Positions 1-64,000 of a stretch of 64,000 nucleotides of DNA are shown piece by piece. Positions within the stretch are counted from its first letter, which is position 1; each line of letters begins with the position of its first letter. The stretch covers positions 62,001 to 126,000 of the forward strand of contig NZ_LECU01000004.1 of the NCBI RefSeq assembly GCF_001027745.1, in the 5' to 3' direction. The notes under the pieces are model-generated. The model worked only from the letters and a program-made list of their open reading frames with translations, had not been told where the DNA came from and searched no databases. The DNA is from Pedobacter sp. BMA. GTDB taxonomy: Bacteria; Bacteroidota; Bacteroidia; Sphingobacteriales; Sphingobacteriaceae. The position numbers and the translations under genes were made by a program.

Positions 1-2
1 AC

Positions 3-290
3 CTGGAGCAGCAATTTGGAAATGTATGGCAAAAGCAGCTGCATTTATTCGAGGTACCTTTTTACTATATTGAGTATGCGATTGCACAATTGGGAGCGAT
101 TGCCGTATGGAAAAATTACAAAGAAAATCCACAGCAGGCTTTAGACCAATATCTGGCTGCGCTATCACTAGGTTATACCAAACCCATGAATGAGATTTAT
201 GAAACTGCTGGTATCAAATTCGACTTCAGCGCAGAATACGTGAAAGAACTGGCTCAGTTTGTTAAAGAAGAGCTGGAGAAATTGGGTTAG
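3..290 (+). CDS. M3-family oligopeptidase, C-terminal fragment (cut by window edge)
   Basis: The frame is open from the left edge to a TAG at 288-290, so only about the last 95 residues of a larger gene are present. The visible part reads FYYIEYAIAQLGAIAVW followed by a helical tail rich in charged residues. This matches the C-terminal helical bundle of M3 (thimet/PepF-like) zinc oligoendopeptidases, where a YxIEYAIAQLGA-type segment is conserved. The HExxH zinc motif would lie outside the window, so the activity is inferred from the tail only. These enzymes cut short peptides in the cytoplasm. The methionine encoded at position 90 is internal, not a start. An inverted repeat at 318-383 follows the gene and probably ends transcription. 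Confidence 0.75.
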   Translation: MEQQFGNVWQKQLHLFEVPFYYIEYAIAQLGAIAVWKNYKENPQQALDQYLAALSLGYTKPMNEIYETAGIKFDFSAEYVKELAQFVKEELEKLG

Positions 291-317
291 CCGCTTAGTA
301 AAAATTTCATTAATATG

Positions 318-383
318 TCTCCCGCAGATTACACAGATGCACCCAGAAACTAATCTGCGAAAATCAGTGAAATCAGCGGGAGA
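318..383. repeat. Inverted repeat of the ATCTGCG/CTCCCGC family, likely terminator
   Basis: TCTCCCGC (318-325) pairs with GCGGGAGA (376-383). Inside are CAGATT and AATCTGCG copies that can also pair. It sits between two convergent genes, and T-rich sequence follows on the plus strand, so it could end transcription from the peptidase side. Related words occur at 3944-4071 and 28981-29021. Confidence 0.6.
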
Positions 384-415
384 TTTTATTTAATTTTATG
401 AAATCATTTGCCGAA

Positions 416-1636
416 CTAGCCCTCCTCTTTGCCCCTCGTTCGCATAATCAACAACATCACCAGGCCCGAAAGCAAAATCATAACCAGGTAGCTAAAACTT
501 AAGTTGCGCTCATCTTTGGCGGGAAAGAAATTCACTACACCATAACTGAGAAAAGAAACGATGACATATGTAATTCCACCGGTTAAACCACCTGCGATAC
601 CTGCATTCTTTGGAAACTTACTCAGGCAAAAAGTAAAATAATTGTTAAAGGTATAGCCTGCACCAATGTGGATAATGAAAGCAAAAAAGATCAGCGAGAA
701 TAAATTGCTGATGAAATTCAAGCTCAAAATCATCAGTATCACGAATAACAGCTGAAAAAGAGAGTTAATAGCCAGCCGTTTGAAAAAAGGACGGTTGATG
801 GTTGCCTTCCCGATAAAACCGCCAACCATCCAGGCAAAGCCCAAAACTAACGAACTGTAGCCTGCAATAACAGGTGAAAGATTAAGATGGTGCTCGATAA
901 TGAATGGCCCGGTCATATTATACACCATCACCATACAATAAGCTAAACCCAACATTACAATCCCTAAAGTAAAACTCGTGGTTTTCACCATTTGAACATA
1001 AATCCCCATGATTTTTTTCAACTGGAATTCGGTAAAGTGCTTTAATGTTTCACCACTGTAAATCAGCTCCAGCAAGGCAAAAACAAGGGCAAAACCAGCT
1101 AGAAAATAGAAATTGGATTCCCAGCCAAAAGCCGCCTGCAGGTAACCACCAACAAAAGGTGCAACAATGGGCCCGGTCGACCAGATAATAGAAAACAGAC
1201 TCAGGTAATGCTTCAGTTTATCTCCTGTAAACAAATCAACAAAATATGCCCGCTTGGCCACTACAATCCCTCCAACTGATAATCCGTGAATAACCCGCAT
1301 CAGATAGATGAGATAAATATTATGCGTAACGGCAATCACCAGACTCGCTGCTGCAAAAATCAGCAACGCATAAAGGCAAATTTTATATCGGCCAAAACTA
1401 TCGAGTAAACTGCCTACAAATAATTGGGCCACACCGTAACTGATCAGGAAGATACTCAAAGTAAGCTGAACCTGCACACTGCTCACGTTCATATCCCCCG
1501 CCATATTGGGCAGTGATGGAATATAGATATCTGTTGCAAAGCCCGAAAGCGGAAGCAAAGCAAAAGCAAGTAACGTGGCTATTCCGTGATTCTTCTCTTT
1601 GATGTAAGATGCCTTTAAGCCCGATGGTGTCGTCAT
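416..1636 (-). CDS. MFS drug-resistance-type transporter (Bcr/CflA-like)
   Basis: The protein has 406 residues and twelve predicted membrane helices, the usual size for a 12-TM major facilitator. A DIYIPSLP segment at about 36-43 is characteristic of the Bcr/CflA drug:proton antiporter group. The loop after helix 2 holds the MFS motif A, GSLLDSFGRYK at 75-85, with conserved G, D and GR. It is expected to export small toxic compounds using the proton gradient across the inner membrane; the actual substrate cannot be told. It stands alone, convergent with the upstream peptidase. A Bacteroidota promoter (TACTTTTG on the minus strand at 1672-1679) lies 36 nt before the ATG. The family is certain, the substrate is not. 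Confidence 0.85.
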   Translation of the reverse strand: MTTPSGLKASYIKEKNHGIATLLAFALLPLSGFATDIYIPSLPNMAGDMNVSSVQVQLTLSIFLISYGVAQLFVGSLLDSFGRYKICLYALLIFAAASLVIAVTHNIYLIYLMRVIHGLSVGGIVVAKRAYFVDLFTGDKLKHYLSLFSIIWSTGPIVAPFVGGYLQAAFGWESNFYFLAGFALVFALLELIYSGETLKHFTEFQLKKIMGIYVQMVKTTSFTLGIVMLGLAYCMVMVYNMTGPFIIEHHLNLSPVIAGYSSLVLGFAWMVGGFIGKATINRPFFKRLAINSLFQLLFVILMILSLNFISNLFSLIFFAFIIHIGAGYTFNNYFTFCLSKFPKNAGIAGGLTGGITYVIVSFLSYGVVNFFPAKDERNLSFSYLVMILLSGLVMLLIMRTRGKEEG

Positions 1637-1671
1637 AAATTCAAATATTTGTGCCTTTCTTATGAAGGTGG

Positions 1672-1679
1672 CAAAAGTA
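1672..1679 (-). promoter_or_regulatory. -7 promoter element for the MFS gene
   Basis: Minus-strand TACTTTTG fits TAnnTTTG. A TTTG (complement of CAAA at 1703-1706) lies 23 nt upstream as a possible -33 element. Confidence 0.6.
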
Positions 1680-1875
1680 GTATTTTATGACTTGCGGGCA
1701 CGCAAACACGTTAAATAAACACATACAGATTACATTAACAATGTGTTTTGACATTGACCACAGAAAACTGGCCGAAAGAGAGATTATTTGCATCGTTTTC
1801 GCCATTCAGACTTGCTAGAATATCAGTGTAAAGAAATTAATATCCTGCTTTAAACGTTTTTAACCGATATTTTCC

Positions 1876-1883
1876 TAAGTTTG
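1876..1883 (+). promoter_or_regulatory. -7 promoter element for the APC permease gene
   Basis: TAAGTTTG is a full TAnnTTTG match, 23 nt before the ATG at 1907. No clear -33 TTG was found. Confidence 0.55.
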
Positions 1884-1906
1884 AAGAATACAACAAGCAA
1901 ACTGAA

Positions 1907-3853
1907 ATGTTCGAAAAGCTATTTAGAAAAAAATCTATTTCCAAGATATTAAAAGATGCAGCAAGCGGTTATGGCGATCATGAAAATACACTTCACAAAA
2001 CCTTAGGTGTACGGGATTTAACGGCATTTGGTATAGCAGCAATTATTGGTGCAGGTATTTTCAGCACCATTGGAAAAGCAAGTGCAGATGGTGGTCCCGC
2101 AGTAATTTTCTTGTTTATTTTTACTGCAGTTGCCTGCAGCTTTGCAGCATTTGCCTATGCAGAATTTGCCTCTATGGTTCCTGTTTCAGGTAGTGCTTAT
2201 ACCTATTCCTATGTAGCCTTTGGCGAGCTGGTGGCCTGGATCATTGGCTGGTCGCTCATTATGGAATATTCCATAGGAAACATTACGGTAGCCATCTCGT
2301 GGTCAGACTATTTTACAGGTCTGCTTTCCACTATAAAAATACCTTTTCTGGGCATTAATGGCATCCATGTTCCTGATTGGGCAACAATGGATTACTTAAG
2401 CGCCTATAACGGGCATAAACATGCAGAAGCGCTACTGGCTGCAGGCAAAAACCTGAATGGCCTGGATGCCGCAACAGCATTAGCCAACAATGCATGGCTC
2501 ACTGCCCCGCAAATTGGCAGTTTCCACCTGGTTGCCGATCTCCCTGCACTGGGTATTATCATCCTGATTACCTGGTTAATTTACCGGGGTATGAAGGAAA
2601 GTCGCAACGCCAGTAATGCGATGGTTGTGGTGAAACTGGCAGTCATTTTACTGGTTCTGGCTGTTGGTATCTTTTATGTGGATACCAAAAACTGGGATCC
2701 CTTTGCTCCAAATGGTGTATCTGGAATTTTGAAAGGTGTATCAGCTGTGTTTTTTGCATACATTGGTTTTGATGCCATTTCAACTACTGCTGAAGAATGT
2801 AAAAATCCGCAGAGAGATTTACCCCGCGGAATGATGTGGGCCATTATTTTATGTACCATCTTATACGTGGCCATAGCACTGGTATTAACGGGAATTGTAA
2901 AATCTGATACGCTTGCTGTGGGTGATCCTCTTGCATTTGTATTCGATCAGATCGACCTTAAACTGATGAGTGGGATTATCGCCGTAAGTGCGGTATTTGC
3001 GATGGCCAGTGTACTGCTGGTATTCCAGATGGGTCAGCCCCGCATATGGATGAGCATGAGCCGCGATGGTTTATTGCCAAAATCATTCTCCAAAATCCAT
3101 CCCAAATACAAAACACCTTCATTTGCCACTATTGTTGTGGGCTTTGTAGTGGCGGTTCCATCGTTATTCATGAATTTAACGATTGTAACCGACTTATGTT
3201 CTATCGGAACTTTATTTGCCTTCGTATTGGTATGTGCAGGTGTACTGGTATTGCAAAACCGTCCGGATGTACAACGAGGTAAATTTAAAATACCTTATGT
3301 AAACAGCAAATTTATTGTTCCGGTTGCATTTATTGCTGCACTCACTTTTGCCTTCATACAATATGGTGCTGAAACAAAGGCATTCTTTCTTAACTCGCCA
3401 AAAACCGTTACCACGGTAAACTTCCTCACCTCATTAAATGGTGATGAGTTGAAAATAGTGAAGGAAGAAATCGTTAAAGATGCGGCACCACAGATCATAT
3501 TGGCCGACAAAGTAGATGCTGAATCTTATCTAAGCGCGTTGCCGGGCGATCGCTACGAGCAGTTCATATCAGCATCGAAGATTTCCATCGAAAAGAGATA
3601 TGAAAGTGGATGGGGCTTATTCAAGCATAAAATACCGATGTGGATTTTTCTCATCATTTGTGTAATCATCTCTTTCTACTGCATCACTAAAAATCTTTCG
3701 CTAATCCCTGTTCTGGGCTTAATCAGCTGTTTGTACATGATGTGTGAACTTGGCATCTCAAACTGGATTGGGTTCGGTATATGGCTTGTCATTGGCTTAG
3801 TGGTTTATTTCGCGTATGGCTACAAACACAGCAAGCTCGCTTTGGAAAGTTAA
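1907..3853 (+). CDS. APC-superfamily amino acid permease (cationic amino acid transporter type)
   Basis: The product has 648 residues. It opens with a cytoplasmic region and then LTAFGIAAIIGAGIFSTIG, the conserved first-helix unwound segment (GxGIF) of amino acid-polyamine-organocation transporters. The helix 6 region FFAYIGFDAISTTAEE at about 282-297 is typical of the CAT/YfnA branch, as is QPRIWMSMSRDGLLP. Proton-coupled amino acid uptake across the inner membrane is expected. Two features are longer than in classical YfnA-like proteins: a loop at about 150-205 and a hydrophilic insert at about 490-560 before the last helices. Those are probably soluble loops. A good Rho-independent terminator (3875-3908) follows, so it appears monocistronic. 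Confidence 0.85.
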   Translation: MFEKLFRKKSISKILKDAASGYGDHENTLHKTLGVRDLTAFGIAAIIGAGIFSTIGKASADGGPAVIFLFIFTAVACSFAAFAYAEFASMVPVSGSAYTYSYVAFGELVAWIIGWSLIMEYSIGNITVAISWSDYFTGLLSTIKIPFLGINGIHVPDWATMDYLSAYNGHKHAEALLAAGKNLNGLDAATALANNAWLTAPQIGSFHLVADLPALGIIILITWLIYRGMKESRNASNAMVVVKLAVILLVLAVGIFYVDTKNWDPFAPNGVSGILKGVSAVFFAYIGFDAISTTAEECKNPQRDLPRGMMWAIILCTILYVAIALVLTGIVKSDTLAVGDPLAFVFDQIDLKLMSGIIAVSAVFAMASVLLVFQMGQPRIWMSMSRDGLLPKSFSKIHPKYKTPSFATIVVGFVVAVPSLFMNLTIVTDLCSIGTLFAFVLVCAGVLVLQNRPDVQRGKFKIPYVNSKFIVPVAFIAALTFAFIQYGAETKAFFLNSPKTVTTVNFLTSLNGDELKIVKEEIVKDAAPQIILADKVDAESYLSALPGDRYEQFISASKISIEKRYESGWGLFKHKIPMWIFLIICVIISFYCITKNLSLIPVLGLISCLYMMCELGISNWIGFGIWLVIGLVVYFAYGYKHSKLALES

Positions 3854-3874
3854 TCTGTAATACAAAGAATTTAG

Positions 3875-3908
3875 GCCCGTCAGTTGATCGTAACTGATGG
3901 GCTTTTTT
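3875..3908 (+). terminator. Rho-independent terminator after the APC permease
   Basis: GCCCGTCAGTT (3875-3885) pairs with AACTGATGGGC (3892-3902), with one G-T pair, a 6-nt loop and a run of six T directly after. Confidence 0.85.
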
Positions 3909-3943
3909 ATGCCCTTGATTTTAGCTGATTAATTTCTGCGTGC

Positions 3944-4071
3944 ATCTGCGTAATCTGCGGGAAATAGTTTAGTAAAAATATAAATCTCCCGCTGATTGAA
4001 AACATAATTCTCCCGCTGATTTCGCTGATTTTCGCAGATTACTATCTGCGCAATCTGCGGGAAATAATTTA
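3944..4071. repeat. Two direct copies of a 28-bp intergenic repeat with CTCCCGC inverted parts
   Basis: Copies at 3944-3971 and 4044-4071 start exactly 100 bp apart and differ at only two positions. Each begins ATCTGCG and carries AATCTGCGGGAAATA. Between them are two copies of TCTCCCGCTGATT (from 3985 and 4009), which can pair with the ATCTGCGGGA parts. The same words occur at 318-383 and 28981-29021. It looks like a REP-like family placed at gene ends. Confidence 0.7.
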
Positions 4072-4100
4072 AAAAAACGAAAACTGCCAGAAAGGCAGAT

Positions 4101-4203
4101 TAACAGGGGCTTAGTGCGGGGTTAACAAGGGATTAGCAGGGGGTTAATAGGGACAATTCCCTGTCAACATCCTGCCAAACTACTGTCAACACCCCATCAA
4201 TCC
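4101..4203. repeat. About 100-bp imperfect palindrome
   Basis: Centred on AATT at 4155-4158. The left arm (TTAGTGCGGGGTTAACAAGG, then GATTAGCAGGGGGTTAATAG) and the complement of the right arm (GATGGGGTGTTGACAG, then GGCAGGATGTTGACAGGG) match along most of their length. Each arm also holds degenerate direct repeats of GTTAACA/GTTGACA. No coding potential was seen. Confidence 0.6.
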
Positions 4204-4242
4204 TAATTCACTATTGAATCCTGAAACCACACAGATGGGCAC

Positions 4243-4271
4243 AAAAAAGCCCTTCATAAAAGTGAAGGGCT
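4243..4271 (-). terminator. Rho-independent terminator for the kup operon
   Basis: On the minus strand AGCCCTTCA pairs with TGAAGGGCT (4248-4256 with 4263-4271) and is followed by TTTTTT. It lies about 20 nt after the stop of the small membrane protein gene. Confidence 0.85.
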
Positions 4272-4292
4272 GATGATGAAATATGATATTGT

Positions 4293-4442
4293 TTATTTCT
4301 TAATAAAGCCTAGCGCAGTAATCAGCACCAGGCCTATGCCCGATGCGATCATGTAGACATTACCATAAGGGAGGTGATAAACCTTGGCGGCTGGGCCTGC
4401 TATAAACAGGCATATGCCCAGTATTAGAATTGCTGTTCTCAT
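4293..4442 (-). CDS. Small two-helix membrane protein coupled to kup
   Basis: This open frame encodes 49 residues: ATG at 4442-4440, stop at 4295-4293. It starts with MRTAILILGICLFIAGPAAK, a hydrophobic helix, then a short polar KVYHLPYGN turn, then a second hydrophobic stretch VYMIASGIGLVLITALGF and a basic end (IKK). Two membrane helices with both ends inside are likely. The ATG lies 2 nt after the kup stop codon, and a strong terminator follows the gene, so it is cotranscribed with kup and probably translationally coupled. No known family is recognised. An accessory or regulatory subunit of Kup is a guess from position alone. Confidence 0.7.
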   Translation of the reverse strand: MRTAILILGICLFIAGPAAKVYHLPYGNVYMIASGIGLVLITALGFIKK

Positions 4443-4444
4443 GA

Positions 4445-6403
4445 TTAAACCGGCAATCGGTGGAGCTCGATATCGTCTGGCGTAACAAAGATAAGCGGAA
4501 CCTTTTCTACATCAACATAACTGCTGTCCAATCCAAAACTCCGTTCTTCAGATAAACTGAGTTTCTTCAATATGAAATAATAATCCATAATGGTGCGCTC
4601 GTAAAAGCTCAGCTTGGTAAATTTCGAAAGGTGTTTCTCCAGGATTACAAAACGGAAATCGCCCGCAATTTTATGTTTATTCAGCGAGGTATATTGACTG
4701 GTAATATCGATCTCCCCGTTTTTCACAAGCTCTTCAACCACTTTACGGTACAGCAGGTTTACCCGTTGCTCAATTCTGAAGCCTAATCTGAAATCGATCC
4801 TGATCAGCTTACCTGGAATAAGGAATTCAACTTTATAATCCAGGGTATAAGGTTCGTCCATTACGTCAACGTGAACAAGCCAATATACGTCAGCACGTTT
4901 CGGCTCTTTCTGAATAATGGAATATATGATTTTCGACTCAATTTCAGTTTTGAAGTTTGCACTTGTTAAATAAACAAGCTGAGACGAATATTTAGGTACA
5001 CTTTCATCACCACTTAACTCACTTAAAATCTGATAATAATCTTCTATTTCTACGTATTTTACAAAACGGTTCTTAATTTTCCGTGCCACAAACCAGCTCC
5101 ACATCACAGTGAACAAAAAGGAACCAATCATTACAGTTACCCAGCCACCATGAAGGAATTTAGTTAAATTACTGATTAAAAATGTACCTTCAATGATCAC
5201 ATAAGTGAAGAAGAAAATAGCAATCAGGTATTTTGGAAAACGCCTGCTTCTTAAGTAAAAGCTCACCAGAATCGTGGTCATTAACATCGCTATGGTAATA
5301 GACAAGCCATAGGCGGCATCCATGCTTTCGGATTTTCTGAACAACAGCACGATTCCGCAGCATCCAATCCATAGCATCCAGTTAATTGATGGCACATACA
5401 ACTGGCCTTTTGAAACTGATGGATACACGATCTTGATCTTTGGCCAGAGATTTAAACGTACAGCCTCGGAGATTAAGGTAAATGATCCGCTGATTAACGC
5501 CTGACTGGCAATTACAGCGGCCATTGTAGCCAGGATCACCATCGGAATCTGAAAATGATCGGGAACAATCTGAAAAAAAGGATTCATTTTGGCTCCCGGA
5601 ACATATGTGGAGCTGTTGTGCAACACCCACACTCCCTGCCCAAGGTAATTCAGGATCAGCATCAGCTTCACGAAAATCCAGCTGATGCGGATGTTATTTC
5701 GTCCGCAATGGCCCAAATCAGAGTAAAGGGCTTCCGCACCCGTTGTACATAAAAATACGCCACCCAGAATAAGAAATGCCAGTTTGTTGGTGACAAGAAG
5801 GTGTATAGCCCAATAGGGATTAAATGCACTGAAAATACTGAGGTCTTTTACAATATAGGAAACGCCCAAAATTCCCAGTACAGCAAACCAAACGAACATT
5901 ACCGGACCAAAAAGTTTCCCAACCAGATTGGTTCCGAACTGCTGAATGATAAAAAGTATGGTGAGAATGACCAGAACAATTGGAATAACCTGAATGTCGA
6001 ATTTTCTGGTTAGCCCCTCAATTGCAGACGTTACGGTAATACTGGGCGTGATAATACCATCGGCAAGTAAAGCGCACCCTCCTACTACTGCAGGAACAAC
6101 GAGCCATTTGGCCTTTTTACGTACCAGAGAAAAAAGAGAAAAAATACCACCTTCACCCTTATTATCGGCCCTTAAGGTAATGATCACATATTTGACTGTC
6201 GTTTGTAATGTCAGCGTCCAGATGATGCAGGAGAGCACTCCGAGTACATTTTCAGGATTGATATCTTGCCTGCCGCCCAGAATTGTTGTAAAGATTGCAT
6301 TGAGGGTATAGAGCGGAGAAGTACCGATATCACCGAACACAATTCCCAAACTAATCAGCACCCCACCGGCGGTTAACGCATTGACATTTTTATGATTTGA
6401 CAT
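4445..6403 (-). CDS. kup: Kup/Trk-type low-affinity potassium transporter
   Basis: The 652-residue product is the normal length of Kup/HAK/KT proteins. The first membrane helix carries the family signature GIVFGDIGTSPLYTL at about 20-34. Further segments such as NKGEGGIFSLFSL and ADGIITPSITVTSAIEGL are also family hallmarks. About twelve membrane helices are followed by a soluble C-terminal domain from about residue 450. Kup brings potassium into the cell with protons. The gene is preceded by a good promoter (6426-6455, minus strand) and is followed after 2 nt by a small membrane protein gene and then a terminator, giving a two-gene operon. Identification is secure. Confidence 0.95.
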   Translation of the reverse strand: MSNHKNVNALTAGGVLISLGIVFGDIGTSPLYTLNAIFTTILGGRQDINPENVLGVLSCIIWTLTLQTTVKYVIITLRADNKGEGGIFSLFSLVRKKAKWLVVPAVVGGCALLADGIITPSITVTSAIEGLTRKFDIQVIPIVLVILTILFIIQQFGTNLVGKLFGPVMFVWFAVLGILGVSYIVKDLSIFSAFNPYWAIHLLVTNKLAFLILGGVFLCTTGAEALYSDLGHCGRNNIRISWIFVKLMLILNYLGQGVWVLHNSSTYVPGAKMNPFFQIVPDHFQIPMVILATMAAVIASQALISGSFTLISEAVRLNLWPKIKIVYPSVSKGQLYVPSINWMLWIGCCGIVLLFRKSESMDAAYGLSITIAMLMTTILVSFYLRSRRFPKYLIAIFFFTYVIIEGTFLISNLTKFLHGGWVTVMIGSFLFTVMWSWFVARKIKNRFVKYVEIEDYYQILSELSGDESVPKYSSQLVYLTSANFKTEIESKIIYSIIQKEPKRADVYWLVHVDVMDEPYTLDYKVEFLIPGKLIRIDFRLGFRIEQRVNLLYRKVVEELVKNGEIDITSQYTSLNKHKIAGDFRFVILEKHLSKFTKLSFYERTIMDYYFILKKLSLSEERSFGLDSSYVDVEKVPLIFVTPDDIELHRLPV

Positions 6404-6425
6404 GTCATTATATTTTTAAGTGGGG

Positions 6426-6455
6426 CAAAAGTAAAAAACTATAACAAATTAACAA
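6426..6455 (-). promoter_or_regulatory. Bacteroidota promoter of kup
   Basis: On the minus strand TTG (6455-6453) and TACTTTTG (6433-6426) are 19 nt apart, matching the -33/-7 consensus. The -7 element ends 22 nt before the ATG. Confidence 0.75.
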
Positions 6456-6561
6456 CCAAATTATTGTGTATTTTTCACACTTTGAAAAACAATTTTTATT
6501 GTTAAATTGTGTTAAATTATGATTATTGAATAAAATGTTTAATTTCTTTGTATTAAATTAA

Positions 6562-6569
6562 TAACTTTG
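6562..6569 (+). promoter_or_regulatory. -7 element for the T9SS-sorted small protein
   Basis: TAACTTTG, 11 nt before the ATG at 6581. The 5' leader would be only about 7 nt. Confidence 0.6.
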
Positions 6570-6580
6570 TTCTACTATTG

Positions 6581-7111
6581 ATGAAACTTTACACTAAGAT
6601 AACGTTGCTCGCGAAATTGATGTGCACATTGTGCATTGTTTTGCTATGTAGCGTAAATTCCTGGTCGCAAGAAGTTGATAGTATTCATATTACCCTGAAA
6701 GGGAGAACAAAGAAAGTAAGCAGGGTTCCTGAAATAAAGGCCAATATCCAACCTTATAAGCCGTTATACATGTCGATTGGTGGAGCCGCTATGTTTAACA
6801 CTTACTCCAACACCACAAAAAACACTTCCGTTGCTGCAAAAGATAAACTTTTAACAATCGTTAAAATTTACCCTAACCCGGTAGAAGATCAGTTGAATGT
6901 GATCCTTTCAATCGGAAAAGACAATACCCAGACGACCATCAAAGTGATTGACCTTTTAGGGAATGAAGTGGTTACACTTCTAAACGAAAGATTAAATTCC
7001 GGCGACCAGACCAAAAGTTTCACTATTCCCAGCAGAGTAAACGCAGGCATTTACTTTTTAAGGGTAATTGCCGGTTCGGAAAGCCAGGTAAAAAGGATCT
7101 CTGTTTTATAA
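6581..7111 (+). CDS. Small secreted protein with type IX (Por) C-terminal sorting domain
   Basis: The ATG at 6581 is preferred over an in-frame TTG just before it. The product has 176 residues. An N-terminal hydrophobic segment ending near SVNSWSQE (about 28-31) is a signal peptide. The last roughly 80 residues begin with VKIYPNPVEDQLNV (IYPNP at 96-100) and end with AGIYFLRVIAGSESQVKRISVL-like strands, which is a type A sorting domain of the type IX secretion system. Such domains carry proteins across the outer membrane and are usually removed. Only about 60 residues of cargo lie between signal and sorting domain, which is unusually little. No fold is recognised in that part. A promoter lies directly upstream. 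Confidence 0.8.
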   Translation: MKLYTKITLLAKLMCTLCIVLLCSVNSWSQEVDSIHITLKGRTKKVSRVPEIKANIQPYKPLYMSIGGAAMFNTYSNTTKNTSVAAKDKLLTIVKIYPNPVEDQLNVILSIGKDNTQTTIKVIDLLGNEVVTLLNERLNSGDQTKSFTIPSRVNAGIYFLRVIAGSESQVKRISVL

Positions 7112-7126
7112 CATCATTTTCTTTTC

Positions 7127-7134
7127 TATTTTTG
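7127..7134 (+). promoter_or_regulatory. -7 element for the FAH-family gene
   Basis: TATTTTTG matches TAnnTTTG, 49 nt before the chosen ATG at 7184. Confidence 0.45.
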
Positions 7135-7183
7135 AAACCATGGGCTTGTCCCGTTTGTATTGCTATACCCTAATATTATAAAA

Positions 7184-7795
7184 ATGAAAATCATTGCCGT
7201 AGGCCGCAATTATGCCGAACATGCCAAAGAACTGAACAATCCGGTTCCCACCACTCCCGTAATCTTTATGAAGCCGGATACGGCATTGTTAAAAGACAAC
7301 AAGCCTTTCTATTTACCCGATTTTTCAAGCGATATCCATTTCGAACTTGAAGTGGTGCTCAAAATATGTAAAGAGGGTAAACACATTGCAGAGAAATTTG
7401 CGGGAAACTATTTCGATGAAGTGGGACTAGGTATTGACTTTACTGCACGCGATATTCAGAGTAAACACAAGGAAAAAGGTTTGCCCTGGGAACTGGCCAA
7501 AGGCTTTGACAATTCTGCGCCGGTAAGCATCTTTTTACCAAAAAGCGATTTTGAAGATCTTTATAACCTAAATTTTGAGCTGAAAGTAAATGGTGAAACC
7601 CGTCAACAGGGACATACTAAAGATTTATTGTTCTCGTTCGAGAAACTAATCAGCTTTGTTTCGCAATACATTACGCTTAAAAAAGGTGATCTTATTTTCA
7701 CCGGAACACCGGAAGGCGTTGGCAGAACAAACAAGGGCGATAAACTCGAAGCCTGGCTGCAAGGTAAACAACTTTTAAATTTTGATGTAAAATAA
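7184..7795 (+). CDS. Fumarylacetoacetate hydrolase (FAH) family protein
   Basis: The ATG at 7184 gives MKIIAVGRNYAEHAKEL, the standard FAH-family beginning; an upstream in-frame TTG would only add eight atypical residues. The 203-residue protein has the metal-binding pattern HFELEVVL (Glu54 and Glu56) and a later Asp in GIDFTARD (84-90), followed by WELAKGFD and TGTPEGVG near the C-terminus, all conserved in this fold. Members hydrolyse or decarboxylate 2-oxo acids such as acylpyruvates or oxaloacetate with Mg or Mn. The short form resembles acylpyruvase/oxaloacetate tautomerase types, but the substrate cannot be read. The next gene starts 3 nt after the stop, so they form an operon. Confidence 0.85.
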   Translation: MKIIAVGRNYAEHAKELNNPVPTTPVIFMKPDTALLKDNKPFYLPDFSSDIHFELEVVLKICKEGKHIAEKFAGNYFDEVGLGIDFTARDIQSKHKEKGLPWELAKGFDNSAPVSIFLPKSDFEDLYNLNFELKVNGETRQQGHTKDLLFSFEKLISFVSQYITLKKGDLIFTGTPEGVGRTNKGDKLEAWLQGKQLLNFDVK

Positions 7796-7798
7796 AGC

Positions 7799-9532
7799 AT
7801 GATTAAATCCCATATCCTGAATATCACCAAGTTTTTTATCTACATTTTACTTCTATTTACATTCAACCCGTCTGGTGCACAGCAGATTTTCACCAGTAAT
7901 AAATACCCGATTACGGATTTCAGGCAACCTTTAGACATTACGCCTCCTGCCCTGGCTGGTTCATTCGGCGAAATACGAGGTAACCACTTCCACTCAGGAA
8001 TAGATTTCAGGACTAATCAAAGGGAGGGATATCCGGTTTATGCTGTTGCCGACGGCTATATATCCAGACTGAGGGTTCAGAACAGTGGCTTTGGCCAGGC
8101 ACTTTATATCAATCATCCCAACGGTTTTACAACAGTTTACGGGCATCTGCAACGTTTTTCGCCCAAGATTGCTACTATTGTTAAAAACCTGGAGTACGAA
8201 AAAAAGTCTTTTGAAATAGATGAATTTCCTGATGCAACACTTATACCCGTGCGTAAGGGTGAGGTGATTGCCTGGTCTGGAAACCGGGGAAGCTCAGGTG
8301 GCCCCCACCTCCACTTTGAAATCAGGGACACCAAAACCGAAGAAACCATCAATCCACAGTTCTTTGGTATTGTGATCCCGGATAATATACCTCCTGTAAT
8401 CCACGGACTATATGTTTACCGTTTGAACGGAAAATCATTTAATGAAGCAACACCAAAACAAGCCATCGCTATTACGGGTGCGGGAGGGCTTTATAAAGCT
8501 AGCGCTCCGGTTAGTTTAACCGGTGAGGTTGGATTTGGAGTAGTTACGACTGATCGCCATAACGGGATGTCGGGCACAAATGGCGTTTACTCCATCCAGC
8601 TGGAACTTGATGGCAAAATGATTTACACCTCAGCACTCGAACGCTTTGCGTTTGAAGATAGCAAAGCGATCAATTCGCACATTGATTATCCCACTTATCT
8701 GAATACAAAAAGGAGCATTCAGAAAAGTTTTGTCGACCCGGGCAATCCACTTAAAATTTATAGTGGCCTGATCAACAATGGCCGGATTAGTTTTAATGAT
8801 GGCGCAACTCACCAGCTCCGGTATATCATCACCGACTCAAAAGGGAATGCATCTACGCTCTCTTTTACGGTGAACGCAGGGTTAGCCCCGGCAGTCACCC
8901 CTATGGTTCCAGGGGGAACTATCTATGCTTTTGGCAAAGAGAACGAATTTACCGGAGAGGGTGTAAAAGTGGTATTTCCAAAGGGAACTTTATACAGTGA
9001 TTTGAACTTCAGTTATAAAAAATTACCAAAACCTGCAGGCAATGCATGGTCTGAAATACACCAGATTCACAACCGGTTTACGCCATTGCATGTAGGCTTT
9101 AATTTATGGATCAAGGCTGATCAGTTGCCTGAAGGTTTGCGTAACAAGGCATTAATTGTAAATAGTAACGGATCGGCACAAGGTGGATATTTTGAAGATG
9201 GGTATATTAAAGCCACGCCGAAGAATTTCGGCAATTTTTATATTTCAACGGATACAGTTGCACCAAGAATTACTGCAGTTAATATTTCCGAAGGGAAAAG
9301 CATGGCCGGTTTATCAAAAATTCTGTTTAAAATTAGTGACAACCTTTCCGGAATTAAAAGCTTTAACGGTTACATCGATGGCCAGTGGGCTTTAATGGAG
9401 TTTGATGCCAAAACGGCCACCCTTTGGCACAGCTTTGATGAAAGAACCGGTGCCGGCAAACACACACTGGAGTTAGTGGTAAGCGATTTAAAAGACAACG
9501 TGAGACGGTATACCGTACATTTTTCAAAATAG
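7799..9532 (+). CDS. M23-family peptidase (LytM domain) with long C-terminal region
   Basis: The 577-residue protein has an N-terminal signal segment (about 1-27). A LytM/M23 domain follows at about 60-190 with intact zinc ligands: HSGIDF (His65, Asp69) and GPHLHFE (His170, His172). This predicts a working endopeptidase that cuts cross-link peptides in peptidoglycan. The remaining roughly 380 residues are beta-rich and carry no recognised catalytic motif; a segment near 490-575 (ISDNLSGIKSFNGYIDGQW) looks like an Ig-like binding domain. It acts in the periplasm or cell envelope. It sits 3 nt after the FAH-family gene. Confidence 0.85.
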   Translation: MIKSHILNITKFFIYILLLFTFNPSGAQQIFTSNKYPITDFRQPLDITPPALAGSFGEIRGNHFHSGIDFRTNQREGYPVYAVADGYISRLRVQNSGFGQALYINHPNGFTTVYGHLQRFSPKIATIVKNLEYEKKSFEIDEFPDATLIPVRKGEVIAWSGNRGSSGGPHLHFEIRDTKTEETINPQFFGIVIPDNIPPVIHGLYVYRLNGKSFNEATPKQAIAITGAGGLYKASAPVSLTGEVGFGVVTTDRHNGMSGTNGVYSIQLELDGKMIYTSALERFAFEDSKAINSHIDYPTYLNTKRSIQKSFVDPGNPLKIYSGLINNGRISFNDGATHQLRYIITDSKGNASTLSFTVNAGLAPAVTPMVPGGTIYAFGKENEFTGEGVKVVFPKGTLYSDLNFSYKKLPKPAGNAWSEIHQIHNRFTPLHVGFNLWIKADQLPEGLRNKALIVNSNGSAQGGYFEDGYIKATPKNFGNFYISTDTVAPRITAVNISEGKSMAGLSKILFKISDNLSGIKSFNGYIDGQWALMEFDAKTATLWHSFDERTGAGKHTLELVVSDLKDNVRRYTVHFSK

Positions 9533-9684
9533 ACAGGTAAAAGGTAAACAAATACGCACTCCAGGGGAATTTGAAACTGTGGTCTCAGTATCATCTTTTA
9601 ACATTTACTGAACACTACTATCGGCTAAACTGTTTACCTTGCAAATTCTATCATTTACTCATTCAAAATTCAATCATTATAAAC

Positions 9685-10149
9685 ATGGCAGAGTTAAAGG
9701 AAGGTGATCAGGCACCTGATATTACATCAAAAGATCAAAACGGCAACACGGTATCGTTAAGCGATTTCAACGGGAAAACCGTTATTTTATATTTCTACCC
9801 AAAAGATGATACACCTGGATGCACAGCAGAAGCTTGTGATTTCAGGGATAATTACCAGGGTTTACAGGCAAAAGGCATTGTGGTATTAGGGGTAAGTGTT
9901 GATGACGAAAAGTCGCACCAGAAGTTTGTAACCAAGCATAATTTACCTTTTACCTTACTGGCCGATACCGATCAGAAAATTGTAACTGACTACGGCGTAT
10001 GGGCAGAAAAAAACATGTATGGCAAGAAATATATGGGCACGGTAAGGACCACTTTTATCATTGATGAAGCAGGCAAAATTGCTCACATTATCAAGAAAGT
10101 AGATACCAAAAACGCCTCTCAGCAAGTACTGGAATTAATCAATAACTAA
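9685..10149 (+). CDS. bcp: Thioredoxin-dependent thiol peroxidase (Bcp/PrxQ)
   Basis: The start ATG at 9685 gives MAELKEGDQAPDI, the usual beginning; the frame extends upstream only through non-conserved sequence. The 154-residue protein has the peroxidatic motif DDTPGCTAEAC with Cys46 and the resolving Cys51 five residues later, the atypical 2-Cys PrxQ arrangement. It reduces hydrogen peroxide and alkyl hydroperoxides in the cytoplasm with electrons from thioredoxin. Length and motif fit Bcp well. Confidence 0.93.
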   Translation: MAELKEGDQAPDITSKDQNGNTVSLSDFNGKTVILYFYPKDDTPGCTAEACDFRDNYQGLQAKGIVVLGVSVDDEKSHQKFVTKHNLPFTLLADTDQKIVTDYGVWAEKNMYGKKYMGTVRTTFIIDEAGKIAHIIKKVDTKNASQQVLELINN

Positions 10150-10172
10150 TTATGATATAGCAAGTAAAATAT

Positions 10173-10180
10173 TAACTTTG
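10173..10180 (+). promoter_or_regulatory. -7 element for the transketolase operon
   Basis: TAACTTTG, 26 nt before the ATG at 10207. No clear -33 TTG. Confidence 0.6.
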
Positions 10181-10206
10181 CTAGATAACAACAACCTCTT
10201 ATTTTA

Positions 10207-11052
10207 ATGAAACATACAATTAAAGAGCTAGAAGATATTGCTTCACAGATCAGACGGGATATCGTAAGAATGGTTCACGGATGTCAGTCTGGCCACCCGG
10301 GTGCTTCACTTGGATGTACAGACTTTTTTACCGCATTATACTTTGAAGTACTGAACCACAAAACAGATTTTACCATGGAAGGTGCAGGAGAAGATCTTTT
10401 TTTCCTTTCCAACGGACATATCTCACCAGTATGGTACAGCACACTTGCACACGCAGGTTATTTCGATAAAAGTGAACTGGCAACTTTCCGTAAGTTGGAT
10501 TCGAGATTGCAGGGACACCCTACAACACACGAACACTTACCGGGAATCCGCATTGCCTCTGGCTCACTCGGACAAGGTTTATCAGTTGCCATTGGTGCTG
10601 CCCTTGCTAAAAAACTAAATGGCGATAAATCTTATGTTTTCGCATTATTAGGTGATGGCGAGTTACAGGAAGGACAAAACTGGGAGGCGGCAATGTTTGC
10701 GCCATTCAATAAAGTAGACCACCTGATTGCTTCTGTGGATTATAACGGTCAGCAGATTGATGGACCAACCAACAAAGTATTGGCACTGGATGATTTACAG
10801 GCTAAATTCGAAGCTTTCGGATGGCATGTAATCAATACAGACGGAAACGATATGCAGGCGATTGTTGAAGGTTTACATTATGCTAAAACCCTAACCGGAA
10901 AAGGCAAACCTATTTTAAACCTAATGAGTACGCAAATGGGTGCTGGTGTAGACTTTATGATGGGCACACACAAGTGGCATGGTACTGCTCCGAACGATGA
11001 GCAATTGGCTGTTGCTTTGGCTCAGTTACCAGAAACCTTAGGGGATTACTAA
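10207..11052 (+). CDS. Transketolase, N-terminal (thiamine-diphosphate) subunit
   Basis: The 281 residues correspond to the first third of a classical transketolase. SGHPGASLG (His30 region) and the thiamine diphosphate motif GDGELQEGQNWE (149-160) are present and intact. GTHKWHGTAPN near the end is also conserved. The pyrimidine-binding half is encoded by the next gene, 71 nt downstream. Together they form the two-subunit transketolase known in many Bacteroidota and archaea, which moves two-carbon units in the non-oxidative pentose phosphate pathway. There is no sign that the split is a recent frameshift: each half has its own start and a clean end. Confidence 0.93.
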   Translation: MKHTIKELEDIASQIRRDIVRMVHGCQSGHPGASLGCTDFFTALYFEVLNHKTDFTMEGAGEDLFFLSNGHISPVWYSTLAHAGYFDKSELATFRKLDSRLQGHPTTHEHLPGIRIASGSLGQGLSVAIGAALAKKLNGDKSYVFALLGDGELQEGQNWEAAMFAPFNKVDHLIASVDYNGQQIDGPTNKVLALDDLQAKFEAFGWHVINTDGNDMQAIVEGLHYAKTLTGKGKPILNLMSTQMGAGVDFMMGTHKWHGTAPNDEQLAVALAQLPETLGDY

Positions 11053-11123
11053 TTTAGATTGGAGATGAGAGTTGTGAGATCGAGTTTCATAACTAATGTC
11101 TAAAATATCATATCGAATATATA

Positions 11124-12080
11124 ATGAAAAAATACACATATACAGAAAAAAAGGATACACGTTCAGGATTCGGTGCTGGTTTACACGAAGCAGGCAAGAA
11201 AAATGAAAACGTAGTTGCTTTATGTGCCGATTTAGTTGGATCGCTTAAAATGGAGGCATTCATCAAAGACTTCCCTGAGCGTTTTACTCAGGTGGGGATT
11301 GCCGAGGCGAATATGATTGGTATTGCCGCCGGAATGACTATTGGTGGTAAAATTCCGTTTACAGGAACATTTGCCAACTTCTCTACAGGACGTGTTTACG
11401 ATCAGATCCGTCAATCGGTAGCTTATTCTAACAAAAACGTTAAAATCTGTGCATCACATGCAGGCTTAACGCTTGGTGAAGATGGTGCTACACACCAGAT
11501 TTTAGAAGATATAGGTTTAATGAAAATGTTGCCTGGAATGGTAGTAATCAACCCATGTGATTATAACCAAACCAAAGCCGCTACTATTGCGATTGCAGAG
11601 TACGAAGGACCGGTTTATTTACGTTTTGGTCGCCCGGTGATTCCGGTATTTACAGATCCTGATCAGAAATTCGAGATTGGTAAAGCCTGGATGGTAAACG
11701 AGGGTACCGATGTAACCATTATCGCTACCGGACATATGGTTTGGAAAGCAATTGAAGCTGGTGAAAAGTTAGCTGAGCTTGGTATTGACGCAGAAATTAT
11801 CAATATCCATACCATCAAACCGCTGGATGACGAAGCGATTTTAAAGTCGGTTAAGAAAACAGGATGCGTGGTGACTTGTGAAGAGCATAATAAATTTGGT
11901 GGCTTGGGTGAAAGTGTTGCGCGTTTGTTGACAACTGAATTGCCAACTCCGCAAGAATTTGTGGCTACAAATGATACTTTTGGAGAAAGCGGTACACCAG
12001 ACCAGTTAATGTCTAAGTACGGTTTAGATGCAGTGAACATCGTTGAAGCTGTACAAAAAGTAATCGGCAGAAAAAAATAA
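11124..12080 (+). CDS. Transketolase, C-terminal (pyrimidine-binding) subunit
   Basis: The 318 residues cover the transketolase Pyr and C-terminal domains. The sequence ERFTQVGIAEANMIGIAAGM (about 52-71) contains the catalytic Glu that activates thiamine, and ICASHAGLTLGEDGATHQ and PVYLRFGRPV are further landmarks. It forms the active enzyme with the product of the gene just upstream. Both genes probably share the promoter at 10173. A stem-loop at 12097-12144 lies after the stop. Confidence 0.93.
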   Translation: MKKYTYTEKKDTRSGFGAGLHEAGKKNENVVALCADLVGSLKMEAFIKDFPERFTQVGIAEANMIGIAAGMTIGGKIPFTGTFANFSTGRVYDQIRQSVAYSNKNVKICASHAGLTLGEDGATHQILEDIGLMKMLPGMVVINPCDYNQTKAATIAIAEYEGPVYLRFGRPVIPVFTDPDQKFEIGKAWMVNEGTDVTIIATGHMVWKAIEAGEKLAELGIDAEIINIHTIKPLDDEAILKSVKKTGCVVTCEEHNKFGGLGESVARLLTTELPTPQEFVATNDTFGESGTPDQLMSKYGLDAVNIVEAVQKVIGRKK

Positions 12081-12096
12081 TAGTTTTTAAATCACG

Positions 12097-12144
12097 AAGG
12101 CACTAAGCGCATCAGATATTCAAATCTGATGATCTTGGTGCCTT
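12097..12144 (+). terminator. Probable terminator after the transketolase genes
   Basis: CATCAGAT (12110-12117) pairs with ATCTGATG (12124-12131), and the outer AAGGCAC/TTGGTGCCTT parts extend the stem. The T-tract is short, so the call is moderate. Confidence 0.5.
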
Positions 12145-12170
12145 TATGGTAAATGAGATAAATTCCCTCG

Positions 12171-12731
12171 ATGAAACAAGTTGAAGATTCAGAAATTCTT
12201 GCAATGTTTGCTGTCGAGAAGACCCGTAATGAGGCCTTTAACCTGCTGTTAAAAAAATACCAGCAGAAAATTTACTGGCACATCAGAAGGCTGGTTTTAA
12301 ACCACGACGATTGCGACGACCTGATCCAGGAAGTGTTTGTAAAGGTTTGGAAAAACCTGGATAAGTTCAGGAGTGATTCGCAATTGTACACCTGGATATA
12401 CCGTATCGCTACAAACGAATCCATCACCTTTTTAAACAAGCAAAAACAAAAAAACAACACGCCGCTGGATGAGGTATCTTCGGAACTAGCCGACAACCTC
12501 GTGGCTTCCTCCTATTTCAACGGGGACAAGCTGGAACTGAAACTGCAGAAAGCGATCCTGACCCTTCCCGAAAAACAACGCATTATCTTCAATATGAAAT
12601 ACTTTGATGACATGAAGTATGAAGAAATATCGGAAGTTTTGGGAACATCGGTAGGCGCCCTAAAAGCATCATTTCATATTGCTGCAAAAAAAATTGAAGC
12701 AATTATCACAAATGATGAAATTGACTTTTAA
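12171..12731 (+). CDS. ECF-type RNA polymerase sigma factor
   Basis: The 186-residue protein shows region 2 with CDDLIQEVFVKVWKNLDKF and TWIYRIATNESITFLNKQK, and region 4 with LPEKQRIIFNMKYFDDMKYE followed by a helix-turn-helix SEVLGTSVGALKASFHIA. Both halves are complete. It belongs to the RpoE-like ECF group. The next two genes (a membrane protein with a repeated motif and a small secreted protein) follow closely and probably form its operon. The membrane protein is therefore the likely anti-sigma factor, although it lacks a recognised anti-sigma domain. Confidence 0.9.
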   Translation: MKQVEDSEILAMFAVEKTRNEAFNLLLKKYQQKIYWHIRRLVLNHDDCDDLIQEVFVKVWKNLDKFRSDSQLYTWIYRIATNESITFLNKQKQKNNTPLDEVSSELADNLVASSYFNGDKLELKLQKAILTLPEKQRIIFNMKYFDDMKYEEISEVLGTSVGALKASFHIAAKKIEAIITNDEIDF

Positions 12732-12764
12732 ACCTTTTGCCAAAAATTAAATCATATATCTGTG

Positions 12765-13415
12765 ATGAACGAAAATATTGATAATAACGATTGGAGAAAG
12801 GAAGCCCCCAGCCTGGCTGCAAGGGTAAAAAATAACCCTTTTATTACTCCGGATCATTATTTCGAAAGCGTAGAGGATAGTGTTGCATCGGCAATATTTT
12901 TAGATCGGCTGAAACAGGAAACCATTGAAAACCGGTTCGAGGTTCCACAGGATTACTTCGAGGCGTTAACGGAGCGTATTGAAACGCAAATCAGGCTTAG
13001 TGAAATTCCTCTGCCCCAGAATACCTTTGAGGTTCCTGAAAATTACTTTGATTCTTTACAAAACAGAATCACCTCCAGAATTGCGGCAGAGCAACCTAAG
13101 CCAGTGGCCAGGATAATTCCATTGTGGAGAAGAAACATCGTAAAGTATGCAAGCGCAGCCTGTTTTATCCTGATGGCATCGTTCGGTGCATATTTTTACC
13201 AGAATGACACTTCGGTTCCTTTAGCCACTACTAATGTATCTGATCTAGCAAACGAACAGTTATTGTATGATATTGATGAAAATACGATAATTGAGCACTT
13301 AGAGGCTGATACGAAAACATCATCAAATAATGCTTCTGCGTCAGATACAGAAGTGGAAAACTACATATTGAGTAATTTCTCTTCAAGCGATCTTACTCAT
13401 GCATTAAATAATTAA
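12765..13415 (+). CDS. Single-pass membrane protein with triplicated F-x-V/T-P-x-x-YF motif, possible anti-sigma factor
   Basis: The 216-residue protein (ATG at 12765; an in-frame GTG lies one codon earlier) starts 33 nt after the sigma factor gene. Three copies of one motif follow at about 30-residue spacing: PFITPDHYFESV (25-36), RFEVPQDYFEAL (57-68) and TFEVPENYFDSL (87-98), each trailed by an amphipathic helix. A membrane helix (about 128-146) separates this cytoplasmic part from a roughly 70-residue acidic periplasmic tail. Topology and position fit an anti-sigma factor that holds the upstream ECF factor through the repeated helices. No standard ZAS or RseA domain is seen, so this is inference. 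Confidence 0.75.
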   Translation: MNENIDNNDWRKEAPSLAARVKNNPFITPDHYFESVEDSVASAIFLDRLKQETIENRFEVPQDYFEALTERIETQIRLSEIPLPQNTFEVPENYFDSLQNRITSRIAAEQPKPVARIIPLWRRNIVKYASAACFILMASFGAYFYQNDTSVPLATTNVSDLANEQLLYDIDENTIIEHLEADTKTSSNNASASDTEVENYILSNFSSSDLTHALNN

Positions 13416-13419
13416 TTAA

Positions 13420-13857
13420 ATGAAGAATTTATTATTCGTTGCTTTAATACTGTTACTGCCGGCAACTTTACTGGCCCAGCGACCTAAAGCCGAGGAAATT
13501 GAATCGCTAAAAATTGCCTACTTTACTCAGAAGCTGGATCTTTCCCCTGATGAAGCCAAAGTATTCTGGCCTATTTACAATAGCATGCAGGCCGAGCAGG
13601 ATGCTTTACGCAAAGAGCGCATGCAGAAAATGATCTCTTTCAGAAAAACGACCGAGATTGATGACCTCACCGATGCGCAGGTTCAGAGCCTGATCATCAG
13701 CGAGTTTGATTTTAAACAAAGAGACCTTAACCTGGATAAAAAATATTATAACAAACTGAAGTCGGGTTTACCGATTAAGGTTGTAGGAAAGTTTTACAGG
13801 GCACAGGAAGGATTCAAAAGGGAATTGCTTAACCGCTACAAAGGCGGACCAAGATAA
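13420..13857 (+). CDS. Small periplasmic protein, Spy/CpxP-like helical
   Basis: This 145-residue protein has a clean signal peptide ending near LLAQRPKA (about 1-20). The mature part is charged and helical, with SLKIAYFTQKLDLSPDEAKVFWPIYN and FDFKQRDLNLDKKYYNKL-type segments. This resembles the periplasmic helical sensor proteins (Spy/CpxP/LTxxQ group) often encoded after ECF sigma genes in Bacteroidota. It starts 4 nt after the stop of the membrane protein gene, so the three genes form one unit. An envelope stress role is inferred. A terminator follows. Confidence 0.75.
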   Translation: MKNLLFVALILLLPATLLAQRPKAEEIESLKIAYFTQKLDLSPDEAKVFWPIYNSMQAEQDALRKERMQKMISFRKTTEIDDLTDAQVQSLIISEFDFKQRDLNLDKKYYNKLKSGLPIKVVGKFYRAQEGFKRELLNRYKGGPR

Positions 13858-13862
13858 AAGGG

Positions 13863-13891
13863 AAGACTTGCAGGAATGCAGGTCTTTTTGT
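13863..13891 (+). terminator. Terminator after the ECF sigma operon
   Basis: AAGACTTGCA (13863-13872) pairs with TGCAGGTCTT (13878-13887), one G-T pair, followed by TTTG. Confidence 0.75.
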
Positions 13892-13914
13892 TTAAAGGAC
13901 TAATGTAATTTCCT

Positions 13915-13922
13915 TATTTTTG
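13915..13922 (+). promoter_or_regulatory. -7 element 4 nt before the aminotransferase start codon
   Basis: TATTTTTG ends at 13922 and the ATG is at 13927. TTTTG ending at 13890 lies 24 nt upstream. If used, transcription would begin at or next to the start codon (leaderless). Confidence 0.6.
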
Positions 13923-13926
13923 TCCC

Positions 13927-15120
13927 ATGCTTACACAACGTCAGTTGTTTCTACAACACAATGCGCAAACCTCTCCCGAACCTTTAATGCTCGAATTTGT
14001 AAGGGCTAAAGGCGTTTACATCTATGATTCTGCAGACAAAAAACACCTGGATTTAATCGCAGGGATTGGGGTAAGCAACGTTGGTCATTGCCATCCTGCG
14101 GTAGTAAAAGCTATTCAGGAGCAGGCCGAAACCTATATGCACCTGATGGTTTATGGTGAGTATGTTCAAACGCCGCAGGTTAACTTTGCCAAAGCACTGG
14201 CTGATATCCTGCCTGAAACCCTAAGCTGCACCTATTTCCTGAACTCGGGTACTGAAGCCGTGGAGGGTGCAATGAAACTCGCCAAACGCTACACGGGCAG
14301 AAAAGGATTTATTGCCTGCAGGAATGCCTACCATGGCAGTACCCAAGGTGCTGAAAGTTTAATGGAAAGTGATTTTTATTCTTCAGGATACGGGCCTTTC
14401 CTGCCCCATGTCAGTTTTATCGACCACAATAAACTTGCTGATCTCGATCTGATTACTGAAGATATTGCAGCTGTTTTTATAGAACCTATACAAGGCGAGG
14501 CCGGTATCAGGGTGGCCGACTTAAACTACATGAAAGCTTTGCGAGCCAGATGTAACGAAACCAAAACCCTTCTGATATTCGATGAGATACAATCAGGATT
14601 TGGCCGGAGTGGTAAAATGTTTGCCTTTGAGCATTATGATATTGTTCCTGACGTTTTGCTTTTAGCCAAAGGAATTGGCGGCGGAATGCCTATTGGTGCT
14701 TTTATCAGCTCTTTAGAAATCATGTCGGTATTATCACATACCCCTATATTGGGGCACATGACCACTTTCGGCGGACACCCGGTGTGCTGCGCCGCTGGTT
14801 TGGCCACCCTCAGGTTTCTGGTTGATGAAAAAGTAGTGGAAGAAGTAGAACAAAAAGGTGAGTTATTCAAAACGCTCCTGCAGCATCCTGCGATTAAAGA
14901 AATCAGGGGTAAAGGATTAATGCTGGCTGTAGAGTTTGAAAGTTTTGAGACGAATAAAAAGATTATTGACGCATGTATTCTTGACGGCGTATTATCCGAT
15001 TGGTTTTTGCATTGCAGCAATTCCATGCGTATCGCTCCTCCACTGATCATTAGTAAAGAAGAAATCGAAGAAGCCTGCGCAATCATTCTGAAAAATGTTA
15101 ATTTAGTACTTCAAGACTAA
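13927..15120 (+). CDS. Class III pyridoxal-phosphate aminotransferase
   Basis: The 397-residue protein has all landmarks of the acetylornithine/4-aminobutyrate aminotransferase class: GIGVSNVGHCHPAVV near the start, NSGTEAVEGAMKLAKRYTGR, IFDEIQSGFGRSG and the PLP lysine in LLLAKGIGGGMPIG (Lys248). Many Bacteroidota carry such a gene outside arginine operons; ornithine or acetylornithine transamination are both possible and cannot be told apart here. It stands alone after a terminator and has its own promoter. The following signalling pair is a separate unit. Confidence 0.88.
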   Translation: MLTQRQLFLQHNAQTSPEPLMLEFVRAKGVYIYDSADKKHLDLIAGIGVSNVGHCHPAVVKAIQEQAETYMHLMVYGEYVQTPQVNFAKALADILPETLSCTYFLNSGTEAVEGAMKLAKRYTGRKGFIACRNAYHGSTQGAESLMESDFYSSGYGPFLPHVSFIDHNKLADLDLITEDIAAVFIEPIQGEAGIRVADLNYMKALRARCNETKTLLIFDEIQSGFGRSGKMFAFEHYDIVPDVLLLAKGIGGGMPIGAFISSLEIMSVLSHTPILGHMTTFGGHPVCCAAGLATLRFLVDEKVVEEVEQKGELFKTLLQHPAIKEIRGKGLMLAVEFESFETNKKIIDACILDGVLSDWFLHCSNSMRIAPPLIISKEEIEEACAIILKNVNLVLQD

Positions 15121-15174
15121 AGAGTAAAAACAATCTTGATACCTCACTACCTGATACTAGAACTTTAATTCTAT

Positions 15175-15852
15175 ATGAACGTACTAATTGTTGAAGATGA
15201 AAAAAGCCTGGCCCTGGAAATGGATGAATTTCTAAGCAAGGAGGGTTTTATTGTAGAGCATGCCTGGAAAAAAACTTCGGCTGAGGAGAAAATCTTCGTC
15301 AATAATTATGACTTCATTTTACTGGATTTAGGCTTGCCGGATGGCGATGGCTTTGAAGTTTTAAAACAGTTGAAGGCATTGAAAGACCGGGACGATGCGG
15401 TAATCATTCTAACTGCCCGCAGCGCGGTAGACGATCGGATTAAGGGCCTGGATGAGGGAGCCGATGACTATCTGCCTAAGCCCTTTTCACTCAACGAGCT
15501 GCTGGCCCGTATGCATGCCATCACCAGAAGAAAACACAAACTGGAAAAGAACGAAGTCAATGTACACGATTTCCTGCTGAATATTCAGAACAGAACGGTT
15601 TCTTTCGGAGAAGAAAGGTTAAACCTGACTAAAAAGGAATTCGAAATCTTCAATTACCTCGTACTAAATAAAAACCGCGTAGTATCCCGTATGAGTTTAA
15701 CTGAGCATGTTTGGGGCGATATTTTAGAAGTTAATTCTGACTCAAACTTTGTGGATGTGCACGTAAAAAACCTCCGTAAGAAACTTGCTGCCATTACCCC
15801 TATCGACTGGTTTGAAACGGTGAGAAGTATTGGATACCGGATCAACTGCTAA
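15175..15852 (+). CDS. OmpR/PhoB-family response regulator
   Basis: The 225 residues comprise a receiver domain (about 1-118) with acidic pocket VEDEK and the phospho-acceptor Asp51 in FILLDLGLPDGDGF. Lys101 lies in DYLPKPFSLNELLAR. A C-terminal winged helix (about 130-225) follows, with EIFNYLVLNKNRVVSR, NFVDVHVKNLRKKL and TVRSIGYRI. It is a DNA-binding regulator, paired with the histidine kinase gene 55 nt downstream. Confidence 0.95.
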   Translation: MNVLIVEDEKSLALEMDEFLSKEGFIVEHAWKKTSAEEKIFVNNYDFILLDLGLPDGDGFEVLKQLKALKDRDDAVIILTARSAVDDRIKGLDEGADDYLPKPFSLNELLARMHAITRRKHKLEKNEVNVHDFLLNIQNRTVSFGEERLNLTKKEFEIFNYLVLNKNRVVSRMSLTEHVWGDILEVNSDSNFVDVHVKNLRKKLAAITPIDWFETVRSIGYRINC

Positions 15853-15907
15853 ATCCGGATCGTGTCTGCCAATAAACATCATCCTTTAACATCTAACACC
15901 TTCCATC

Positions 15908-17212
15908 ATGAAGTTGCAGGTTAAATTTTCCTTGTATAATGCAATCACCAAAATAGCCATTGTGCTGCTTCTGGGTTCGATTATATTGTTCTCATTGGAT
16001 AAACTGGCCTATAACCAACTTGATAGCCGCCTGATTAAAAAGAAAAACAAAATCATTGAGCACTTAAACGATGATGAAATTGACAGCCTGTTAAACAAAG
16101 GTGAATCATTTACCGATTACAACATCCTGAAAGAGGAATTTATCGTCCTCACCGACATTCCCGATCGTCAAACGGATTCGATAGCGACCGTTTATACTGA
16201 AAAAAGAGAAATTGAAGGGGATATAGAGGTTTACAGGATTCTCAATTATAAGTTTTCCTACCATACTAACTGGTATAATCTCGAGATTGGGGAAACCATG
16301 ACCACTTTGCAGTCGATTAAAAATTCAATCCGCTTTTACATGCTTATTGTTCTGGTATCGGCCTTGCTGATTACCCTCGTAACAGATTATACCTTTTCAA
16401 ATTTTTTGCTAAAACCCTTTTACCTGATCATTGATAAGAAGATTAACAGGGTAAATGATCCCTCTCACTATAATTACGAAAATATCCCTACAAACACCGA
16501 CGACTTCAAGATTCTCGACAATAGTGTGAACTCCTTGATGAGGAAAATAAATACACTATTTGCACTTGAAAAGCAGTTTATTGCAAATGTATCACACGAA
16601 CTGCTCACGCCGATTTCTATACTAAGTACCCGTTTCGAGAACATGCTTAACACGGCAGGCATTCCGGAAGAGCATGAGAATAAAATCTATGCTTCTCTGA
16701 AAACACTGAACCGCTTAAAAGTGATCATCAATAGTTTGCTACTGATCTCGAAGGTGGAGAACAATCAGTATTTGAAAACCGAAGAAATCAGTCTGAAACA
16801 GGAGATTTCAGATATATACGAAGATCTGGAAGACCGGATTGCAGACCGTTCCATCATTTACAATTGCATGCTGGATGATGATTTGCTGTTTACAGGAAAT
16901 AAGGCACTCATACATACCCTATTGATTAACATTATCAATAATGCCATCAAGTACAATGTAAACGGTGGCTCCATATCCATTACTGGTAATAAAACGGAAG
17001 CTGGCTATGTGTTAACTATTGCCGATACTGGTTTAGGGATGAATAAAGAATTGGTTGAAAATGCCTTTGATCGTTTCGAACGCGGGCATACAGATGAAAA
17101 TGGCTTTGGCCTGGGCCTGGCCATTGTGCAAAGTATTGCTAACTTTCATAAAATTAAAATTGATATCCAGTCGGAAGTAACCAGGGGCACCAGCATTTCG
17201 CTGCTTTTCTAA
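15908..17212 (+). CDS. Sensor histidine kinase, partner of the upstream regulator
   Basis: The 434-residue kinase has two membrane helices (about 13-30 and 143-160) framing a roughly 110-residue periplasmic sensor. The phospho-acceptor His230 sits in FIANVSHELLTPISI (Leu instead of the common Arg of HELRTP). The ATPase part has an N-box NIINNAIKYN, DTGLGM and FGLGLAIVQSI glycine boxes. The periplasmic part is not recognised. It is the cognate sensor of the OmpR-type regulator just upstream. The signal is unknown. Confidence 0.93.
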   Translation: MKLQVKFSLYNAITKIAIVLLLGSIILFSLDKLAYNQLDSRLIKKKNKIIEHLNDDEIDSLLNKGESFTDYNILKEEFIVLTDIPDRQTDSIATVYTEKREIEGDIEVYRILNYKFSYHTNWYNLEIGETMTTLQSIKNSIRFYMLIVLVSALLITLVTDYTFSNFLLKPFYLIIDKKINRVNDPSHYNYENIPTNTDDFKILDNSVNSLMRKINTLFALEKQFIANVSHELLTPISILSTRFENMLNTAGIPEEHENKIYASLKTLNRLKVIINSLLLISKVENNQYLKTEEISLKQEISDIYEDLEDRIADRSIIYNCMLDDDLLFTGNKALIHTLLINIINNAIKYNVNGGSISITGNKTEAGYVLTIADTGLGMNKELVENAFDRFERGHTDENGFGLGLAIVQSIANFHKIKIDIQSEVTRGTSISLLF

Positions 17213-17261
17213 AATGAAAATTCACTGATGTTTCAAGTGAATTCAGCTCGGTTCAATTCAT

Positions 17262-17269
17262 TATCTTTG
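17262..17269 (+). promoter_or_regulatory. -7 element for the 7TM receptor gene
   Basis: TATCTTTG, 21 nt before the TTG start at 17291. An 8-bp hairpin (17219-17243, AATTCACT/AGTGAATT) lies just upstream. Confidence 0.6.
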
Positions 17270-17290
17270 TAATCAATTTCTGGCCATCAC

Positions 17291-19174
17291 TTGAAAAATC
17301 TATTCCTTATATGCTTCTACCTCCTTCTTTGTACCCTTTGCGGCTATGCGCAAAAGCCGGTAGAAATTAGGGATACCGTTCCACAGCATATATTCACTTT
17401 TAAGGAAATAGAGGTTTTCGAAGATACGCAAAGTAAGTTTTCTTTTGAAGAAGTTAAAAGCCAGCGGTTTAACGGCAACTTTAAGGCGAGTTTAACGAGT
17501 ACACCACAAACAAAAGAACTAAATAAAACGTACTGGGTTCGCATTAGGGTCAAAACCAATACCCAGGCCAGGAAACCTTTTGTGCTGGAATTTTTTGATC
17601 AGACAATCGATCACATTACGGCATATGTTCCGCAACCAAATGGCGACTATAAGGTGGAAAATCTGGGTGATGCCAATAGCTTTGAAAAGCGGCTTATTCA
17701 CCATAAAAATTTTGAGATCCCACTACAAAACGAAGGTAATCAGGAAAGGACATATTATTTCAGGATCAGTTCTTCACAAATAGCAGACATCATCATCGTA
17801 CTCAGAACCACTGAATGGTTTATTTCCTATGCCCTTGATGAATATTTCTATTTCGGCATTTTTTATGGAATGATCCTCGTTTTTAGTTTCTACAACCTCA
17901 TCATGTATATCGCAATCAAGCAGAAGCAATACCTGTTTTATGTGCTGTATAACTTAAGTGTGGGTTTCTTTGAAATGAGTTCGGATGGTATAGCTTACCA
18001 GTATTTGTGGCCCCATGCCCCGGCCTGGAACCAGCTGGCATATGCGTTTGCATTATGTGCAACCAGTATCTTTGCTTTACTATTTACCCGCGAATTGCTT
18101 TATGTGAAGGCGAAAGCACCAAAAGTTAATCAACTGATTATCGCGGTGATTACACTGCGGCTTGTCTTTTTTGTGTACTGCTACCTGTTCGATCAGACTT
18201 TATTCAGCTATAAATTTATTGAGGCCATCCCGCTTTCTGTGGCTTTTTTTACCGGCATTTACATCTTTAAAAACGGCTACCAGCCGGCGCGCTTTTTTGT
18301 GCTGGGCTATAGTTTTCTGTTCCTGGGCTTTACCCTGAAATTTTTAATCATGCTGGGAATTGGCTGGCTGAATTTTGGTGCCATCAGCTACTACAGTTTA
18401 AGCTTCTGTTTTGTGCTGGAGATGATCTTTTTATCCTTTGCCATTGGAGATAAAGTCCGGATCCTGAAGTTGAAAAAAGATAAGGCCCAGCAAAAGATGA
18501 TCAGGCAAATGGCTGTAAATGTCAAACTGAAAGATTCGTTAAATCAGGAACTGGAAACCAAGGTGGAGGAGCGTACGCGCGAAGTTTATCATAAGTCGCT
18601 GATTATCGAGAGTAAAAATCAGGCCCTTGAAGAAGCCAATGCACTGCTGCAACAACAGGCCGAGGAAATTTCAAGAATGAATGTGTTGCTCGAACACGAT
18701 AATGAAGAATTGCAGACCAGTGTAGAGAAGGTGACGCGAGATCGGGTCATGAATACGGATGTTGACTTTGAGGAGTTCAGCAGAATTTACCCGGACAAAG
18801 AATCGTGCTATGAATTTCTTTCACAATTAAAATGGAGTAAAGGGTATCATTGCAGAAAATGCAATAATGATCACTTTTTTAACGGTCACATTCTTTATAG
18901 CCGCCGCTGCAGCAAATGCAGTTATGAGGAATCGGTTACAACGTATACAATCTTTCACAACACCCGTATTCCCATCAATAAAGCCTTCTACATGATCTTC
19001 CTGATCTACTCATCTAAAGGAAAGATCTCCTCCCATAAGCTTTCTGAATTGCTATCAATCCGGCAAAGCACTTGCTGGACCTTTGGTTCGCGCATTAAAA
19101 AAGTGATGGAAGACCGGAAGAAAACTCTCAGCAAAACAGGTAAAAACGGTTGGAGTCAGCTGGTAATCGAGTAA
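17291..19174 (+). CDS. 7TMR-DISM receptor fused to an IS1595-type transposase zinc ribbon and HTH
   Basis: The start is a TTG at 17291: it begins directly at a signal peptide (MKNLFLICFYLLLC, cleavage near AQ20-21) and follows a promoter. The 627 residues form an extracytoplasmic 7TMR-DISMED2-like beta domain (about 25-175), seven membrane helices (about 185-390) with landmarks FGIFYGMILVFSFYN and YLFYVLYNLS, and a coiled coil (about 390-485). In place of a kinase or cyclase, the C-terminus holds a zinc ribbon, CRKC (521-524) and CSKC (540-543), and a helix-turn-helix-like segment to the end. That unit matches the N-terminal DNA-binding part of IS1595-family transposases. The DDE catalytic domain is absent. 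It is probably a membrane-bound regulator of the SusC/SusD genes that follow. Confidence 0.85.
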   Translation: MKNLFLICFYLLLCTLCGYAQKPVEIRDTVPQHIFTFKEIEVFEDTQSKFSFEEVKSQRFNGNFKASLTSTPQTKELNKTYWVRIRVKTNTQARKPFVLEFFDQTIDHITAYVPQPNGDYKVENLGDANSFEKRLIHHKNFEIPLQNEGNQERTYYFRISSSQIADIIIVLRTTEWFISYALDEYFYFGIFYGMILVFSFYNLIMYIAIKQKQYLFYVLYNLSVGFFEMSSDGIAYQYLWPHAPAWNQLAYAFALCATSIFALLFTRELLYVKAKAPKVNQLIIAVITLRLVFFVYCYLFDQTLFSYKFIEAIPLSVAFFTGIYIFKNGYQPARFFVLGYSFLFLGFTLKFLIMLGIGWLNFGAISYYSLSFCFVLEMIFLSFAIGDKVRILKLKKDKAQQKMIRQMAVNVKLKDSLNQELETKVEERTREVYHKSLIIESKNQALEEANALLQQQAEEISRMNVLLEHDNEELQTSVEKVTRDRVMNTDVDFEEFSRIYPDKESCYEFLSQLKWSKGYHCRKCNNDHFFNGHILYSRRCSKCSYEESVTTYTIFHNTRIPINKAFYMIFLIYSSKGKISSHKLSELLSIRQSTCWTFGSRIKKVMEDRKKTLSKTGKNGWSQLVIE

Positions 19175-19243
19175 ACCACTACCATTTAAGGTCACATTCT
19201 TGTTGTATTTAACGATTTGTTTAAGAAAAACAAACAGGTACCT

Positions 19244-19346
19244 AAGCGTATCAAACCACTGCCGCAGCACAGCTTCTTTACCCTGATTAAAGCCTGATAA
19301 TCAAGCTTAAAAGGGCTTCATCAATCGCGGTATTAAAGCGTATCAA
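19244..19346. repeat. Pair of 11-bp direct repeats AAGCGTATCAA
   Basis: Copies at 19244-19254 and 19336-19346 lie 92 bp apart in the gap between the 7TM receptor gene and susC, upstream of the susC promoter. They could be a regulator binding site; no direct evidence. Confidence 0.4.
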
Positions 19347-19403
19347 TATCTTTATAAAAAACTATATATCAGTTAGTTACGTAATTTTATTTCGAATGAA
19401 AAC

Positions 19404-19435
19404 TTGTTTTTAACACTAAATCAATGCTAACTTTA
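19404..19435 (+). promoter_or_regulatory. Promoter of the first SusC/SusD locus
   Basis: TTG (19404-19406) and TAACTTTA (19428-19435) are 21 nt apart; the last base differs from TAnnTTTG. The susC ATG is 29 nt downstream. Confidence 0.55.
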
Positions 19436-19464
19436 CACCCTATAATATTAACAGAGCAAAAATT

Positions 19465-22377
19465 ATGAGAAAAAAGTTTACATTGCTTATGGTTTGTATT
19501 TTATGCCTCACCTCCTGGGGATGGGCACAAAACATCACCATAAAGGGTTTGGTAAAAGATAACCAGGGTTTACCCTTACCCGGCGTTTCTGTGAAAGTGA
19601 AAGGAACCAATCAGGGTACCTCTACAGGCGACAACGGTTCATACAGCATTAGTGCACCTCAAAATGCGGTATTGGAATTCGCCTTTATTGGCTTTAAAAC
19701 AATTGAACAAACCATTGGCGGCCGCACATCAATCAACGTTACACTAAGCGACGATAACCAGCAGTTAAACGAAGTGGTTGTAATTGGTTATGGTACTACA
19801 GTAAAGAAAGACCTGACCACCGCTGTTGTTTCCTTGTCATCTAAAGATATTGAGAACCAGCCGGTGACCAATCCACTTCAGGCGATTCAGGGTAAGGCAG
19901 CCGGGGTACAGATTACTTCGCAGTCAGGTAAACCAGGTTCAGGAGTATCGGTTACTATTCGTGGTAATACTTCGATTAATGCCTCTAACAGTCCCCTATA
20001 CGTAATTGACGGGGTTACTTCACGTGATGCAAGTTTCCTAAATCCTACAGATATCGAAAACCTGGTGATCTTAAAAGATGCATCTGCAGCAGCTATTTAC
20101 GGTTCCAGTGGCGCAAACGGGGTAATCTTAATTACCACGAAGAAAGGTTCATCTGATAAAATCCGTGCAACCTTTAATGCATTTACAGGTTTCTCTAACC
20201 TATGGCAAAAACAGGATGTACTGAACAAAGACCAGTATATCTCCTTAATGAAAGAACTTGGTTACGACACCAATGGTTTAGGAAACGAAAATACCGACTG
20301 GCAGGATTTAACTTTTGGAACAGGCGTACAAAACAGCTATCAGGCATCTATTTCTGGCGGTATTAAAGGCGGACAATATTCCCTGTCTACCGGATATCAG
20401 CAAGACAAAGGTGTGGTTGCGCCAGCTAAACTGGATAAATATACCTTGCATTTCAACGGTTCTCAAAACATCACCAAATGGTTAAAACTGACCGGAAATG
20501 CCGCATTAACGCAAAGCAATTCTGTTGATGTAAGTGATAATAATAACGTGGCAAGAGGGGGAACAATTTTATCTGCCCTTACTACGCCACCAACCATCGG
20601 TGTTTATGCAGCTAACGGAACTTATGCCTTTAACCCTTATAAAGGTGGTTCAGAAAATCCTGTTGCCAATGCTTTCGCAGCAAAAAACAGCAACAGAAAC
20701 TTCCGTTTCCTCGGTGCTTTTGCAGCTGAAATTAAGTTTACGCAGGATTTCTCTTTTAAATCGAGCATCAGTACCAATAACAATGACAACCGTTATTCTT
20801 ATTTCTTAGACCCCTACTCCACCGATTACGGCAGAACACAGAAGGGGATCAGAAATGCAAACTTTAGTACAGACCATGTTTGGTTGAATGAGAACATTTT
20901 TAACTACACCAAAAACTGGGGTAAAAATGCTTTCACTGCAACAGGTGGTATGACGCTGCAGGAATCTAAATACTACTATTTAGGCTATAACGAACAAAAC
21001 TTTATCGGAACAAACGGACAGCTTTTAGACAGGGGAACTTCTATTCCTGTTCAGCTTCCAACAGCTTCGCAATGGAGCAAACGTTCATACTTAGCCCGTT
21101 TAACTTATGCTTACGACAGCAAATATTTATTCAGCACCAATTTCAGGGCAGATGGTTCATCCCGTTTCGGACCTGAAAACAGGTATGGTTATTTCCCTTC
21201 GGCATCTGTTGGATGGAGAATTTCGGGCGAGAACTTTTTAAAAGAGGTTAAATCCATTAATGATTTAAAACTAAGAGCGAGCTGGGGTAAGGTAGGTAAT
21301 GATGAAGGCATTGGAGATTATTCGTACTTAGAATTGTATACACCAACAACTCAGGGCTCATATGTATTTTCTCAACTCCCTAATCCAGGGTTGAAATGGG
21401 AAGAAACAACACAAACCAATATCGGTTTGGATTTGACCATGTTTAACAGCCGTGTAATTTTTACTGCCGATGCTTACCTGAAAAAAACGAAAGATTTACT
21501 GATCAACCAGCCATTGCCTAACTCCATTGGTTTCGGAAGCATTGCTTCTAACGTTGGGGATATGGAAAATAAAGGTTTGGAGTTTGTACTAACCACCAAG
21601 AACTTTGTAAAAGACAGATTCACCTGGACTACCGACCTGAACTTCTCGCTCAACCGCAATAAGGTAACCAGTTTAGGTGATAAGGTAAGCTCCATCACTT
21701 TCGGTGGAATCTACGAGCGTGATGCCGCCATCAGAGTGGTAACAGGCCGCCCGTTGGGAAGCTTTTATGGCTATGTTTCAAACGGTGTTGATCCACAAAC
21801 CGGAAACATTGTCTATCAGGATTTAAACGGCGACAAACAGATCAATGCGGACGACAGAACTTTTATTGGTTCGGCACAACCTAAATTCACTTACGGCGTT
21901 AACAACACATTTACATTCGGAAACTTTGGCCTGAACTTTTTGTTCCAGGGTGTACAGGGTAATCAAATGTTCAATGCTTCCAGAATGGAGCTTGAAGGCA
22001 TGAATGACTCGAAAAACCAATCGGCAGTGGTACTGAACAGATGGACTACACCGGGACAGATTACGGATGTTCCAAAAGCCATTAAAGATAACACCAATAA
22101 TACGCTTACATCAAGCCGTTTTGTTGAAGACGGATCGTACCTGCGTTTGAAAACGACTACTTTTTCTTACAACTTCGGTGCGGCTACTTTAGGAAAACTT
22201 AAAATGAGCAAAGTGATGCTATATGCTTCTGCCTATAACCTGTTGACTTTTACGAAGTATAGTGGCTTTGATCCGGAAGTAAATGTAAACTCTGCTAACG
22301 GACCGGCAATGGGTATTGATTATGGAACTTATCCACAGTCGAGAACTTTCTTATTTGGTGTTAATGTAGGCTTTTAA
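19465..22377 (+). CDS. SusC/RagA-family TonB-dependent transporter
   Basis: The 970-residue protein has a signal peptide (about 1-22), a carboxypeptidase-regulatory-like domain (about 24-100, ITIKGLVKDNQGLPLPGVSV), then the SusC signature VVVIGYGTTVKKDLTTAV and a plug domain with ILKDASAAAIYGSSGANGVI. The rest is a 22-strand barrel ending in an aromatic residue (GVNVGF). It takes up oligosaccharides across the outer membrane with energy from TonB. The SusD partner starts 10 nt later. Substrate is suggested by the GH30 enzyme in the same locus. Confidence 0.95.
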   Translation: MRKKFTLLMVCILCLTSWGWAQNITIKGLVKDNQGLPLPGVSVKVKGTNQGTSTGDNGSYSISAPQNAVLEFAFIGFKTIEQTIGGRTSINVTLSDDNQQLNEVVVIGYGTTVKKDLTTAVVSLSSKDIENQPVTNPLQAIQGKAAGVQITSQSGKPGSGVSVTIRGNTSINASNSPLYVIDGVTSRDASFLNPTDIENLVILKDASAAAIYGSSGANGVILITTKKGSSDKIRATFNAFTGFSNLWQKQDVLNKDQYISLMKELGYDTNGLGNENTDWQDLTFGTGVQNSYQASISGGIKGGQYSLSTGYQQDKGVVAPAKLDKYTLHFNGSQNITKWLKLTGNAALTQSNSVDVSDNNNVARGGTILSALTTPPTIGVYAANGTYAFNPYKGGSENPVANAFAAKNSNRNFRFLGAFAAEIKFTQDFSFKSSISTNNNDNRYSYFLDPYSTDYGRTQKGIRNANFSTDHVWLNENIFNYTKNWGKNAFTATGGMTLQESKYYYLGYNEQNFIGTNGQLLDRGTSIPVQLPTASQWSKRSYLARLTYAYDSKYLFSTNFRADGSSRFGPENRYGYFPSASVGWRISGENFLKEVKSINDLKLRASWGKVGNDEGIGDYSYLELYTPTTQGSYVFSQLPNPGLKWEETTQTNIGLDLTMFNSRVIFTADAYLKKTKDLLINQPLPNSIGFGSIASNVGDMENKGLEFVLTTKNFVKDRFTWTTDLNFSLNRNKVTSLGDKVSSITFGGIYERDAAIRVVTGRPLGSFYGYVSNGVDPQTGNIVYQDLNGDKQINADDRTFIGSAQPKFTYGVNNTFTFGNFGLNFLFQGVQGNQMFNASRMELEGMNDSKNQSAVVLNRWTTPGQITDVPKAIKDNTNNTLTSSRFVEDGSYLRLKTTTFSYNFGAATLGKLKMSKVMLYASAYNLLTFTKYSGFDPEVNVNSANGPAMGIDYGTYPQSRTFLFGVNVGF

Positions 22378-22387
22378 TTTAAACAAA

Positions 22388-23803
22388 ATGAAACTTAAGA
22401 TATATTCATTAATCGCAGCAGGCACCATTGCAATGGCATTAAGCAGCTGCAAAAAAGACTTTTTAGAACAAAGTCCGCTTACTCAGGTTGGGCCTGACGT
22501 GGCTTTTGCTGATGCTGCGGCAGCAGAAAAACTTATACAGGGTGCTTACGACGGCATGTACAATGATTTCCATATCTGGGATTATATGACCAACGGTGAT
22601 GTACGATCAGACAATGCTTACGCAGGCGGAGATAATCCTGCGAATATTCAGCTTGACCTGTTCACGGTAAATTCAACCAATGGGAATGTAGGCAGAGACT
22701 GGAATGCGCTTTACAGCGATATCAAAAACTGTAACTTAATCCTGACCAATGTCCCAAATATACAGGATCCGAAGCTGGATGCCGGCGACAGAAGAAAGCA
22801 AATTCTTGCTGAAGCCAGTATCCTTCGCGCCTATATGTATTTTAACCTGGTGAGAACCTGGGGATCTGTACCGCTGGTGGTAAAAGTACCTACTACTGAT
22901 GCTGAGTTTTATCCGGCTAGGGCAACTGTCGACGCCATCTACGCCCAGATTGTTGCCGATCTGGAATACGGTGCTGCTAATGCCCGTACAACGGCTCCAA
23001 ACAAAGGCATCATGACGAAAGGTGTCGCTAACGCTTTACTGGCAAAAGTATATGCATCGAAGGCTACTCCCGACTGGACTAAGGTAAGCACTTACGCAGA
23101 TGCCGTAATTGGTGGCGGATATTCATTGGTTTCGAATTACGATTTTCTTTGGGATTCCAATCATAAAAACAATACTGAGGCCATTTGGGAAATGCAATAT
23201 GATGGTTACGGTGGTCTACATGGTAACTGGATGCCAAGTGTGTTGGTGGGAACAGGCTGGAAACGTTTCAATACGCCGACCAATAGCTTATCTAAAGCAT
23301 TTGATGATGCTGGTGATGCAGTACGTAAGGCCTCGAGCATTAAGTTTAATAATGTAGTTTCTGAAGGCTGGAGCGATTCCTACTGGTCTAAAACGAGCTA
23401 TCCTTATATCAATAAGTATCGCGCCGATGATAAATCTGACAACTATATCTTAAGATTAGCAGACCTGATTTTATTAAAAGCGGAAGCGCTGAATGAATTA
23501 AGTGCATCAGGATGGTCGGCGGCGGCACCACTGGTTAACCAGATCCGTGCCCGCGTGGGCCTTTCTGCCATAACAGCAACCGACCAGGCCTCTATGCGTT
23601 TAGCGATAGAAAATGAACGCCGTTTAGAACTGGCTTTTGAAGGACACCGCTGGTTCGATTTGCTGAGAACAAACCGTGTAATTCCGGTGATGAATGCTCA
23701 GGTAGATGGAGCAGGTGCAAATCTGAACTATAACCTTACTGCATCAAAATTGTATTTCCCCATCCCTCAGGATGAGCTGGATAAAAATCCAAACGTAAAA
23801 TAA
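22388..23803 (+). CDS. SusD/RagB-family glycan-binding lipoprotein
   Basis: The 471-residue protein begins with a lipoprotein signal ending at Cys21 (MALSSCKK). It has the SusD pattern: FLEQSPLTQV near the start, then TPR-like helices (ILAEASILRAYMYFNLVRTWG) and the conserved C-terminal region RLADLILLKAEALNEL, ERRLELAFEGHRWFDLLR and YFPIPQDELDKNP. It caps the SusC channel on the cell surface and binds oligosaccharides. It is translated directly after SusC (10 nt gap). A terminator hairpin separates it from the enzyme gene. Confidence 0.95.
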   Translation: MKLKIYSLIAAGTIAMALSSCKKDFLEQSPLTQVGPDVAFADAAAAEKLIQGAYDGMYNDFHIWDYMTNGDVRSDNAYAGGDNPANIQLDLFTVNSTNGNVGRDWNALYSDIKNCNLILTNVPNIQDPKLDAGDRRKQILAEASILRAYMYFNLVRTWGSVPLVVKVPTTDAEFYPARATVDAIYAQIVADLEYGAANARTTAPNKGIMTKGVANALLAKVYASKATPDWTKVSTYADAVIGGGYSLVSNYDFLWDSNHKNNTEAIWEMQYDGYGGLHGNWMPSVLVGTGWKRFNTPTNSLSKAFDDAGDAVRKASSIKFNNVVSEGWSDSYWSKTSYPYINKYRADDKSDNYILRLADLILLKAEALNELSASGWSAAAPLVNQIRARVGLSAITATDQASMRLAIENERRLELAFEGHRWFDLLRTNRVIPVMNAQVDGAGANLNYNLTASKLYFPIPQDELDKNPNVK

Positions 23804-23814
23804 ATCATTCGGGA

Positions 23815-23845
23815 AACAAAGGCGGCTATGGTCGCCTTTGTTTTA
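23815..23845 (+). terminator. Terminator-like hairpin between susD and the GH30 gene
   Basis: ACAAAGGCG (23816-23824) pairs with CGCCTTTGT (23833-23841), followed by TTTTAT. The outer GGGAAA and TTTCCC can extend pairing. Likely partial termination inside the locus. Confidence 0.75.
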
Positions 23846-23871
23846 TCATCATTTCCCAATTATCAATCTAT

Positions 23872-25365
23872 ATGAGGAACAATATGCTAAAATTCAGGGC
23901 CGGAACTGTACTGATAAAACCGCTTTACACTTTAGGTACAGCATTATGCTTACTGATTGTGGCCTGCGCCTGCAGCAAAGGTCCGGATACCTATAACGAA
24001 ACGACCCCAAATGCAGCAGGCACTGGAGCGCCTTTAAAAACAGAAGTTGAATTCTGGCTAACCAAAGGCGACAAATCACAGCTCCTTAGGAAACAAAGCG
24101 TGGCGTTGAACTTCTCAAACGCTAAAAATGCCAATCCAACGATTGAAGTGGATCCTAAAACCACATTTCAATCTATCGATGGTTTCGGTTATACCCTAAC
24201 CGGAGGAAGCGCTACCCTGATCAACAAACTTTCAGAAACCGAAAAAGACAAGTTATTAAATGAGTTATTCGGTTCATCGGAAAATGCCATCGGGGTAAAC
24301 TACATCAGGATCAGTATTGGGGGTTCAGACTTAAGTGCGACACCTTTTACCTATAATGACCTGGCAAAAGGTGAGACAGATGAGCAGCTGGCTCAATTTT
24401 CAATTGAAAAAGAACAGGCCGACCTTATTCCGGTTCTGAAAAGAATTGTGGCGATTAATCCGTCGATCAAGATATTGGGTTCTCCGTGGACTGCGCCTAC
24501 CTGGATGAAAACAAACGGGAGCTATATAGGCGGGAGCCTGAAACCGGAGTATTATACGGTTTACGCTCAATACCTGGCGAAGTACATCCAGTCTATGAAA
24601 AGCCAGGGCATCACTATTGATGCGATTACGCCGCAAAATGAGCCGTTACACCCTGGGAACAACCCAAGTATGTATATGGCGGCACTAGATCAGGCCAGGT
24701 TTATTAAAACTGCCCTTGGACCGGTATTTAAAAGTAATGGAATCAGCACCAAGATCATTATCTATGACCACAATGCAGATAAGCCAGAATATCCGATTAC
24801 CGTATTGAATGATCCTGATGCAAAGCAATATATTGACGGTTCGGCATTTCATTTGTACGCCGGCCCGATTTCAGCTCTTACGCAGGTTCATAATGCGCAT
24901 CCCGACAAGCATGTGTATTTCACTGAACAATGGGTTGGGGGGCCAAGCAATTTTGCAGAAGACCTGAAATGGCATGTATCTACACTCATTATTGGTGCCA
25001 CCAGAAACTGGAGCAGAAATGTGCTGGAATGGAACCTGGCAGCCGACCAGAACTACAACCCACATACGGATCAGGGAGGTTGTACTTCGTGCCTGGGTGC
25101 ATTGACTATTGCACCGGCCGTAAGCAGGAATGTAGCTTATTATGTGATTGCACATGCCTCTAAATTTGTTAAAACAGGCTCGGTACGCATCGCATCAAAC
25201 GTGGTTAGCAACCTACAGAATGTAGCTTTTAAAACACCCGAAGGTAAAACCGTACTGATTGTTTGCAACAACAATAATGTCAAAACTCCATTTAACATCA
25301 AATATAAAGGGAAAACCATCAGTACTCGCTTAGACAAAGGTGCTGTAGGTACTTTTATCTGGTAA
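23872..25365 (+). CDS. GH30-family beta-glycosidase lipoprotein
   Basis: The 497-residue protein has an extended N-terminus with a lipobox (LIVAC, Cys32). The catalytic (beta/alpha)8 domain shows GH30 marks: FQSIDGFGYTLTGGSA, SPWTAPTWMKTNG, the acid/base Glu257 in TPQNEPLHPG and the nucleophile Glu352 in VYFTEQWVGG. A C-terminal beta domain follows. GH30 includes glucosylceramidases, beta-1,6-glucanases, xylanases and others. The SPWTAPTWMK and FTEQ patterns fit the glucosylceramidase/beta-1,6-glucanase subfamilies better than the xylanases, but subfamily is not certain. With SusC/SusD it suggests use of a beta-linked glucan. Surface exposure is probable. Confidence 0.9.
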   Translation: MRNNMLKFRAGTVLIKPLYTLGTALCLLIVACACSKGPDTYNETTPNAAGTGAPLKTEVEFWLTKGDKSQLLRKQSVALNFSNAKNANPTIEVDPKTTFQSIDGFGYTLTGGSATLINKLSETEKDKLLNELFGSSENAIGVNYIRISIGGSDLSATPFTYNDLAKGETDEQLAQFSIEKEQADLIPVLKRIVAINPSIKILGSPWTAPTWMKTNGSYIGGSLKPEYYTVYAQYLAKYIQSMKSQGITIDAITPQNEPLHPGNNPSMYMAALDQARFIKTALGPVFKSNGISTKIIIYDHNADKPEYPITVLNDPDAKQYIDGSAFHLYAGPISALTQVHNAHPDKHVYFTEQWVGGPSNFAEDLKWHVSTLIIGATRNWSRNVLEWNLAADQNYNPHTDQGGCTSCLGALTIAPAVSRNVAYYVIAHASKFVKTGSVRIASNVVSNLQNVAFKTPEGKTVLIVCNNNNVKTPFNIKYKGKTISTRLDKGAVGTFIW

Positions 25366-25389
25366 AGAACTTGGTTTAATTGTTTAGTC

Positions 25390-25413
25390 AGCCCTGCCGC
25401 AAGCGGGGCTTTC
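25390..25413 (+). terminator. Terminator after the GH30 gene
   Basis: AGCCCTGC (25390-25397) pairs with GCGGGGCT (25403-25410), one G-T pair, followed by a short TT run. It closes the first glycan locus. Confidence 0.65.
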
Positions 25414-25504
25414 TACGTTTAAAGCGTCGGAGTTCCAGGTACTTTGAGAGGATGATAAACTTGGCAAACTGTTTGTGGTATACGGCTAATCAATCTACAT
25501 CAAC

Positions 25505-25981
25505 ATGAAAAATATCATCCCAGCGTTCGCCATCATTGCTGCAGGCTTTTTTGCTTCCTGCCAGGGCGGAACAGCTAAAAAAACCCAGGCCAAAATCGAC
25601 TCAACCATTGTAAGCGGTGCAGAGACAGTTCAAGACTCGTCATATTGCTATCAGTATATTAATAAGCGCGATACTGCTACATTGTCTTTTAAACAGGATG
25701 GAAACACCATTAGTGGTTCTTTGGGCTATAACCTGTACGAAAAAGATAAAAATGCAGGAACCATTAGCGGTTTGGTAAAAGGTGATACCATTGTGGCCGA
25801 CTATACCTTTCAATCAGAAGGAAAAAGCTCTGTACGGGAAGTGGTATGGTTAAAGAAGGGCGAAACACTGGTGGAAGGTTTTGGGGACGTACAGGATGTT
25901 AACGGCAAAACGAAGTTCAAAGATATCAATAAGCTGACCTTTGGGGATGCTATGGTATTTACTAAAACTACATGTAAATAA
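25505..25981 (+). CDS. Hypothetical lipoprotein
   Basis: The 158-residue protein has a lipoprotein signal ending at Cys19 (AAGFFASCQG). The mature part is small and beta-rich, with alternating hydrophobic strands (ATLSFKQDGNTISGSLGYNL, GTISGLVKGDTIVADYTF). This resembles small lipocalin-like or META/COG3187-like lipoproteins found widely in Bacteroidota, but no family is named with confidence. It is an isolated gene; a bidirectional terminator separates it from the convergent gene downstream. Confidence 0.75.
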   Translation: MKNIIPAFAIIAAGFFASCQGGTAKKTQAKIDSTIVSGAETVQDSSYCYQYINKRDTATLSFKQDGNTISGSLGYNLYEKDKNAGTISGLVKGDTIVADYTFQSEGKSSVREVVWLKKGETLVEGFGDVQDVNGKTKFKDINKLTFGDAMVFTKTTCK

Positions 25982-26006
25982 AAAAGGAGCGCTGATGCGC
26001 TCCCTT
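25979..26006. terminator. Bidirectional terminator between convergent genes
   Basis: GGAGCGC (25985-25991) pairs with GCGCTCC (25996-26002), with A-run before and CTTTA after, so it can work in both directions. Confidence 0.75.
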
Positions 26007-26692
26007 TACATATTTTCAAATCTTTCCCAAAAGCCATCTACTGGCAATTTTGCGAAAATATCTACCGGTTCCTTTTTTACGGGGTGTAAAAAACGCAGCC
26101 TGCGTGCATGTAAACAAATGCTGCCTTTTCTGCTCCCACGTGGATAACCATATTTGTTGTCGCCAACTATTGGGCAACCCATGGATGATAACTGAACGCG
26201 GATCTGATGGGATCTTCCGGTTAAAGGATCAACTTCGATCAGGAAATAATCTCCAAGCTGTCCGATTAAACGATAAGACAGCTCTGCTCTCTGGCTACCG
26301 GTAACCTCTGTTTTATAATAGGTAACAACATTTTTCTGTGGATTCTTAACCAGCCAGTGTACCAGGGTATCGGCCTCTTTTGGTGGACGGTTTTTAGCCA
26401 CTGCCCAATAGGTTTTCTTTACTTCCCGGTTCTTGAATGCTGCATTCATCCTTTCCAGTGCCTTACTGGTTTTCGCAAAAAGAATTACGCCACTTACAGG
26501 CCTGTCCAGGCGATGTACCACCCCTAAAAAGGCACCATTTGGTTTGTTATATTTATTTGCAATGTATTTTTTTACCTGCTCGTCAAGGGGCTCATCGCCG
26601 GTCTCATCGACCTGCACAATATCGCCTGCCCTTTTGTTAATGGCAATCAGGTGATTATCTTCAAAAAGGATGTCTTTATCTGTAACTGGCAC
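26006..26692 (-). CDS. RluA-family RNA pseudouridine synthase
   Basis: The 228-residue product starts with a GTG (26692-26690); the codon three before it is a TAA, so no earlier start exists. It holds the catalytic motif VVHRLDRPVSG with Asp63, plus LIEVDPLTGRSHQIRVQ and later GDNKYGYP, the standard RluA-type landmarks. There is no S4 domain. It converts uridine to pseudouridine in rRNA or tRNA; the target site cannot be read. It lies 52 nt after panB on the same strand and is probably cotranscribed with it. Confidence 0.9.
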   Translation of the reverse strand: MPVTDKDILFEDNHLIAINKRAGDIVQVDETGDEPLDEQVKKYIANKYNKPNGAFLGVVHRLDRPVSGVILFAKTSKALERMNAAFKNREVKKTYWAVAKNRPPKEADTLVHWLVKNPQKNVVTYYKTEVTGSQRAELSYRLIGQLGDYFLIEVDPLTGRSHQIRVQLSSMGCPIVGDNKYGYPRGSRKGSICLHARRLRFLHPVKKEPVDIFAKLPVDGFWERFENM

Positions 26693-26744
26693 CGGGTATT
26701 ACATTTTTAGTGGTTTAAATTGGAGAACTTCCTCTGCTTAAGAC

Positions 26745-27560
26745 TTAATATTGCTCTTTTTCGCTCGGGAAATCATTTCCTTTCACGTCTCGGATATAAG
26801 ATTGTGCAGCACCGAGTATTTCCTCGTATAAATTGATATACTGACGAAGAAAGCGGGGTTTAAAGCCTTTGGTTAACCCAATCATGTCATTTACCACCAG
26901 TACCTGTCCATCGCAGTGCTGACCAGCACCAATTCCAATAGTCGGGATATGCAGGCTCTCGGAAACTTCCTTTCCTAAAACCGCAGGGATTTTCTCGAGC
27001 ACAATAGAAAAGCAGCCTGCTGCCTGTAAAGCCAATACATCACTTTTAAGTTTATTAGCCTCTTCCTCCTCTTTTGCACGAACAGTATAGGTTCCGAATT
27101 TATATATGGATTGTGGTGTTAAGCCCAAATGTCCCATTACCGGTATACCTGCTGTAATAATCCTCTGAACAGATTCAATGATTTCTTCCCCACCCTCAAG
27201 TTTTACCCCATGTGCACCGGATTCTTTCATGATCCGGATGGCCGAATTTAAGGCCTCTTTGGAATTCCCCTGATAAGAACCAAAAGGCAGGTCGACTACA
27301 ACAAAGGCTCGTTTCACCGCTCTGATTACCGAAGCCGCATGATAAATCATTTGATCAAGAGTAATGGGCAATGTGGTTTCGTGACCCGCCATTACATTTG
27401 AAGCAGAATCGCCAACCAACAAAACATCCAATCCCGCATCGTCTAAAATGGTGGCCATTGAATAATCGTAAGCAGTTAGCATGGATATTTTTTCGCCACG
27501 CTGCTTCATTTCCTGTAAAATATGCGTGGTTACTCTTTTTATTTCTTTGTGTACCGACAT
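26745..27560 (-). CDS. panB: 3-methyl-2-oxobutanoate hydroxymethyltransferase
   Basis: The 271-residue protein matches PanB over its whole length: [72 protein letters not shown] and [15 protein letters not shown]. PanB adds a hydroxymethyl group from methylenetetrahydrofolate to 2-oxoisovalerate, the first committed step of pantothenate and coenzyme A synthesis. It has a promoter on the minus strand at 27587-27580 and is followed by the pseudouridine synthase gene. Confidence 0.96.
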
Positions 27561-27579
27561 GGCTTTTGTTTTGTTGCCT

Positions 27580-27587
27580 CAAAAGTA
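27580..27587 (-). promoter_or_regulatory. -7 element for panB
   Basis: Minus-strand TACTTTTG, ending 19 nt before the ATG. Confidence 0.6.
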
Positions 27588-27701
27588 TCGTTTTATTTTT
27601 AACAGGAAACATGAAAGGGTAAAGATTTAAAGCGAAATGACTAAAAGGAATGGGCTCCTCCCTTATTTCATATTTTCCTTTACATTATAAATCTTAAATC
27701 C

Positions 27702-27709
27702 TATCTTTG
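27702..27709 (+). promoter_or_regulatory. -7 element for carA
   Basis: TATCTTTG. It leaves a leader of about 115 nt before the carA ATG at 27828. A 38-codon frame (27719-27835) in this leader overlaps the carA start. Confidence 0.6.
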
Positions 27710-27827
27710 TACCCCGAAATGAAAGGGATTTATTCATCGTTTTTTGCTACCTGCAAAAACAGCATAACTGCTGATCACCTCTCTTTTTTCCATTCTTTTT
27801 TTAATCAAAATCCATATTGTAATTACC

Positions 27828-28940
27828 ATGACTAACTACACCAAGTTACCTGCGATTTTATTACTTGCCGATGGCACTGTTTTTCACGGCAAAGCTGCCG
27901 GAAAAATCGGAACCACTACCGGCGAAATTTGTTTTAATACCGGGATGACAGGTTACCAGGAGATTTTCACCGATCCAAGTTATTTCGGCCAAATCATGGT
28001 TACTACAAACTCACACATTGGAAACTATGGTATCCATGCTGATGAGATCGAATCAGGTTCAATCAAGATTGCTGGTTTGGTTTGTAAGAACTACAATATC
28101 ATTTATAGCCGTAAACAAGCTAAAGAGTCTATTCAGGATTATTTCCAGAATGATAATCTGGTATCGATATCTGATATTGACACCCGTGCTTTGGTTCGTC
28201 ACATCAGGGATAAAGGCGCGATGAATGCCATTATTTCTTCGGAGATTACGGATTTGGAAGAATTGAAACAAAAGTTAGCCGACGTACCATCAATGGAGGG
28301 ACTTGAGCTTTCATCAAAAGTGAGCACCAAAGAGCCTTATTTTTACGGTAACCCGGATGCAAGCTTAAAAGTGGCGGCACTGGATTTAGGAATCAAGAAG
28401 AATATCCTTCGTAATTTTGAAGATCGTGATATTTATGTACAGGTTTTCCCTGCTAAAACAACCTTTGCAGAAATGGAAAGATTCAGTCCGGATGGTTATT
28501 TCATTTCCAACGGCCCTGGCGATCCATCGGTAATGCCCTATGCTGTTGACACGATCAAAGAAATCCTTGCGGCAGATAAACCGTTATTCGGTATTTGTTT
28601 AGGACACCAGTTATTGGCAGAAGCTAACGGCATTGGTACCATGAAAATGTTTAACGGTCACCGTGGTTTAAACCACCCGGTAAAAAACATCATTAAAAAT
28701 CACTGTGAAGTTACTTCACAAAATCATGGTTTTGGTGTAATACCTGATGAAGTGAGAAATTCAGACAAAGTGGAAATCACACACGTTAACCTGAATGACA
28801 AATCAATTGAAGGAATTCGTGTGAAAGGAAAAAAAGCATTCTCGGTACAATACCACCCGGAATCTTCTCCAGGTCCACACGATTCACGTTACCTGTTTGA
28901 TGACTTTGTTGATGTAATTAAAGGCGACTTAGCCTGGTAG
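27828..28940 (+). CDS. carA: Carbamoyl-phosphate synthase small (glutaminase) subunit
   Basis: The 370-residue protein is full length. The N-terminal CarA domain shows TTTGEICFNTGMTGYQEI and QIMVTTNSHIGNYG. The C-terminal class I glutamine amidotransferase holds SNGPGDPS, the nucleophile Cys257 in FGICLGHQLLAEA, and the His/Glu pair in SVQYHPESSPGPHDS. It splits glutamine and passes ammonia to CarB for carbamoyl phosphate, feeding arginine and pyrimidine synthesis. CarB is not next to it; an apparent terminator (28981-29025) follows. Confidence 0.96.
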   Translation: MTNYTKLPAILLLADGTVFHGKAAGKIGTTTGEICFNTGMTGYQEIFTDPSYFGQIMVTTNSHIGNYGIHADEIESGSIKIAGLVCKNYNIIYSRKQAKESIQDYFQNDNLVSISDIDTRALVRHIRDKGAMNAIISSEITDLEELKQKLADVPSMEGLELSSKVSTKEPYFYGNPDASLKVAALDLGIKKNILRNFEDRDIYVQVFPAKTTFAEMERFSPDGYFISNGPGDPSVMPYAVDTIKEILAADKPLFGICLGHQLLAEANGIGTMKMFNGHRGLNHPVKNIIKNHCEVTSQNHGFGVIPDEVRNSDKVEITHVNLNDKSIEGIRVKGKKAFSVQYHPESSPGPHDSRYLFDDFVDVIKGDLAW

Positions 28941-28980
28941 CACTCAACTACTGTTTTAAGCTCAGTTAAAATATACTCCC

Positions 28981-29025
28981 ATCTGCGAATCAACGGCACA
29001 CATTGCCGCAGATTCGCAGATTTTG
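28981..29025 (+). terminator. Terminator of carA, built from the ATCTGCG repeat
   Basis: ATCTGCGAAT (28981-28990) pairs with ATTCGCAGAT (29012-29021), with an inner GGCA/TGCC pairing and TTTTG after. The arms carry the dispersed ATCTGCG word. Confidence 0.65.
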
Positions 29026-29127
29026 TTTAAAGGGATGTCATCCAGCTGCCTACATCATCTGACCGACATTTTATTGATTTATAGCCAAATTCATTTTCTA
29101 TTCATTTAAAGCTGCTTACATTCGCAT

Positions 29128-29892
29128 ATGGAAACAAATAAAGCCATTATCAGTGTTAAAAATCTGGTAAAAAAGTATGACGATTTCGTGGCCGTTCAAG
29201 GCTTAACTTTCGATGTTTATGAGCATGAGATTTTTGGATTGCTCGGACCAAATGGTGCGGGAAAAACAACTACCCTCGAAATTATCGAAACCCTGAGGAA
29301 TAAAACTTCGGGAGAGATCATAGTAGACGGCTTTTCAGTTGACCAGGATCCACATAAAATTAAGCAGATCATCGGCGTTCAGCTACAGGCTGCCGGCTAC
29401 TATCCGAATTTAAACCTCGTAGAACTTATTGAGCTTTTCGCAGGACTGTATGGCGCCAATATTAAACCAATGGAGATGTTGGAAAAGGTGAACCTACAGG
29501 ATAAAGCAAAAGCAAAATATAAAGCTTTATCAGGCGGACAAAAACAGCGTTTCTCTATTGCCACGACATTGATCAATCAGCCAAAGATTATCTTCCTTGA
29601 CGAACCCACTACCGGCCTGGATCCCCAGGCCAGGCGGAACTTATGGGACCTGATTATCGAAATACGTAAAGCAGGAACGACAGTAGTGATCACTACCCAC
29701 TATATGGATGAAGCGGAGCAGCTTTGCGATCGCGTGGCTTTTGTTGAACGTGGAGAGATCATCGCACTCGATACACCTGACAACTTGATCGATGAATTGG
29801 TAAATAGTGGCTTTGAACGGAAAAAAGAAGTTAAAAAAGCGAATCTGGAAGATGTTTTCATCAACCTGACCGGAAAAGAGTGGCGTGAATAA
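29128..29892 (+). CDS. ABC exporter ATP-binding protein
   Basis: The 254-residue protein has Walker A GPNGAGKTTTLE (40-51), the signature LSGGQKQRFSIA, Walker B KIIFLDEPTTGLDP and the H-loop in TTHYMDE. It is of the DrrA/NatA/CcmA-like exporter type that pairs with an ABC-2 permease, and the permease gene follows 71 nt later. A TACATTCG element at 29117-29124, just 3 nt before the ATG, would be a weak promoter. Substrate cannot be read; lipid, drug or sodium export are all known for this family. Confidence 0.92.
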   Translation: METNKAIISVKNLVKKYDDFVAVQGLTFDVYEHEIFGLLGPNGAGKTTTLEIIETLRNKTSGEIIVDGFSVDQDPHKIKQIIGVQLQAAGYYPNLNLVELIELFAGLYGANIKPMEMLEKVNLQDKAKAKYKALSGGQKQRFSIATTLINQPKIIFLDEPTTGLDPQARRNLWDLIIEIRKAGTTVVITTHYMDEAEQLCDRVAFVERGEIIALDTPDNLIDELVNSGFERKKEVKKANLEDVFINLTGKEWRE

Positions 29893-29963
29893 TCCGGGTT
29901 TTGTCGGCAAGTAAAAAGAATCTAAGTAAGTAGTTATAAAAATTAATCCAATATAAAACAGAT

Positions 29964-31073
29964 ATGAACGATCAAAATTCAGTCAATGCTTCAGGTACTG
30001 GCACCTACAGCAACCTGACGGCAACGTTGGCTTTGGCTAAGGCAAGTTTTCGCTCGATTATGCGGAGCCCTTCGGCTGTAGTTTTTACACTGGCCTTTCC
30101 TTTAATCTTCATATTGGTGTTTGGGTTTCTGGGTGGTGGCGGAACGCGAATTGATGTTGGTGTAACACCAGGTTCGGATGTCGACAATCCCGTGATGGGA
30201 ATGCTTGAACAAACAGGCATGATCAGGCTGGTGAAAGACAAATCAAAAGCTGATTTTGATAAACTACTGGAAAAAGGCAATGTAGATGCCATGATTGATG
30301 TACACAGAAAAGTGAATTCGAGCGCCTATTCCGTAAACGTTGTTTATACTTCAGCTTCAAGAGATAAAGGTGGCATTTTAAAATCTGTGTTGAACAATGC
30401 ATTTTACAACAAGACACTAAAACCATCTGTGGCGGAAATTAAAGAAAGTACCATTGTTGGCCGCGAGTATAGAACAATCGATTTTATTCTGCCCGGGCAG
30501 CTGGGTTTTTCCTTGTTGAGTACAGGGGTATTCGGCACTGCATTCGTGTTTTTGAGTTTACGCCAAACCCTGGTGATTAAACGATTTTTCGCCACGCCCG
30601 TACGGCGATCGAGCATAGTAATCGGAGAAGGTATTGCCAGGATAGGTTTTGCACTGATAGGTGCTTTATTTATCATCTTAATCGGACATTTCTTTTTCCA
30701 CTTCACACTCGTCCATGGAGTCGTCACGGTGGTTAATATGCTACTGCTTGCCACGATGGGTATTATTGTGTTTATGGGCTTCGGTTTTATCATTTCAGGT
30801 ATTGCTAAAAGTGAAAGCATGGTGCCACCCATTTCCAATATTGTAACCTTGCCGCAGTTTTTATTGTCGGGCACTTTTTTCTCTATTGAGGCTTTCCCAA
30901 CCTGGTTGCAACCCATTAGCCGTGCCCTACCCCTTACTTACTTAAACGACGCAATGAGAAAAGTGGCATTTGAAGGAATGGGATTGTGGGATGTTAAATT
31001 TCAGATTATGATTCTCGTGATCTGGGGAATAGGGATTTACGCAGTTGCCGTAAAAGTATTTAAGTGGGAATAA
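29964..31073 (+). CDS. ABC-2 type transporter permease
   Basis: The 369-residue protein has one N-terminal membrane helix (about 42-58, VVFTLAFPLIFILVFGFLGG), then a soluble extracytoplasmic stretch of about 120 residues, then five more helices from about 170. This is the ABC-2/YhgE-like arrangement. FLLSGTFFSIEAFPTWLQPISRALPLTYLNDAMR is the conserved region near the C-terminus. It is the membrane partner of the ATPase upstream. Substrate unknown. Confidence 0.9.
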   Translation: MNDQNSVNASGTGTYSNLTATLALAKASFRSIMRSPSAVVFTLAFPLIFILVFGFLGGGGTRIDVGVTPGSDVDNPVMGMLEQTGMIRLVKDKSKADFDKLLEKGNVDAMIDVHRKVNSSAYSVNVVYTSASRDKGGILKSVLNNAFYNKTLKPSVAEIKESTIVGREYRTIDFILPGQLGFSLLSTGVFGTAFVFLSLRQTLVIKRFFATPVRRSSIVIGEGIARIGFALIGALFIILIGHFFFHFTLVHGVVTVVNMLLLATMGIIVFMGFGFIISGIAKSESMVPPISNIVTLPQFLLSGTFFSIEAFPTWLQPISRALPLTYLNDAMRKVAFEGMGLWDVKFQIMILVIWGIGIYAVAVKVFKWE

Positions 31074-31121
31074 CCGTTGAAACGTTAACTTTTTTTAACT
31101 TTTAAGCCGGATATATTAAAT

Positions 31122-31129
31122 TAGTTTTG
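31122..31129 (+). promoter_or_regulatory. -7 element for the XAC2610-like gene
   Basis: TAGTTTTG, 15 nt before the ATG at 31145. A 12-bp palindrome TAGAAATTTCTA follows at 31130-31141, over the probable transcription start. Confidence 0.55.
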
Positions 31130-31144
31130 TAGAAATTTCTACAC

Positions 31145-31831
31145 ATGAAAAGACTAGTCATGATGAGCCTGTTGGTATTGGCGGGCTTATTTGCACAGGC
31201 ACAATATACATTTTTAGCCAACAACTGTTCCGGGCAATACAATGTAAAGGTTTTCGTAGCCAGCTGTGAGGGTGGTAACTGCGGAGGAAAAGCAACTTTG
31301 GTGCTTTCCGATAAAATCACAGGAAAGGAGATTGAACCCTTTCACTCCTTAGATTTAGACTTTAACCTAACGGATAAACAAAATGCCCGACTGGGCTGGG
31401 TGGAATTGGGCAAATACCAGAGTCCGTTAATATTTGGCGACTTTAACTTTGATGGCTTTGAAGATATGGCGATCAGAAATGGAAACAATGGCGCCTATTC
31501 GAGTCCCTCCTTCGATGTTTACCTCGGCTCGGCAAATCAAAAGTTCACCTTAAATCCAGAGTTTACCAAACTTGCCAGTGAAAACCTTGGGATGTTTGAA
31601 GTAGACAGAAAAACAAAGGAGCTCACCATCCACCTGAAAAGCGGCTGTTGTTATCAGCAGCGGATCACTTATAAAGTAACAACGAAAGATATACCATCAG
31701 AAGTATCCTCAGTTATTGAGGATTCTTCGATTGGTGATGATGTTACCGTCATCACCAGAAAGCTGGTTGATGGAAAGATGCAAAAGAAAGTAGAAAAGTT
31801 TAAGGCAAAAGAATACTATATCGAACAGTAG
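31145..31831 (+). CDS. Secreted XAC2610-like protein
   Basis: The 228-residue protein has a signal peptide (about 1-19, ending QAQ). Several Cys follow: NNCSGQ, ASCEGGNCGG and KSGCCYQQ. The segment FGDFNFDGFEDMAIRNGNNG, then PSFDVYLGS, matches the conserved core of the XAC2610/FG-GAP-like family of secreted proteins of unknown function. The DxNxDG part looks like a calcium-binding loop. It is convergent with the tetR gene with only 7 nt between stops and no terminator in between. Confidence 0.7.
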   Translation: MKRLVMMSLLVLAGLFAQAQYTFLANNCSGQYNVKVFVASCEGGNCGGKATLVLSDKITGKEIEPFHSLDLDFNLTDKQNARLGWVELGKYQSPLIFGDFNFDGFEDMAIRNGNNGAYSSPSFDVYLGSANQKFTLNPEFTKLASENLGMFEVDRKTKELTIHLKSGCCYQQRITYKVTTKDIPSEVSSVIEDSSIGDDVTVITRKLVDGKMQKKVEKFKAKEYYIEQ

Positions 31832-31838
31832 ACTTTGA

Positions 31839-32414
31839 CTAAAGCGCTGCTTTTACCAGAAATGGCAAAATCTCTTTCTGAAAACTCACAAAGTTCTTAC
31901 GTACGTCGGAATCACTTACAGAAGTAAAAGCGAAAGAGAAAACGATGCTTTTACTGGCCTTTAGCAGAAAAGCCAGTCCTTCCCTCCGTGCCGGATTATT
32001 TTTAAAGTTATCCAGTTGCAGGTAAGCAGCTAACAAAAGGGCTTCCAGCTGATCAGAAAGGTGTTTCAGGAACTCCTGTGAATTGGCATTCTCACGAACG
32101 AAATCCCATCCGATAAATTCATTACAGGCCGTAAAAGAAAGGCGGCTGGTTTTCATTACGAGGGCCTTTAAATGCTCTTCCTCGCTGGCATAACTGATTT
32201 TGTTATTTAATATTTCATATAAATTCTGATCCAGATAGTCCATCAGTATACTATCCAAAACCTGTTCTTTACTTTCGAAATATTTGTAAATGGTTGCTTT
32301 AGCAATACGTGCCTTTTTAGCAATTTCATTTACACTTGTTTTATGATATCCGTATTTTCTAAAAAGTTCTTTGGCAGCCTTTTTAACTGTATCCTTTATT
32401 TTTTCAGCTTCCAT
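31839..32414 (-). CDS. TetR-family transcriptional regulator
   Basis: The 191-residue protein starts with a TetR DNA-binding domain: AAKELFRKYGYHKTSVNEIA then KKARIAKATIYKYFESKEQV (helix-turn-helix at about 27-46). The C-terminal ligand domain is not assigned. It is the last gene of a very compact operon (pheS, Rieske-like lipoprotein, tetR) with a single base between each stop and the next start. A regulator linked to an aminoacyl-tRNA synthetase gene is unusual; what it controls cannot be told. Confidence 0.9.
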   Translation of the reverse strand: MEAEKIKDTVKKAAKELFRKYGYHKTSVNEIAKKARIAKATIYKYFESKEQVLDSILMDYLDQNLYEILNNKISYASEEEHLKALVMKTSRLSFTACNEFIGWDFVRENANSQEFLKHLSDQLEALLLAAYLQLDNFKNNPARREGLAFLLKASKSIVFSFAFTSVSDSDVRKNFVSFQKEILPFLVKAAL

Positions 32415-32415
32415 C

Positions 32416-32823
32416 TTAATTGCTTACATGTAACAGTGTGCTGCCCTGGAGTGTGATGGTATAGGTTTTCAGGCTTCTTTCGGCAGGGGCCTTTTGCGGG
32501 CTGCCATCAAGTAATGAAAACTTGGCGCCAGAGCATGGGTCAGTAGCAGTTAAACCACTTTCATCGGGCACTATTTTACATACCTTTTCCGGATTAACGG
32601 TGCTACACCTGTCGAACGCGACAAAACTACCCAAAGGTGTTTTAACGATCACTAAACCCCCTACGCCGTAATTGGGCACCAACAATACATTGTTTGTTGA
32701 TTTTATACTAAATTCAGCTAATGTGACATTATAATTTACAGCAACATCGGGAATATAGTTCTCTTCTTTTCCACAGCCGGTAGAGAGCATCAATAGAATG
32801 ATTATGCCATAAATATATTTCAT
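32416..32823 (-). CDS. Lipoprotein with degenerate Rieske fold (no iron-sulfur ligands)
   Basis: The 135-residue protein has a lipobox (LSTGCGKE, Cys17). The C-terminal half follows the Rieske pattern: AFDRCSTVNPEKVC for box 1, TDPCSGAKFSLLDGS for box 2, then APAERSLKTYTI. In a functional Rieske centre, boxes read C-x-H-x-x-C and C-P-C-H-G-S. Here the first His is Thr75, and box 2 reads D95-P-C97-S98-G, so the ligand Cys and His are gone. The cysteines equivalent to the structural disulfide (C82 and C97) and C73 remain. It therefore keeps the fold but cannot hold a [2Fe-2S] cluster. Function unknown. Confidence 0.75.
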   Translation of the reverse strand: MKYIYGIIILLMLSTGCGKEENYIPDVAVNYNVTLAEFSIKSTNNVLLVPNYGVGGLVIVKTPLGSFVAFDRCSTVNPEKVCKIVPDESGLTATDPCSGAKFSLLDGSPQKAPAERSLKTYTITLQGSTLLHVSN

Positions 32824-32824
32824 A

Positions 32825-33865
32825 TTAGATTAATGCCGACTTGTATTGTTTTAAGAAACGAACATCGTTCTCAGAGAACAGGCGCAAGTCTTTAATTTCA
32901 TATTTCAGATTGGTGATGCGTTCGATACCCATTCCGAAAGCAAACCCGCTGTATTTTTTTGAATCGATACCACAGTTTTCCAATACATTCGGATCTACCA
33001 TACCGCAACCTAAAATTTCTACCCAGCCACTATATTTACATAGGGGACAACCTGCGCCTTTACAAATGGTACAGGAAATATCCATTTCTGCAGATGGCTC
33101 TGTAAATGGGAAATATGACGGGCGGAAACGCACTTTTGTACCTTCGCCATACAACTCCTGAACAAAGTAAAATAAGGTTTGTTTTAAATCTGCAAAGGAT
33201 ACATTTTCGTCTACATATAATCCTTCAACCTGATGAAAAAAGCAGTGTGCCCTTGCGGAGATGGCTTCATTGCGATAAACACGTCCGGGCATAATGGCCC
33301 TGAAAGGCGGCTGCCCCTGCTCCATCATTCTCACCTGTACGGAAGAGGTGTGTGTACGCAGTGCGATATCACCCTTTTCACCGCCTTTTTTAATGAAGAA
33401 AGTATCCTGCATATCACGGGCAGGGTGTTCTTCAGGGAAGTTTAAAGCGGAAAAGTTATGCCAATCGTCTTCAATCTCCGGACCTTCAGCAACGGTAAAG
33501 CCAAGTTTGGCAAAAATTCCAACAATTTCACGCCTAACCAAAGCCAAGGGATGTCGTGAACCGATTTCGAAGCCTTCGCCCGGCAGGGTTAAGTCTTGCT
33601 CGTTCGCGCTTGCCTGAGACTGTGTTGCTTCAGTTGCTTCTTTTAAAGTTTGATATTTTGACTCGGCAAGTTGCTTAAATTCATTTAAGACTTTACCTAG
33701 TGATCTTTTTTCATCTGTGGAAACGGTTTTAAATTCTTCAAAGATTTCCTTGATAATTCCTTTGCTTCCTAAATATTTAATACGGAATTGCTCCAACTCA
33801 TCTGCTTTTTCGGTTACGAAAGCGTTGATTTTTTCCGAGTATTGTGTTATTTTGTCCTGTAACAT
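32825..33865 (-). CDS. pheS: Phenylalanine-tRNA ligase alpha subunit
   Basis: The 346-residue protein is full length: an N-terminal coiled coil (about 1-85, tRNA-binding arm), then the class II core with GFTVAEGPEIEDDWHNFSAL, HPARDMQDTFF, RTHTSSVQVR, FFHQVEGLYVD, RPSYFPFTEPSAE (motif 2/3 region), and GMGIERITNLKY (motif 3). The zinc-like CxxC set CTICKGAGCPLCKYSG is also present, as in many bacterial PheS. The beta subunit is not adjacent. It leads the operon with the lipoprotein and tetR genes. Promoter at 33878-33871 on the minus strand. Confidence 0.96.
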   Translation of the reverse strand: MLQDKITQYSEKINAFVTEKADELEQFRIKYLGSKGIIKEIFEEFKTVSTDEKRSLGKVLNEFKQLAESKYQTLKEATEATQSQASANEQDLTLPGEGFEIGSRHPLALVRREIVGIFAKLGFTVAEGPEIEDDWHNFSALNFPEEHPARDMQDTFFIKKGGEKGDIALRTHTSSVQVRMMEQGQPPFRAIMPGRVYRNEAISARAHCFFHQVEGLYVDENVSFADLKQTLFYFVQELYGEGTKVRFRPSYFPFTEPSAEMDISCTICKGAGCPLCKYSGWVEILGCGMVDPNVLENCGIDSKKYSGFAFGMGIERITNLKYEIKDLRLFSENDVRFLKQYKSALI

Positions 33866-33870
33866 GGCTT

Positions 33871-33878
33871 CAAATATA
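33871..33878 (-). promoter_or_regulatory. -7 element for the pheS operon
   Basis: Minus-strand TATATTTG ends only 5 nt before the ATG, suggesting a leaderless or nearly leaderless mRNA. Confidence 0.5.
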
Positions 33879-33963
33879 CGGCAAATTATATTAAAAACTT
33901 ACACCATCCGGGTTCAAAAAATCTGTTTACAATAGCATTATATAGGAAAATAGACTCAAAACA

Positions 33964-33991
33964 ACAAAAGCCGCTTCATCGCGGCTTTTGT
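33964..33991. terminator. Terminator of kbl
   Basis: ACAAAAGCCGC (33964-33974) pairs with GCGGCTTTTGT (33981-33991), 6-nt loop. On the minus strand it lies 23 nt after the kbl stop. T-rich on both sides, possibly bidirectional. Confidence 0.8.
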
Positions 33992-34013
33992 TGTTTGTAT
34001 ATTTTATCAGGTA

Positions 34014-35201
34014 CTAGATTACCCCTAAATCCTTGCCCACTTTGGTAAATGCAGCAATGGCTTTGTCGAGGTGATGTTGTTCATGACCTGCCGACAATTG
34101 CACACGAATTCTTGCTTTTCCCTGTGGCACAACAGGATAGAAAAATCCGATTACGTAGATCCCTTCCTCAAGCATTTTAGCAGCAAAGTTTTGCGCTATT
34201 TTAGCATCGTACAGCATTACCGGAACGATGGGATGAAAGCCAGGCTTGATATCAAAACCGGCAGCAGTCATTTTCTCACGGAAATATTTAGTATTGCTTT
34301 CCAGTTTGTCCCTTAAGGCAGTGGTTTCGCTCAGCATATCCAGAACAGCAATGGAAGCACCGGCAATGGCTGGCGCCAGGGTATTCGAAAATAAATACGG
34401 ACGTGAGCGCTGGCGCAACATATCGATGATTTCTTTCTTGCCGGAAGTAAAACCACCAGATGCACCACCCAGAGCCTTACCCAAAGTACCTGTAATGATA
34501 TCAATGCGGTCCATCACGTCAAAATGTTCGTGTGTGCCGCGGCCGTTCTTACCAATAAAACCCGTACAGTGAGATTCATCAATCATGATCAGGGCCTCAT
34601 ATTTATCAGCCAGGTCAGCAATTTTATCTAAAGGTGCAACAGACCCGTCCATCGAGAATGCACCATCGGTAACAATAATCCTGTGACGGCAATCTTTAGC
34701 TGCAATAAGTTGCTTTTCCAGGTCTTCCATATCGGCATTTTTGTAACGGAAACGCTGCGCTTTACATAACCTAACGCCATCAATGATTGAAGCATGATTC
34801 AGCTCATCAGAAATAATTGCATCTTCTGCATTAAACAAAGGTTCGAAAACACCACCATTTGCATCAAATGCCGCGGCATACAGGATTGTATCTTCTGTTC
34901 CGAGGAATTGGGAAATCTTTGCTTCCAGTTCTTTATGAACATCCTGCGTTCCGCAAATAAAGCGTACAGACGACATACCATAACCATGATCATCGATTGC
35001 TTTTTTGGCTGCTTCGATCACTTTAGGGTGAGAGGATAAGCCCAGATAGTTATTTGCACAGAAATTAATTACTTCTGCACCGCCGCTTACTTTGATATCA
35101 GCACCTTGTGGTGTTACAATGATCCTTTCGCGTTTATATAAACCTGCGTTTTCTATTTCTTCGAGTTCTTTTTGAAGAACTGGTTGTAGTGTTTTGTACA
35201 T
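34014..35201 (-). CDS. kbl: 2-amino-3-ketobutyrate CoA ligase (glycine C-acetyltransferase)
   Basis: The 395-residue protein is an alpha-oxoamine synthase close to Kbl: [36 protein letters not shown], then [34 protein letters not shown] and the PLP lysine Lys242 in [14 protein letters not shown]. It splits 2-amino-3-oxobutyrate into glycine and acetyl-CoA (or runs in reverse). The partner L-threonine dehydrogenase is encoded in this window at 55768-56715. 8-amino-7-oxononanoate synthase (BioF) and serine palmitoyltransferase are related, but the [14 protein letters not shown] segment and length fit Kbl best. Confidence 0.92.
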
Positions 35202-35223
35202 TTTGCTTAAGAAGATTTTGGTT

Positions 35224-35231
35224 CAAAGTTA
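35224..35231 (-). promoter_or_regulatory. -7 element for kbl
   Basis: Minus-strand TAACTTTG, 22 nt before the ATG. Confidence 0.6.
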
Positions 35232-35413
35232 TAAAAAACTGTTAATGAAAGCTATTGTAGAGCGCTTCATTGAAAAAAAGCATTTTTCCTGCAACTGAAC
35301 AAATCAAATTAGCGTCTACAACAATATATTTTGTTCCTTAACAAACTTTAACACCAACAAATGTGTATAGTGTTAAAACTTATTCGATATTTATAGATCA
35401 CTAATCGTTACAC

Positions 35414-37858
35414 ATGAGAAAAATCTACGCCCTTATTTTCTTTTGCTTTACTACAAGCCTGGCTTTTGCTCAACATTTGATTAGTGGCACAATAAAGGAT
35501 AATAACGGACAGCCGATCCCTTTCACTTCTGTGTATTTAAAAAACACCACAACAGGAACATCAGCAAACGTTGACGGGAAATATGAGATGAAGCTGAAAA
35601 GAGGTCAGCAAACCATTAGCTTCAGGGCGGTGGGTTATAAACAACAGGACCACATTGTAAATTTAGACCGTGATATAACATTAAATATTACGCTGGCCTC
35701 AGAAAGTTATACCCTTGATAATGTAAACATCAGGGCCAATGCAGAAGATCCGGCTTATGAAATTATCAGGAAAACGATCGCGCAGAGAAAAACTCACCTT
35801 GAGGAGGTAAAGGCATTTAGTTGTGATGTGTACATTAAAGGCGTTCAGCGGCTGAAGGGTGCGCCAAAGAAATTTTTTGGCAGGGATATACAGAAAACCC
35901 TGGAGCTTGATACTAACCGGAAAGGCATTATTTACCTATCCGAATCGCAAAGTAAATTTAGCTTCAGAAGGCCGAATGACGTGCATGAAGAAATGATTTC
36001 CTCTAAAGTTGCAGGAAGAAATAATGCATTCAGTTTTAATAAAGCATCCGACCTGATCATTAATTTCTATGACAACTATCTGCTGGAAAATACGCTGAGT
36101 TCACGAGGCTTTATTTCCCCTATTGCTGATAATGCCCTTTTTTACTATAAATACAAACTACTGGGAGAAAGTACAGAAAACGGCCAGTTGATTCATAAAA
36201 TAGAGGTGAGCCCACGCAGGGTAAATGATCCGGTTTTCAGGGGCATTATTTACATCATGGATGAGAGCTGGCGCATTTATAATACCGATTTATACTTAAC
36301 CAAACAGGCGGGTATTAATTTCATTGATACACTAAATATTAACCAGCAGTTTACAAAAGTTAAAGATGTATATATGCCAACCGGTATCAACTTTCAGTTT
36401 ACCGGAAATGTTCTGGGCTTCAAAATAGCCGGTTACTACCTGGGGGTATATAGCAATTATAACGTAAATCCTAATTTTCCAAAAAACCTTTTTACAGGTG
36501 AAATCTTGAAGGTTACTGAAATGGTTAACAAAAAAGATTCCTTGTACTGGGTTGAAAACAGACCAATTCCGCTTACGGCTGATGAGAAAATCAATTACAT
36601 CAAGAAAGATAGTGTTGCGAAGCTAAAAGAGTCCAAGCATTATCTTGATTCACTGGAAAAAGACAATAACAAATTCAGCATCGGTAAATTAATTTTGAGG
36701 GGCTATAGCCAGAATGACCGGTATGATAAACATTCGTTAAGCTTTGACCCGGTTTGGAGAGCTATATTTTACAATACCGTGGAAGGATTGGCCATCAAGT
36801 ATGGCGTCACTTATCGCCAGGAGTATGAAAACAGAAGGTTTTACTCTATCCGTCCTGAAGTGCGCTATGGATTTGCCAACCAGAAATTAACAGGCAGTAT
36901 TACAGGAAATTATTTTTACGACCCACTCAAACGGGCCAGCTATGGTGGTTCATTCGGAAACGGCATTTTTGATCTGAATAATCTGGGTTCGATGACGCCG
37001 CTGGGCAATACAATTAACTCCTTGCTTTACGAAAAGAACTTCCCGAAGTATTACTATAAGGATTTTGTGAGTTTATATACCACCAGAGAGCTGGCTACGG
37101 GCCTTCAGGCGAATTTAAGCGCCGATTACAGTCATAACAAAGCTTTAGCTAACAATTCTACATTTAAGTTTTTCGATGCGAAGGACAGAGAATTTACTTC
37201 CAACAACCCTTTTGTTCCGGAAGCAGAAGTACCGTTATTCCCTGATTACAGCTCGTTAAGTGTAACTGCAAGCTTGACTTATACCATCGGACAAAAATAC
37301 ATTACCCGGCCTGACGGCAAATTTTATACGGAGTCGAAATATCCAAAAATTACTTTGCTTTATAAAAAGGGGCTGAATAATGTTTTGGGAAGCGATGTAG
37401 ATTATGATTTTGTGAAAGCAGAGATTTTTGAAGACCGGATTGGACTTGGATTATGGGGACATACTTCATTTTTAGTCGGAGTAGGGAAATTCCTTAATAA
37501 TGCCAAAATGTATTATCCTGACTTCAAACATTTTTCAGGTAATATTTCAACCATCTTCCCTCCCAACTTGAGGAAGTTTCAATATCTTGACTTCTACCAG
37601 TTCAGCACCAAGGAGCAGTATTTTGAAGCACATCTTGAACATAACTTCGCAGGATTCTTCATGAATAAGATTCCATTGTTGCGTAAGCTAAAGCTGGAAG
37701 AGCTGGTGGGTGGAGGCTATTTATCTTCACCTGAGAAACGGAATTATAAAGAATTTTACTTCGGTATCCAGCGCCTGGTTTTAAGGGCCAGCTATGGTTT
37801 TGCTTATGATGGCGCAAAGAAAATTAATCAGGGTTTTAGAATAAGCTACGGATTTTAA
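35414..37858 (+). CDS. DUF5686 outer-membrane protein with carboxypeptidase-regulatory-like domain
   Basis: The 814-residue protein has a signal peptide (about 1-19), then a carboxypeptidase-regulatory-like domain (about 22-105, ISGTIKDNNGQPIPFTSVYL) as in SusC-type receptors. The middle and C-terminal parts match the DUF5686 type: NADPAYEIIRKTIAQRKTH-like start near 115, PRRVNDPVFRGIIYIMDESW, and alternating strands ending in an aromatic residue (INQGFRISYGF), as in an outer-membrane barrel. No TonB plug is present. The function of the family is not known; it is common in Bacteroidota. It stands alone. Confidence 0.85.
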   Translation: MRKIYALIFFCFTTSLAFAQHLISGTIKDNNGQPIPFTSVYLKNTTTGTSANVDGKYEMKLKRGQQTISFRAVGYKQQDHIVNLDRDITLNITLASESYTLDNVNIRANAEDPAYEIIRKTIAQRKTHLEEVKAFSCDVYIKGVQRLKGAPKKFFGRDIQKTLELDTNRKGIIYLSESQSKFSFRRPNDVHEEMISSKVAGRNNAFSFNKASDLIINFYDNYLLENTLSSRGFISPIADNALFYYKYKLLGESTENGQLIHKIEVSPRRVNDPVFRGIIYIMDESWRIYNTDLYLTKQAGINFIDTLNINQQFTKVKDVYMPTGINFQFTGNVLGFKIAGYYLGVYSNYNVNPNFPKNLFTGEILKVTEMVNKKDSLYWVENRPIPLTADEKINYIKKDSVAKLKESKHYLDSLEKDNNKFSIGKLILRGYSQNDRYDKHSLSFDPVWRAIFYNTVEGLAIKYGVTYRQEYENRRFYSIRPEVRYGFANQKLTGSITGNYFYDPLKRASYGGSFGNGIFDLNNLGSMTPLGNTINSLLYEKNFPKYYYKDFVSLYTTRELATGLQANLSADYSHNKALANNSTFKFFDAKDREFTSNNPFVPEAEVPLFPDYSSLSVTASLTYTIGQKYITRPDGKFYTESKYPKITLLYKKGLNNVLGSDVDYDFVKAEIFEDRIGLGLWGHTSFLVGVGKFLNNAKMYYPDFKHFSGNISTIFPPNLRKFQYLDFYQFSTKEQYFEAHLEHNFAGFFMNKIPLLRKLKLEELVGGGYLSSPEKRNYKEFYFGIQRLVLRASYGFAYDGAKKINQGFRISYGF

Positions 37859-37894
37859 ACTTAAAAGCGAATGTGGAATGGACTAAGCTTGCTG

Positions 37895-37925
37895 TTTGGC
37901 ATTTAAGCTAAAAGCATTATCTTTG
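37895..37925 (+). promoter_or_regulatory. Promoter of trhO
   Basis: TTTG (37895-37898) and TATCTTTG (37918-37925), 19 nt apart: a full match to the -33/-7 consensus. Confidence 0.75.
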
Positions 37926-37963
37926 CGCTGCTTCAACGCCGTTTGCAGCGGTATCAGTGCATC

Positions 37964-38896
37964 ATGAAAAAATATCAAACACTACTTTACTATTGCTATA
38001 GTTACATAGCAGAGGCAGAGCAATTTGCTGCCGATCACCTTAAATTTTGTAAATCATTAGACCTTGTTGGCCGTATTATCGTTGCCGATGAAGGTTTAAA
38101 CGGCACCGTTTCGGGAACTCCTGAAGCCTGCGAAGCATATATGCAAGCCATTCATTCAGATGAAAGGTTTGCCAAAACTGAGTTTAAAATCGATGATGTG
38201 GAAGAACCGTCTTTCATTAAGATGCACTGCCGTTATAAGTCTGAGATTGTTCATTCCGGCTTACGCGATACCACCATCATCAATCCCAATGAAAAAACAG
38301 GGAAGCACCTCGAGCCTGTAGATTTCATGAAAATGAAAGACGACGAAGATGTGATCATCCTGGACGTACGCTCTAATTACGAGCACAACCTGGGAAGATT
38401 CAAAAATGCAGTGACCCTGGATATTGAGAACTTCCGCGACTTCCCGGAGCAAATCAATCAGTTGGCACAATACAAGGATAAAAAAATCCTAACGTACTGC
38501 ACCGGTGGAATCAAATGCGAGAAAGCCTCAGCTTTGCTTCTGCACCACGGATTCAATGATGTTTACCAGTTACACGGCGGAATTATTAAGTATGGTAAAG
38601 AAGCCGGAGGCAAAGATTTTGAAGGGAAGTGTTATGTTTTCGACAATCGGATTGCAGTGGATGTTAACCAGGTGAATCCAAAGGTCGTTTCAGTTTGCTT
38701 TAATTGTGGCACCACAACGCCTAAAATGATCAACTGTGCCAATCCGGAGTGTAATGAACACATCACCCAATGCGATGCCTGCGGTGAACAACTGGAAGGA
38801 TGTTGCTCCGTTGCCTGTACCACAAATCCGCGTAAACGTCAATACGACGGAACCGGATATTATGTTAAAGTACCGCAGCCCGTTGGAGCTAAGTAA
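37964..38896 (+). CDS. trhO: tRNA uridine 5-oxyacetic acid hydroxylase, rhodanese type (TrhO/YceA)
   Basis: The start ATG at 37964 gives MKKYQTLLYYCYSYI; an in-frame TTG upstream would sit in the promoter leader. The 310-residue protein has an N-terminal acylphosphatase-like part (GRIIVADEGLNGTVSGTPEA) and a rhodanese domain (about 120-220) with the active Cys179 in TYCTGGIKCEKAS. The C-terminal cysteine-rich region holds CFNCG, NCANPECNEHITQCDACG and GCCSVAC, probably zinc binding. TrhO hydroxylates wobble uridines (ho5U34) of tRNAs. The family match is clear. Confidence 0.93.
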   Translation: MKKYQTLLYYCYSYIAEAEQFAADHLKFCKSLDLVGRIIVADEGLNGTVSGTPEACEAYMQAIHSDERFAKTEFKIDDVEEPSFIKMHCRYKSEIVHSGLRDTTIINPNEKTGKHLEPVDFMKMKDDEDVIILDVRSNYEHNLGRFKNAVTLDIENFRDFPEQINQLAQYKDKKILTYCTGGIKCEKASALLLHHGFNDVYQLHGGIIKYGKEAGGKDFEGKCYVFDNRIAVDVNQVNPKVVSVCFNCGTTTPKMINCANPECNEHITQCDACGEQLEGCCSVACTTNPRKRQYDGTGYYVKVPQPVGAK

Positions 38897-38953
38897 GGCC
38901 AATTGTGCAATTTTTGCTTATTTTGCGGACTAATCGCCTGGCCGAATCAATTT

Positions 38954-41839
38954 ATGCTAAAATATCTGTACTATCCCCTTTTTCTTTTAGCTGCTCTTTC
39001 TTTCCGTTTACATGCATCTGATATAAAAAGTATAGGTGTTCCGTACATAGAAAATTACCCTAAATCTGTTTACGCATCGGGGAATCAAAATTGGAGCATC
39101 GCCAAAGATCAGAATGGTGTAATGTATTTTGGAAACGCGGAGGGATTGCTTACGTTCGACGGGCGTTACTGGCAGAAATACAAAATGCCTAACCGCCAAA
39201 TCGTTCGCGCTGTTGCAACCGATAACAAAGGAAAAATATATACCGGCAGTTTCGGGGAATTTGGTTACTGGAGCCTCAAAAATAATCGTTTAAGTTATAG
39301 CTCGTTAACGAAACTGCTTCCGAAGGGAATTACGGTTACCGACGAAATCTGGAAAATTTACACCGATCAGGACCGCGTAATATTCCAGTCATTCTCCAGG
39401 ATATTTATCTATAAAAATAACAGAATCGAAGTGGTAAAATCGCCTTCTTCATTCCTGTTTCTGCATAAGGTAAACAAAAGATATCTGGTAGAGGTGCTGG
39501 AAAAGGGTTTATTTGAACTCATTGGCAATAAGCTCAGGCCAATACCGGGAAGTGAGATACTGGGCAAAGAGGGTATCCTGTCCATTTTACCTTATAAAAA
39601 TGGTGGTTTTATTATAGGAACAAGCAAGAACGGTCTTTTCACCTACGATGGGAAAACCTTTAGTCCGCTGAATACCCTTGCCAACAGCTATCTGAAAACC
39701 TACCAGCTGAACAACGGGGCTGTACTGATGGGCAAATACTTTGCCTATGGAACCATATTAAACGGCCTGATTATTATTGATGAAAATGGACGCGTTGTGC
39801 AGCGGATCAACAAATCGAGCGGTTTACAAAACAATACCGTATTAAGTTTATTTGCTGATGACGAGCAAAACCTGTGGACGGGCCTGGATAATGGAATCGA
39901 CCGGATTGAGTTAAATTCCCCTTTGTATTTCTACTTCGATAAAACAGGGCAGTTTGGGACAGTATACTCAAGTATTATTTTCAATGGTAAGATTTACCTT
40001 GGCACCAACCAGGGACTTTTTTACAGTAACTGGAATCCGGAAAGTGAGCTAAACTCCTTTAACTTTCGTCTGATTCCGAATTCCCAGGGACAGGTGTGGG
40101 AGCTTACCGTAATTGATAATGAGTTAATTTGCGGCCACAATAGCGGAACATTCAAAGTGCTGGGCGACGAGATTCAATGGCTGTCCCGAACCGGTGGTGG
40201 GTGGACCATTAAAAAACTAAATTCAAATCCGGGCTATCTGATACAGGGAACCTATGTAGGGCTAACCCTCTTCAGTAAAACGGCCGGATCAGCGTTGAAG
40301 TTTGAAAGGAAGATCGGCGGCTTTGATGCACCATCGAGATTCATTGAGCAGGATGCTAAAGGTGATGTTTGGGTAAGCCATGCCTATAAAGGTTTGTATA
40401 AACTTACGTTGAGTAGCGATTACTCTAAAGTAACGGCTATGCGATACTTTGATGAGAAAAACGGATTACCTGGCAACTATAATATCAACATCTTCAACCT
40501 CGAAAACAGGATCGTTTTTTCTTCTGACGCTGGCTTTTACACTTATGATGAACTCAGCAACAAGTTCACAAAATACGATGTCCTGAATAAAAAACTGGGG
40601 TCGTTCGAAACGTCGAATAAAATTATCAATGCCGGCAATAAAAAATACTGGTTTATCAATCACGGTAAAACAGCCCTGGTTGATTTTAGTGAACCTGGTA
40701 AGCTGGAAATCGATTCTAATCAGTTTAGTTTGCTGGATGGGCGAATGGTGCAGTATTATGAGAACATCAGTAAAATCAGCAATGCCATTTATCTGATCAG
40801 TGTTGACGATGGCTTTGTGATTTATAACACTACCCAGAACCAGAGCAATGTAAACCGGAAACTGCCTAAGGTACTGATCAGAAGACTGGACGATATTACG
40901 GATAAATACCATACCATTAGTGAAACTGGCAATAACGAGCGTGATATTGAGATTCCATACAGCAGGAATAATATCCGCATTTCATTTTCGCTACCCTATT
41001 ACCGCCAGGCAAAGGTAAAATATCAATTCTTCCTGGAAGGCTATTCAAAAGACTGGTCTGACTGGAACTTTGCTTCCCAAAAAGATTTCACCAATTTAGG
41101 CAGTGGCACCTATGTATTCAAAGTAAGGGCAAAGATCAACGACAATTCGGTTAGCGACATAACTAACTTTGAGTTTGAGGTATTGAGACCATGGTATTTG
41201 AATAACTGGGCCATTCTGATATATATTATTCTTCTGGCATTCATATTAAGGGCTGGCAAACAGGTTTATGAAAAGAAGCTAACAAGAGACAGTAAAAAAA
41301 TAAGTGACAGGTTACAGGCTGAAAAGGAGGAAGTTTTACGTCAGGAAGCGGAGATTAACGAAAAACAGATCCACAAGCTTCAAACGGAGAAGCTTCAAAC
41401 GGAGCTTGCCTCGAAAAACAGGGAACTGGCAAACTCTGCCATGACTTTGGTATATAAAAATGAGTTGCTTCAAAAGCTAAGTGACGAAATCATGAAGCTC
41501 AAAGATGAGAACGGGAAAAAACTTTCGGACGACCAGACCAGAAAAATTCAGAAAGTGATTAACGATGGTATGAATGATGAGCGGGACTGGCACTTATTTG
41601 AAAACAGTTTCAATGAGGCCCATGAAAGTTTCTTCAAAAAGCTAAAAGCACAACACCCGGACCTTGTTCCGAACGACCTTAAGTTATGTGCTTACCTGAG
41701 GATGAACATGAGCAGTAAAGAGATGTCATCGCTGCTTAATATTAGTGTCCGGGGCGTTGAAATACGCCGGTACAGATTAAGGAAAAAGCTTGAAGTGGCG
41801 CATGATAAAAACTTAACTGAGTTTTTGATGGAGTTGTAA
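38954..41839 (+). CDS. Transmembrane beta-propeller regulator with Y_Y_Y and LuxR-type HTH
   Basis: The start is the ATG at 38954 (MLKYLYYPLFLLAALSFRLHAS), a signal peptide; the frame extends upstream only in the trhO 3' region. The 961 residues comprise a two-component-regulator-type propeller (about 25-660, repeats such as NQNWSIAKDQNGVMYFGNAEG), a Y_Y_Y domain (about 680-745, YQFFLEGYSKDWSDWNF), one membrane helix (about 757-777), a cytoplasmic coiled coil (785-880) and a C-terminal GerE/LuxR helix-turn-helix (LRMNMSSKEMSSLLNISV). There is no histidine kinase or receiver. It is a one-component, membrane-spanning sensor-regulator, in the manner of SusR-like proteins. It lies directly before the SusC/SusD genes of the second locus and probably controls them. 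Confidence 0.88.
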   Translation: MLKYLYYPLFLLAALSFRLHASDIKSIGVPYIENYPKSVYASGNQNWSIAKDQNGVMYFGNAEGLLTFDGRYWQKYKMPNRQIVRAVATDNKGKIYTGSFGEFGYWSLKNNRLSYSSLTKLLPKGITVTDEIWKIYTDQDRVIFQSFSRIFIYKNNRIEVVKSPSSFLFLHKVNKRYLVEVLEKGLFELIGNKLRPIPGSEILGKEGILSILPYKNGGFIIGTSKNGLFTYDGKTFSPLNTLANSYLKTYQLNNGAVLMGKYFAYGTILNGLIIIDENGRVVQRINKSSGLQNNTVLSLFADDEQNLWTGLDNGIDRIELNSPLYFYFDKTGQFGTVYSSIIFNGKIYLGTNQGLFYSNWNPESELNSFNFRLIPNSQGQVWELTVIDNELICGHNSGTFKVLGDEIQWLSRTGGGWTIKKLNSNPGYLIQGTYVGLTLFSKTAGSALKFERKIGGFDAPSRFIEQDAKGDVWVSHAYKGLYKLTLSSDYSKVTAMRYFDEKNGLPGNYNINIFNLENRIVFSSDAGFYTYDELSNKFTKYDVLNKKLGSFETSNKIINAGNKKYWFINHGKTALVDFSEPGKLEIDSNQFSLLDGRMVQYYENISKISNAIYLISVDDGFVIYNTTQNQSNVNRKLPKVLIRRLDDITDKYHTISETGNNERDIEIPYSRNNIRISFSLPYYRQAKVKYQFFLEGYSKDWSDWNFASQKDFTNLGSGTYVFKVRAKINDNSVSDITNFEFEVLRPWYLNNWAILIYIILLAFILRAGKQVYEKKLTRDSKKISDRLQAEKEEVLRQEAEINEKQIHKLQTEKLQTELASKNRELANSAMTLVYKNELLQKLSDEIMKLKDENGKKLSDDQTRKIQKVINDGMNDERDWHLFENSFNEAHESFFKKLKAQHPDLVPNDLKLCAYLRMNMSSKEMSSLLNISVRGVEIRRYRLRKKLEVAHDKNLTEFLMEL

Positions 41840-42217
41840 TATCAATGCTCAGGTGGCTTTCGTTTTCTTCCGATTTGTTCGAAAGTATTACGGAAAGCGC
41901 TTGATCCGGTTTTGATTAATAACCGTTTTTTGTAAACTGCGCGTTAAATAGCGGTTGACATCACTACATCATTACCTGCTCAGGGCCGTTTTTTATACCC
42001 TACAACACCCTTTGTGTAAAAAATACACTTAGACTTTGCATTTTAACATTCTCTTGCATCAAAAAGTGCGTTTTTAGGCCAAAATCGCGTTCGGTATCCT
42101 CTTACACAAAACGACAATTTAACATTTGATGTAATAATGTATAGGTCTTGGCACTTGCACAAGCAGAAAAACAACCTCAACTTTAACATAACAATTAAAC
42201 TAAATTATAATAATAGC
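41840..42217. promoter_or_regulatory. Regulatory gap before the second SusC gene (378 nt)
   Basis: No coding frame. It holds the spaced inverted repeat GTGTA-AAAAA-TACAC (42014-42028), and TTTGTGTAA (42011-42019) with its complement TTACACAAA (42102-42110) 82 nt later. A GACTTTGC stretch at 42032-42039 is promoter-like but has three bases rather than two between TA and TTTG. Probable target region of the propeller regulator. Confidence 0.5.
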
Positions 42218-45200
42218 ATGAAAAGAATCTTTACAAGAATTTCTGTTCTCGCTGCACTTTGCTTGCTAACCATTAACGTAGCAATTGCGCAAAACATTAC
42301 CGTAAAAGGTAAGGTAACTGACGGAGGTGACAAGTCATCTTTGCCAGGCGTAACCATTACAATTAAAGGCGCACAAGGAGGCACGCAAACAGATGCCGAT
42401 GGAAACTATTCGATCAGTGTACCATCAACAGCAACACTGGTATTTAACTTCGTTGGTTATACTGCACAAGAGCAGGCAGTAGCTAACCGCACCTCTATTA
42501 ATGTAGCATTACTTTCCAGCACGCAACAACTCGAGCAAGTTGTAGTGGTGGGTTACGGCACGCAAAGAAAGATTGATGTAACAGGATCGGTGGCAAGTGT
42601 AAAAGGAGAAGAGATTTCGAAACAGGCGTCGACAAATCCTGTGAGTGCATTGCAAGGAAAAGTAGCTGGGGTAACAATTACAAACGCAGGTAGTCCGGGA
42701 AGTTCCCCTCAAATCAAAATCAGAGGCCAGGGAACTATTTATGGTTCTGCAAACCCTTTATACGTAGTTGACGGTGTTTGGTATGACGATATCAACTTTT
42801 TAAATCCCGGCGACATTGAAAATATCAGTATTTTGAAAGATGCCTCAGCACAGTCAATTTTCGGTATTCGTGCCGCGAACGGAGTTGTTCTGGTAACGAC
42901 TAAAAAAGGGCGTACCAATACTCCAACTACTATTAATTATGATGGCTATGTTGGTTTCCAAAAAGTGACCAATCAGGTTGAAATGGCAAATGCATCAGAA
43001 TATGCAACCATTATAAATGAGTTGTATACATCAAATGGCAATGCTGCATTATTCAGTAATACCAACCTTGGGGAAGGAACAAACTGGTACGATCAGGCTT
43101 TGAGAAACGCACTTGTGACCAACCATCAGGTTTCGATAATGGGTGGTTCAGAAAAATCTAATTACAATTTATCGCTCGGTTATCTGAATCAGGATGGTAT
43201 TATTAAAACCAATAATTATAAAAGATACACTGCCCGCTTGTCAAATGATATCCAAATTTTCAAACCATTGAAAGTTGGCTATACTGTTACAGGAGTGATG
43301 GGAAACACTAAAGACAACCCATCGAGTATTTATCATCAATTATTTGCAGCTTCTCCAACAGTACCGGTATTCAATGCAGACGGTAGCTATGGCGATCCCA
43401 AAAGTCAGAATTTAGGTGATGGTGCTAACTTCAATCCTCAGGCTACTTTAGATTTTTTCAATTCACAATCAAAAAACAACAGGGTTACAGGAAATGTATA
43501 TGCTGAATTAAAATTTGCAAAGCATTTCACATTCAAGACAAGTTTGGGTGGAGAATTCGGACAAATTGAGACAAGAGCATATGTGCCAAAATACTATGCT
43601 ACCCTGGCTCAACAAAGTAACATAAGTACTTTAACCCTGGGAAGAACAGAAACCAGAAACTGGTTAATTGAAAATACCCTGACTTATAATAATACGATCG
43701 CGAAAGATCATAACCTGACAGTATTAGTTGGACAATCTGCACAACAAAACAAAAGTTACAACTTAACAGGTACCGCTCAAAATGTTCCGTTCAACACTGA
43801 GGCAGACTTATATTTAACACTAGGTGATTTAGCCAGCAGAACAATTGTTGATGGAGGCTCACTTTATAAGTTTGCATCATATTTTACCAGAGCAAACTAC
43901 AGTTTCAAAAACAAATACCTTTTGAATGCATCCGTTCGTGCAGACGGGGCCTCTCAGTTTTTTGGATCTGATACCTGGGGTTATTTCCCATCCGTAGGTT
44001 TAGGCTGGGTAGTAACGGAGGAAGGTTTTATGAAAGACCAAAAGATCTTTAACTCACTAAAAATCCGTGGTAGCTGGGGCAAGATTGGAAACGCAGCAGT
44101 TCCAAGAAATCCAACTCAGTTAAACATCACTCAAACACCAGATCTTACTGCAGTTTTCGGTAATGATTTAACTTATACGGGTGCAAACGTTTTCTCTTAT
44201 GTTCCACCAACAATTTCCTGGGAACGTGGAGTGGGTACAAACATTGGTTTCGAGGCCTCATTACTTAAAAGCAGGTTGTCAATAGAAGCCGACTACTATC
44301 TACGAAAAACTTCACAATCGATATTCAATTTACCAATTTTGGGTAGTTTAGGTTCAAAAGATCCTCAAATCTTAGGAAATCAGGCGGATCTGGAGAACAA
44401 AGGCTTTGAATTTTCGGCAACATGGAGAGATCGTTCGGAGGGTGGCTTCGGATACTCGCTTAGTGGAAACGTGGCATATAATGCCAATAAGGTTACCAAT
44501 GTAGTTTCAGGTGCAAATCCAATTTACGCAGGAAGTACTGGTATTACCAACGGGTATCTGGCAACAAGAACAGTTGCAGGTCAACCAGTGGGACAATTTT
44601 ACGGCTATCAGGTAGTTGGAATTTTCCAGACTGCAGCAGAAATTGCGTCATCACCAACGCAGTCGAACGCTGCTCCGGGCGGCTTTAAATATCAGGATGT
44701 TAATGGAGATGGCATTATCAATGCAAATGATAAGGTTGTTCTGGGAAATCCTAACCCTAGATTCACCTATGGTTTCAACACTAGTTTTGAATACAAAAAT
44801 TTCGACCTTGCTTTGGATTTCCAGGGTGTAGCAGGTGTTGAGGTTTATAATGCCAACATTGCATTCCGTTACGGAAACGAGAACTTCACAAAAGATTTTT
44901 ATGATAACAGATGGCATGGTGCTGGGACATCAAATACCTATCCATCAGCAAACGTGGGCGGATCAGCCAACTCTGCGCCAAATTCATTCTTTGTAGAAAG
45001 TGGTTCATATTTTAGAATCCGTAATGCTCAATTGGGTTATACCTTGCCAAAAGCAATCACTGAAAAATTAAAAATGCAAAAAGTTCGTTTTTACGCCAAT
45101 GCGCAGAATGCACTTAACATTTTCGGATATAAAGGATTTAGCCCGGAGATTGTAGCTTCGACAACTCAAAATAGTCCATCATCACTGAATGCTGGTATCG

Positions 45201-45259
45201 ACGCTAATGTGTATCCATTATTTGCTACATACAACTTTGGTATTAACGTAACTTTCTAA
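42218..45259 (+). CDS. SusC/RagA-family TonB-dependent transporter
   Basis: The ATG at 42218 gives MKRIFTRISVLAALCLLTINV, a clear signal peptide (cleavage near IAQ, about residue 25); an earlier in-frame ATG adds 27 unlikely residues. The 1013-residue protein has a carboxypeptidase-regulatory-like domain (about 27-105), the SusC signature QVVVVGYGTQRKIDVTGSV, a plug (ILKDASAQSIFGIRAANGVV) and a barrel ending FGINVTF. It is the outer-membrane channel of the second glycan locus. SusD starts 10 nt later. In the context of GH144-type and GH3 enzymes, beta-1,2-glucan oligosaccharides are the likely cargo. Confidence 0.95.
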   Translation: MKRIFTRISVLAALCLLTINVAIAQNITVKGKVTDGGDKSSLPGVTITIKGAQGGTQTDADGNYSISVPSTATLVFNFVGYTAQEQAVANRTSINVALLSSTQQLEQVVVVGYGTQRKIDVTGSVASVKGEEISKQASTNPVSALQGKVAGVTITNAGSPGSSPQIKIRGQGTIYGSANPLYVVDGVWYDDINFLNPGDIENISILKDASAQSIFGIRAANGVVLVTTKKGRTNTPTTINYDGYVGFQKVTNQVEMANASEYATIINELYTSNGNAALFSNTNLGEGTNWYDQALRNALVTNHQVSIMGGSEKSNYNLSLGYLNQDGIIKTNNYKRYTARLSNDIQIFKPLKVGYTVTGVMGNTKDNPSSIYHQLFAASPTVPVFNADGSYGDPKSQNLGDGANFNPQATLDFFNSQSKNNRVTGNVYAELKFAKHFTFKTSLGGEFGQIETRAYVPKYYATLAQQSNISTLTLGRTETRNWLIENTLTYNNTIAKDHNLTVLVGQSAQQNKSYNLTGTAQNVPFNTEADLYLTLGDLASRTIVDGGSLYKFASYFTRANYSFKNKYLLNASVRADGASQFFGSDTWGYFPSVGLGWVVTEEGFMKDQKIFNSLKIRGSWGKIGNAAVPRNPTQLNITQTPDLTAVFGNDLTYTGANVFSYVPPTISWERGVGTNIGFEASLLKSRLSIEADYYLRKTSQSIFNLPILGSLGSKDPQILGNQADLENKGFEFSATWRDRSEGGFGYSLSGNVAYNANKVTNVVSGANPIYAGSTGITNGYLATRTVAGQPVGQFYGYQVVGIFQTAAEIASSPTQSNAAPGGFKYQDVNGDGIINANDKVVLGNPNPRFTYGFNTSFEYKNFDLALDFQGVAGVEVYNANIAFRYGNENFTKDFYDNRWHGAGTSNTYPSANVGGSANSAPNSFFVESGSYFRIRNAQLGYTLPKAITEKLKMQKVRFYANAQNALNIFGYKGFSPEIVASTTQNSPSSLNAGIDANVYPLFATYNFGINVTF

Positions 45260-45269
45260 AACTAAAACA

Positions 45270-46748
45270 ATGAAAAATATAATATATAAAAATGCTGTTT
45301 TAGGAATAGGCCTTTTAGGCTTAGTAACTATTACGCCTGGCTGTAAAAAAAGCTTTTTAGACGTTCCAACTCAGGCAGAACAAGCATCCGGCACCTTTTG
45401 GGTAGATCAGAATGACGCAGCTAAAGGAGTAAATTCAATTTATGCAAATTTAAGGGCTTGGGGTAATACTGCTTTCCCGGCTATAGCTGTGGAAAGCATG
45501 GGTGCCGATGAGGCAGAAAAAGGAAGTAGCCCTACCGATGCAACATATTTCAATGACTACGATACCTTTAGTGTAAATCCGGCTGACGGGCAATTATCTG
45601 GCTTCTGGAATGCACAATATCAAAATATCTTTCTTGCTAATCAGGTGTTGACCAATGTTCCAAAAATTTCGATGGATGCAGCGCTTAAAAGCAGGTATTT
45701 AGCAGAGGCTAAGTTTATTCGTGCATTATCTTATTTTAGGTTAGTGAGAGCTTTTGGAGACATTCCTTTAAGAACAACTGTTGCTGCCGATGCAAGTGAA
45801 TACAATATTGCGAAATCTCCAAAAGCACAGGTTTATGCTTTAATCGAGTCGGATTTAAATGATGCAGCTGCAGTTCTGCCTCAAAGCTATCTGGCTACAG
45901 ATTTGGGAAGAGCCACAAAAGGTGCGGCATTAGGCCTTCACGCTAAAGTTGCCATGTATCAAAAGAAATGGAGCGATGTACTTTCTTACACGAATTCCGT
46001 AATGACCTTAGGTTATTCGTTGCTTCCTGTTTATGATAATGTTTTCCGTGTTGCAGCTGAAAATGGCGTTGAATCAGTGTTTGAAATTCAGGCAGCTTTA
46101 ATTCCTGGAAATGCAGCTGCTTCTAACTCACAATATTCTCAGGTTCAGGGTGTACGCGGCGTCACTGGTGGCGGATGGGGCTTTAATGTACCTACGGCAG
46201 CATTAGCAGCGGCATTCGAAACAGGAGATCCCCGCAGGGATGCGACAATAATTTTCAGAGGTGAAACTACCCCACAAGGTGATGTGATAGCAGCAACTGG
46301 TGATAACCCAATGTACAACCAAAAATCATATGTTCCTTTCAGCATGTATGTAAGTGGTTTCAATGAGGGTTGTCAGCAAAACTTCAGGGTATTGCGTTAT
46401 TCGGATATCTTATTGATGAATGCTGAAGCTGCAAACGAATTAGGAAACAGTGCTCAGGCTATTAGTTCACTTGAAATCGTTAGAGCAAGAGCCCGCCAGG
46501 GTAATGCAGCAATTCTTCCTAAAGTTACTTCTACCGATCAAACTACACTACGTAATGCGATCTGGAAAGAGCGCCAGGTAGAATTGGCCATGGAGTATGA
46601 TCGTTATTTCGATGTGATCCGTCAGGGACGTGGAACAGCTGTTTTCGGTGTTAAAGGCTGGAAAGCAAATAAAAATGAAGTTTGGCCAATCCCACAAACA
46701 GAAATCGATATCAGTGGCGGTTTATTAACGCAAAACCCAGGTTACTAG
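45270..46748 (+). CDS. SusD/RagB-family glycan-binding lipoprotein
   Basis: The 492-residue protein has a lipobox ending at Cys25 (TITPGCKK). Landmarks: SFLDVPTQAEQASGTFW, ILTNVPKIS-like NQVLTNVPKIS, YLAEAKFIRALSYFRLVRAFGD, VLRYSDILLMNAEAANEL, ERQVELAMEYDRYFDVIRQGRG and PIPQTEIDIS near the end. It is the surface lid partner of the SusC protein 10 nt upstream. A terminator hairpin lies between it and the first enzyme gene. Confidence 0.95.
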   Translation: MKNIIYKNAVLGIGLLGLVTITPGCKKSFLDVPTQAEQASGTFWVDQNDAAKGVNSIYANLRAWGNTAFPAIAVESMGADEAEKGSSPTDATYFNDYDTFSVNPADGQLSGFWNAQYQNIFLANQVLTNVPKISMDAALKSRYLAEAKFIRALSYFRLVRAFGDIPLRTTVAADASEYNIAKSPKAQVYALIESDLNDAAAVLPQSYLATDLGRATKGAALGLHAKVAMYQKKWSDVLSYTNSVMTLGYSLLPVYDNVFRVAAENGVESVFEIQAALIPGNAAASNSQYSQVQGVRGVTGGGWGFNVPTAALAAAFETGDPRRDATIIFRGETTPQGDVIAATGDNPMYNQKSYVPFSMYVSGFNEGCQQNFRVLRYSDILLMNAEAANELGNSAQAISSLEIVRARARQGNAAILPKVTSTDQTTLRNAIWKERQVELAMEYDRYFDVIRQGRGTAVFGVKGWKANKNEVWPIPQTEIDISGGLLTQNPGY

Positions 46749-46763
46749 AACAACATAAATCAA

Positions 46764-46798
46764 AATAAGGGCTGCCCATGGTGGCGGCCTTTATTTTA
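46764..46798 (+). terminator. Terminator-like hairpin between susD and the first GH144-type gene
   Basis: AATAAGGGCTGCC (46764-46776) pairs with GGCGGCCTTTATT (46783-46795), with G-T pairs, followed by TTAAT. Position matches the hairpin after the first susD. Confidence 0.7.
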
Positions 46799-46808
46799 AT
46801 ATCTCCTC

Positions 46809-48473
46809 ATGACAAAATACTGGATGATTTCCTGCTTATTCCTGCTCAGCTTTTTATCCTGTAAAAAAAACGAAACGGCTGATGCTACAAATTCGTCTAC
46901 AATACCATCGACTTATGCTTTCTCCTCACTAACGGTAAACGGCAGTTACAACGGACTCTCCTACTATGGCCTGAATACTTTACCTGTAGTGAAATTAACC
47001 TTCTTATCTTCAATTAACAGCTCCTCGATTGATGGAAACATCATATTAAAAGATCAGGCCGGCAACGCCATATCTTATACTTCGATATTAGAGAACAACG
47101 ATAATACTGTTGTAGTTATGCCATCTGCGCTACAACCGATTACAAAATATACATTAACAGTGAATCCTGGATTACTTTCCAAAACAGGAAGTAAACTCCA
47201 AAGCAGCGTAGTAGTTAATCTCACTACTGCCCCGGATGATACTGATAAATTTTCCCGGATCAGTGATGATGATCTTTTAACCCTGGTTCAAAAGCAAACC
47301 TTTAAATATTTCTGGGAGTTTGGGCACCCTGTTAGTGGTTTGGCCAGAGAAAGGAATTCATCAGGCAATACCGTTACTTCCGGTGGTTCAGGATTCGGGG
47401 TGATGGCTTTAATCACTGGCATCAGCCGCAATTTTATTAGCCGTGCTGAAGGTCTTGTCCGTATCCGGAAGATGGTATCATTTTTAAAAACCGCCGACCG
47501 TTTCCACGGTGCTTATCCCCACTGGCTGGACGGAAGTACAGGCAAAGTTATTCCTTTCAGCACAAAAGATAATGGAGGCGATCTGGTAGAAACTTCTTAC
47601 CTCATGGCAGGCTTACTCACTGCCAGGCAATATTTCAATGGTACAGATGCAGACGAAACCACATTAAGGAGCGATATCAATACCATTTATAATGCAGTAG
47701 AATGGAACTGGTACAGAAAAGATAACAGTAACACATTATACTGGCACTGGAGCCCTACCTACAACTGGGATATGAACCTGCCCATCACGGGTTGGAATGA
47801 GTGTTTGATCACGTATGTGCTGGCCGCTGCATCCTCTACTTATGCTATTCCGAAAACAGTTTATGATACTGGCTGGGCAAAGAATGGAGCAATGAAAAAT
47901 GGCAATACTTACTATGGTGTTCAGCTTCCCCTCGGAACTGCTGGCGGAGGACCGTTATTTTTCTCCCATTACTCTTTTATGGGTATTAACCCCATCGGAT
48001 TAAGTGATGCTTACGCCAATTACGAGACACAAACAAAAGCGCATACACTGATTAATTACATCTACTGCAAGGCCAACCCGGCTGGTAACTATGGATATGG
48101 CGAGAACTGCTGGGGATTGACCGCCAGCGACATTCAAAATGGCTATACGGCTAGTTCAACGACCAATGATGTTGGAACAATAGCCCCCACGGCAGCCATC
48201 AGCTCAATAGCCTATACACCTGCCGAATCGATGCAGGCTCTAAGATATTTTTATTACAAGTTAGGAAATAAAATGTGGGGAGATTACGGATTCTACGATG
48301 CCTTCACCCTGAAAGACGCCTGGTTCGCATCGTCAACGCTCGCTATTGATCAGGGGCCTATCGTAGTGATGATCGAAAATTACAGAACGAAATTGATCTG
48401 GAACCTGTTCATGAGTGCACCAGAAGTAAAAGCCACTATGAAAAACTTGGGTTTTAGCAGCCCTAACCTTTAA
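46809..48473 (+). CDS. GH144-type glucanase (PF10091) lipoprotein with Ig-like domain
   Basis: The 554-residue protein has a lipobox at Cys18 (LSFLSCKK). A Big_5/Ig-like domain (about 40-140) precedes the PF10091 ('glucoamylase-like') alpha/alpha-barrel catalytic domain (about 155-550). Landmarks: LVQKQTFKYFWEFGHP, FGVMALITGISRNF, DRFHGAYPHWLDG, NGGDLVETSYLMAGLL, YWHWSPTYNWDMNLPITGWN and SISSIAYTPAESMQALRYFY-like end. Characterised members of family GH144 are endo-beta-1,2-glucanases. It is a paralog of the protein encoded 13 nt downstream. The lipid anchor and Ig-like domain suggest it works on the cell surface. Confidence 0.85.
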   Translation: MTKYWMISCLFLLSFLSCKKNETADATNSSTIPSTYAFSSLTVNGSYNGLSYYGLNTLPVVKLTFLSSINSSSIDGNIILKDQAGNAISYTSILENNDNTVVVMPSALQPITKYTLTVNPGLLSKTGSKLQSSVVVNLTTAPDDTDKFSRISDDDLLTLVQKQTFKYFWEFGHPVSGLARERNSSGNTVTSGGSGFGVMALITGISRNFISRAEGLVRIRKMVSFLKTADRFHGAYPHWLDGSTGKVIPFSTKDNGGDLVETSYLMAGLLTARQYFNGTDADETTLRSDINTIYNAVEWNWYRKDNSNTLYWHWSPTYNWDMNLPITGWNECLITYVLAAASSTYAIPKTVYDTGWAKNGAMKNGNTYYGVQLPLGTAGGGPLFFSHYSFMGINPIGLSDAYANYETQTKAHTLINYIYCKANPAGNYGYGENCWGLTASDIQNGYTASSTTNDVGTIAPTAAISSIAYTPAESMQALRYFYYKLGNKMWGDYGFYDAFTLKDAWFASSTLAIDQGPIVVMIENYRTKLIWNLFMSAPEVKATMKNLGFSSPNL

Positions 48474-48486
48474 ATCTATTCCCGAT

Positions 48487-49854
48487 ATGAAAGCTACATT
48501 CCGAAAAATACTAATTTTTATCCCACTCATATTATCCTTCTCCTCTTTTGCGCAGCAGGCTAAGAAACCTTATCATCCAGATTTAAACATTAAAAAGAAT
48601 TTAACCGATGAGCAATTGCTCAATCTGGTACAAAAACAAACCTTTCAATATTTCTGGGATGGAGCAGAGCCTGTTTCAGGTGCAGGCCGGGAGCGTTTTC
48701 ACGTTGACAATATTTATCCTGAAAATGACAAAAGCACGGTTGCTACAGGTGCGACAGGATTTGGTTTAATGGCCATTCTGAGTGGTATCGACAGGGCCTA
48801 CGTATCTAAAGCGGATGGCTTGAAGCGCCTGAATAAAATCCTTAATTTTCTGGAGAAAGCAGATCGTTTTCATGGTGCCTGGCCACACTGGCTATATGGT
48901 GAAACCGGAAAAGTACGGCCCTTTGGCAAAAAGGATAACGGTGGTGATCTGGTAGAAACATCGTTTATTGCCCAGTCGTTAATCTGCATCAATGCCTACT
49001 ATCAAAACGGATCAGCCGAGGAAAAAGCTTTGGCAAAAAAAGCAGATGAATTATGGAAAGGCATCGATTTCAACTGGTACCGAAACGGCGGGCAAAATGT
49101 ACTTTACTGGCACTGGTCGCCTGAGTACCATTGGGAAATGAATTTTCCCGTAAAAGGCTATAACGAATGTTTGATTATGTACGTGCTGGCTGCTTCTTCT
49201 CCTACACATACTGTACCCGCGTCAGTTTACCACGAAGGTTGGGCCCGTAAAGGAGAAATCAAAACCAGCTTCGAAGTGTACGGCCATCCTTTTACACTCG
49301 ACTACCAAGGTCAGAAAGGATCTGTAGGACCATTGTTCTGGGCACATTATTCTTATCTCGCTTTAAATCCAAAAGGCTTAAAAGATCAGTATGCAAACTA
49401 CTGGGAAAACAATGTAAATCATACGCTGGCCATTCACGATTATTGTGTTGCCAACCCAAAAGGCTTTAAAGGCTATAGTGAGAACAGCTGGGGGTTAACT
49501 GCAAGTTATTCGGTTAAAGGATACGCGGCACACAATCCTCAGGAAGACTTCGGCGTGATCTCCCCTACCGCAGCAATCTCTTCAATTCCATATACACCAA
49601 AAGAATCTATGAAAGTGATCAGATACTTATATGAAAACCTGGGAGAAAAGGTTTGGGGCAAATATGGATTTTATGACGCTTTTTCAGAAACGGATAACTG
49701 GTACCCGAAAAGGTATTTAGGCATTGATCAGGGTCCGATGGTGGTGATGATTGAAAACTACCGTTCCGGCTTGCTGTGGAAACTGTTTATGAGTAATAAA
49801 GATGTACAAAACGGGCTTAGCAAGTTAGGTTTTAAAAGTACGGAGATAAAATAA
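48487..49854 (+). CDS. GH144-type glucanase (PF10091), soluble periplasmic form
   Basis: The 455-residue protein has an ordinary signal peptide (about 1-22, FSSFAQQA), not a lipobox. The catalytic domain follows nearly at once, without the Ig-like domain of its upstream paralog. Shared landmarks: LVQKQTFQYFWDGAEPV, FGLMAILSGIDRAYV, DRFHGAWPHWLYG, NGGDLVETSFIAQSL, YWHWSPEYHWEMNFPVKGYN and SISSIPYTPKESMKVIRYLY-type end. The two genes are probably a tandem duplication that has split into surface and periplasmic roles. It would shorten imported beta-1,2-glucan pieces. Confidence 0.85.
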   Translation: MKATFRKILIFIPLILSFSSFAQQAKKPYHPDLNIKKNLTDEQLLNLVQKQTFQYFWDGAEPVSGAGRERFHVDNIYPENDKSTVATGATGFGLMAILSGIDRAYVSKADGLKRLNKILNFLEKADRFHGAWPHWLYGETGKVRPFGKKDNGGDLVETSFIAQSLICINAYYQNGSAEEKALAKKADELWKGIDFNWYRNGGQNVLYWHWSPEYHWEMNFPVKGYNECLIMYVLAASSPTHTVPASVYHEGWARKGEIKTSFEVYGHPFTLDYQGQKGSVGPLFWAHYSYLALNPKGLKDQYANYWENNVNHTLAIHDYCVANPKGFKGYSENSWGLTASYSVKGYAAHNPQEDFGVISPTAAISSIPYTPKESMKVIRYLYENLGEKVWGKYGFYDAFSETDNWYPKRYLGIDQGPMVVMIENYRSGLLWKLFMSNKDVQNGLSKLGFKSTEIK

Positions 49855-49930
49855 ATGACCTAATGTGAGGCATGGAGATCATCTTAAATGAAACTTTCCA
49901 TTCCCGCAACGACGGCAAAAAGTTTTTGAT

Positions 49931-51676
49931 ATGAAAAAAAACATACTTACCCTCTTCATTTTAACTTCTTTTCTGGCGCTTCATGCGCAGAAACAAAAGA
50001 CATACTGTAATCCCATCAATGTTGATTATGGTTATACGCCATTTGAGTCGTTTACGGAATGGGGTAAACACCGGGCAACTGCCGATCCGGTTATTGTAAA
50101 CTACAAAGGAGAGTTTTTGCTGTTCAGTACCAATCAATGGGGATACTGGCATAGTTCGGATATGCTGAACTGGAAGTTTATTGAGCGTAAATTTCTCCGT
50201 CCCTGGAACAAAACGAAAGATGAGCTTTGTGCACCTGGAGTGGGAATTATCGGGGATACTGTAGTGGTTTTCGGAAGTACATATACGAAGAATTTTACCT
50301 TATGGGGAAGCACTGATCCATTGGGAAACAAATGGTTTCCCCTGGTAGATTCATTAGAAATAGGGGGCTGGGATCCGGCATTCTTCACAGATGATGACGG
50401 GAGGTTTTACATGTACAACGGCAGCAGCAATGTATATCCGATGTATGGAATAGAACTGAATCGTAAAACATTTAAACCCATTGGCACACGCACCCCAATG
50501 TACCTGTTACAAGGCTGGCGCTATGGCTGGCAAAGGTTTGGAGAGCATATGGACAATACCTTTCTGGATGCCTTTGCTGAAGGGGCATGGATGACCAAGC
50601 ACAACGGCAAATATTATTTCCAGTATGGGGCACCAGGAACAGAGTTTAGTGGCTATTCGGATGGCGTAGTGGTAGGCACCAAACCTTTGTTTGATGGGTC
50701 GGAGGCTATTCCGCAGTCTGACCCGCTCAGCTACAAAGGTGGCGGTTTCTCGCGGGGCGCAGGCCATGGTGCAACCTTCATGGATAACAGCAATAACTAC
50801 TGGCACATTTCGACCAGCATCATTTGTGTAAAAAACACCTGGGAACGCAGAATGGGCATCTGGCCAACAGGTTTCGATAAGGATGATGTGATGTGGACCA
50901 ATACTGCTTTCGGCGATTACCCGCTATACCTCCCTTCGGAACGTAAAGAAGGCGGCCCTGCAGGTCCGGGATGGATGCTGATTAACTATAAAAAGCCAGT
51001 AACCGTTTCTTCCACCCTCGGTAGTTTTCACGCCAACAACGCAGTTGATGAAAGCATTAAAACCTACTGGAGTGCAAAAACGTCAAATAGTGGCGAATGG
51101 ATCCAGACTGACCTGGGAAGCCTCGCTACTGTAAATGCCATACAGATTAACTATGCCGATCAGGACGCTGAATTTATCGGAAAGCAGACGGGAATTTATC
51201 ACCAGTATAAATTATTGTCATCCACAGACGGCAAAAAGTGGACTATGCTGGTTGATAAAAGTAAAAACAAAACCGATGTACCTCACGATTATATTGAACT
51301 TGAGAAACCAGTTAAAACCAGATTTATCAAAATGGTGAATATCCATATGCCTACCGGAAAGTTTGCCATTAGCGGTTTACGTATTTTCGGTAATGGGAAT
51401 GGCGAAAAGCCCGCAGAAGTAAAAAACCTGATTGTACTGAGGACTGAGAAAGATAAACGCAGTGCTTATATTAAATGGCAGCCAGTTGATAATGCTTTCG
51501 CCTATAATCTTTATTACGGAACGGCTCCCGATAAGCTTTATAACTGCATCATGATCCACGACTTCAATGAACACTGGTTTAAAGCAATGGACAGTCAGAA
51601 AACTTATTATTTCTCTATTGAATCAATCAATGAGAATGGGGTATCGGCCAGAACCGCAGTTAAAAAAGTTGAATAA
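49931..51676 (+). CDS. GH43-like five-bladed propeller protein with F5/8C (discoidin) and fibronectin-III-like domains
   Basis: The 581-residue protein has a signal peptide (1-20, LHAQ). The catalytic part (about 25-330) shows the family 43 set: base Asp52 in HRATADPVIV, the middle Asp148 in GGWDPAFFTDDDG and acid Glu217 in FAEGAWMTKHNG. An F5/8 type C domain (about 345-460, SAKTSNSGEWIQTDLG) and a fibronectin-III-like domain (about 475-580) follow. GH43 enzymes mostly act on arabinose or xylose linkages, so it is an odd member of a beta-glucan locus; it may remove side groups or have a new specificity. Confidence 0.8.
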   Translation: MKKNILTLFILTSFLALHAQKQKTYCNPINVDYGYTPFESFTEWGKHRATADPVIVNYKGEFLLFSTNQWGYWHSSDMLNWKFIERKFLRPWNKTKDELCAPGVGIIGDTVVVFGSTYTKNFTLWGSTDPLGNKWFPLVDSLEIGGWDPAFFTDDDGRFYMYNGSSNVYPMYGIELNRKTFKPIGTRTPMYLLQGWRYGWQRFGEHMDNTFLDAFAEGAWMTKHNGKYYFQYGAPGTEFSGYSDGVVVGTKPLFDGSEAIPQSDPLSYKGGGFSRGAGHGATFMDNSNNYWHISTSIICVKNTWERRMGIWPTGFDKDDVMWTNTAFGDYPLYLPSERKEGGPAGPGWMLINYKKPVTVSSTLGSFHANNAVDESIKTYWSAKTSNSGEWIQTDLGSLATVNAIQINYADQDAEFIGKQTGIYHQYKLLSSTDGKKWTMLVDKSKNKTDVPHDYIELEKPVKTRFIKMVNIHMPTGKFAISGLRIFGNGNGEKPAEVKNLIVLRTEKDKRSAYIKWQPVDNAFAYNLYYGTAPDKLYNCIMIHDFNEHWFKAMDSQKTYYFSIESINENGVSARTAVKKVE

Positions 51677-51707
51677 ATTTTAAATGAATTAAACACACAT
51701 ATATATA

Positions 51708-54005
51708 ATGAACAGAGCGAGAATCCTTGTTGTTTTATTAACAACCCTGGTGTTGAATGTTTCGGCACAAACCAAAAAACCTGTATCTGCGGCAGATGCA
51801 AAAATGAATACGTTTATCGATAACCTCATGTCGAAAATGACGGTTGATGAAAAAATCGGGCAGCTGAATTTACCAAGTTCGGGAGATATTACTACCGGAC
51901 AGGCAAACAGCAGCGATATTGGCAAGAAGATAAAGGATGGTCAGGTAGGTGGGTTGTTCAACATTAAGGGTGTTGAAAAAATCAGAGCCGTACAGAAGGT
52001 GGCGATAGAAGAAAGCCGGATGAAAATCCCCTTGTTATTTGGAATGGATGTCATCCACGGCTACAATACTGTATTTCCAATTCCGTTGGGAATGAGCTGT
52101 ACATGGGATATGGCAGCAGTTCAGAAATCAGCAAGGGTGGCTGCCATTGAAGCGAGTGCCAGTGGTATCAACTGGACCTTTTCTCCAATGGTAGACATTT
52201 CGCGTGATCCGCGCTGGGGACGGATTTCAGAAGGAAATGGTGAGGATCCGTACCTGGGATCGCAGATTGCAGCGGCTATGGTTAAAGGTTATCAGGGAAA
52301 ATTACAGGCCAACAACGAGATCCTGGCCTGTGTTAAACACTATGCTTTGTATGGAGCCGCTGAAGCTGGCAGGGATTACAATACCACAGACATGAGCAAA
52401 GTACGCATGTATAATGAGTATTTCCCGCCTTATAAAGCTGCTGTTGATGCAGGTGCAGCCAGCATTATGGCCTCCTTTAACGAGGTAGACGGAATTCCGG
52501 CAACAGGCAGTAAATGGTTAATGACAGAAGTTTTGCGCAACCAATGGGGCTTTAAAGGCTTTGTGGTTACAGACTACACAGGTATTCCTGAAATGATCGC
52601 ACATGGTATGGGCGATTTACAGACCGTCTCTGCCCTCGCCATGAACGCAGGTGTTGATATGGATATGGTGGGCGAAGGTTTCTTAGGTACGCTAAAAAAA
52701 TCGTTAGCAGAGAAGAAAGTATCGGTCAATGAGATCAACAGAGCTTGTCGCCTTGTGCTTCAGGCAAAATACAAATTAGGTTTATTTACAGACCCCTATA
52801 AATTCTGTGATGCCCAACGTGCGGAAAAGGAAGTATTCAATGCAGAAAACCGCCAGGCAGCCAGAGAGATTTCGGCAGAAAGCTTTGTTTTGCTTAAAAA
52901 CAACAACAACCTTCTTCCCCTTAAAAAAAGCGGAACAATTGGTTTAATCGGTCCCCTGGCAGACAATACTGCTAATATGTACGGTACCTGGAGTGTTGCA
53001 GCTTTGTTCGACAAATCGGTAACCGTGTTACAGGGATTAAAAAATGCAGCAGGCAGTGATGTTAAAATATTAACCGCCCGTGGTTCAAATTTTCTGGCAG
53101 ATTCAGCATTAGAGCATCGCTATGTTAACGTTCACAATCCTACTTACAAACGCGATTCAATGTCGGAGGAAGAGCTGATCAAAGAAGCCTTAAAAGTAGC
53201 AGAGAAATCGGATGTCATCGTGACTACTTTAGGTGAAGGCTCAGAATTTACAGGCGAAAGCAGCAGTGTAACCGACATACAGATTCCTGAAACGCAAAAA
53301 AACCTGCTAAAGGCTTTGGCTAAAACCGGAAAACCGATTGTATTGGTGTTGTTCACCGGACGTCCGCTGGCATTGAAGTGGGAGTCGGAAAACATACCAG
53401 CCATTTTAAATGTATGGTTCCCTGGAAGCGAAGCTGGGAATTCCATTGCCGACGTGCTTTTTGGAAAGGTAAATCCTTCAGGTAAACTGAGTGCAACCTT
53501 CCCCCAAAACGTTGGTCAGGTGCCATTATACTACGCACACAAGAATACCGGCCGTCCCCTGGCAGAGGGCAAATGGTTTGAAAAGTTCCGCTCCAATTAT
53601 TTAGATGTAAGCAATGATCCGTTGTATCCTTTCGGTTTCGGTTTAAGCTACACTACATTTACCTACAGCGATGTTAAACTGAGCTCAAATACCTTAACCA
53701 AAGGTAAATCAATTACGGCTTCGGTTACGTTGACCAACAGTGGAAAATACGATGGTAAAGAAGTTGTACAATTATATCTCCGCGATTTGGTTGGCAGCAT
53801 AACCCGCCCGGTAAAAGAATTAAAAGGTTTTCAGAAAGTAAGCCTGAAGGCTGGCGAAAGCAAGACCATTACTTTCAATATTTCAGAAAATGACCTTAAA
53901 TTTTATAATTCAGATTTAAAATTTGTTGCCGAGCCTGGAGATTTCCAGGTGTTTATTGGTACCAATTCAAGAGATGTTAAAGAAGCGGCATTTGCTTTAA
54001 AATAA
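51708..54005 (+). CDS. GH3 beta-glucosidase (BglX-like)
   Basis: The 765-residue protein has a signal peptide (1-20), then the GH3 TIM barrel with EKIGQLNLPSSGDI, FGMDVIHGYNTVFPIPLG, DPRWGRISEGNGEDPYLG, CVKHYALYG and the nucleophile Asp289 in VVTDYTGIPEM. The second domain (KSDVIVTTLGEGSEFTGESSS) and the C-terminal fibronectin-III-like domain (YDGKEVVQLYLRDLVG) are complete. GH3 enzymes remove single glucose units; some act on beta-1,2-linked oligosaccharides (sophorose series). That would complete the route begun by the GH144-type enzymes. The gene starts 31 nt after the GH43-like gene and is followed by a terminator. Confidence 0.93.
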   Translation: MNRARILVVLLTTLVLNVSAQTKKPVSAADAKMNTFIDNLMSKMTVDEKIGQLNLPSSGDITTGQANSSDIGKKIKDGQVGGLFNIKGVEKIRAVQKVAIEESRMKIPLLFGMDVIHGYNTVFPIPLGMSCTWDMAAVQKSARVAAIEASASGINWTFSPMVDISRDPRWGRISEGNGEDPYLGSQIAAAMVKGYQGKLQANNEILACVKHYALYGAAEAGRDYNTTDMSKVRMYNEYFPPYKAAVDAGAASIMASFNEVDGIPATGSKWLMTEVLRNQWGFKGFVVTDYTGIPEMIAHGMGDLQTVSALAMNAGVDMDMVGEGFLGTLKKSLAEKKVSVNEINRACRLVLQAKYKLGLFTDPYKFCDAQRAEKEVFNAENRQAAREISAESFVLLKNNNNLLPLKKSGTIGLIGPLADNTANMYGTWSVAALFDKSVTVLQGLKNAAGSDVKILTARGSNFLADSALEHRYVNVHNPTYKRDSMSEEELIKEALKVAEKSDVIVTTLGEGSEFTGESSSVTDIQIPETQKNLLKALAKTGKPIVLVLFTGRPLALKWESENIPAILNVWFPGSEAGNSIADVLFGKVNPSGKLSATFPQNVGQVPLYYAHKNTGRPLAEGKWFEKFRSNYLDVSNDPLYPFGFGLSYTTFTYSDVKLSSNTLTKGKSITASVTLTNSGKYDGKEVVQLYLRDLVGSITRPVKELKGFQKVSLKAGESKTITFNISENDLKFYNSDLKFVAEPGDFQVFIGTNSRDVKEAAFALK

Positions 54006-54037
54006 TCAATTCACAAATTGTTAGGTTAGTGTTATGG

Positions 54038-54072
54038 AACCCTGTGCTATTGTAAAATAGTCAGGGTTTTCT
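54038..54072 (+). terminator. Terminator after the GH3 gene
   Basis: AACCCTG (54038-54044) pairs with CAGGGTT (54062-54068), inner CTATT/AATAG also pairs, then TTCTATTTTT. The T-rich end overlaps the promoter of the next gene. Confidence 0.75.
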
Positions 54073-54079
54073 ATTTTTG
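54072..54079 (+). promoter_or_regulatory. -7 element 4 nt before the esterase start codon
   Basis: TATTTTTG ends at 54079; ATG at 54084. Suggests a leaderless mRNA and expression separate from the glycan locus. Confidence 0.55.
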
Positions 54080-54083
54080 TTGT

Positions 54084-54863
54084 ATGAAAAAGATTTTTCT
54101 GGCCATCTGCCTGCTGATTACAGCAAACGCTCTTAACGCTCAGGATTTTAAGAAATATGATTGGGGAAGCTATGTGAAGGGGACGGATTCCATTTACTAT
54201 AGAATCCTTTTCCCCGAGCAGTTCGACCCAAAACAAAAATATCCGGTGTTATTTGTACTTCATGGTCGTGGAGAGAGTGGCAGTGACAACGAGAAACAGT
54301 TAACGCATGGGGCTAAACTTTTTTTGACTGCTGATGTCAGGAAGACCTTCCCAGCCATCGTGGTTTTCCCCCAGTGTGCAGCAAATGATTACTGGGCCAA
54401 TGTAAACATTACCACTAATGACAAAGGCAAAAGGAATTTCAGCTTTGTTGAGGGAGGTAAACCAACAAAGGCCATGCATGCCTTACAGCGAATGGTAAAA
54501 GACTTTTTAAAGAAGCCTTTTGTAAACAAACAACAGGTTTATGTTGGAGGGTTATCCATGGGTGGAATGGGCACTTATGAATTATTAAGGAGGCAACGGC
54601 GAACCTTCGCCGCAGCGTTTGCCATTTGCGGGGGTGATAATACCAATAACATTAAAAAGTATGAAACGGTGCCCTTATGGATTTTTCACGGAGCGAAAGA
54701 TGATGTTGTAGATCCGGCTTATTCTATTGCCATTTCAGAACGTTTGAAGATGGTTGGACAGGAAGTCAAGTTTACGCTTTATCCGAATGCAAATCACAAC
54801 AGCTGGGATAGTGCCTTTGGAGAGCCGGGCTTATTGCCCTGGTTATTTAGCCATAAGAAGTAA
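54084..54863 (+). CDS. Secreted alpha/beta-hydrolase esterase
   Basis: The 259-residue protein has a signal peptide (1-20, ALNAQ). The alpha/beta-hydrolase fold shows the oxyanion region VLFVLHGRGESGSD, the nucleophile Ser158 in GGLSMGGMGT, an Asp in HGAKDDVVDP (about 206-210) and His238 in NANHNSWDSAF, so the triad is complete. It resembles secreted phospholipase/carboxylesterase and feruloyl-esterase-like proteins. It lies at the end of the glycan locus, after a terminator and with its own promoter, so a role in removing acyl groups from a glycan is possible but unproven. Confidence 0.85.
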   Translation: MKKIFLAICLLITANALNAQDFKKYDWGSYVKGTDSIYYRILFPEQFDPKQKYPVLFVLHGRGESGSDNEKQLTHGAKLFLTADVRKTFPAIVVFPQCAANDYWANVNITTNDKGKRNFSFVEGGKPTKAMHALQRMVKDFLKKPFVNKQQVYVGGLSMGGMGTYELLRRQRRTFAAAFAICGGDNTNNIKKYETVPLWIFHGAKDDVVDPAYSIAISERLKMVGQEVKFTLYPNANHNSWDSAFGEPGLLPWLFSHKK

Positions 54864-54901
54864 TAAAAAAACCTCAGCTTATGTAAGCTGAGGTTTTTTA
54901 T
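54864..54901. terminator. Bidirectional terminator between the esterase and YebC genes
   Basis: ACCTCAGCTT (54871-54880) pairs perfectly with AAGCTGAGGT (54885-54894). A-run before and T-run after make it work both ways between convergent genes. Confidence 0.9.
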
Positions 54902-54907
54902 TGTGAT

Positions 54908-55636
54908 TTATTCGGCCATATTATGATAAACCGCCTGTACGTCATCGTCCTCTTCTAATTTGTCGATCAGTTTCAGTACGTCAGCTGCCTGCTCTTCAGT
55001 AACCTCGTGATGTGACAATGCGATACGCTCTAATTTTGAGCTTTTCAGTTCAATACCTTTTTCTTCCAATGCTTTTTGCAGAGATCCGAAATTTTCGAAA
55101 GCACCTTGTGCAACAGCAACATCGTTTCCTTCTTCATCGGCCTCTACATAGAGTTCTTCCAAACCTGCATCGATCAATTCAAACTCCAGTTCTTCCAGAT
55201 CCAGTCCTTCTGCAGGTACGAAACGAAAAATAGACTTGCGATTGAAAACAAAGTCTAATGAACCGGTTTTACCCAGTGAGCCATCAGTTTTGTTGAAATA
55301 GCTACGCACGTTAGCCACCGTACGATTAGTATTATCTGTGGCTGTTTCGATAAGTACTGCAACACCGTGAGGTGCGTAACCTTCGTAAACAATCTCTTCA
55401 TAATTGGCCATAGATTTATCAGAGGCACGCTTGATCGCAGCCTCCACCCTATCTTTTGGCATGTTTACTGCTTTAGCGTTTTGCATAGCCGTACGCAGGC
55501 GCGAGTTCGTTTCAGGATGAGGTCCCGATTCCTTAACGGCCATTACAATATCTTTTCCAATACGCGTAAACTGAACAGCCATTTTGGCCCAACGCTTAAA
55601 TTTTCTCTCTTTTCTAAATTCGAATGCTCTTCCCAT
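54908..55636 (-). CDS. YebC/PmpR-family translation-related regulator
   Basis: The ATG at 55636 gives MGRAFEFRKERKFKRWAKMA, the normal YebC start; an upstream in-frame ATG adds ten unlikely residues. The 242-residue protein is full length with NSRLRTAMQNAKAVNMPKDR, then YEGYAPHGVAVLIETATDN and DALERIALSHHEV-like regions. YebC proteins bind DNA or act at the ribosome on proline stretches, depending on the clade. It is a single gene convergent with the esterase gene. Confidence 0.93.
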   Translation of the reverse strand: MGRAFEFRKERKFKRWAKMAVQFTRIGKDIVMAVKESGPHPETNSRLRTAMQNAKAVNMPKDRVEAAIKRASDKSMANYEEIVYEGYAPHGVAVLIETATDNTNRTVANVRSYFNKTDGSLGKTGSLDFVFNRKSIFRFVPAEGLDLEELEFELIDAGLEELYVEADEEGNDVAVAQGAFENFGSLQKALEEKGIELKSSKLERIALSHHEVTEEQAADVLKLIDKLEEDDDVQAVYHNMAE

Positions 55637-55767
55637 TGTTAGTATGAAATATTTTATATCAGGCATTTGTATCAGACATCAAGAAATGTATGCCTGAAAA
55701 ACACGATCAATTTTATTTATTTTCTATTCCGCTTTATTGTTTCAGCTTTATTATTTTGCTTTAGTTT

Positions 55768-56715
55768 TTAGCTCTTTTTTAAATTATTTAACATATCTGT
55801 TGTCATTTTCGATAAATCGAATTCTGGTTTCCACCCCCAGTCTTTCGCGGCGAACTGATCATCAATTGATCTTGGCCAGCTGTTTGCAATTTGCTGACGG
55901 GGATCATTATCGGCGTAAGTTAACTTAAAATCGGGAATATGTTTTCTAATTTCTGCCGCCAGTACTTCCGGAGTGAAGCTCACTCCGCCGAAGTTATAAC
56001 TGCTTCTCACTGAAATCTGATCTGCAGGAGCATCCATTAACTCGATCGTACCACGGATGGCATCATCCATATACATCATAGGAAGTTCGGTTCCCGCACT
56101 AAGAAAGCTTTGGTAACTGCCTTTTTTCAATGCTTCGTGAAAAATATGGATAGCATAATCTGTTGTTCCCCCACCAGGTGCAGCTTTCCAGCTGATTAAT
56201 CCCGGATACCGAATGCTCCGAACGTCCAGTCCGTACTTTTGGTTATAATATTCACACCAGCGTTCGCCGGCAAGCTTACTGATGCCATAAACAGTATTTG
56301 GATCCATCACACAATATTGTGAGGTATTATCTTTTGGAGAATTAGGTCCGAAAACGGCGATTGAGCTTGGCCAATACACTTTGGCTACCTTATATTCCAG
56401 TGCTAAATCCAAAACGTTCAAAAGACCGTTCATATTCAGGTCCCATGCCAGTTTAGGATTTTGCTCTCCTGTTGCAGATAACAATGCGGCCAACAGATAA
56501 ACCTGAGTGGGTTTGTACTTTTTGAAAATGCCATTAATCATTTCCTTGTCGAGCACGTTCACAAACTCGAATGGCGCAGAATTTTTGATGTCGTAATCTG
56601 GTCTGCGGATGTCGCAGGCCACAACATGATCTTCACCATATATCTTGCGTAGTGTGGTCACCAACTCGGTACCGATTTGTCCGTTGGAACCCAAAACAAT
56701 AATTTTTTCTTGCAT
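55768..56715 (-). CDS. tdh: L-threonine 3-dehydrogenase, SDR (epimerase-like) type
   Basis: The 315-residue protein is an extended short-chain dehydrogenase: NAD-binding GSNGQIGTEL (9-18), the catalytic Tyr143 and Lys147 in TVYGISKLAG, then RSIRYPGLISWKAAPGGGTTDYA and MMYMDDAIRGTIELM. This is the pattern of the epimerase-like threonine dehydrogenases found in Bacteroidota and some archaea. It makes 2-amino-3-oxobutyrate from threonine, the substrate of Kbl encoded at 34014-35201. A generic NAD-dependent epimerase is the alternative. Promoter at 56740-56733 on the minus strand. Confidence 0.87.
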   Translation of the reverse strand: MQEKIIVLGSNGQIGTELVTTLRKIYGEDHVVACDIRRPDYDIKNSAPFEFVNVLDKEMINGIFKKYKPTQVYLLAALLSATGEQNPKLAWDLNMNGLLNVLDLALEYKVAKVYWPSSIAVFGPNSPKDNTSQYCVMDPNTVYGISKLAGERWCEYYNQKYGLDVRSIRYPGLISWKAAPGGGTTDYAIHIFHEALKKGSYQSFLSAGTELPMMYMDDAIRGTIELMDAPADQISVRSSYNFGGVSFTPEVLAAEIRKHIPDFKLTYADNDPRQQIANSWPRSIDDQFAAKDWGWKPEFDLSKMTTDMLNNLKKS

Positions 56716-56732
56716 AATGTTTATAGATTTCG

Positions 56733-56740
56733 CAAAGGTA
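56733..56740 (-). promoter_or_regulatory. -7 element for tdh
   Basis: Minus-strand TACCTTTG, 17 nt before the ATG. Confidence 0.55.
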
Positions 56741-56856
56741 AAAATTTGATAGAAAAGGGCTATAAAATATTTAAGCTAAGTACGTAGCTTTAACTATATT
56801 TTTTCAACCTCAACATTTAAACACCTGCGGTGTTGGGTATTTTGCTACGTTAACAG

Positions 56857-56884
56857 TTGAGAATAAAATATTTTATTACTTTTA
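56857..56884 (+). promoter_or_regulatory. Promoter of the ECF sigma/FecR locus
   Basis: TTG (56857-56859) and TACTTTTA (56877-56884) with 17 nt between; the last base is A instead of G. Confidence 0.55.
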
Positions 56885-56915
56885 CAGTCAGTCACCCTGA
56901 TAACCAAATAAATAA

Positions 56916-57476
56916 ATGACTCCTCTAGCGCCTGAAAAGTCAATAGATTTAGTGGAGCGTCTTAAGCGAGGCGATCAGCTGGCGTACGAACAAATTTATT
57001 TCTCTTTTTCAAAAGCATTACTGATTACGGCATACAGGAAAACTGGTGATAAGGTAGTTGCAGAGGAGCTGGTTCAGAACATTTTTATATCGCTTTGGGA
57101 GAAACATGCAGAGCTGGAAATCAACAACCTTAATGCCTGGCTGTTCGGCGCATTAAAGCTGAGCGTGATTAATCACATCAGAAGCCTGGTAAGCGCAAAT
57201 AAGTACATGGAGTACCAGACTTTGACCTATTCTGAGCATCATGAAGAGACCAGCAACCTGGTCGACTTGCATGACCTGACATCCATTATCGAAAAAAGTA
57301 TTAATTCATTGCCGGAAAAAACACAGGAAGTATTCAGGCTGAGCCGCTATCAAAACCATTCCACCAAAGACATCTCTGCCGAACTCAACATCTCTGAAAA
57401 AGCGGTTGAGTACCACATTACCCGTTCAATCAAGAGAATTAAAGAATACATTAAGAATTTTTACATCTTTTTGTAG
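56916..57476 (+). CDS. ECF-type sigma factor of the FecI/Bacteroidota group
   Basis: The 186-residue protein has region 2 (YEQIYFSFSKALLITAYRKTG, EELVQNIFISLWEKHAELEI) and region 4 (INSLPEKTQEVFRLSRYQNH then TKDISAELNISEKAVEYHIT). Both are intact. It is the first gene of a sigma / FecR / STN-receptor set, the classical trans-envelope signalling arrangement. When the receptor binds its substrate, the FecR protein should release this factor to transcribe the receptor operon. It has its own promoter. Confidence 0.92.
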   Translation: MTPLAPEKSIDLVERLKRGDQLAYEQIYFSFSKALLITAYRKTGDKVVAEELVQNIFISLWEKHAELEINNLNAWLFGALKLSVINHIRSLVSANKYMEYQTLTYSEHHEETSNLVDLHDLTSIIEKSINSLPEKTQEVFRLSRYQNHSTKDISAELNISEKAVEYHITRSIKRIKEYIKNFYIFL

Positions 57477-57580
57477 TTGAATATCAACGACTTAAAAATA
57501 TTTTTAAATTTTAAAGCATTTCTCTTTAGGGGTTAGCCCTGCTTGCGTTACTTGTATATATAGAGCCAAATATTTTTCTT

Positions 57581-58594
57581 ATGAATCAACAGTTACTCAA
57601 CGATTTGTTATCCCGTTACCAAACCGGGCGTTGCACTGAAGCAGAAATGCTTTGGGTTGATAAGTGGTATCATAATTTAAATCATAAAAACATCACCGAT
57701 CTTTCTTCAAACGAACTAGAAGAAATGCAGGATCAGATCTGGTTGAAAATCAATCAAACAAAGCCAGTAGCCGAGAACAAATTCAAAATCAGAAAAATGT
57801 GGCCGAAGTTTGCCATTGCCGCTTCAGTTATCATAGCATTTTTACTCGGAGGTTTATACTTGCTCAACTACAATGCCAGCGAGCAATCCTTTATAAGCGA
57901 TAATGGGGACTTGGAACTGATCAGTAAAACAAATGAAACTGATAGTCTGATTACACTGTCGTTAAGTGACAACAGTACCGTGATGTTAAAACCAAAAGCC
58001 AATATTCTATATCCTAAAGTTTTTGCTGCAAAGAAGCGAATGGTTTATCTTAAAGGTGCTGCTTTCTTTACGGTAAGCAAAAATGCAAAACGGCCTTTTT
58101 ATGTGTATAATCAAAATCTTGTGGTACGGGTTTTAGGCACCAGCTTTTGGGTTAAATCATCTACAAATGTACTACCTGCGCAGGTTGCGGTGAGAACAGG
58201 AAAGGTTCAGGTGGCTGAGAATAAAAACAGCTCGTTATTTAGCACTGATGAAAAACTGGCTACCCCTATACTGCTCACACCCAATCAAAAAGGCATTTTT
58301 AGCAGTCATAACCTCAACAAAACACTCGTAAGTAAGCCTATTCCCCTGGCAGAGGCTTACCATGTGCCATCGAGCTTAAGTTACAATTTTAAAGAAGAAA
58401 GCGTTGAGAAGATTTTCAAAACCCTAACAGATGCTTATGGAATTGAAATAAAATCTGATGATGAGCAGATTTTACAGTATACTTTCACAGGAGATTTAAG
58501 TAAAAAAGGGCTTTATGAGCAGCTGGATCTTATTTGTGGCACACTTTCCAGCAAATATACCATACAGGGAACCATGATATTGGTTTCTAAGTAA
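57581..58594 (+). CDS. FecR-family anti-sigma factor
   Basis: The 337-residue protein has a cytoplasmic N-terminus (about 1-75), one membrane helix (about 76-96) and a periplasmic part. A FecR domain (about 125-215, GAAFFTVSKNAKRPFYVYNQ, VVRVLGTSFWVKSS) is followed by a DUF4974/STN-like domain (about 262-336, SLSYNFKEESVEKIFKTLTD). This is the usual Bacteroidota form. It should bind the sigma factor encoded 104 nt upstream and sense the STN domain of the receptor encoded downstream. Confidence 0.93.
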   Translation: MNQQLLNDLLSRYQTGRCTEAEMLWVDKWYHNLNHKNITDLSSNELEEMQDQIWLKINQTKPVAENKFKIRKMWPKFAIAASVIIAFLLGGLYLLNYNASEQSFISDNGDLELISKTNETDSLITLSLSDNSTVMLKPKANILYPKVFAAKKRMVYLKGAAFFTVSKNAKRPFYVYNQNLVVRVLGTSFWVKSSTNVLPAQVAVRTGKVQVAENKNSSLFSTDEKLATPILLTPNQKGIFSSHNLNKTLVSKPIPLAEAYHVPSSLSYNFKEESVEKIFKTLTDAYGIEIKSDDEQILQYTFTGDLSKKGLYEQLDLICGTLSSKYTIQGTMILVSK

Positions 58595-58689
58595 ACTAAC
58601 CAAAATATATAAAAATTATGAAGAGAGAAAACTACCACCACAGTCCATAGCCGCGGCTGCACTTTCCATATTACTTTTCTAAAAACAAA

Positions 58690-58714
58690 GCCGACAATGT
58701 GGGGCATTGCCGGC
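58690..58714 (+). promoter_or_regulatory. Hairpin in the leader of the TonB receptor gene
   Basis: GCCGACAATG (58690-58699) pairs with CATTGCCGGC (58705-58714), one mismatch. No T-tract follows, so it is not a standard terminator; possible mRNA stability or regulatory element 80 nt before the ATG. Confidence 0.45.
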
Positions 58715-58793
58715 GAGTTAAATACATTGAAATGTATTCATGGTATTCCTATGTCCAATAAATCCAATCATTTAATGAACAATAACCAAATTT

Positions 58794-61724
58794 ATGAAAA
58801 AAAATCAACTTATTTCACTGGCGATATATGCAATGAAAGTTTCGATTTACCAAATACTTGCAATAGTAATTTTTACCTGTGGCGCATTTGCTAAAAATGT
58901 CGACGCTCAGGAATTTTTGAATAAATCCATATCGATCAAGGCTGATCAAACCGATATTAAATCAATTATAGAAAAAACGGAATTACTGGCAAACGTGAAG
59001 TTTGTTTATAGTCCGCAACTAATCAACTCAGATAGAAAAATATCGATTAACGTCGTTAATCAAAAACTTAAATACTTTCTTGAGAATTCGCTAAAACGTT
59101 ATGATGTAGGATATAGGATAGTAAAGGACCAGATACTGCTCTATTCTATTCCTGCAAATAACAACCTGGAACTTTTGAAGGCTTTTGAAGGTATTGTAAC
59201 CGGTAAGGTAACCGACAGTAAAGGTGAGGCTATTCCGGGAGTATCTGTTACCGTGAAAGGTAAAACCATTGGTACAACCACTGATGCGAACGGTAACTTT
59301 TCCCTCAAAGGCTTAACTGTCGACAGCCGTGTTTTGGTAGTGAGGTTTGTGGGCTTTATTTCCAAAGAAATTACCCTTTCGCCAGGCAATGCTGATGAAA
59401 ACCTAAATATAAGCTTATCTGAAGATAATCTTCAGCTGGAAAGTGTAATGGTTACCGGGGGTAATCCGAAGAAAAAACTGGAAAGCAGTGTGGCCTTAAC
59501 TTCGGTAAGCAACAAAGACATCACTAACAGGGCTCCGTTAAACAGTACTGATTTATTGAAAGCCATACCGGGCTTAACAGTTGAAAGTACAGGTGGCGAC
59601 GGTCCGGGTAACGTTTGGGTGCGTGGATTTCCGCAGCAAGGCGGATACATATTCCTGGGTATTCAGGAGGATGGTTTACCCTTATTGCCTACCGGCTTCA
59701 ATACCAACCCATCGGTTGATCAATATTACAAAACCGATTTAACGATTCAGAATATTGAAGCGATAAGAGGAGGAAATGCATCTATTGTTCAGGCCAATAC
59801 ACCGGGTGCTGTGGTAAACAACATCAGTTATGTGGGCGCCGACAAGCAATATGGGCAGTTCAAGTTCACTACCGGTTTCTCACAGGGTCTATACCGTTTT
59901 GACGGCAATACAGGAGGAAAGATTAGCAATAATATTAAGTATAACATAGGAGGATTTTACCGTACCGATAATGGTGTGGTTGACCAGGGCTTCAATCCGG
60001 CAAACCAGGGCGGGCAGATTAAAGGCAACATGACTTTTAATTTTAAGAATAACAAAGGTTTCTTTCGGGTGTATGGCAAATATTTAAATGACAAGGTTCA
60101 GTTTTTATTAACCAGCTATTATCCATACGATGGAACGGGCAAACCAACAACCTACCGCGATTACAATATGGCCACGCAATCAATCGTTCCCGTTCAAACC
60201 GAATGGAGTTATAACGATCCGGTAACAGGTGCCCATAATTTCAGTTTAACTGATGGTATACATACCAAATTAGGTTCAGCTGGATTTCAGTTCAACTACA
60301 CCACCGATGGCGGATGGCAAATTGTAAACAACTTCCGTTATCAGAACACGCATACCAATTCTACTTACACTGCTGCCGCAGGAATTGCAGCCAGAACAGC
60401 GGCTACCCCGTATTATTATCCGGGTGGTGCAGTAGCGCCTTTTATTGCGGGAGACTATGTGATTACCTCTAATGCACAAGGACAGATCAATAAGGATGTT
60501 CAGGTAGTTGATTACCTTGATTTGAGAAAAACCATCAGAAACCATAGTTTAAATATAGGTGCCGGAATACATCAGTATAACCGTGACGATCAACGTTATG
60601 CTTTCCGTTCCTATACAGAATTTAAAGAACATCCAAGCATCATTCTGCAGTCACCTACCGCCTTAGAAAGAACTATTCAGACTAAAAACACTTTCATTGG
60701 TGATACCCGGACACTTTCCTTGTATGCAGGTGATGAGATCAAAATCTCAGAGAAATTCCGTTTGGATATCGGTGCACGCATCGACAACCAGAATGTGAAA
60801 GGCGACAGACCTTATTATGCGTTAAATGCAAATGGTACGGTAAACATCACAGCCTCCGCCACGCCGAATATTCTGGGTTACACGGCTTATGATGAAACTT
60901 TAACCAATTGGGCAGCTTCAGTTGGTGCAAACTATAAGATCAGTAATACTTCAAGTGTTTTTGCCCGTGCGACAAAAGCTTACAACGCACCTAACATTGG
61001 CGACTATAATGCTTCGGCCTACAATGCTGCCAACATCAAAAAGCGTCCCGTATACTTAGGTGAAATCGGTTTTAAATACGCGAAGAACAACCTGGCTATT
61101 TTTGCATCAGGCAGTTATTCAGCTATTAAAAATACCTCATTAACCATCAATGTCCCTACAACAGCAGCGGGTCTGCAAGCTTTGGTTGCATTCGGCTCAA
61201 CCCGTACCTGGAGTGCTGAATACGAGGTTTCATACAAAATTGCCAAGCCGTTAAGTTTAAGGCTTACTGGTACCCTACAAGACTCAAAATATACAGATTA
61301 CGAAGCCAACACTGCCGGAAACGCTGCCGTTGCCGCAGAATTCGGCAACCGCATTTATAGCTTTACTGGTAACAGAACCGAAAGGGTACCAGTTCTGAAT
61401 ACTGAACTAGGCGCTAATTATGAATATAAAAACTTCAATTTATACGTTGCTGCTAATTATGTGGGTAGTCGTTATACTTCTCCAAGCGACAGTTATGAAT
61501 TACCGGCTTATGTAGTGATGAAAGCCGGAGCAGGTTACAACTTCACTAAAAAAATAGCATTAAGATTTTGGGCAGACAACTTGTTAAATGCAAAAGTGCT
61601 GACCGAGGGTGACGTACGCGGAGATCAGTTCAGAAACTTCTCGACTGTAACTCCTGGTCAACTGATGATTGGCAGAACTTTACTTCAACGTACTTTCTGG
61701 GGATCATTGGCCTATTCATTTTAA
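58794..61724 (+). CDS. TonB-dependent receptor with STN signalling domain (FecA-like)
   Basis: The 976-residue protein has a signal peptide (1-39, NVDAQ). An STN domain (about 45-118, ISIKADQTDIKSIIEKTELL) is followed by a carboxypeptidase-regulatory-like domain (about 135-210) and a plug (about 225-330, ITNRAPLNSTDLLKAIPGLT). The barrel ends in FWGSLAYSF. Unlike SusC there is no SusD gene beside it. STN couples to the FecR protein encoded upstream. Database labels of this type often read 'iron transport', but the following sugar-acting genes suggest a glycoside cargo. A hairpin terminator separates it from the next gene. Confidence 0.92.
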   Translation: MKKNQLISLAIYAMKVSIYQILAIVIFTCGAFAKNVDAQEFLNKSISIKADQTDIKSIIEKTELLANVKFVYSPQLINSDRKISINVVNQKLKYFLENSLKRYDVGYRIVKDQILLYSIPANNNLELLKAFEGIVTGKVTDSKGEAIPGVSVTVKGKTIGTTTDANGNFSLKGLTVDSRVLVVRFVGFISKEITLSPGNADENLNISLSEDNLQLESVMVTGGNPKKKLESSVALTSVSNKDITNRAPLNSTDLLKAIPGLTVESTGGDGPGNVWVRGFPQQGGYIFLGIQEDGLPLLPTGFNTNPSVDQYYKTDLTIQNIEAIRGGNASIVQANTPGAVVNNISYVGADKQYGQFKFTTGFSQGLYRFDGNTGGKISNNIKYNIGGFYRTDNGVVDQGFNPANQGGQIKGNMTFNFKNNKGFFRVYGKYLNDKVQFLLTSYYPYDGTGKPTTYRDYNMATQSIVPVQTEWSYNDPVTGAHNFSLTDGIHTKLGSAGFQFNYTTDGGWQIVNNFRYQNTHTNSTYTAAAGIAARTAATPYYYPGGAVAPFIAGDYVITSNAQGQINKDVQVVDYLDLRKTIRNHSLNIGAGIHQYNRDDQRYAFRSYTEFKEHPSIILQSPTALERTIQTKNTFIGDTRTLSLYAGDEIKISEKFRLDIGARIDNQNVKGDRPYYALNANGTVNITASATPNILGYTAYDETLTNWAASVGANYKISNTSSVFARATKAYNAPNIGDYNASAYNAANIKKRPVYLGEIGFKYAKNNLAIFASGSYSAIKNTSLTINVPTTAAGLQALVAFGSTRTWSAEYEVSYKIAKPLSLRLTGTLQDSKYTDYEANTAGNAAVAAEFGNRIYSFTGNRTERVPVLNTELGANYEYKNFNLYVAANYVGSRYTSPSDSYELPAYVVMKAGAGYNFTKKIALRFWADNLLNAKVLTEGDVRGDQFRNFSTVTPGQLMIGRTLLQRTFWGSLAYSF

Positions 61725-61730
61725 CAAACA

Positions 61731-61757
61731 AAGCCGGGGTTATGCTCCGGCTTTTTA
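61731..61757 (+). terminator. Terminator between the TonB receptor and enzyme genes
   Basis: AAGCCGGGG (61731-61739) pairs with CTCCGGCTT (61745-61753), one G-T pair, followed by TTT. It lies 7 nt after the receptor stop and just before the isomerase-like gene. Confidence 0.8.
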
Positions 61758-61768
61758 ATTTAAAAAAC

Positions 61769-62677
61769 ATGATGACAACAAGAAGATCATTTTTACAGAA
61801 AGCAGGATTAGCGAGCGCTGCTGCCTTATTAAGTCCATCGGTAATTACCTCAGCGCTGGCACAGTATCCCAAAGTTTCGAAAATCGGCCTTGGACTTTTC
61901 ACGCTAAGGGAGCAACTAACAGCCGACGTAAAAGCCACTATTGAACATGTAGCAAAAATTGGCTACAACCAGGTAGAAACTTATTATGGTTACCCGGGCA
62001 AATATGAAGTAAAAGGCTTTTGGGGACTGGAAGCAAAAGACTTCAATGCTTTGCTTAAAGCCAACCAACTTACCTCGCCAAGCGGACATTATAATACAAC
62101 CGAATTCTTATCAACGGGCAATGACAAAGTTTTAAAGACACATATCGAGGTGGCAAACAGTGTTGGTCAGAAATACTTCGTGATCCCTGCATTACCTACG
62201 GATGTGAGAACAAACGGATCTCTGGATGATTATAAAAAAATGGCGGCAAAGTTCAATACCGCGGCAGAATGGTGTAAGGATGCCGGTATGAAACTGGCCT
62301 ATCACAATCATAACTTCGAATTTAAGGACCAGGGAAACGGCGCCACAGGCTATGATATTCTGCTGAATGAAACAGATGCGAAACTGGTTGGCTTTGAACT
62401 TGATATCTTCTGGGCGGTGAACGCAGGTTTGAATCCGGTAGAAATGTTTAAGAAAAATCCCGGACGGTACAAAATGTTTCATGTGAAGGATATGGATAAG
62501 CAGGACAAATCTGTTTTTACCGAAGTAGGAACAGGTGTAATCAATTTCAAGGAAATTTTTGCTGCTTCCAAAACAGCAGGTTTGGAATACTTATTCGCAG
62601 AACAGGATTTGATTAAAAAGGAACCTTTCGAAAGCGTAACCGAAAGCTATAATTATATCAAAAATCATTTGGTTTAA
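61769..62677 (+). CDS. Tat-exported sugar-isomerase/epimerase-like TIM barrel
   Basis: The ATG at 61769 is chosen since an earlier in-frame ATG lies inside the terminator hairpin. The 302-residue protein starts MMTTRRSFLQKAGLASAAAL, a Tat signal with the RR motif, so it is exported to the periplasm folded. The remainder is an AP-endonuclease-2/xylose-isomerase-like barrel with KIGYNQVETYYGYPG, KLAYHNHNFEFKD, GFELDIFWAVNAG and FHVKDMD, then FAEQD; Glu, His and Asp of these segments should bind a metal. Family members include isomerases, epimerases and enzymes acting on 3-keto-sugars. A periplasmic role on oxidised glycosides is inferred from the neighbours. Confidence 0.87.
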   Translation: MMTTRRSFLQKAGLASAAALLSPSVITSALAQYPKVSKIGLGLFTLREQLTADVKATIEHVAKIGYNQVETYYGYPGKYEVKGFWGLEAKDFNALLKANQLTSPSGHYNTTEFLSTGNDKVLKTHIEVANSVGQKYFVIPALPTDVRTNGSLDDYKKMAAKFNTAAEWCKDAGMKLAYHNHNFEFKDQGNGATGYDILLNETDAKLVGFELDIFWAVNAGLNPVEMFKKNPGRYKMFHVKDMDKQDKSVFTEVGTGVINFKEIFAASKTAGLEYLFAEQDLIKKEPFESVTESYNYIKNHLV

Positions 62678-62938
62678 GTCAGAAAACGACAAATGAAGAA
62701 TTTGTGATGGATAAATTCCTGGTTACTAAATGTACTTTTTACACGAAGTATTTTGGGATAAAAAACATTATTTAAACGTTATTAAGACGCATAAAACTGC
62801 TTTATTTAGAATAATTCTACGTGGTAACAATCGCATTGCAGACCTTATTTTGGGGGATCAATATTCATTTTTACCACATATATTTTCTAATATTACTCAT
62901 TCAACACATAAGTAACCAAAATATAAAATCATAAAACA
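62678..62938. other. Gap of 261 nt without a recognisable gene
   Basis: AT-rich and without a clear promoter, terminator or repeat. A 61-codon frame (62730-62915) shows no family features and is not called. The last part is the leader of the next gene. Confidence 0.5.
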
Positions 62939-63523
62939 ATGCACAGAAGAGAAGCACTCAAAAACGTTGCATTTTTACTGGGGGGAGCAATCTCAGCGAG
63001 TACGATGGGCGTTTTATTCGAAAGTTTCACGCTCCCTGAGAACGAGAAGAACTTCGTATCATTTGCTGCCGGAGATGAAAAGATTTTCGCAGAATTTGCT
63101 GACATCATTGTACCAACCACCAAAACATCTGCCGGAGCCAAAGCTGCAGGCTTAGGCAAGTTTATCCCGATGATGATTCAGGACTGTTATCCAAAGGAAA
63201 TGCAAAGCTCATTCGCAAAAGGCTTTACCGCACTTCAGGATAAATCAATGAAAGATTTCGGAAAGTCGTACCTGGCGCTAACCGTTCCGGAAAGAACCAA
63301 GCTCATGGTAGATTTACGATTAATGGCAATTGCACCGAAAGAAAGTAAGTTACCGGAGAACAAAGACCTGGAGTACTTCTTTATCACCGCAAGAGACCTT
63401 ACTTTACTGGGTTATTATTCTTCGGAAATAGGATGCACAAAAGCCCGCGAATATGTTCTTGTTCCAGGCAGATATGACGGCAATGCAAAACTGAAACCAG
63501 GTCAAAAATCCTGGGCAACCTAA
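62939..63523 (+). CDS. Gluconate 2-dehydrogenase subunit 3-like protein
   Basis: The 194-residue protein starts MHRREALKNVAFLLGG, a twin-arginine-like or simple export signal. The rest matches the gluconate 2-dehydrogenase subunit 3 family: FAEFADIIVPTTKTSAGAKAAG, IPMMIQDCYPKEMQ and DLTLLGYYSSEIGC. These small subunits pair with a GMC-type flavoprotein, helping it fold and leave through Tat, in gluconate, fructose, and glucoside 3-dehydrogenases. The GMC gene follows 26 nt later, so a two-subunit dehydrogenase is likely. Confidence 0.9.
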   Translation: MHRREALKNVAFLLGGAISASTMGVLFESFTLPENEKNFVSFAAGDEKIFAEFADIIVPTTKTSAGAKAAGLGKFIPMMIQDCYPKEMQSSFAKGFTALQDKSMKDFGKSYLALTVPERTKLMVDLRLMAIAPKESKLPENKDLEYFFITARDLTLLGYYSSEIGCTKAREYVLVPGRYDGNAKLKPGQKSWAT

Positions 63524-63549
63524 TTTCTAAAATACAACGACAAAACATC

Positions 63550-64000
63550 ATGAATTTAAATACAAATTTAAAAGAGGAGAATACCTACGATGCTATCGTT
63601 ATAGGATCGGGTATCAGTGGCGGCTGGGCTGCAAAAGAACTGACTGAAAAAGGCTTACGTGTTCTGATGCTCGAAAGAGGTATGAATATCGAACACATCA
63701 CCGGTTACGAAACCGCAATGAAAAGTCCATGGGAATTTCAGCATGCCGGCCGTTTAACAGAAGAGCAGAAACGAACTCACCCAGTTCAAAAGAGAGATTA
63801 TCCTTATCAGGAAGCAAACGAAAAATGGTGGGTAAATGATTTAGACTGTCCTTATACAGAAGATAAAAGATTTGACTGGTACCGCGGTTTCCACGTAGGT
63901 GGTAAATCATTGATGTGGGGCCGCCAAAGTTATCGCCTGAGTGACCATAACTTTGAAGATAACGCGAAGGACGGTCATGGGGCAGACTGGCCTGTTCGCT
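63550..64000 (+). CDS. GMC-family FAD oxidoreductase, N-terminal part (cut by window edge)
   Basis: About 150 residues are visible. The FAD-binding Rossmann motif DAIVIGSGISGGWAAKEL (GxGxxGG at 19-25) and RVLMLERGMN (the Glu that binds ribose) are present. WYRGFHVGGKSLMWGRQSYR is the GMC second conserved region (GGxSxxW type). No signal peptide is seen, so export would depend on the small subunit encoded upstream. GMC enzymes oxidise sugar or alcohol hydroxyls. With the subunit-3-like protein and the isomerase-like barrel, glycoside 3-dehydrogenase is a good candidate. The C-terminal catalytic His is outside the window. Confidence 0.88.
   Translation, partial: MNLNTNLKEENTYDAIVIGSGISGGWAAKELTEKGLRVLMLERGMNIEHITGYETAMKSPWEFQHAGRLTEEQKRTHPVQKRDYPYQEANEKWWVNDLDCPYTEDKRFDWYRGFHVGGKSLMWGRQSYRLSDHNFEDNAKDGHGADWPVR

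Follow-up and report, generated by a model that had tools for sequence, protein, structure and literature searches.

SusR-like regulators of Bacteroides are described, in the part of PMC3878776 that concerns them, as single membrane proteins with a periplasmic sensor and a cytoplasmic C-terminal DNA-binding part, often encoded beside susC and susD, and in their predicted operators two direct repeats stand 67 or 77 bp from centre to centre (PMC3878776). Hybrid two-component systems (HTCS) are likewise membrane regulators linked to glycan loci in Bacteroidota, and for their operators an average of 21 bp between sites is given in the same part (PMC3878776). As to the sensor, 7TMR-DISM is one of the architectures found with a C-terminal ChiS-family DNA-binding domain in Proteobacteria, and DNA-binding output on 7TMR-DISM already has a precedent there; the section on this architecture mentions neither Sus-type loci nor operators (PMC8092284).

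The receptor analysed here is encoded in a 64-kb window, this being the whole stretch of DNA under analysis (64,000 nucleotides), of Pedobacter sp. BMA, and its features are listed in Table 1. An earlier note on this DNA had taken the protein for a receptor with a transposase-type output domain; this first reading is supported by the sequence comparisons given below, and the original observation is confirmed far beyond chance.

Table 1. Features of the receptor gene, the candidate operator and the predicted target genes (positions in the window)
Feature	Position	Strand	Basis
Whole receptor gene	17291..19174	+	ORF, 627 aa, TTG start; hydrophobic N-terminus
7TMR-DISMED2 periplasmic sensor domain, residues 39-171	17405..17803	+	Pfam, E 6.7e-30
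7TMR-DISM_7TM membrane domain, residues 184-388	17840..18454	+	Pfam, E 2.8e-42
Long cytoplasmic helix/coiled coil, about residues 389-485	18455..18745	+	Predicted helix 363-485, partly low confidence
IS1595-type zinc ribbon	18794..18925	+	PF12760; cysteines 521, 524, 540, 543
HTH-containing three-helix part, residues 562-613	18974..19129	+	N-terminal part of NCBIfam transpos_IS1595; helices in structure models
Candidate operator box A, GGTAnnnAAGCGTATCA	19237..19253	+	Direct repeat; 9-base core mean identity 0.994, 20 rows
Near-palindrome CTGATAATCA between boxes	19294..19303	.	Mean identity 0.965 over 20 rows
Candidate operator box B, 92 bp downstream of box A	19329..19345	+	Direct repeat; core mean identity 0.978
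Probable susC promoter, CTTG ... TAACTTTAC	19403..19436	+	TAACTTTAC identity 1.0, invariant in 20 rows
susC, predicted target	19465..22377	+	ORF; SusC by sequence reading, gene order same in relatives
susD, predicted target	22388..23803	+	PF14322 match; gene order in relatives
GH30 glycoside hydrolase, predicted target	23872..25365	+	PF02055, E 1.6e-45

Architecture and family of the receptor

The claim of a 7TMR-DISM receptor agrees well with the Pfam scan, in which the 7TMR-DISM_7TM domain and a DISMED extracellular domain were both present. The N-terminus, judged by eye, is likely a signal peptide. A structure model of the full-length protein, of mediocre quality (mean pLDDT 74.2, pTM 0.52), consists of a beta-rich ectodomain, membrane helices and a single helix at residues 363-485 of lower confidence. 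The genome also encodes a paralog with 47% identity over residues 7-627, in which all three Pfam domains recur and PF12760 scores above the cut-off (28.1 bits). The closer orthologs (83-87% identity) belong to Pedobacter, the nearest named relatives.

For the C-terminal tail, a match to the zinc ribbon and HTH of IS1595-type transposases had been claimed, together with the absence of the DDE domain, and three comparisons bear this out. Zn_ribbon_IS1595 (PF12760) matches residues 502-545 with E 2.7e-4 and 21.3 bits in the single-protein Pfam scan, below the curated cut-off of 25.4, and the same stretch reaches 25.9 bits, barely above it, in the genome search. The NCBIfam IS1595 transposase model matches residues 557-614 (E 3.6e-7, 30.3 bits against a full-length cut-off of 75), the match ending 13 residues before the end of the ORF at residue 627; it covers only positions 1-61 of the 215 in the model, no DDE catalytic domain being found in the receptor with this model, and the partial score below the cut-off is what would be expected if that part is absent. 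Receptor residues 494-605 align at 27% identity (E 1.3e-10) with an IS1595-type transposase that the genome also encodes and that scores 50.1 bits with PF12760.

The model of the tail alone (mean pLDDT 83.6) places strands of the ribbon at 41-43 and 50-52, and helices follow at 74-86, 93-100 and 104-120 (tail numbering). Foldseek with this model returned no PDB match at E <=0.001. The realigned structural matches cover tail residues about 60-139, barely including the ribbon, and contain many HTH regulators among unrelated proteins, with Z values of 5.0 at most (an Lrp-like protein 5.0, TrpR 4.9, the IstA transposase 4.6); a Z of 5 lies within the range that the tool calls unspecific.

The four ribbon cysteines are invariant in an alignment of 16 sequences. 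Since protein or RNA can also be the ligand of a zinc ribbon, the tail could be devoid of specific DNA binding, its zinc ribbon and HTH being a protein-interaction module that remained after a transposase gene had been fused to the receptor gene by accident. We hold this to be quite improbable, as the C-x2-C...C-x2-C pairs are kept within the last 150 residues in all 89 family members examined, and the HTH is conserved better than DISMED2 in five of six comparisons (61% against 30% for the paralog and 72% against 51% for L025; the exception is L029, with 39% for the HTH, 38% for the sensor and 42% for the 7TM part). The correlation of receptor groups with the presence of boxes and the recurrence of the tail on a second sensor type, both described below, also argue against a mere interaction module.

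A tree of receptor tails and IS1595 transposases separates both groups, with two label changes needed; because such a tree proves neither the direction nor a single origin, the domestication of the tail from a transposase is to be taken as an inference. In the genome G631, ten IS1595-like matches were found among those listed, and in the eight copies inspected (L189-L196) the VDE catalytic motif looks altered by eye while the zinc ribbon and HTH are intact and close to the receptor tail; these copies are possibly a separate domestication.

With the receptor as query and one genome per species, 26 loci were collected, P. terrae and P. rhizosphaerae being among the species represented. A tail profile built from eight sequences matched 135 of the 301 genomes of the family to which Pedobacter sp. 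BMA belongs, a count that includes ordinary transposases; among the matches listed (E 2e-55 or better), the open frames were all of 622-698 aa except one of 1101. Over 395 genomes of the class, receptor-sized frames were found also in four other families (f12, f15, f36 and f49), most of the weaker listed matches being transposase-sized (about 300 aa). Rows with receptor-sized frames were the source of 60 regions, chosen manually to represent various genera, copies and families; an ORF in them was counted as a receptor on the basis of tail profile, family profile and a length of >450 aa. Other or shorter sensors on this tail could have escaped such a selection.

The tail is present in 64 ORFs of these 60 regions, and in 63 of them the DISM part was recognized as well (worst E 2.7e-59). 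The protein L105:13109-16381 (1090 aa) is composed of Reg_prop propeller repeats, Y_Y_Y, a coiled-coil-like stretch, the zinc ribbon and the HTH, with no DISM, and the output module has therefore been combined with two sensors that are unrelated to each other. Sensors of the Reg_prop/Y_Y_Y type are known from HTCS. The L105 region also holds a DISM-type copy, and in L106 and L107 two receptor copies stand in tandem, side by side.

Linkage to glycan-utilization genes

The SusC/SusD/GH30 locus that the earlier note had placed directly after the receptor was found as described, and the order receptor, SusC, SusD, GH30 is kept in 23 of the 26 loci (with one gene between SusD and GH30 in L008, L014 and L028). 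Another SusC/SusD pair follows the receptor in L029 and L030, at 39% identity, and L031 is cut at the receptor. The proposed link of homologs to glycan loci was checked over the 60 regions and holds: the next gene on the same strand is susC for 30 of the 64 receptors against 9 of the 442 other genes of >150 aa, a control that is somewhat biased in that a susC following a receptor cannot follow another gene. The genome of Pedobacter sp. BMA carries 66 SusD (PF14322) matches in 5.04 Mb, and chance adjacency should therefore be rare.

Within three genes, susC or GH30 was found for 46 of the 64 receptors, one more being cut by the contig end. Neighbours were annotated with Pfam at 12 of the loci of the 18 receptors having neither gene in this range, and in eight of the 12 a glycoside hydrolase or lyase adjoins the receptor or lies near it: GH81 in L093, GH5 in L107, L136 and L149, an alginate lyase in L109, GH5 plus GH3 in L110, GH20 plus a chondroitinase-B-like protein in L115, and GH2 plus GH5 in L128. 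The single gene scanned in L144 is a transporter, and among the few neighbour genes scanned in L105, L146 and L151 Pfam gave no glycoside hydrolase or lyase. Adjacency to susC/susD and to degradative enzymes, by which PUL regulators are recognized, is thus what was observed for the receptor.

Elsewhere in the window, a Reg_prop/Y_Y_Y protein (38903-41839) with a LuxR-type HTH match below the cut-off and no kinase match in Pfam is encoded before another SusC/SusD pair; it is likely another one-component glycan regulator.

Paired direct repeats upstream of the predicted target genes

The intergenic region between the receptor and susC (19175-19464), which had been suggested as the target region, holds a conserved pair of direct repeats, GGTAnnnAAGCGTATCr, as candidate operator. 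The footprint was obtained from an alignment of 20 orthologous intergenic regions, the window included, with identities measured against the window; the background identity over the 20 rows was 0.551 for all DNA between the boxes and 0.49 upstream, to be compared with the values in Table 1. The exact pattern GGTANNNAAGCGTATC occurs genome-wide only at box A and box B. With one mismatch, seven matches were found in the genome against four for the reversed control, and with <=3 mismatches the single-box pattern was not enriched in the 64-kb window (15 against 12.6 in shuffles).

The stretch CTTG ... TAACTTTAC is probably the susC promoter, of the Bacteroidota -33/-7 type; a sigma-70 scan found nothing on the + strand. 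As the repeats sit between the receptor and susC, they might act in the mRNA leader, as an attenuator or riboswitch, instead of as DNA sites, but they are direct repeats, no inverted repeat of >=10 bases was found in the receptor-susC region, and they lie upstream of the promoter-like block, so that we give this explanation hardly any weight.

Box pairs were then sought before other targets. Out of 71 target-upstream regions collected, 53 were scanned after near-identical Pedobacter orthologs had been reduced to one, the scan requiring two copies of AAGCGTATC 74-96 bp apart with <=3 mismatches of 18. The paired core was identified in 36 of the 53 targets, against 0.2% of 2,120 dinucleotide shuffles, with spacings of 76-94 bp (most commonly 86 in eight targets, 79 in six, and 89 and 92 in four each), and a G seven bases before the core, outside the scan pattern, is present in 99% of the 72 sites. 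Scanning of the full regions gave 41 pair calls, some of them overlapping, in 34 of the 60 regions, whereas three shuffled sets averaged 0.67 calls, and 40 of the 41 calls lie <=700 bp before a gene start. The sole strict pair of L127 precedes a helicase gene. The boxes track the target gene, not the receptor; genes intervene between receptor and boxes in L092, L141 and L132, and the pair of L149 lies ahead of a GH5 gene in divergent orientation.

The remaining 17 targets had no pair at <=3 mismatches. When grouped by receptor, pairs were found in 36 of 45 targets with the common recognition segment and in 0 of 8 others (Fisher 2.7e-5, a value that ignores relatedness); nine of the 17 pairless targets (L024 and L025, both with four mismatches, and L096, L097, L111, L120, L127, L130 and L131) have the common segment, and the most divergent receptors (L029, L030, L096-L103) gave no AAGCGTATC pair within the three-mismatch limit. 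The site of the own paralog (L104), with a spacing of 78 and three mismatches, was found by relaxed scans only. A search for any direct repeat of 17 bases detected a spacing of 66 in 4 of the 53 targets, 79 in 4 and 86 in 7, the spacing-66 repeats differing in sequence from the boxes.

Among the 301 genomes of the family, exact pairs occur in 49, at 51 places, the reversed pattern being found in two; judged by eye, some twenty of these places appear to represent a single orthologous locus of Pedobacter and are not independent. A total of 39 lie <=5 kb downstream of a listed receptor and on its strand. Of the 12 left over, four are found within about 4 kb of a receptor, either upstream of it or in divergent orientation; the remaining eight are distant, on a different contig, or in a genome that has no tail match. 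The genomes G019 and G214 have exact pairs and no tail match. The exact pairs at G100:C1:253411 and G254:C19:8087 are distant from the listed receptors of these receptor-bearing genomes and are possible distant members of the regulon.

A response regulator/histidine kinase pair is encoded directly upstream of the receptor, and is kept with it in the Pedobacter loci, except L024, as far as the contigs reach. The boxes might accordingly belong to another regulator, such as the OmpR-type response regulator (15175-15852), with the receptor acting through protein contacts or not at all. We regard this as unlikely for several reasons. L024-L027 have no orthologous pair directly upstream (in L025 distant relatives of the two proteins are encoded only further upstream and on the other strand), yet the receptor and SusC/SusD/GH30 are kept, together with weaker box pairs (90-92 bp, 3-4 mismatches). 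Box pairs adjoin receptors in many other contexts, and the long box spacing is unlike an OmpR-type site.

Some additional features were noticed by eye. Words such as CTGTATATCAG that look like the near-palindrome CTGATAATCA stand within other matched pairs, and between the boxes at G261:C35:134677-134771, G285:C28:470892-470986 and similar GH30-type loci a hairpin is followed by a T run. An origin of the boxes from IS1595 terminal inverted repeats was also considered and found no support: strong terminal repeats (17 of 18) were suggested by a script in two of 17 transposase stretches, and none resembled the boxes by eye.

Proposed mode of action and comparison with known regulators

With the domain architecture, its conservation, the linkage to glycan genes and the presence and placement of the paired boxes all obtained by computation, we consider it likely that the receptor is a membrane-anchored one-component regulator of the glycan locus, the tail binding the two boxes and most likely activating susC. 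In the proposed mechanism, DISMED2 would sense in the periplasm a glycan product that the neighbouring SusC/SusD/GH30 system supplies, and the signal would be passed on through the 7TM domain and the long coiled coil. The cytoplasmic zinc ribbon, presumably loaded with zinc, and the HTH would then bind, probably as a dimer, to the two AAGCGTATC boxes that stand in tandem, at a distance of 92 bp, ahead of the susC promoter. This binding would most likely activate susC transcription; activation is preferred to repression because of the analogy with SusR.

The combination of DISM and an IS1595-type domain, its glycan link and its operator were described nowhere in the literature searched, which was covered mostly at title and abstract level, with most subscription papers lying outside. 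We know of no precedent for an IS1595-type output domain on a membrane-anchored PUL regulator. If the proposal is true, it adds a widespread and apparently undescribed class of regulator for bacterial glycan-utilization loci, allows regulons to be assigned from sequence by the predicted operator, and offers a clear bacterial example of a membrane receptor whose output is a transposase DNA-binding domain.

The receptor has an N-terminal zinc ribbon and HTH in common with the IS1595 transposases, from which it differs in that it lacks the DDE domain, is fused to a membrane sensor and is kept beside glycan genes. From the ChiS-family 7TMR-DISM proteins it differs in both the DNA-binding domain and the phylum. 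It is not an HTCS, because no histidine kinase, receiver or AraC domain was found in it by Pfam, and the L105 protein has the Reg_prop/Y_Y_Y type of sensor, also with no histidine kinase, receiver or AraC domain.

For comparison with SusR, a candidate of 531 aa (L209) with DUF6377 (E 2e-89) and one hydrophobic segment was taken, which was assigned as SusR by synteny and size and not by comparison with a named sequence; its gene is oriented divergently to a cluster that comprises a 618-aa gene, GH97, SusC and SusD, and in the other 11 GH97 regions examined no SusR candidate was seen. That SusR might share the DNA-binding domain of the tail was rejected, the zinc-ribbon/HTH profile scoring 4.3 bits (E 0.41) on L209, and DUF6377 had no match in the receptor (Pfam, E up to 1). 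The receptor is not a SusR, because the syntenic SusR candidate is a DUF6377 protein with no significant match to the tail profile. The two have in common the layout of the membrane protein, a frequent place beside susC/susD and an operator of long-spaced direct repeats, predicted here also (92 bp at 19237/19329, and 76-94 bp in 36 of the 53 targets), whereas the sensor and the DNA-binding domain both differ, which raises the question of why such widely spaced direct repeats serve two membrane-tethered regulators that are unrelated to each other.

On balance we favour, with less confidence than the regulation of this locus itself, the view that these proteins constitute a further type of PUL regulator beside SusR and HTCS, in which a transposase-derived zinc-ribbon/HTH, fused to no fewer than two unrelated sensors (7TM-DISM and beta-propeller/Y_Y_Y), would act as a dimer tethered to the membrane and read pairs of direct repeats spaced by about 80-90 bp, a wide spacing at which SusR would have arrived independently.
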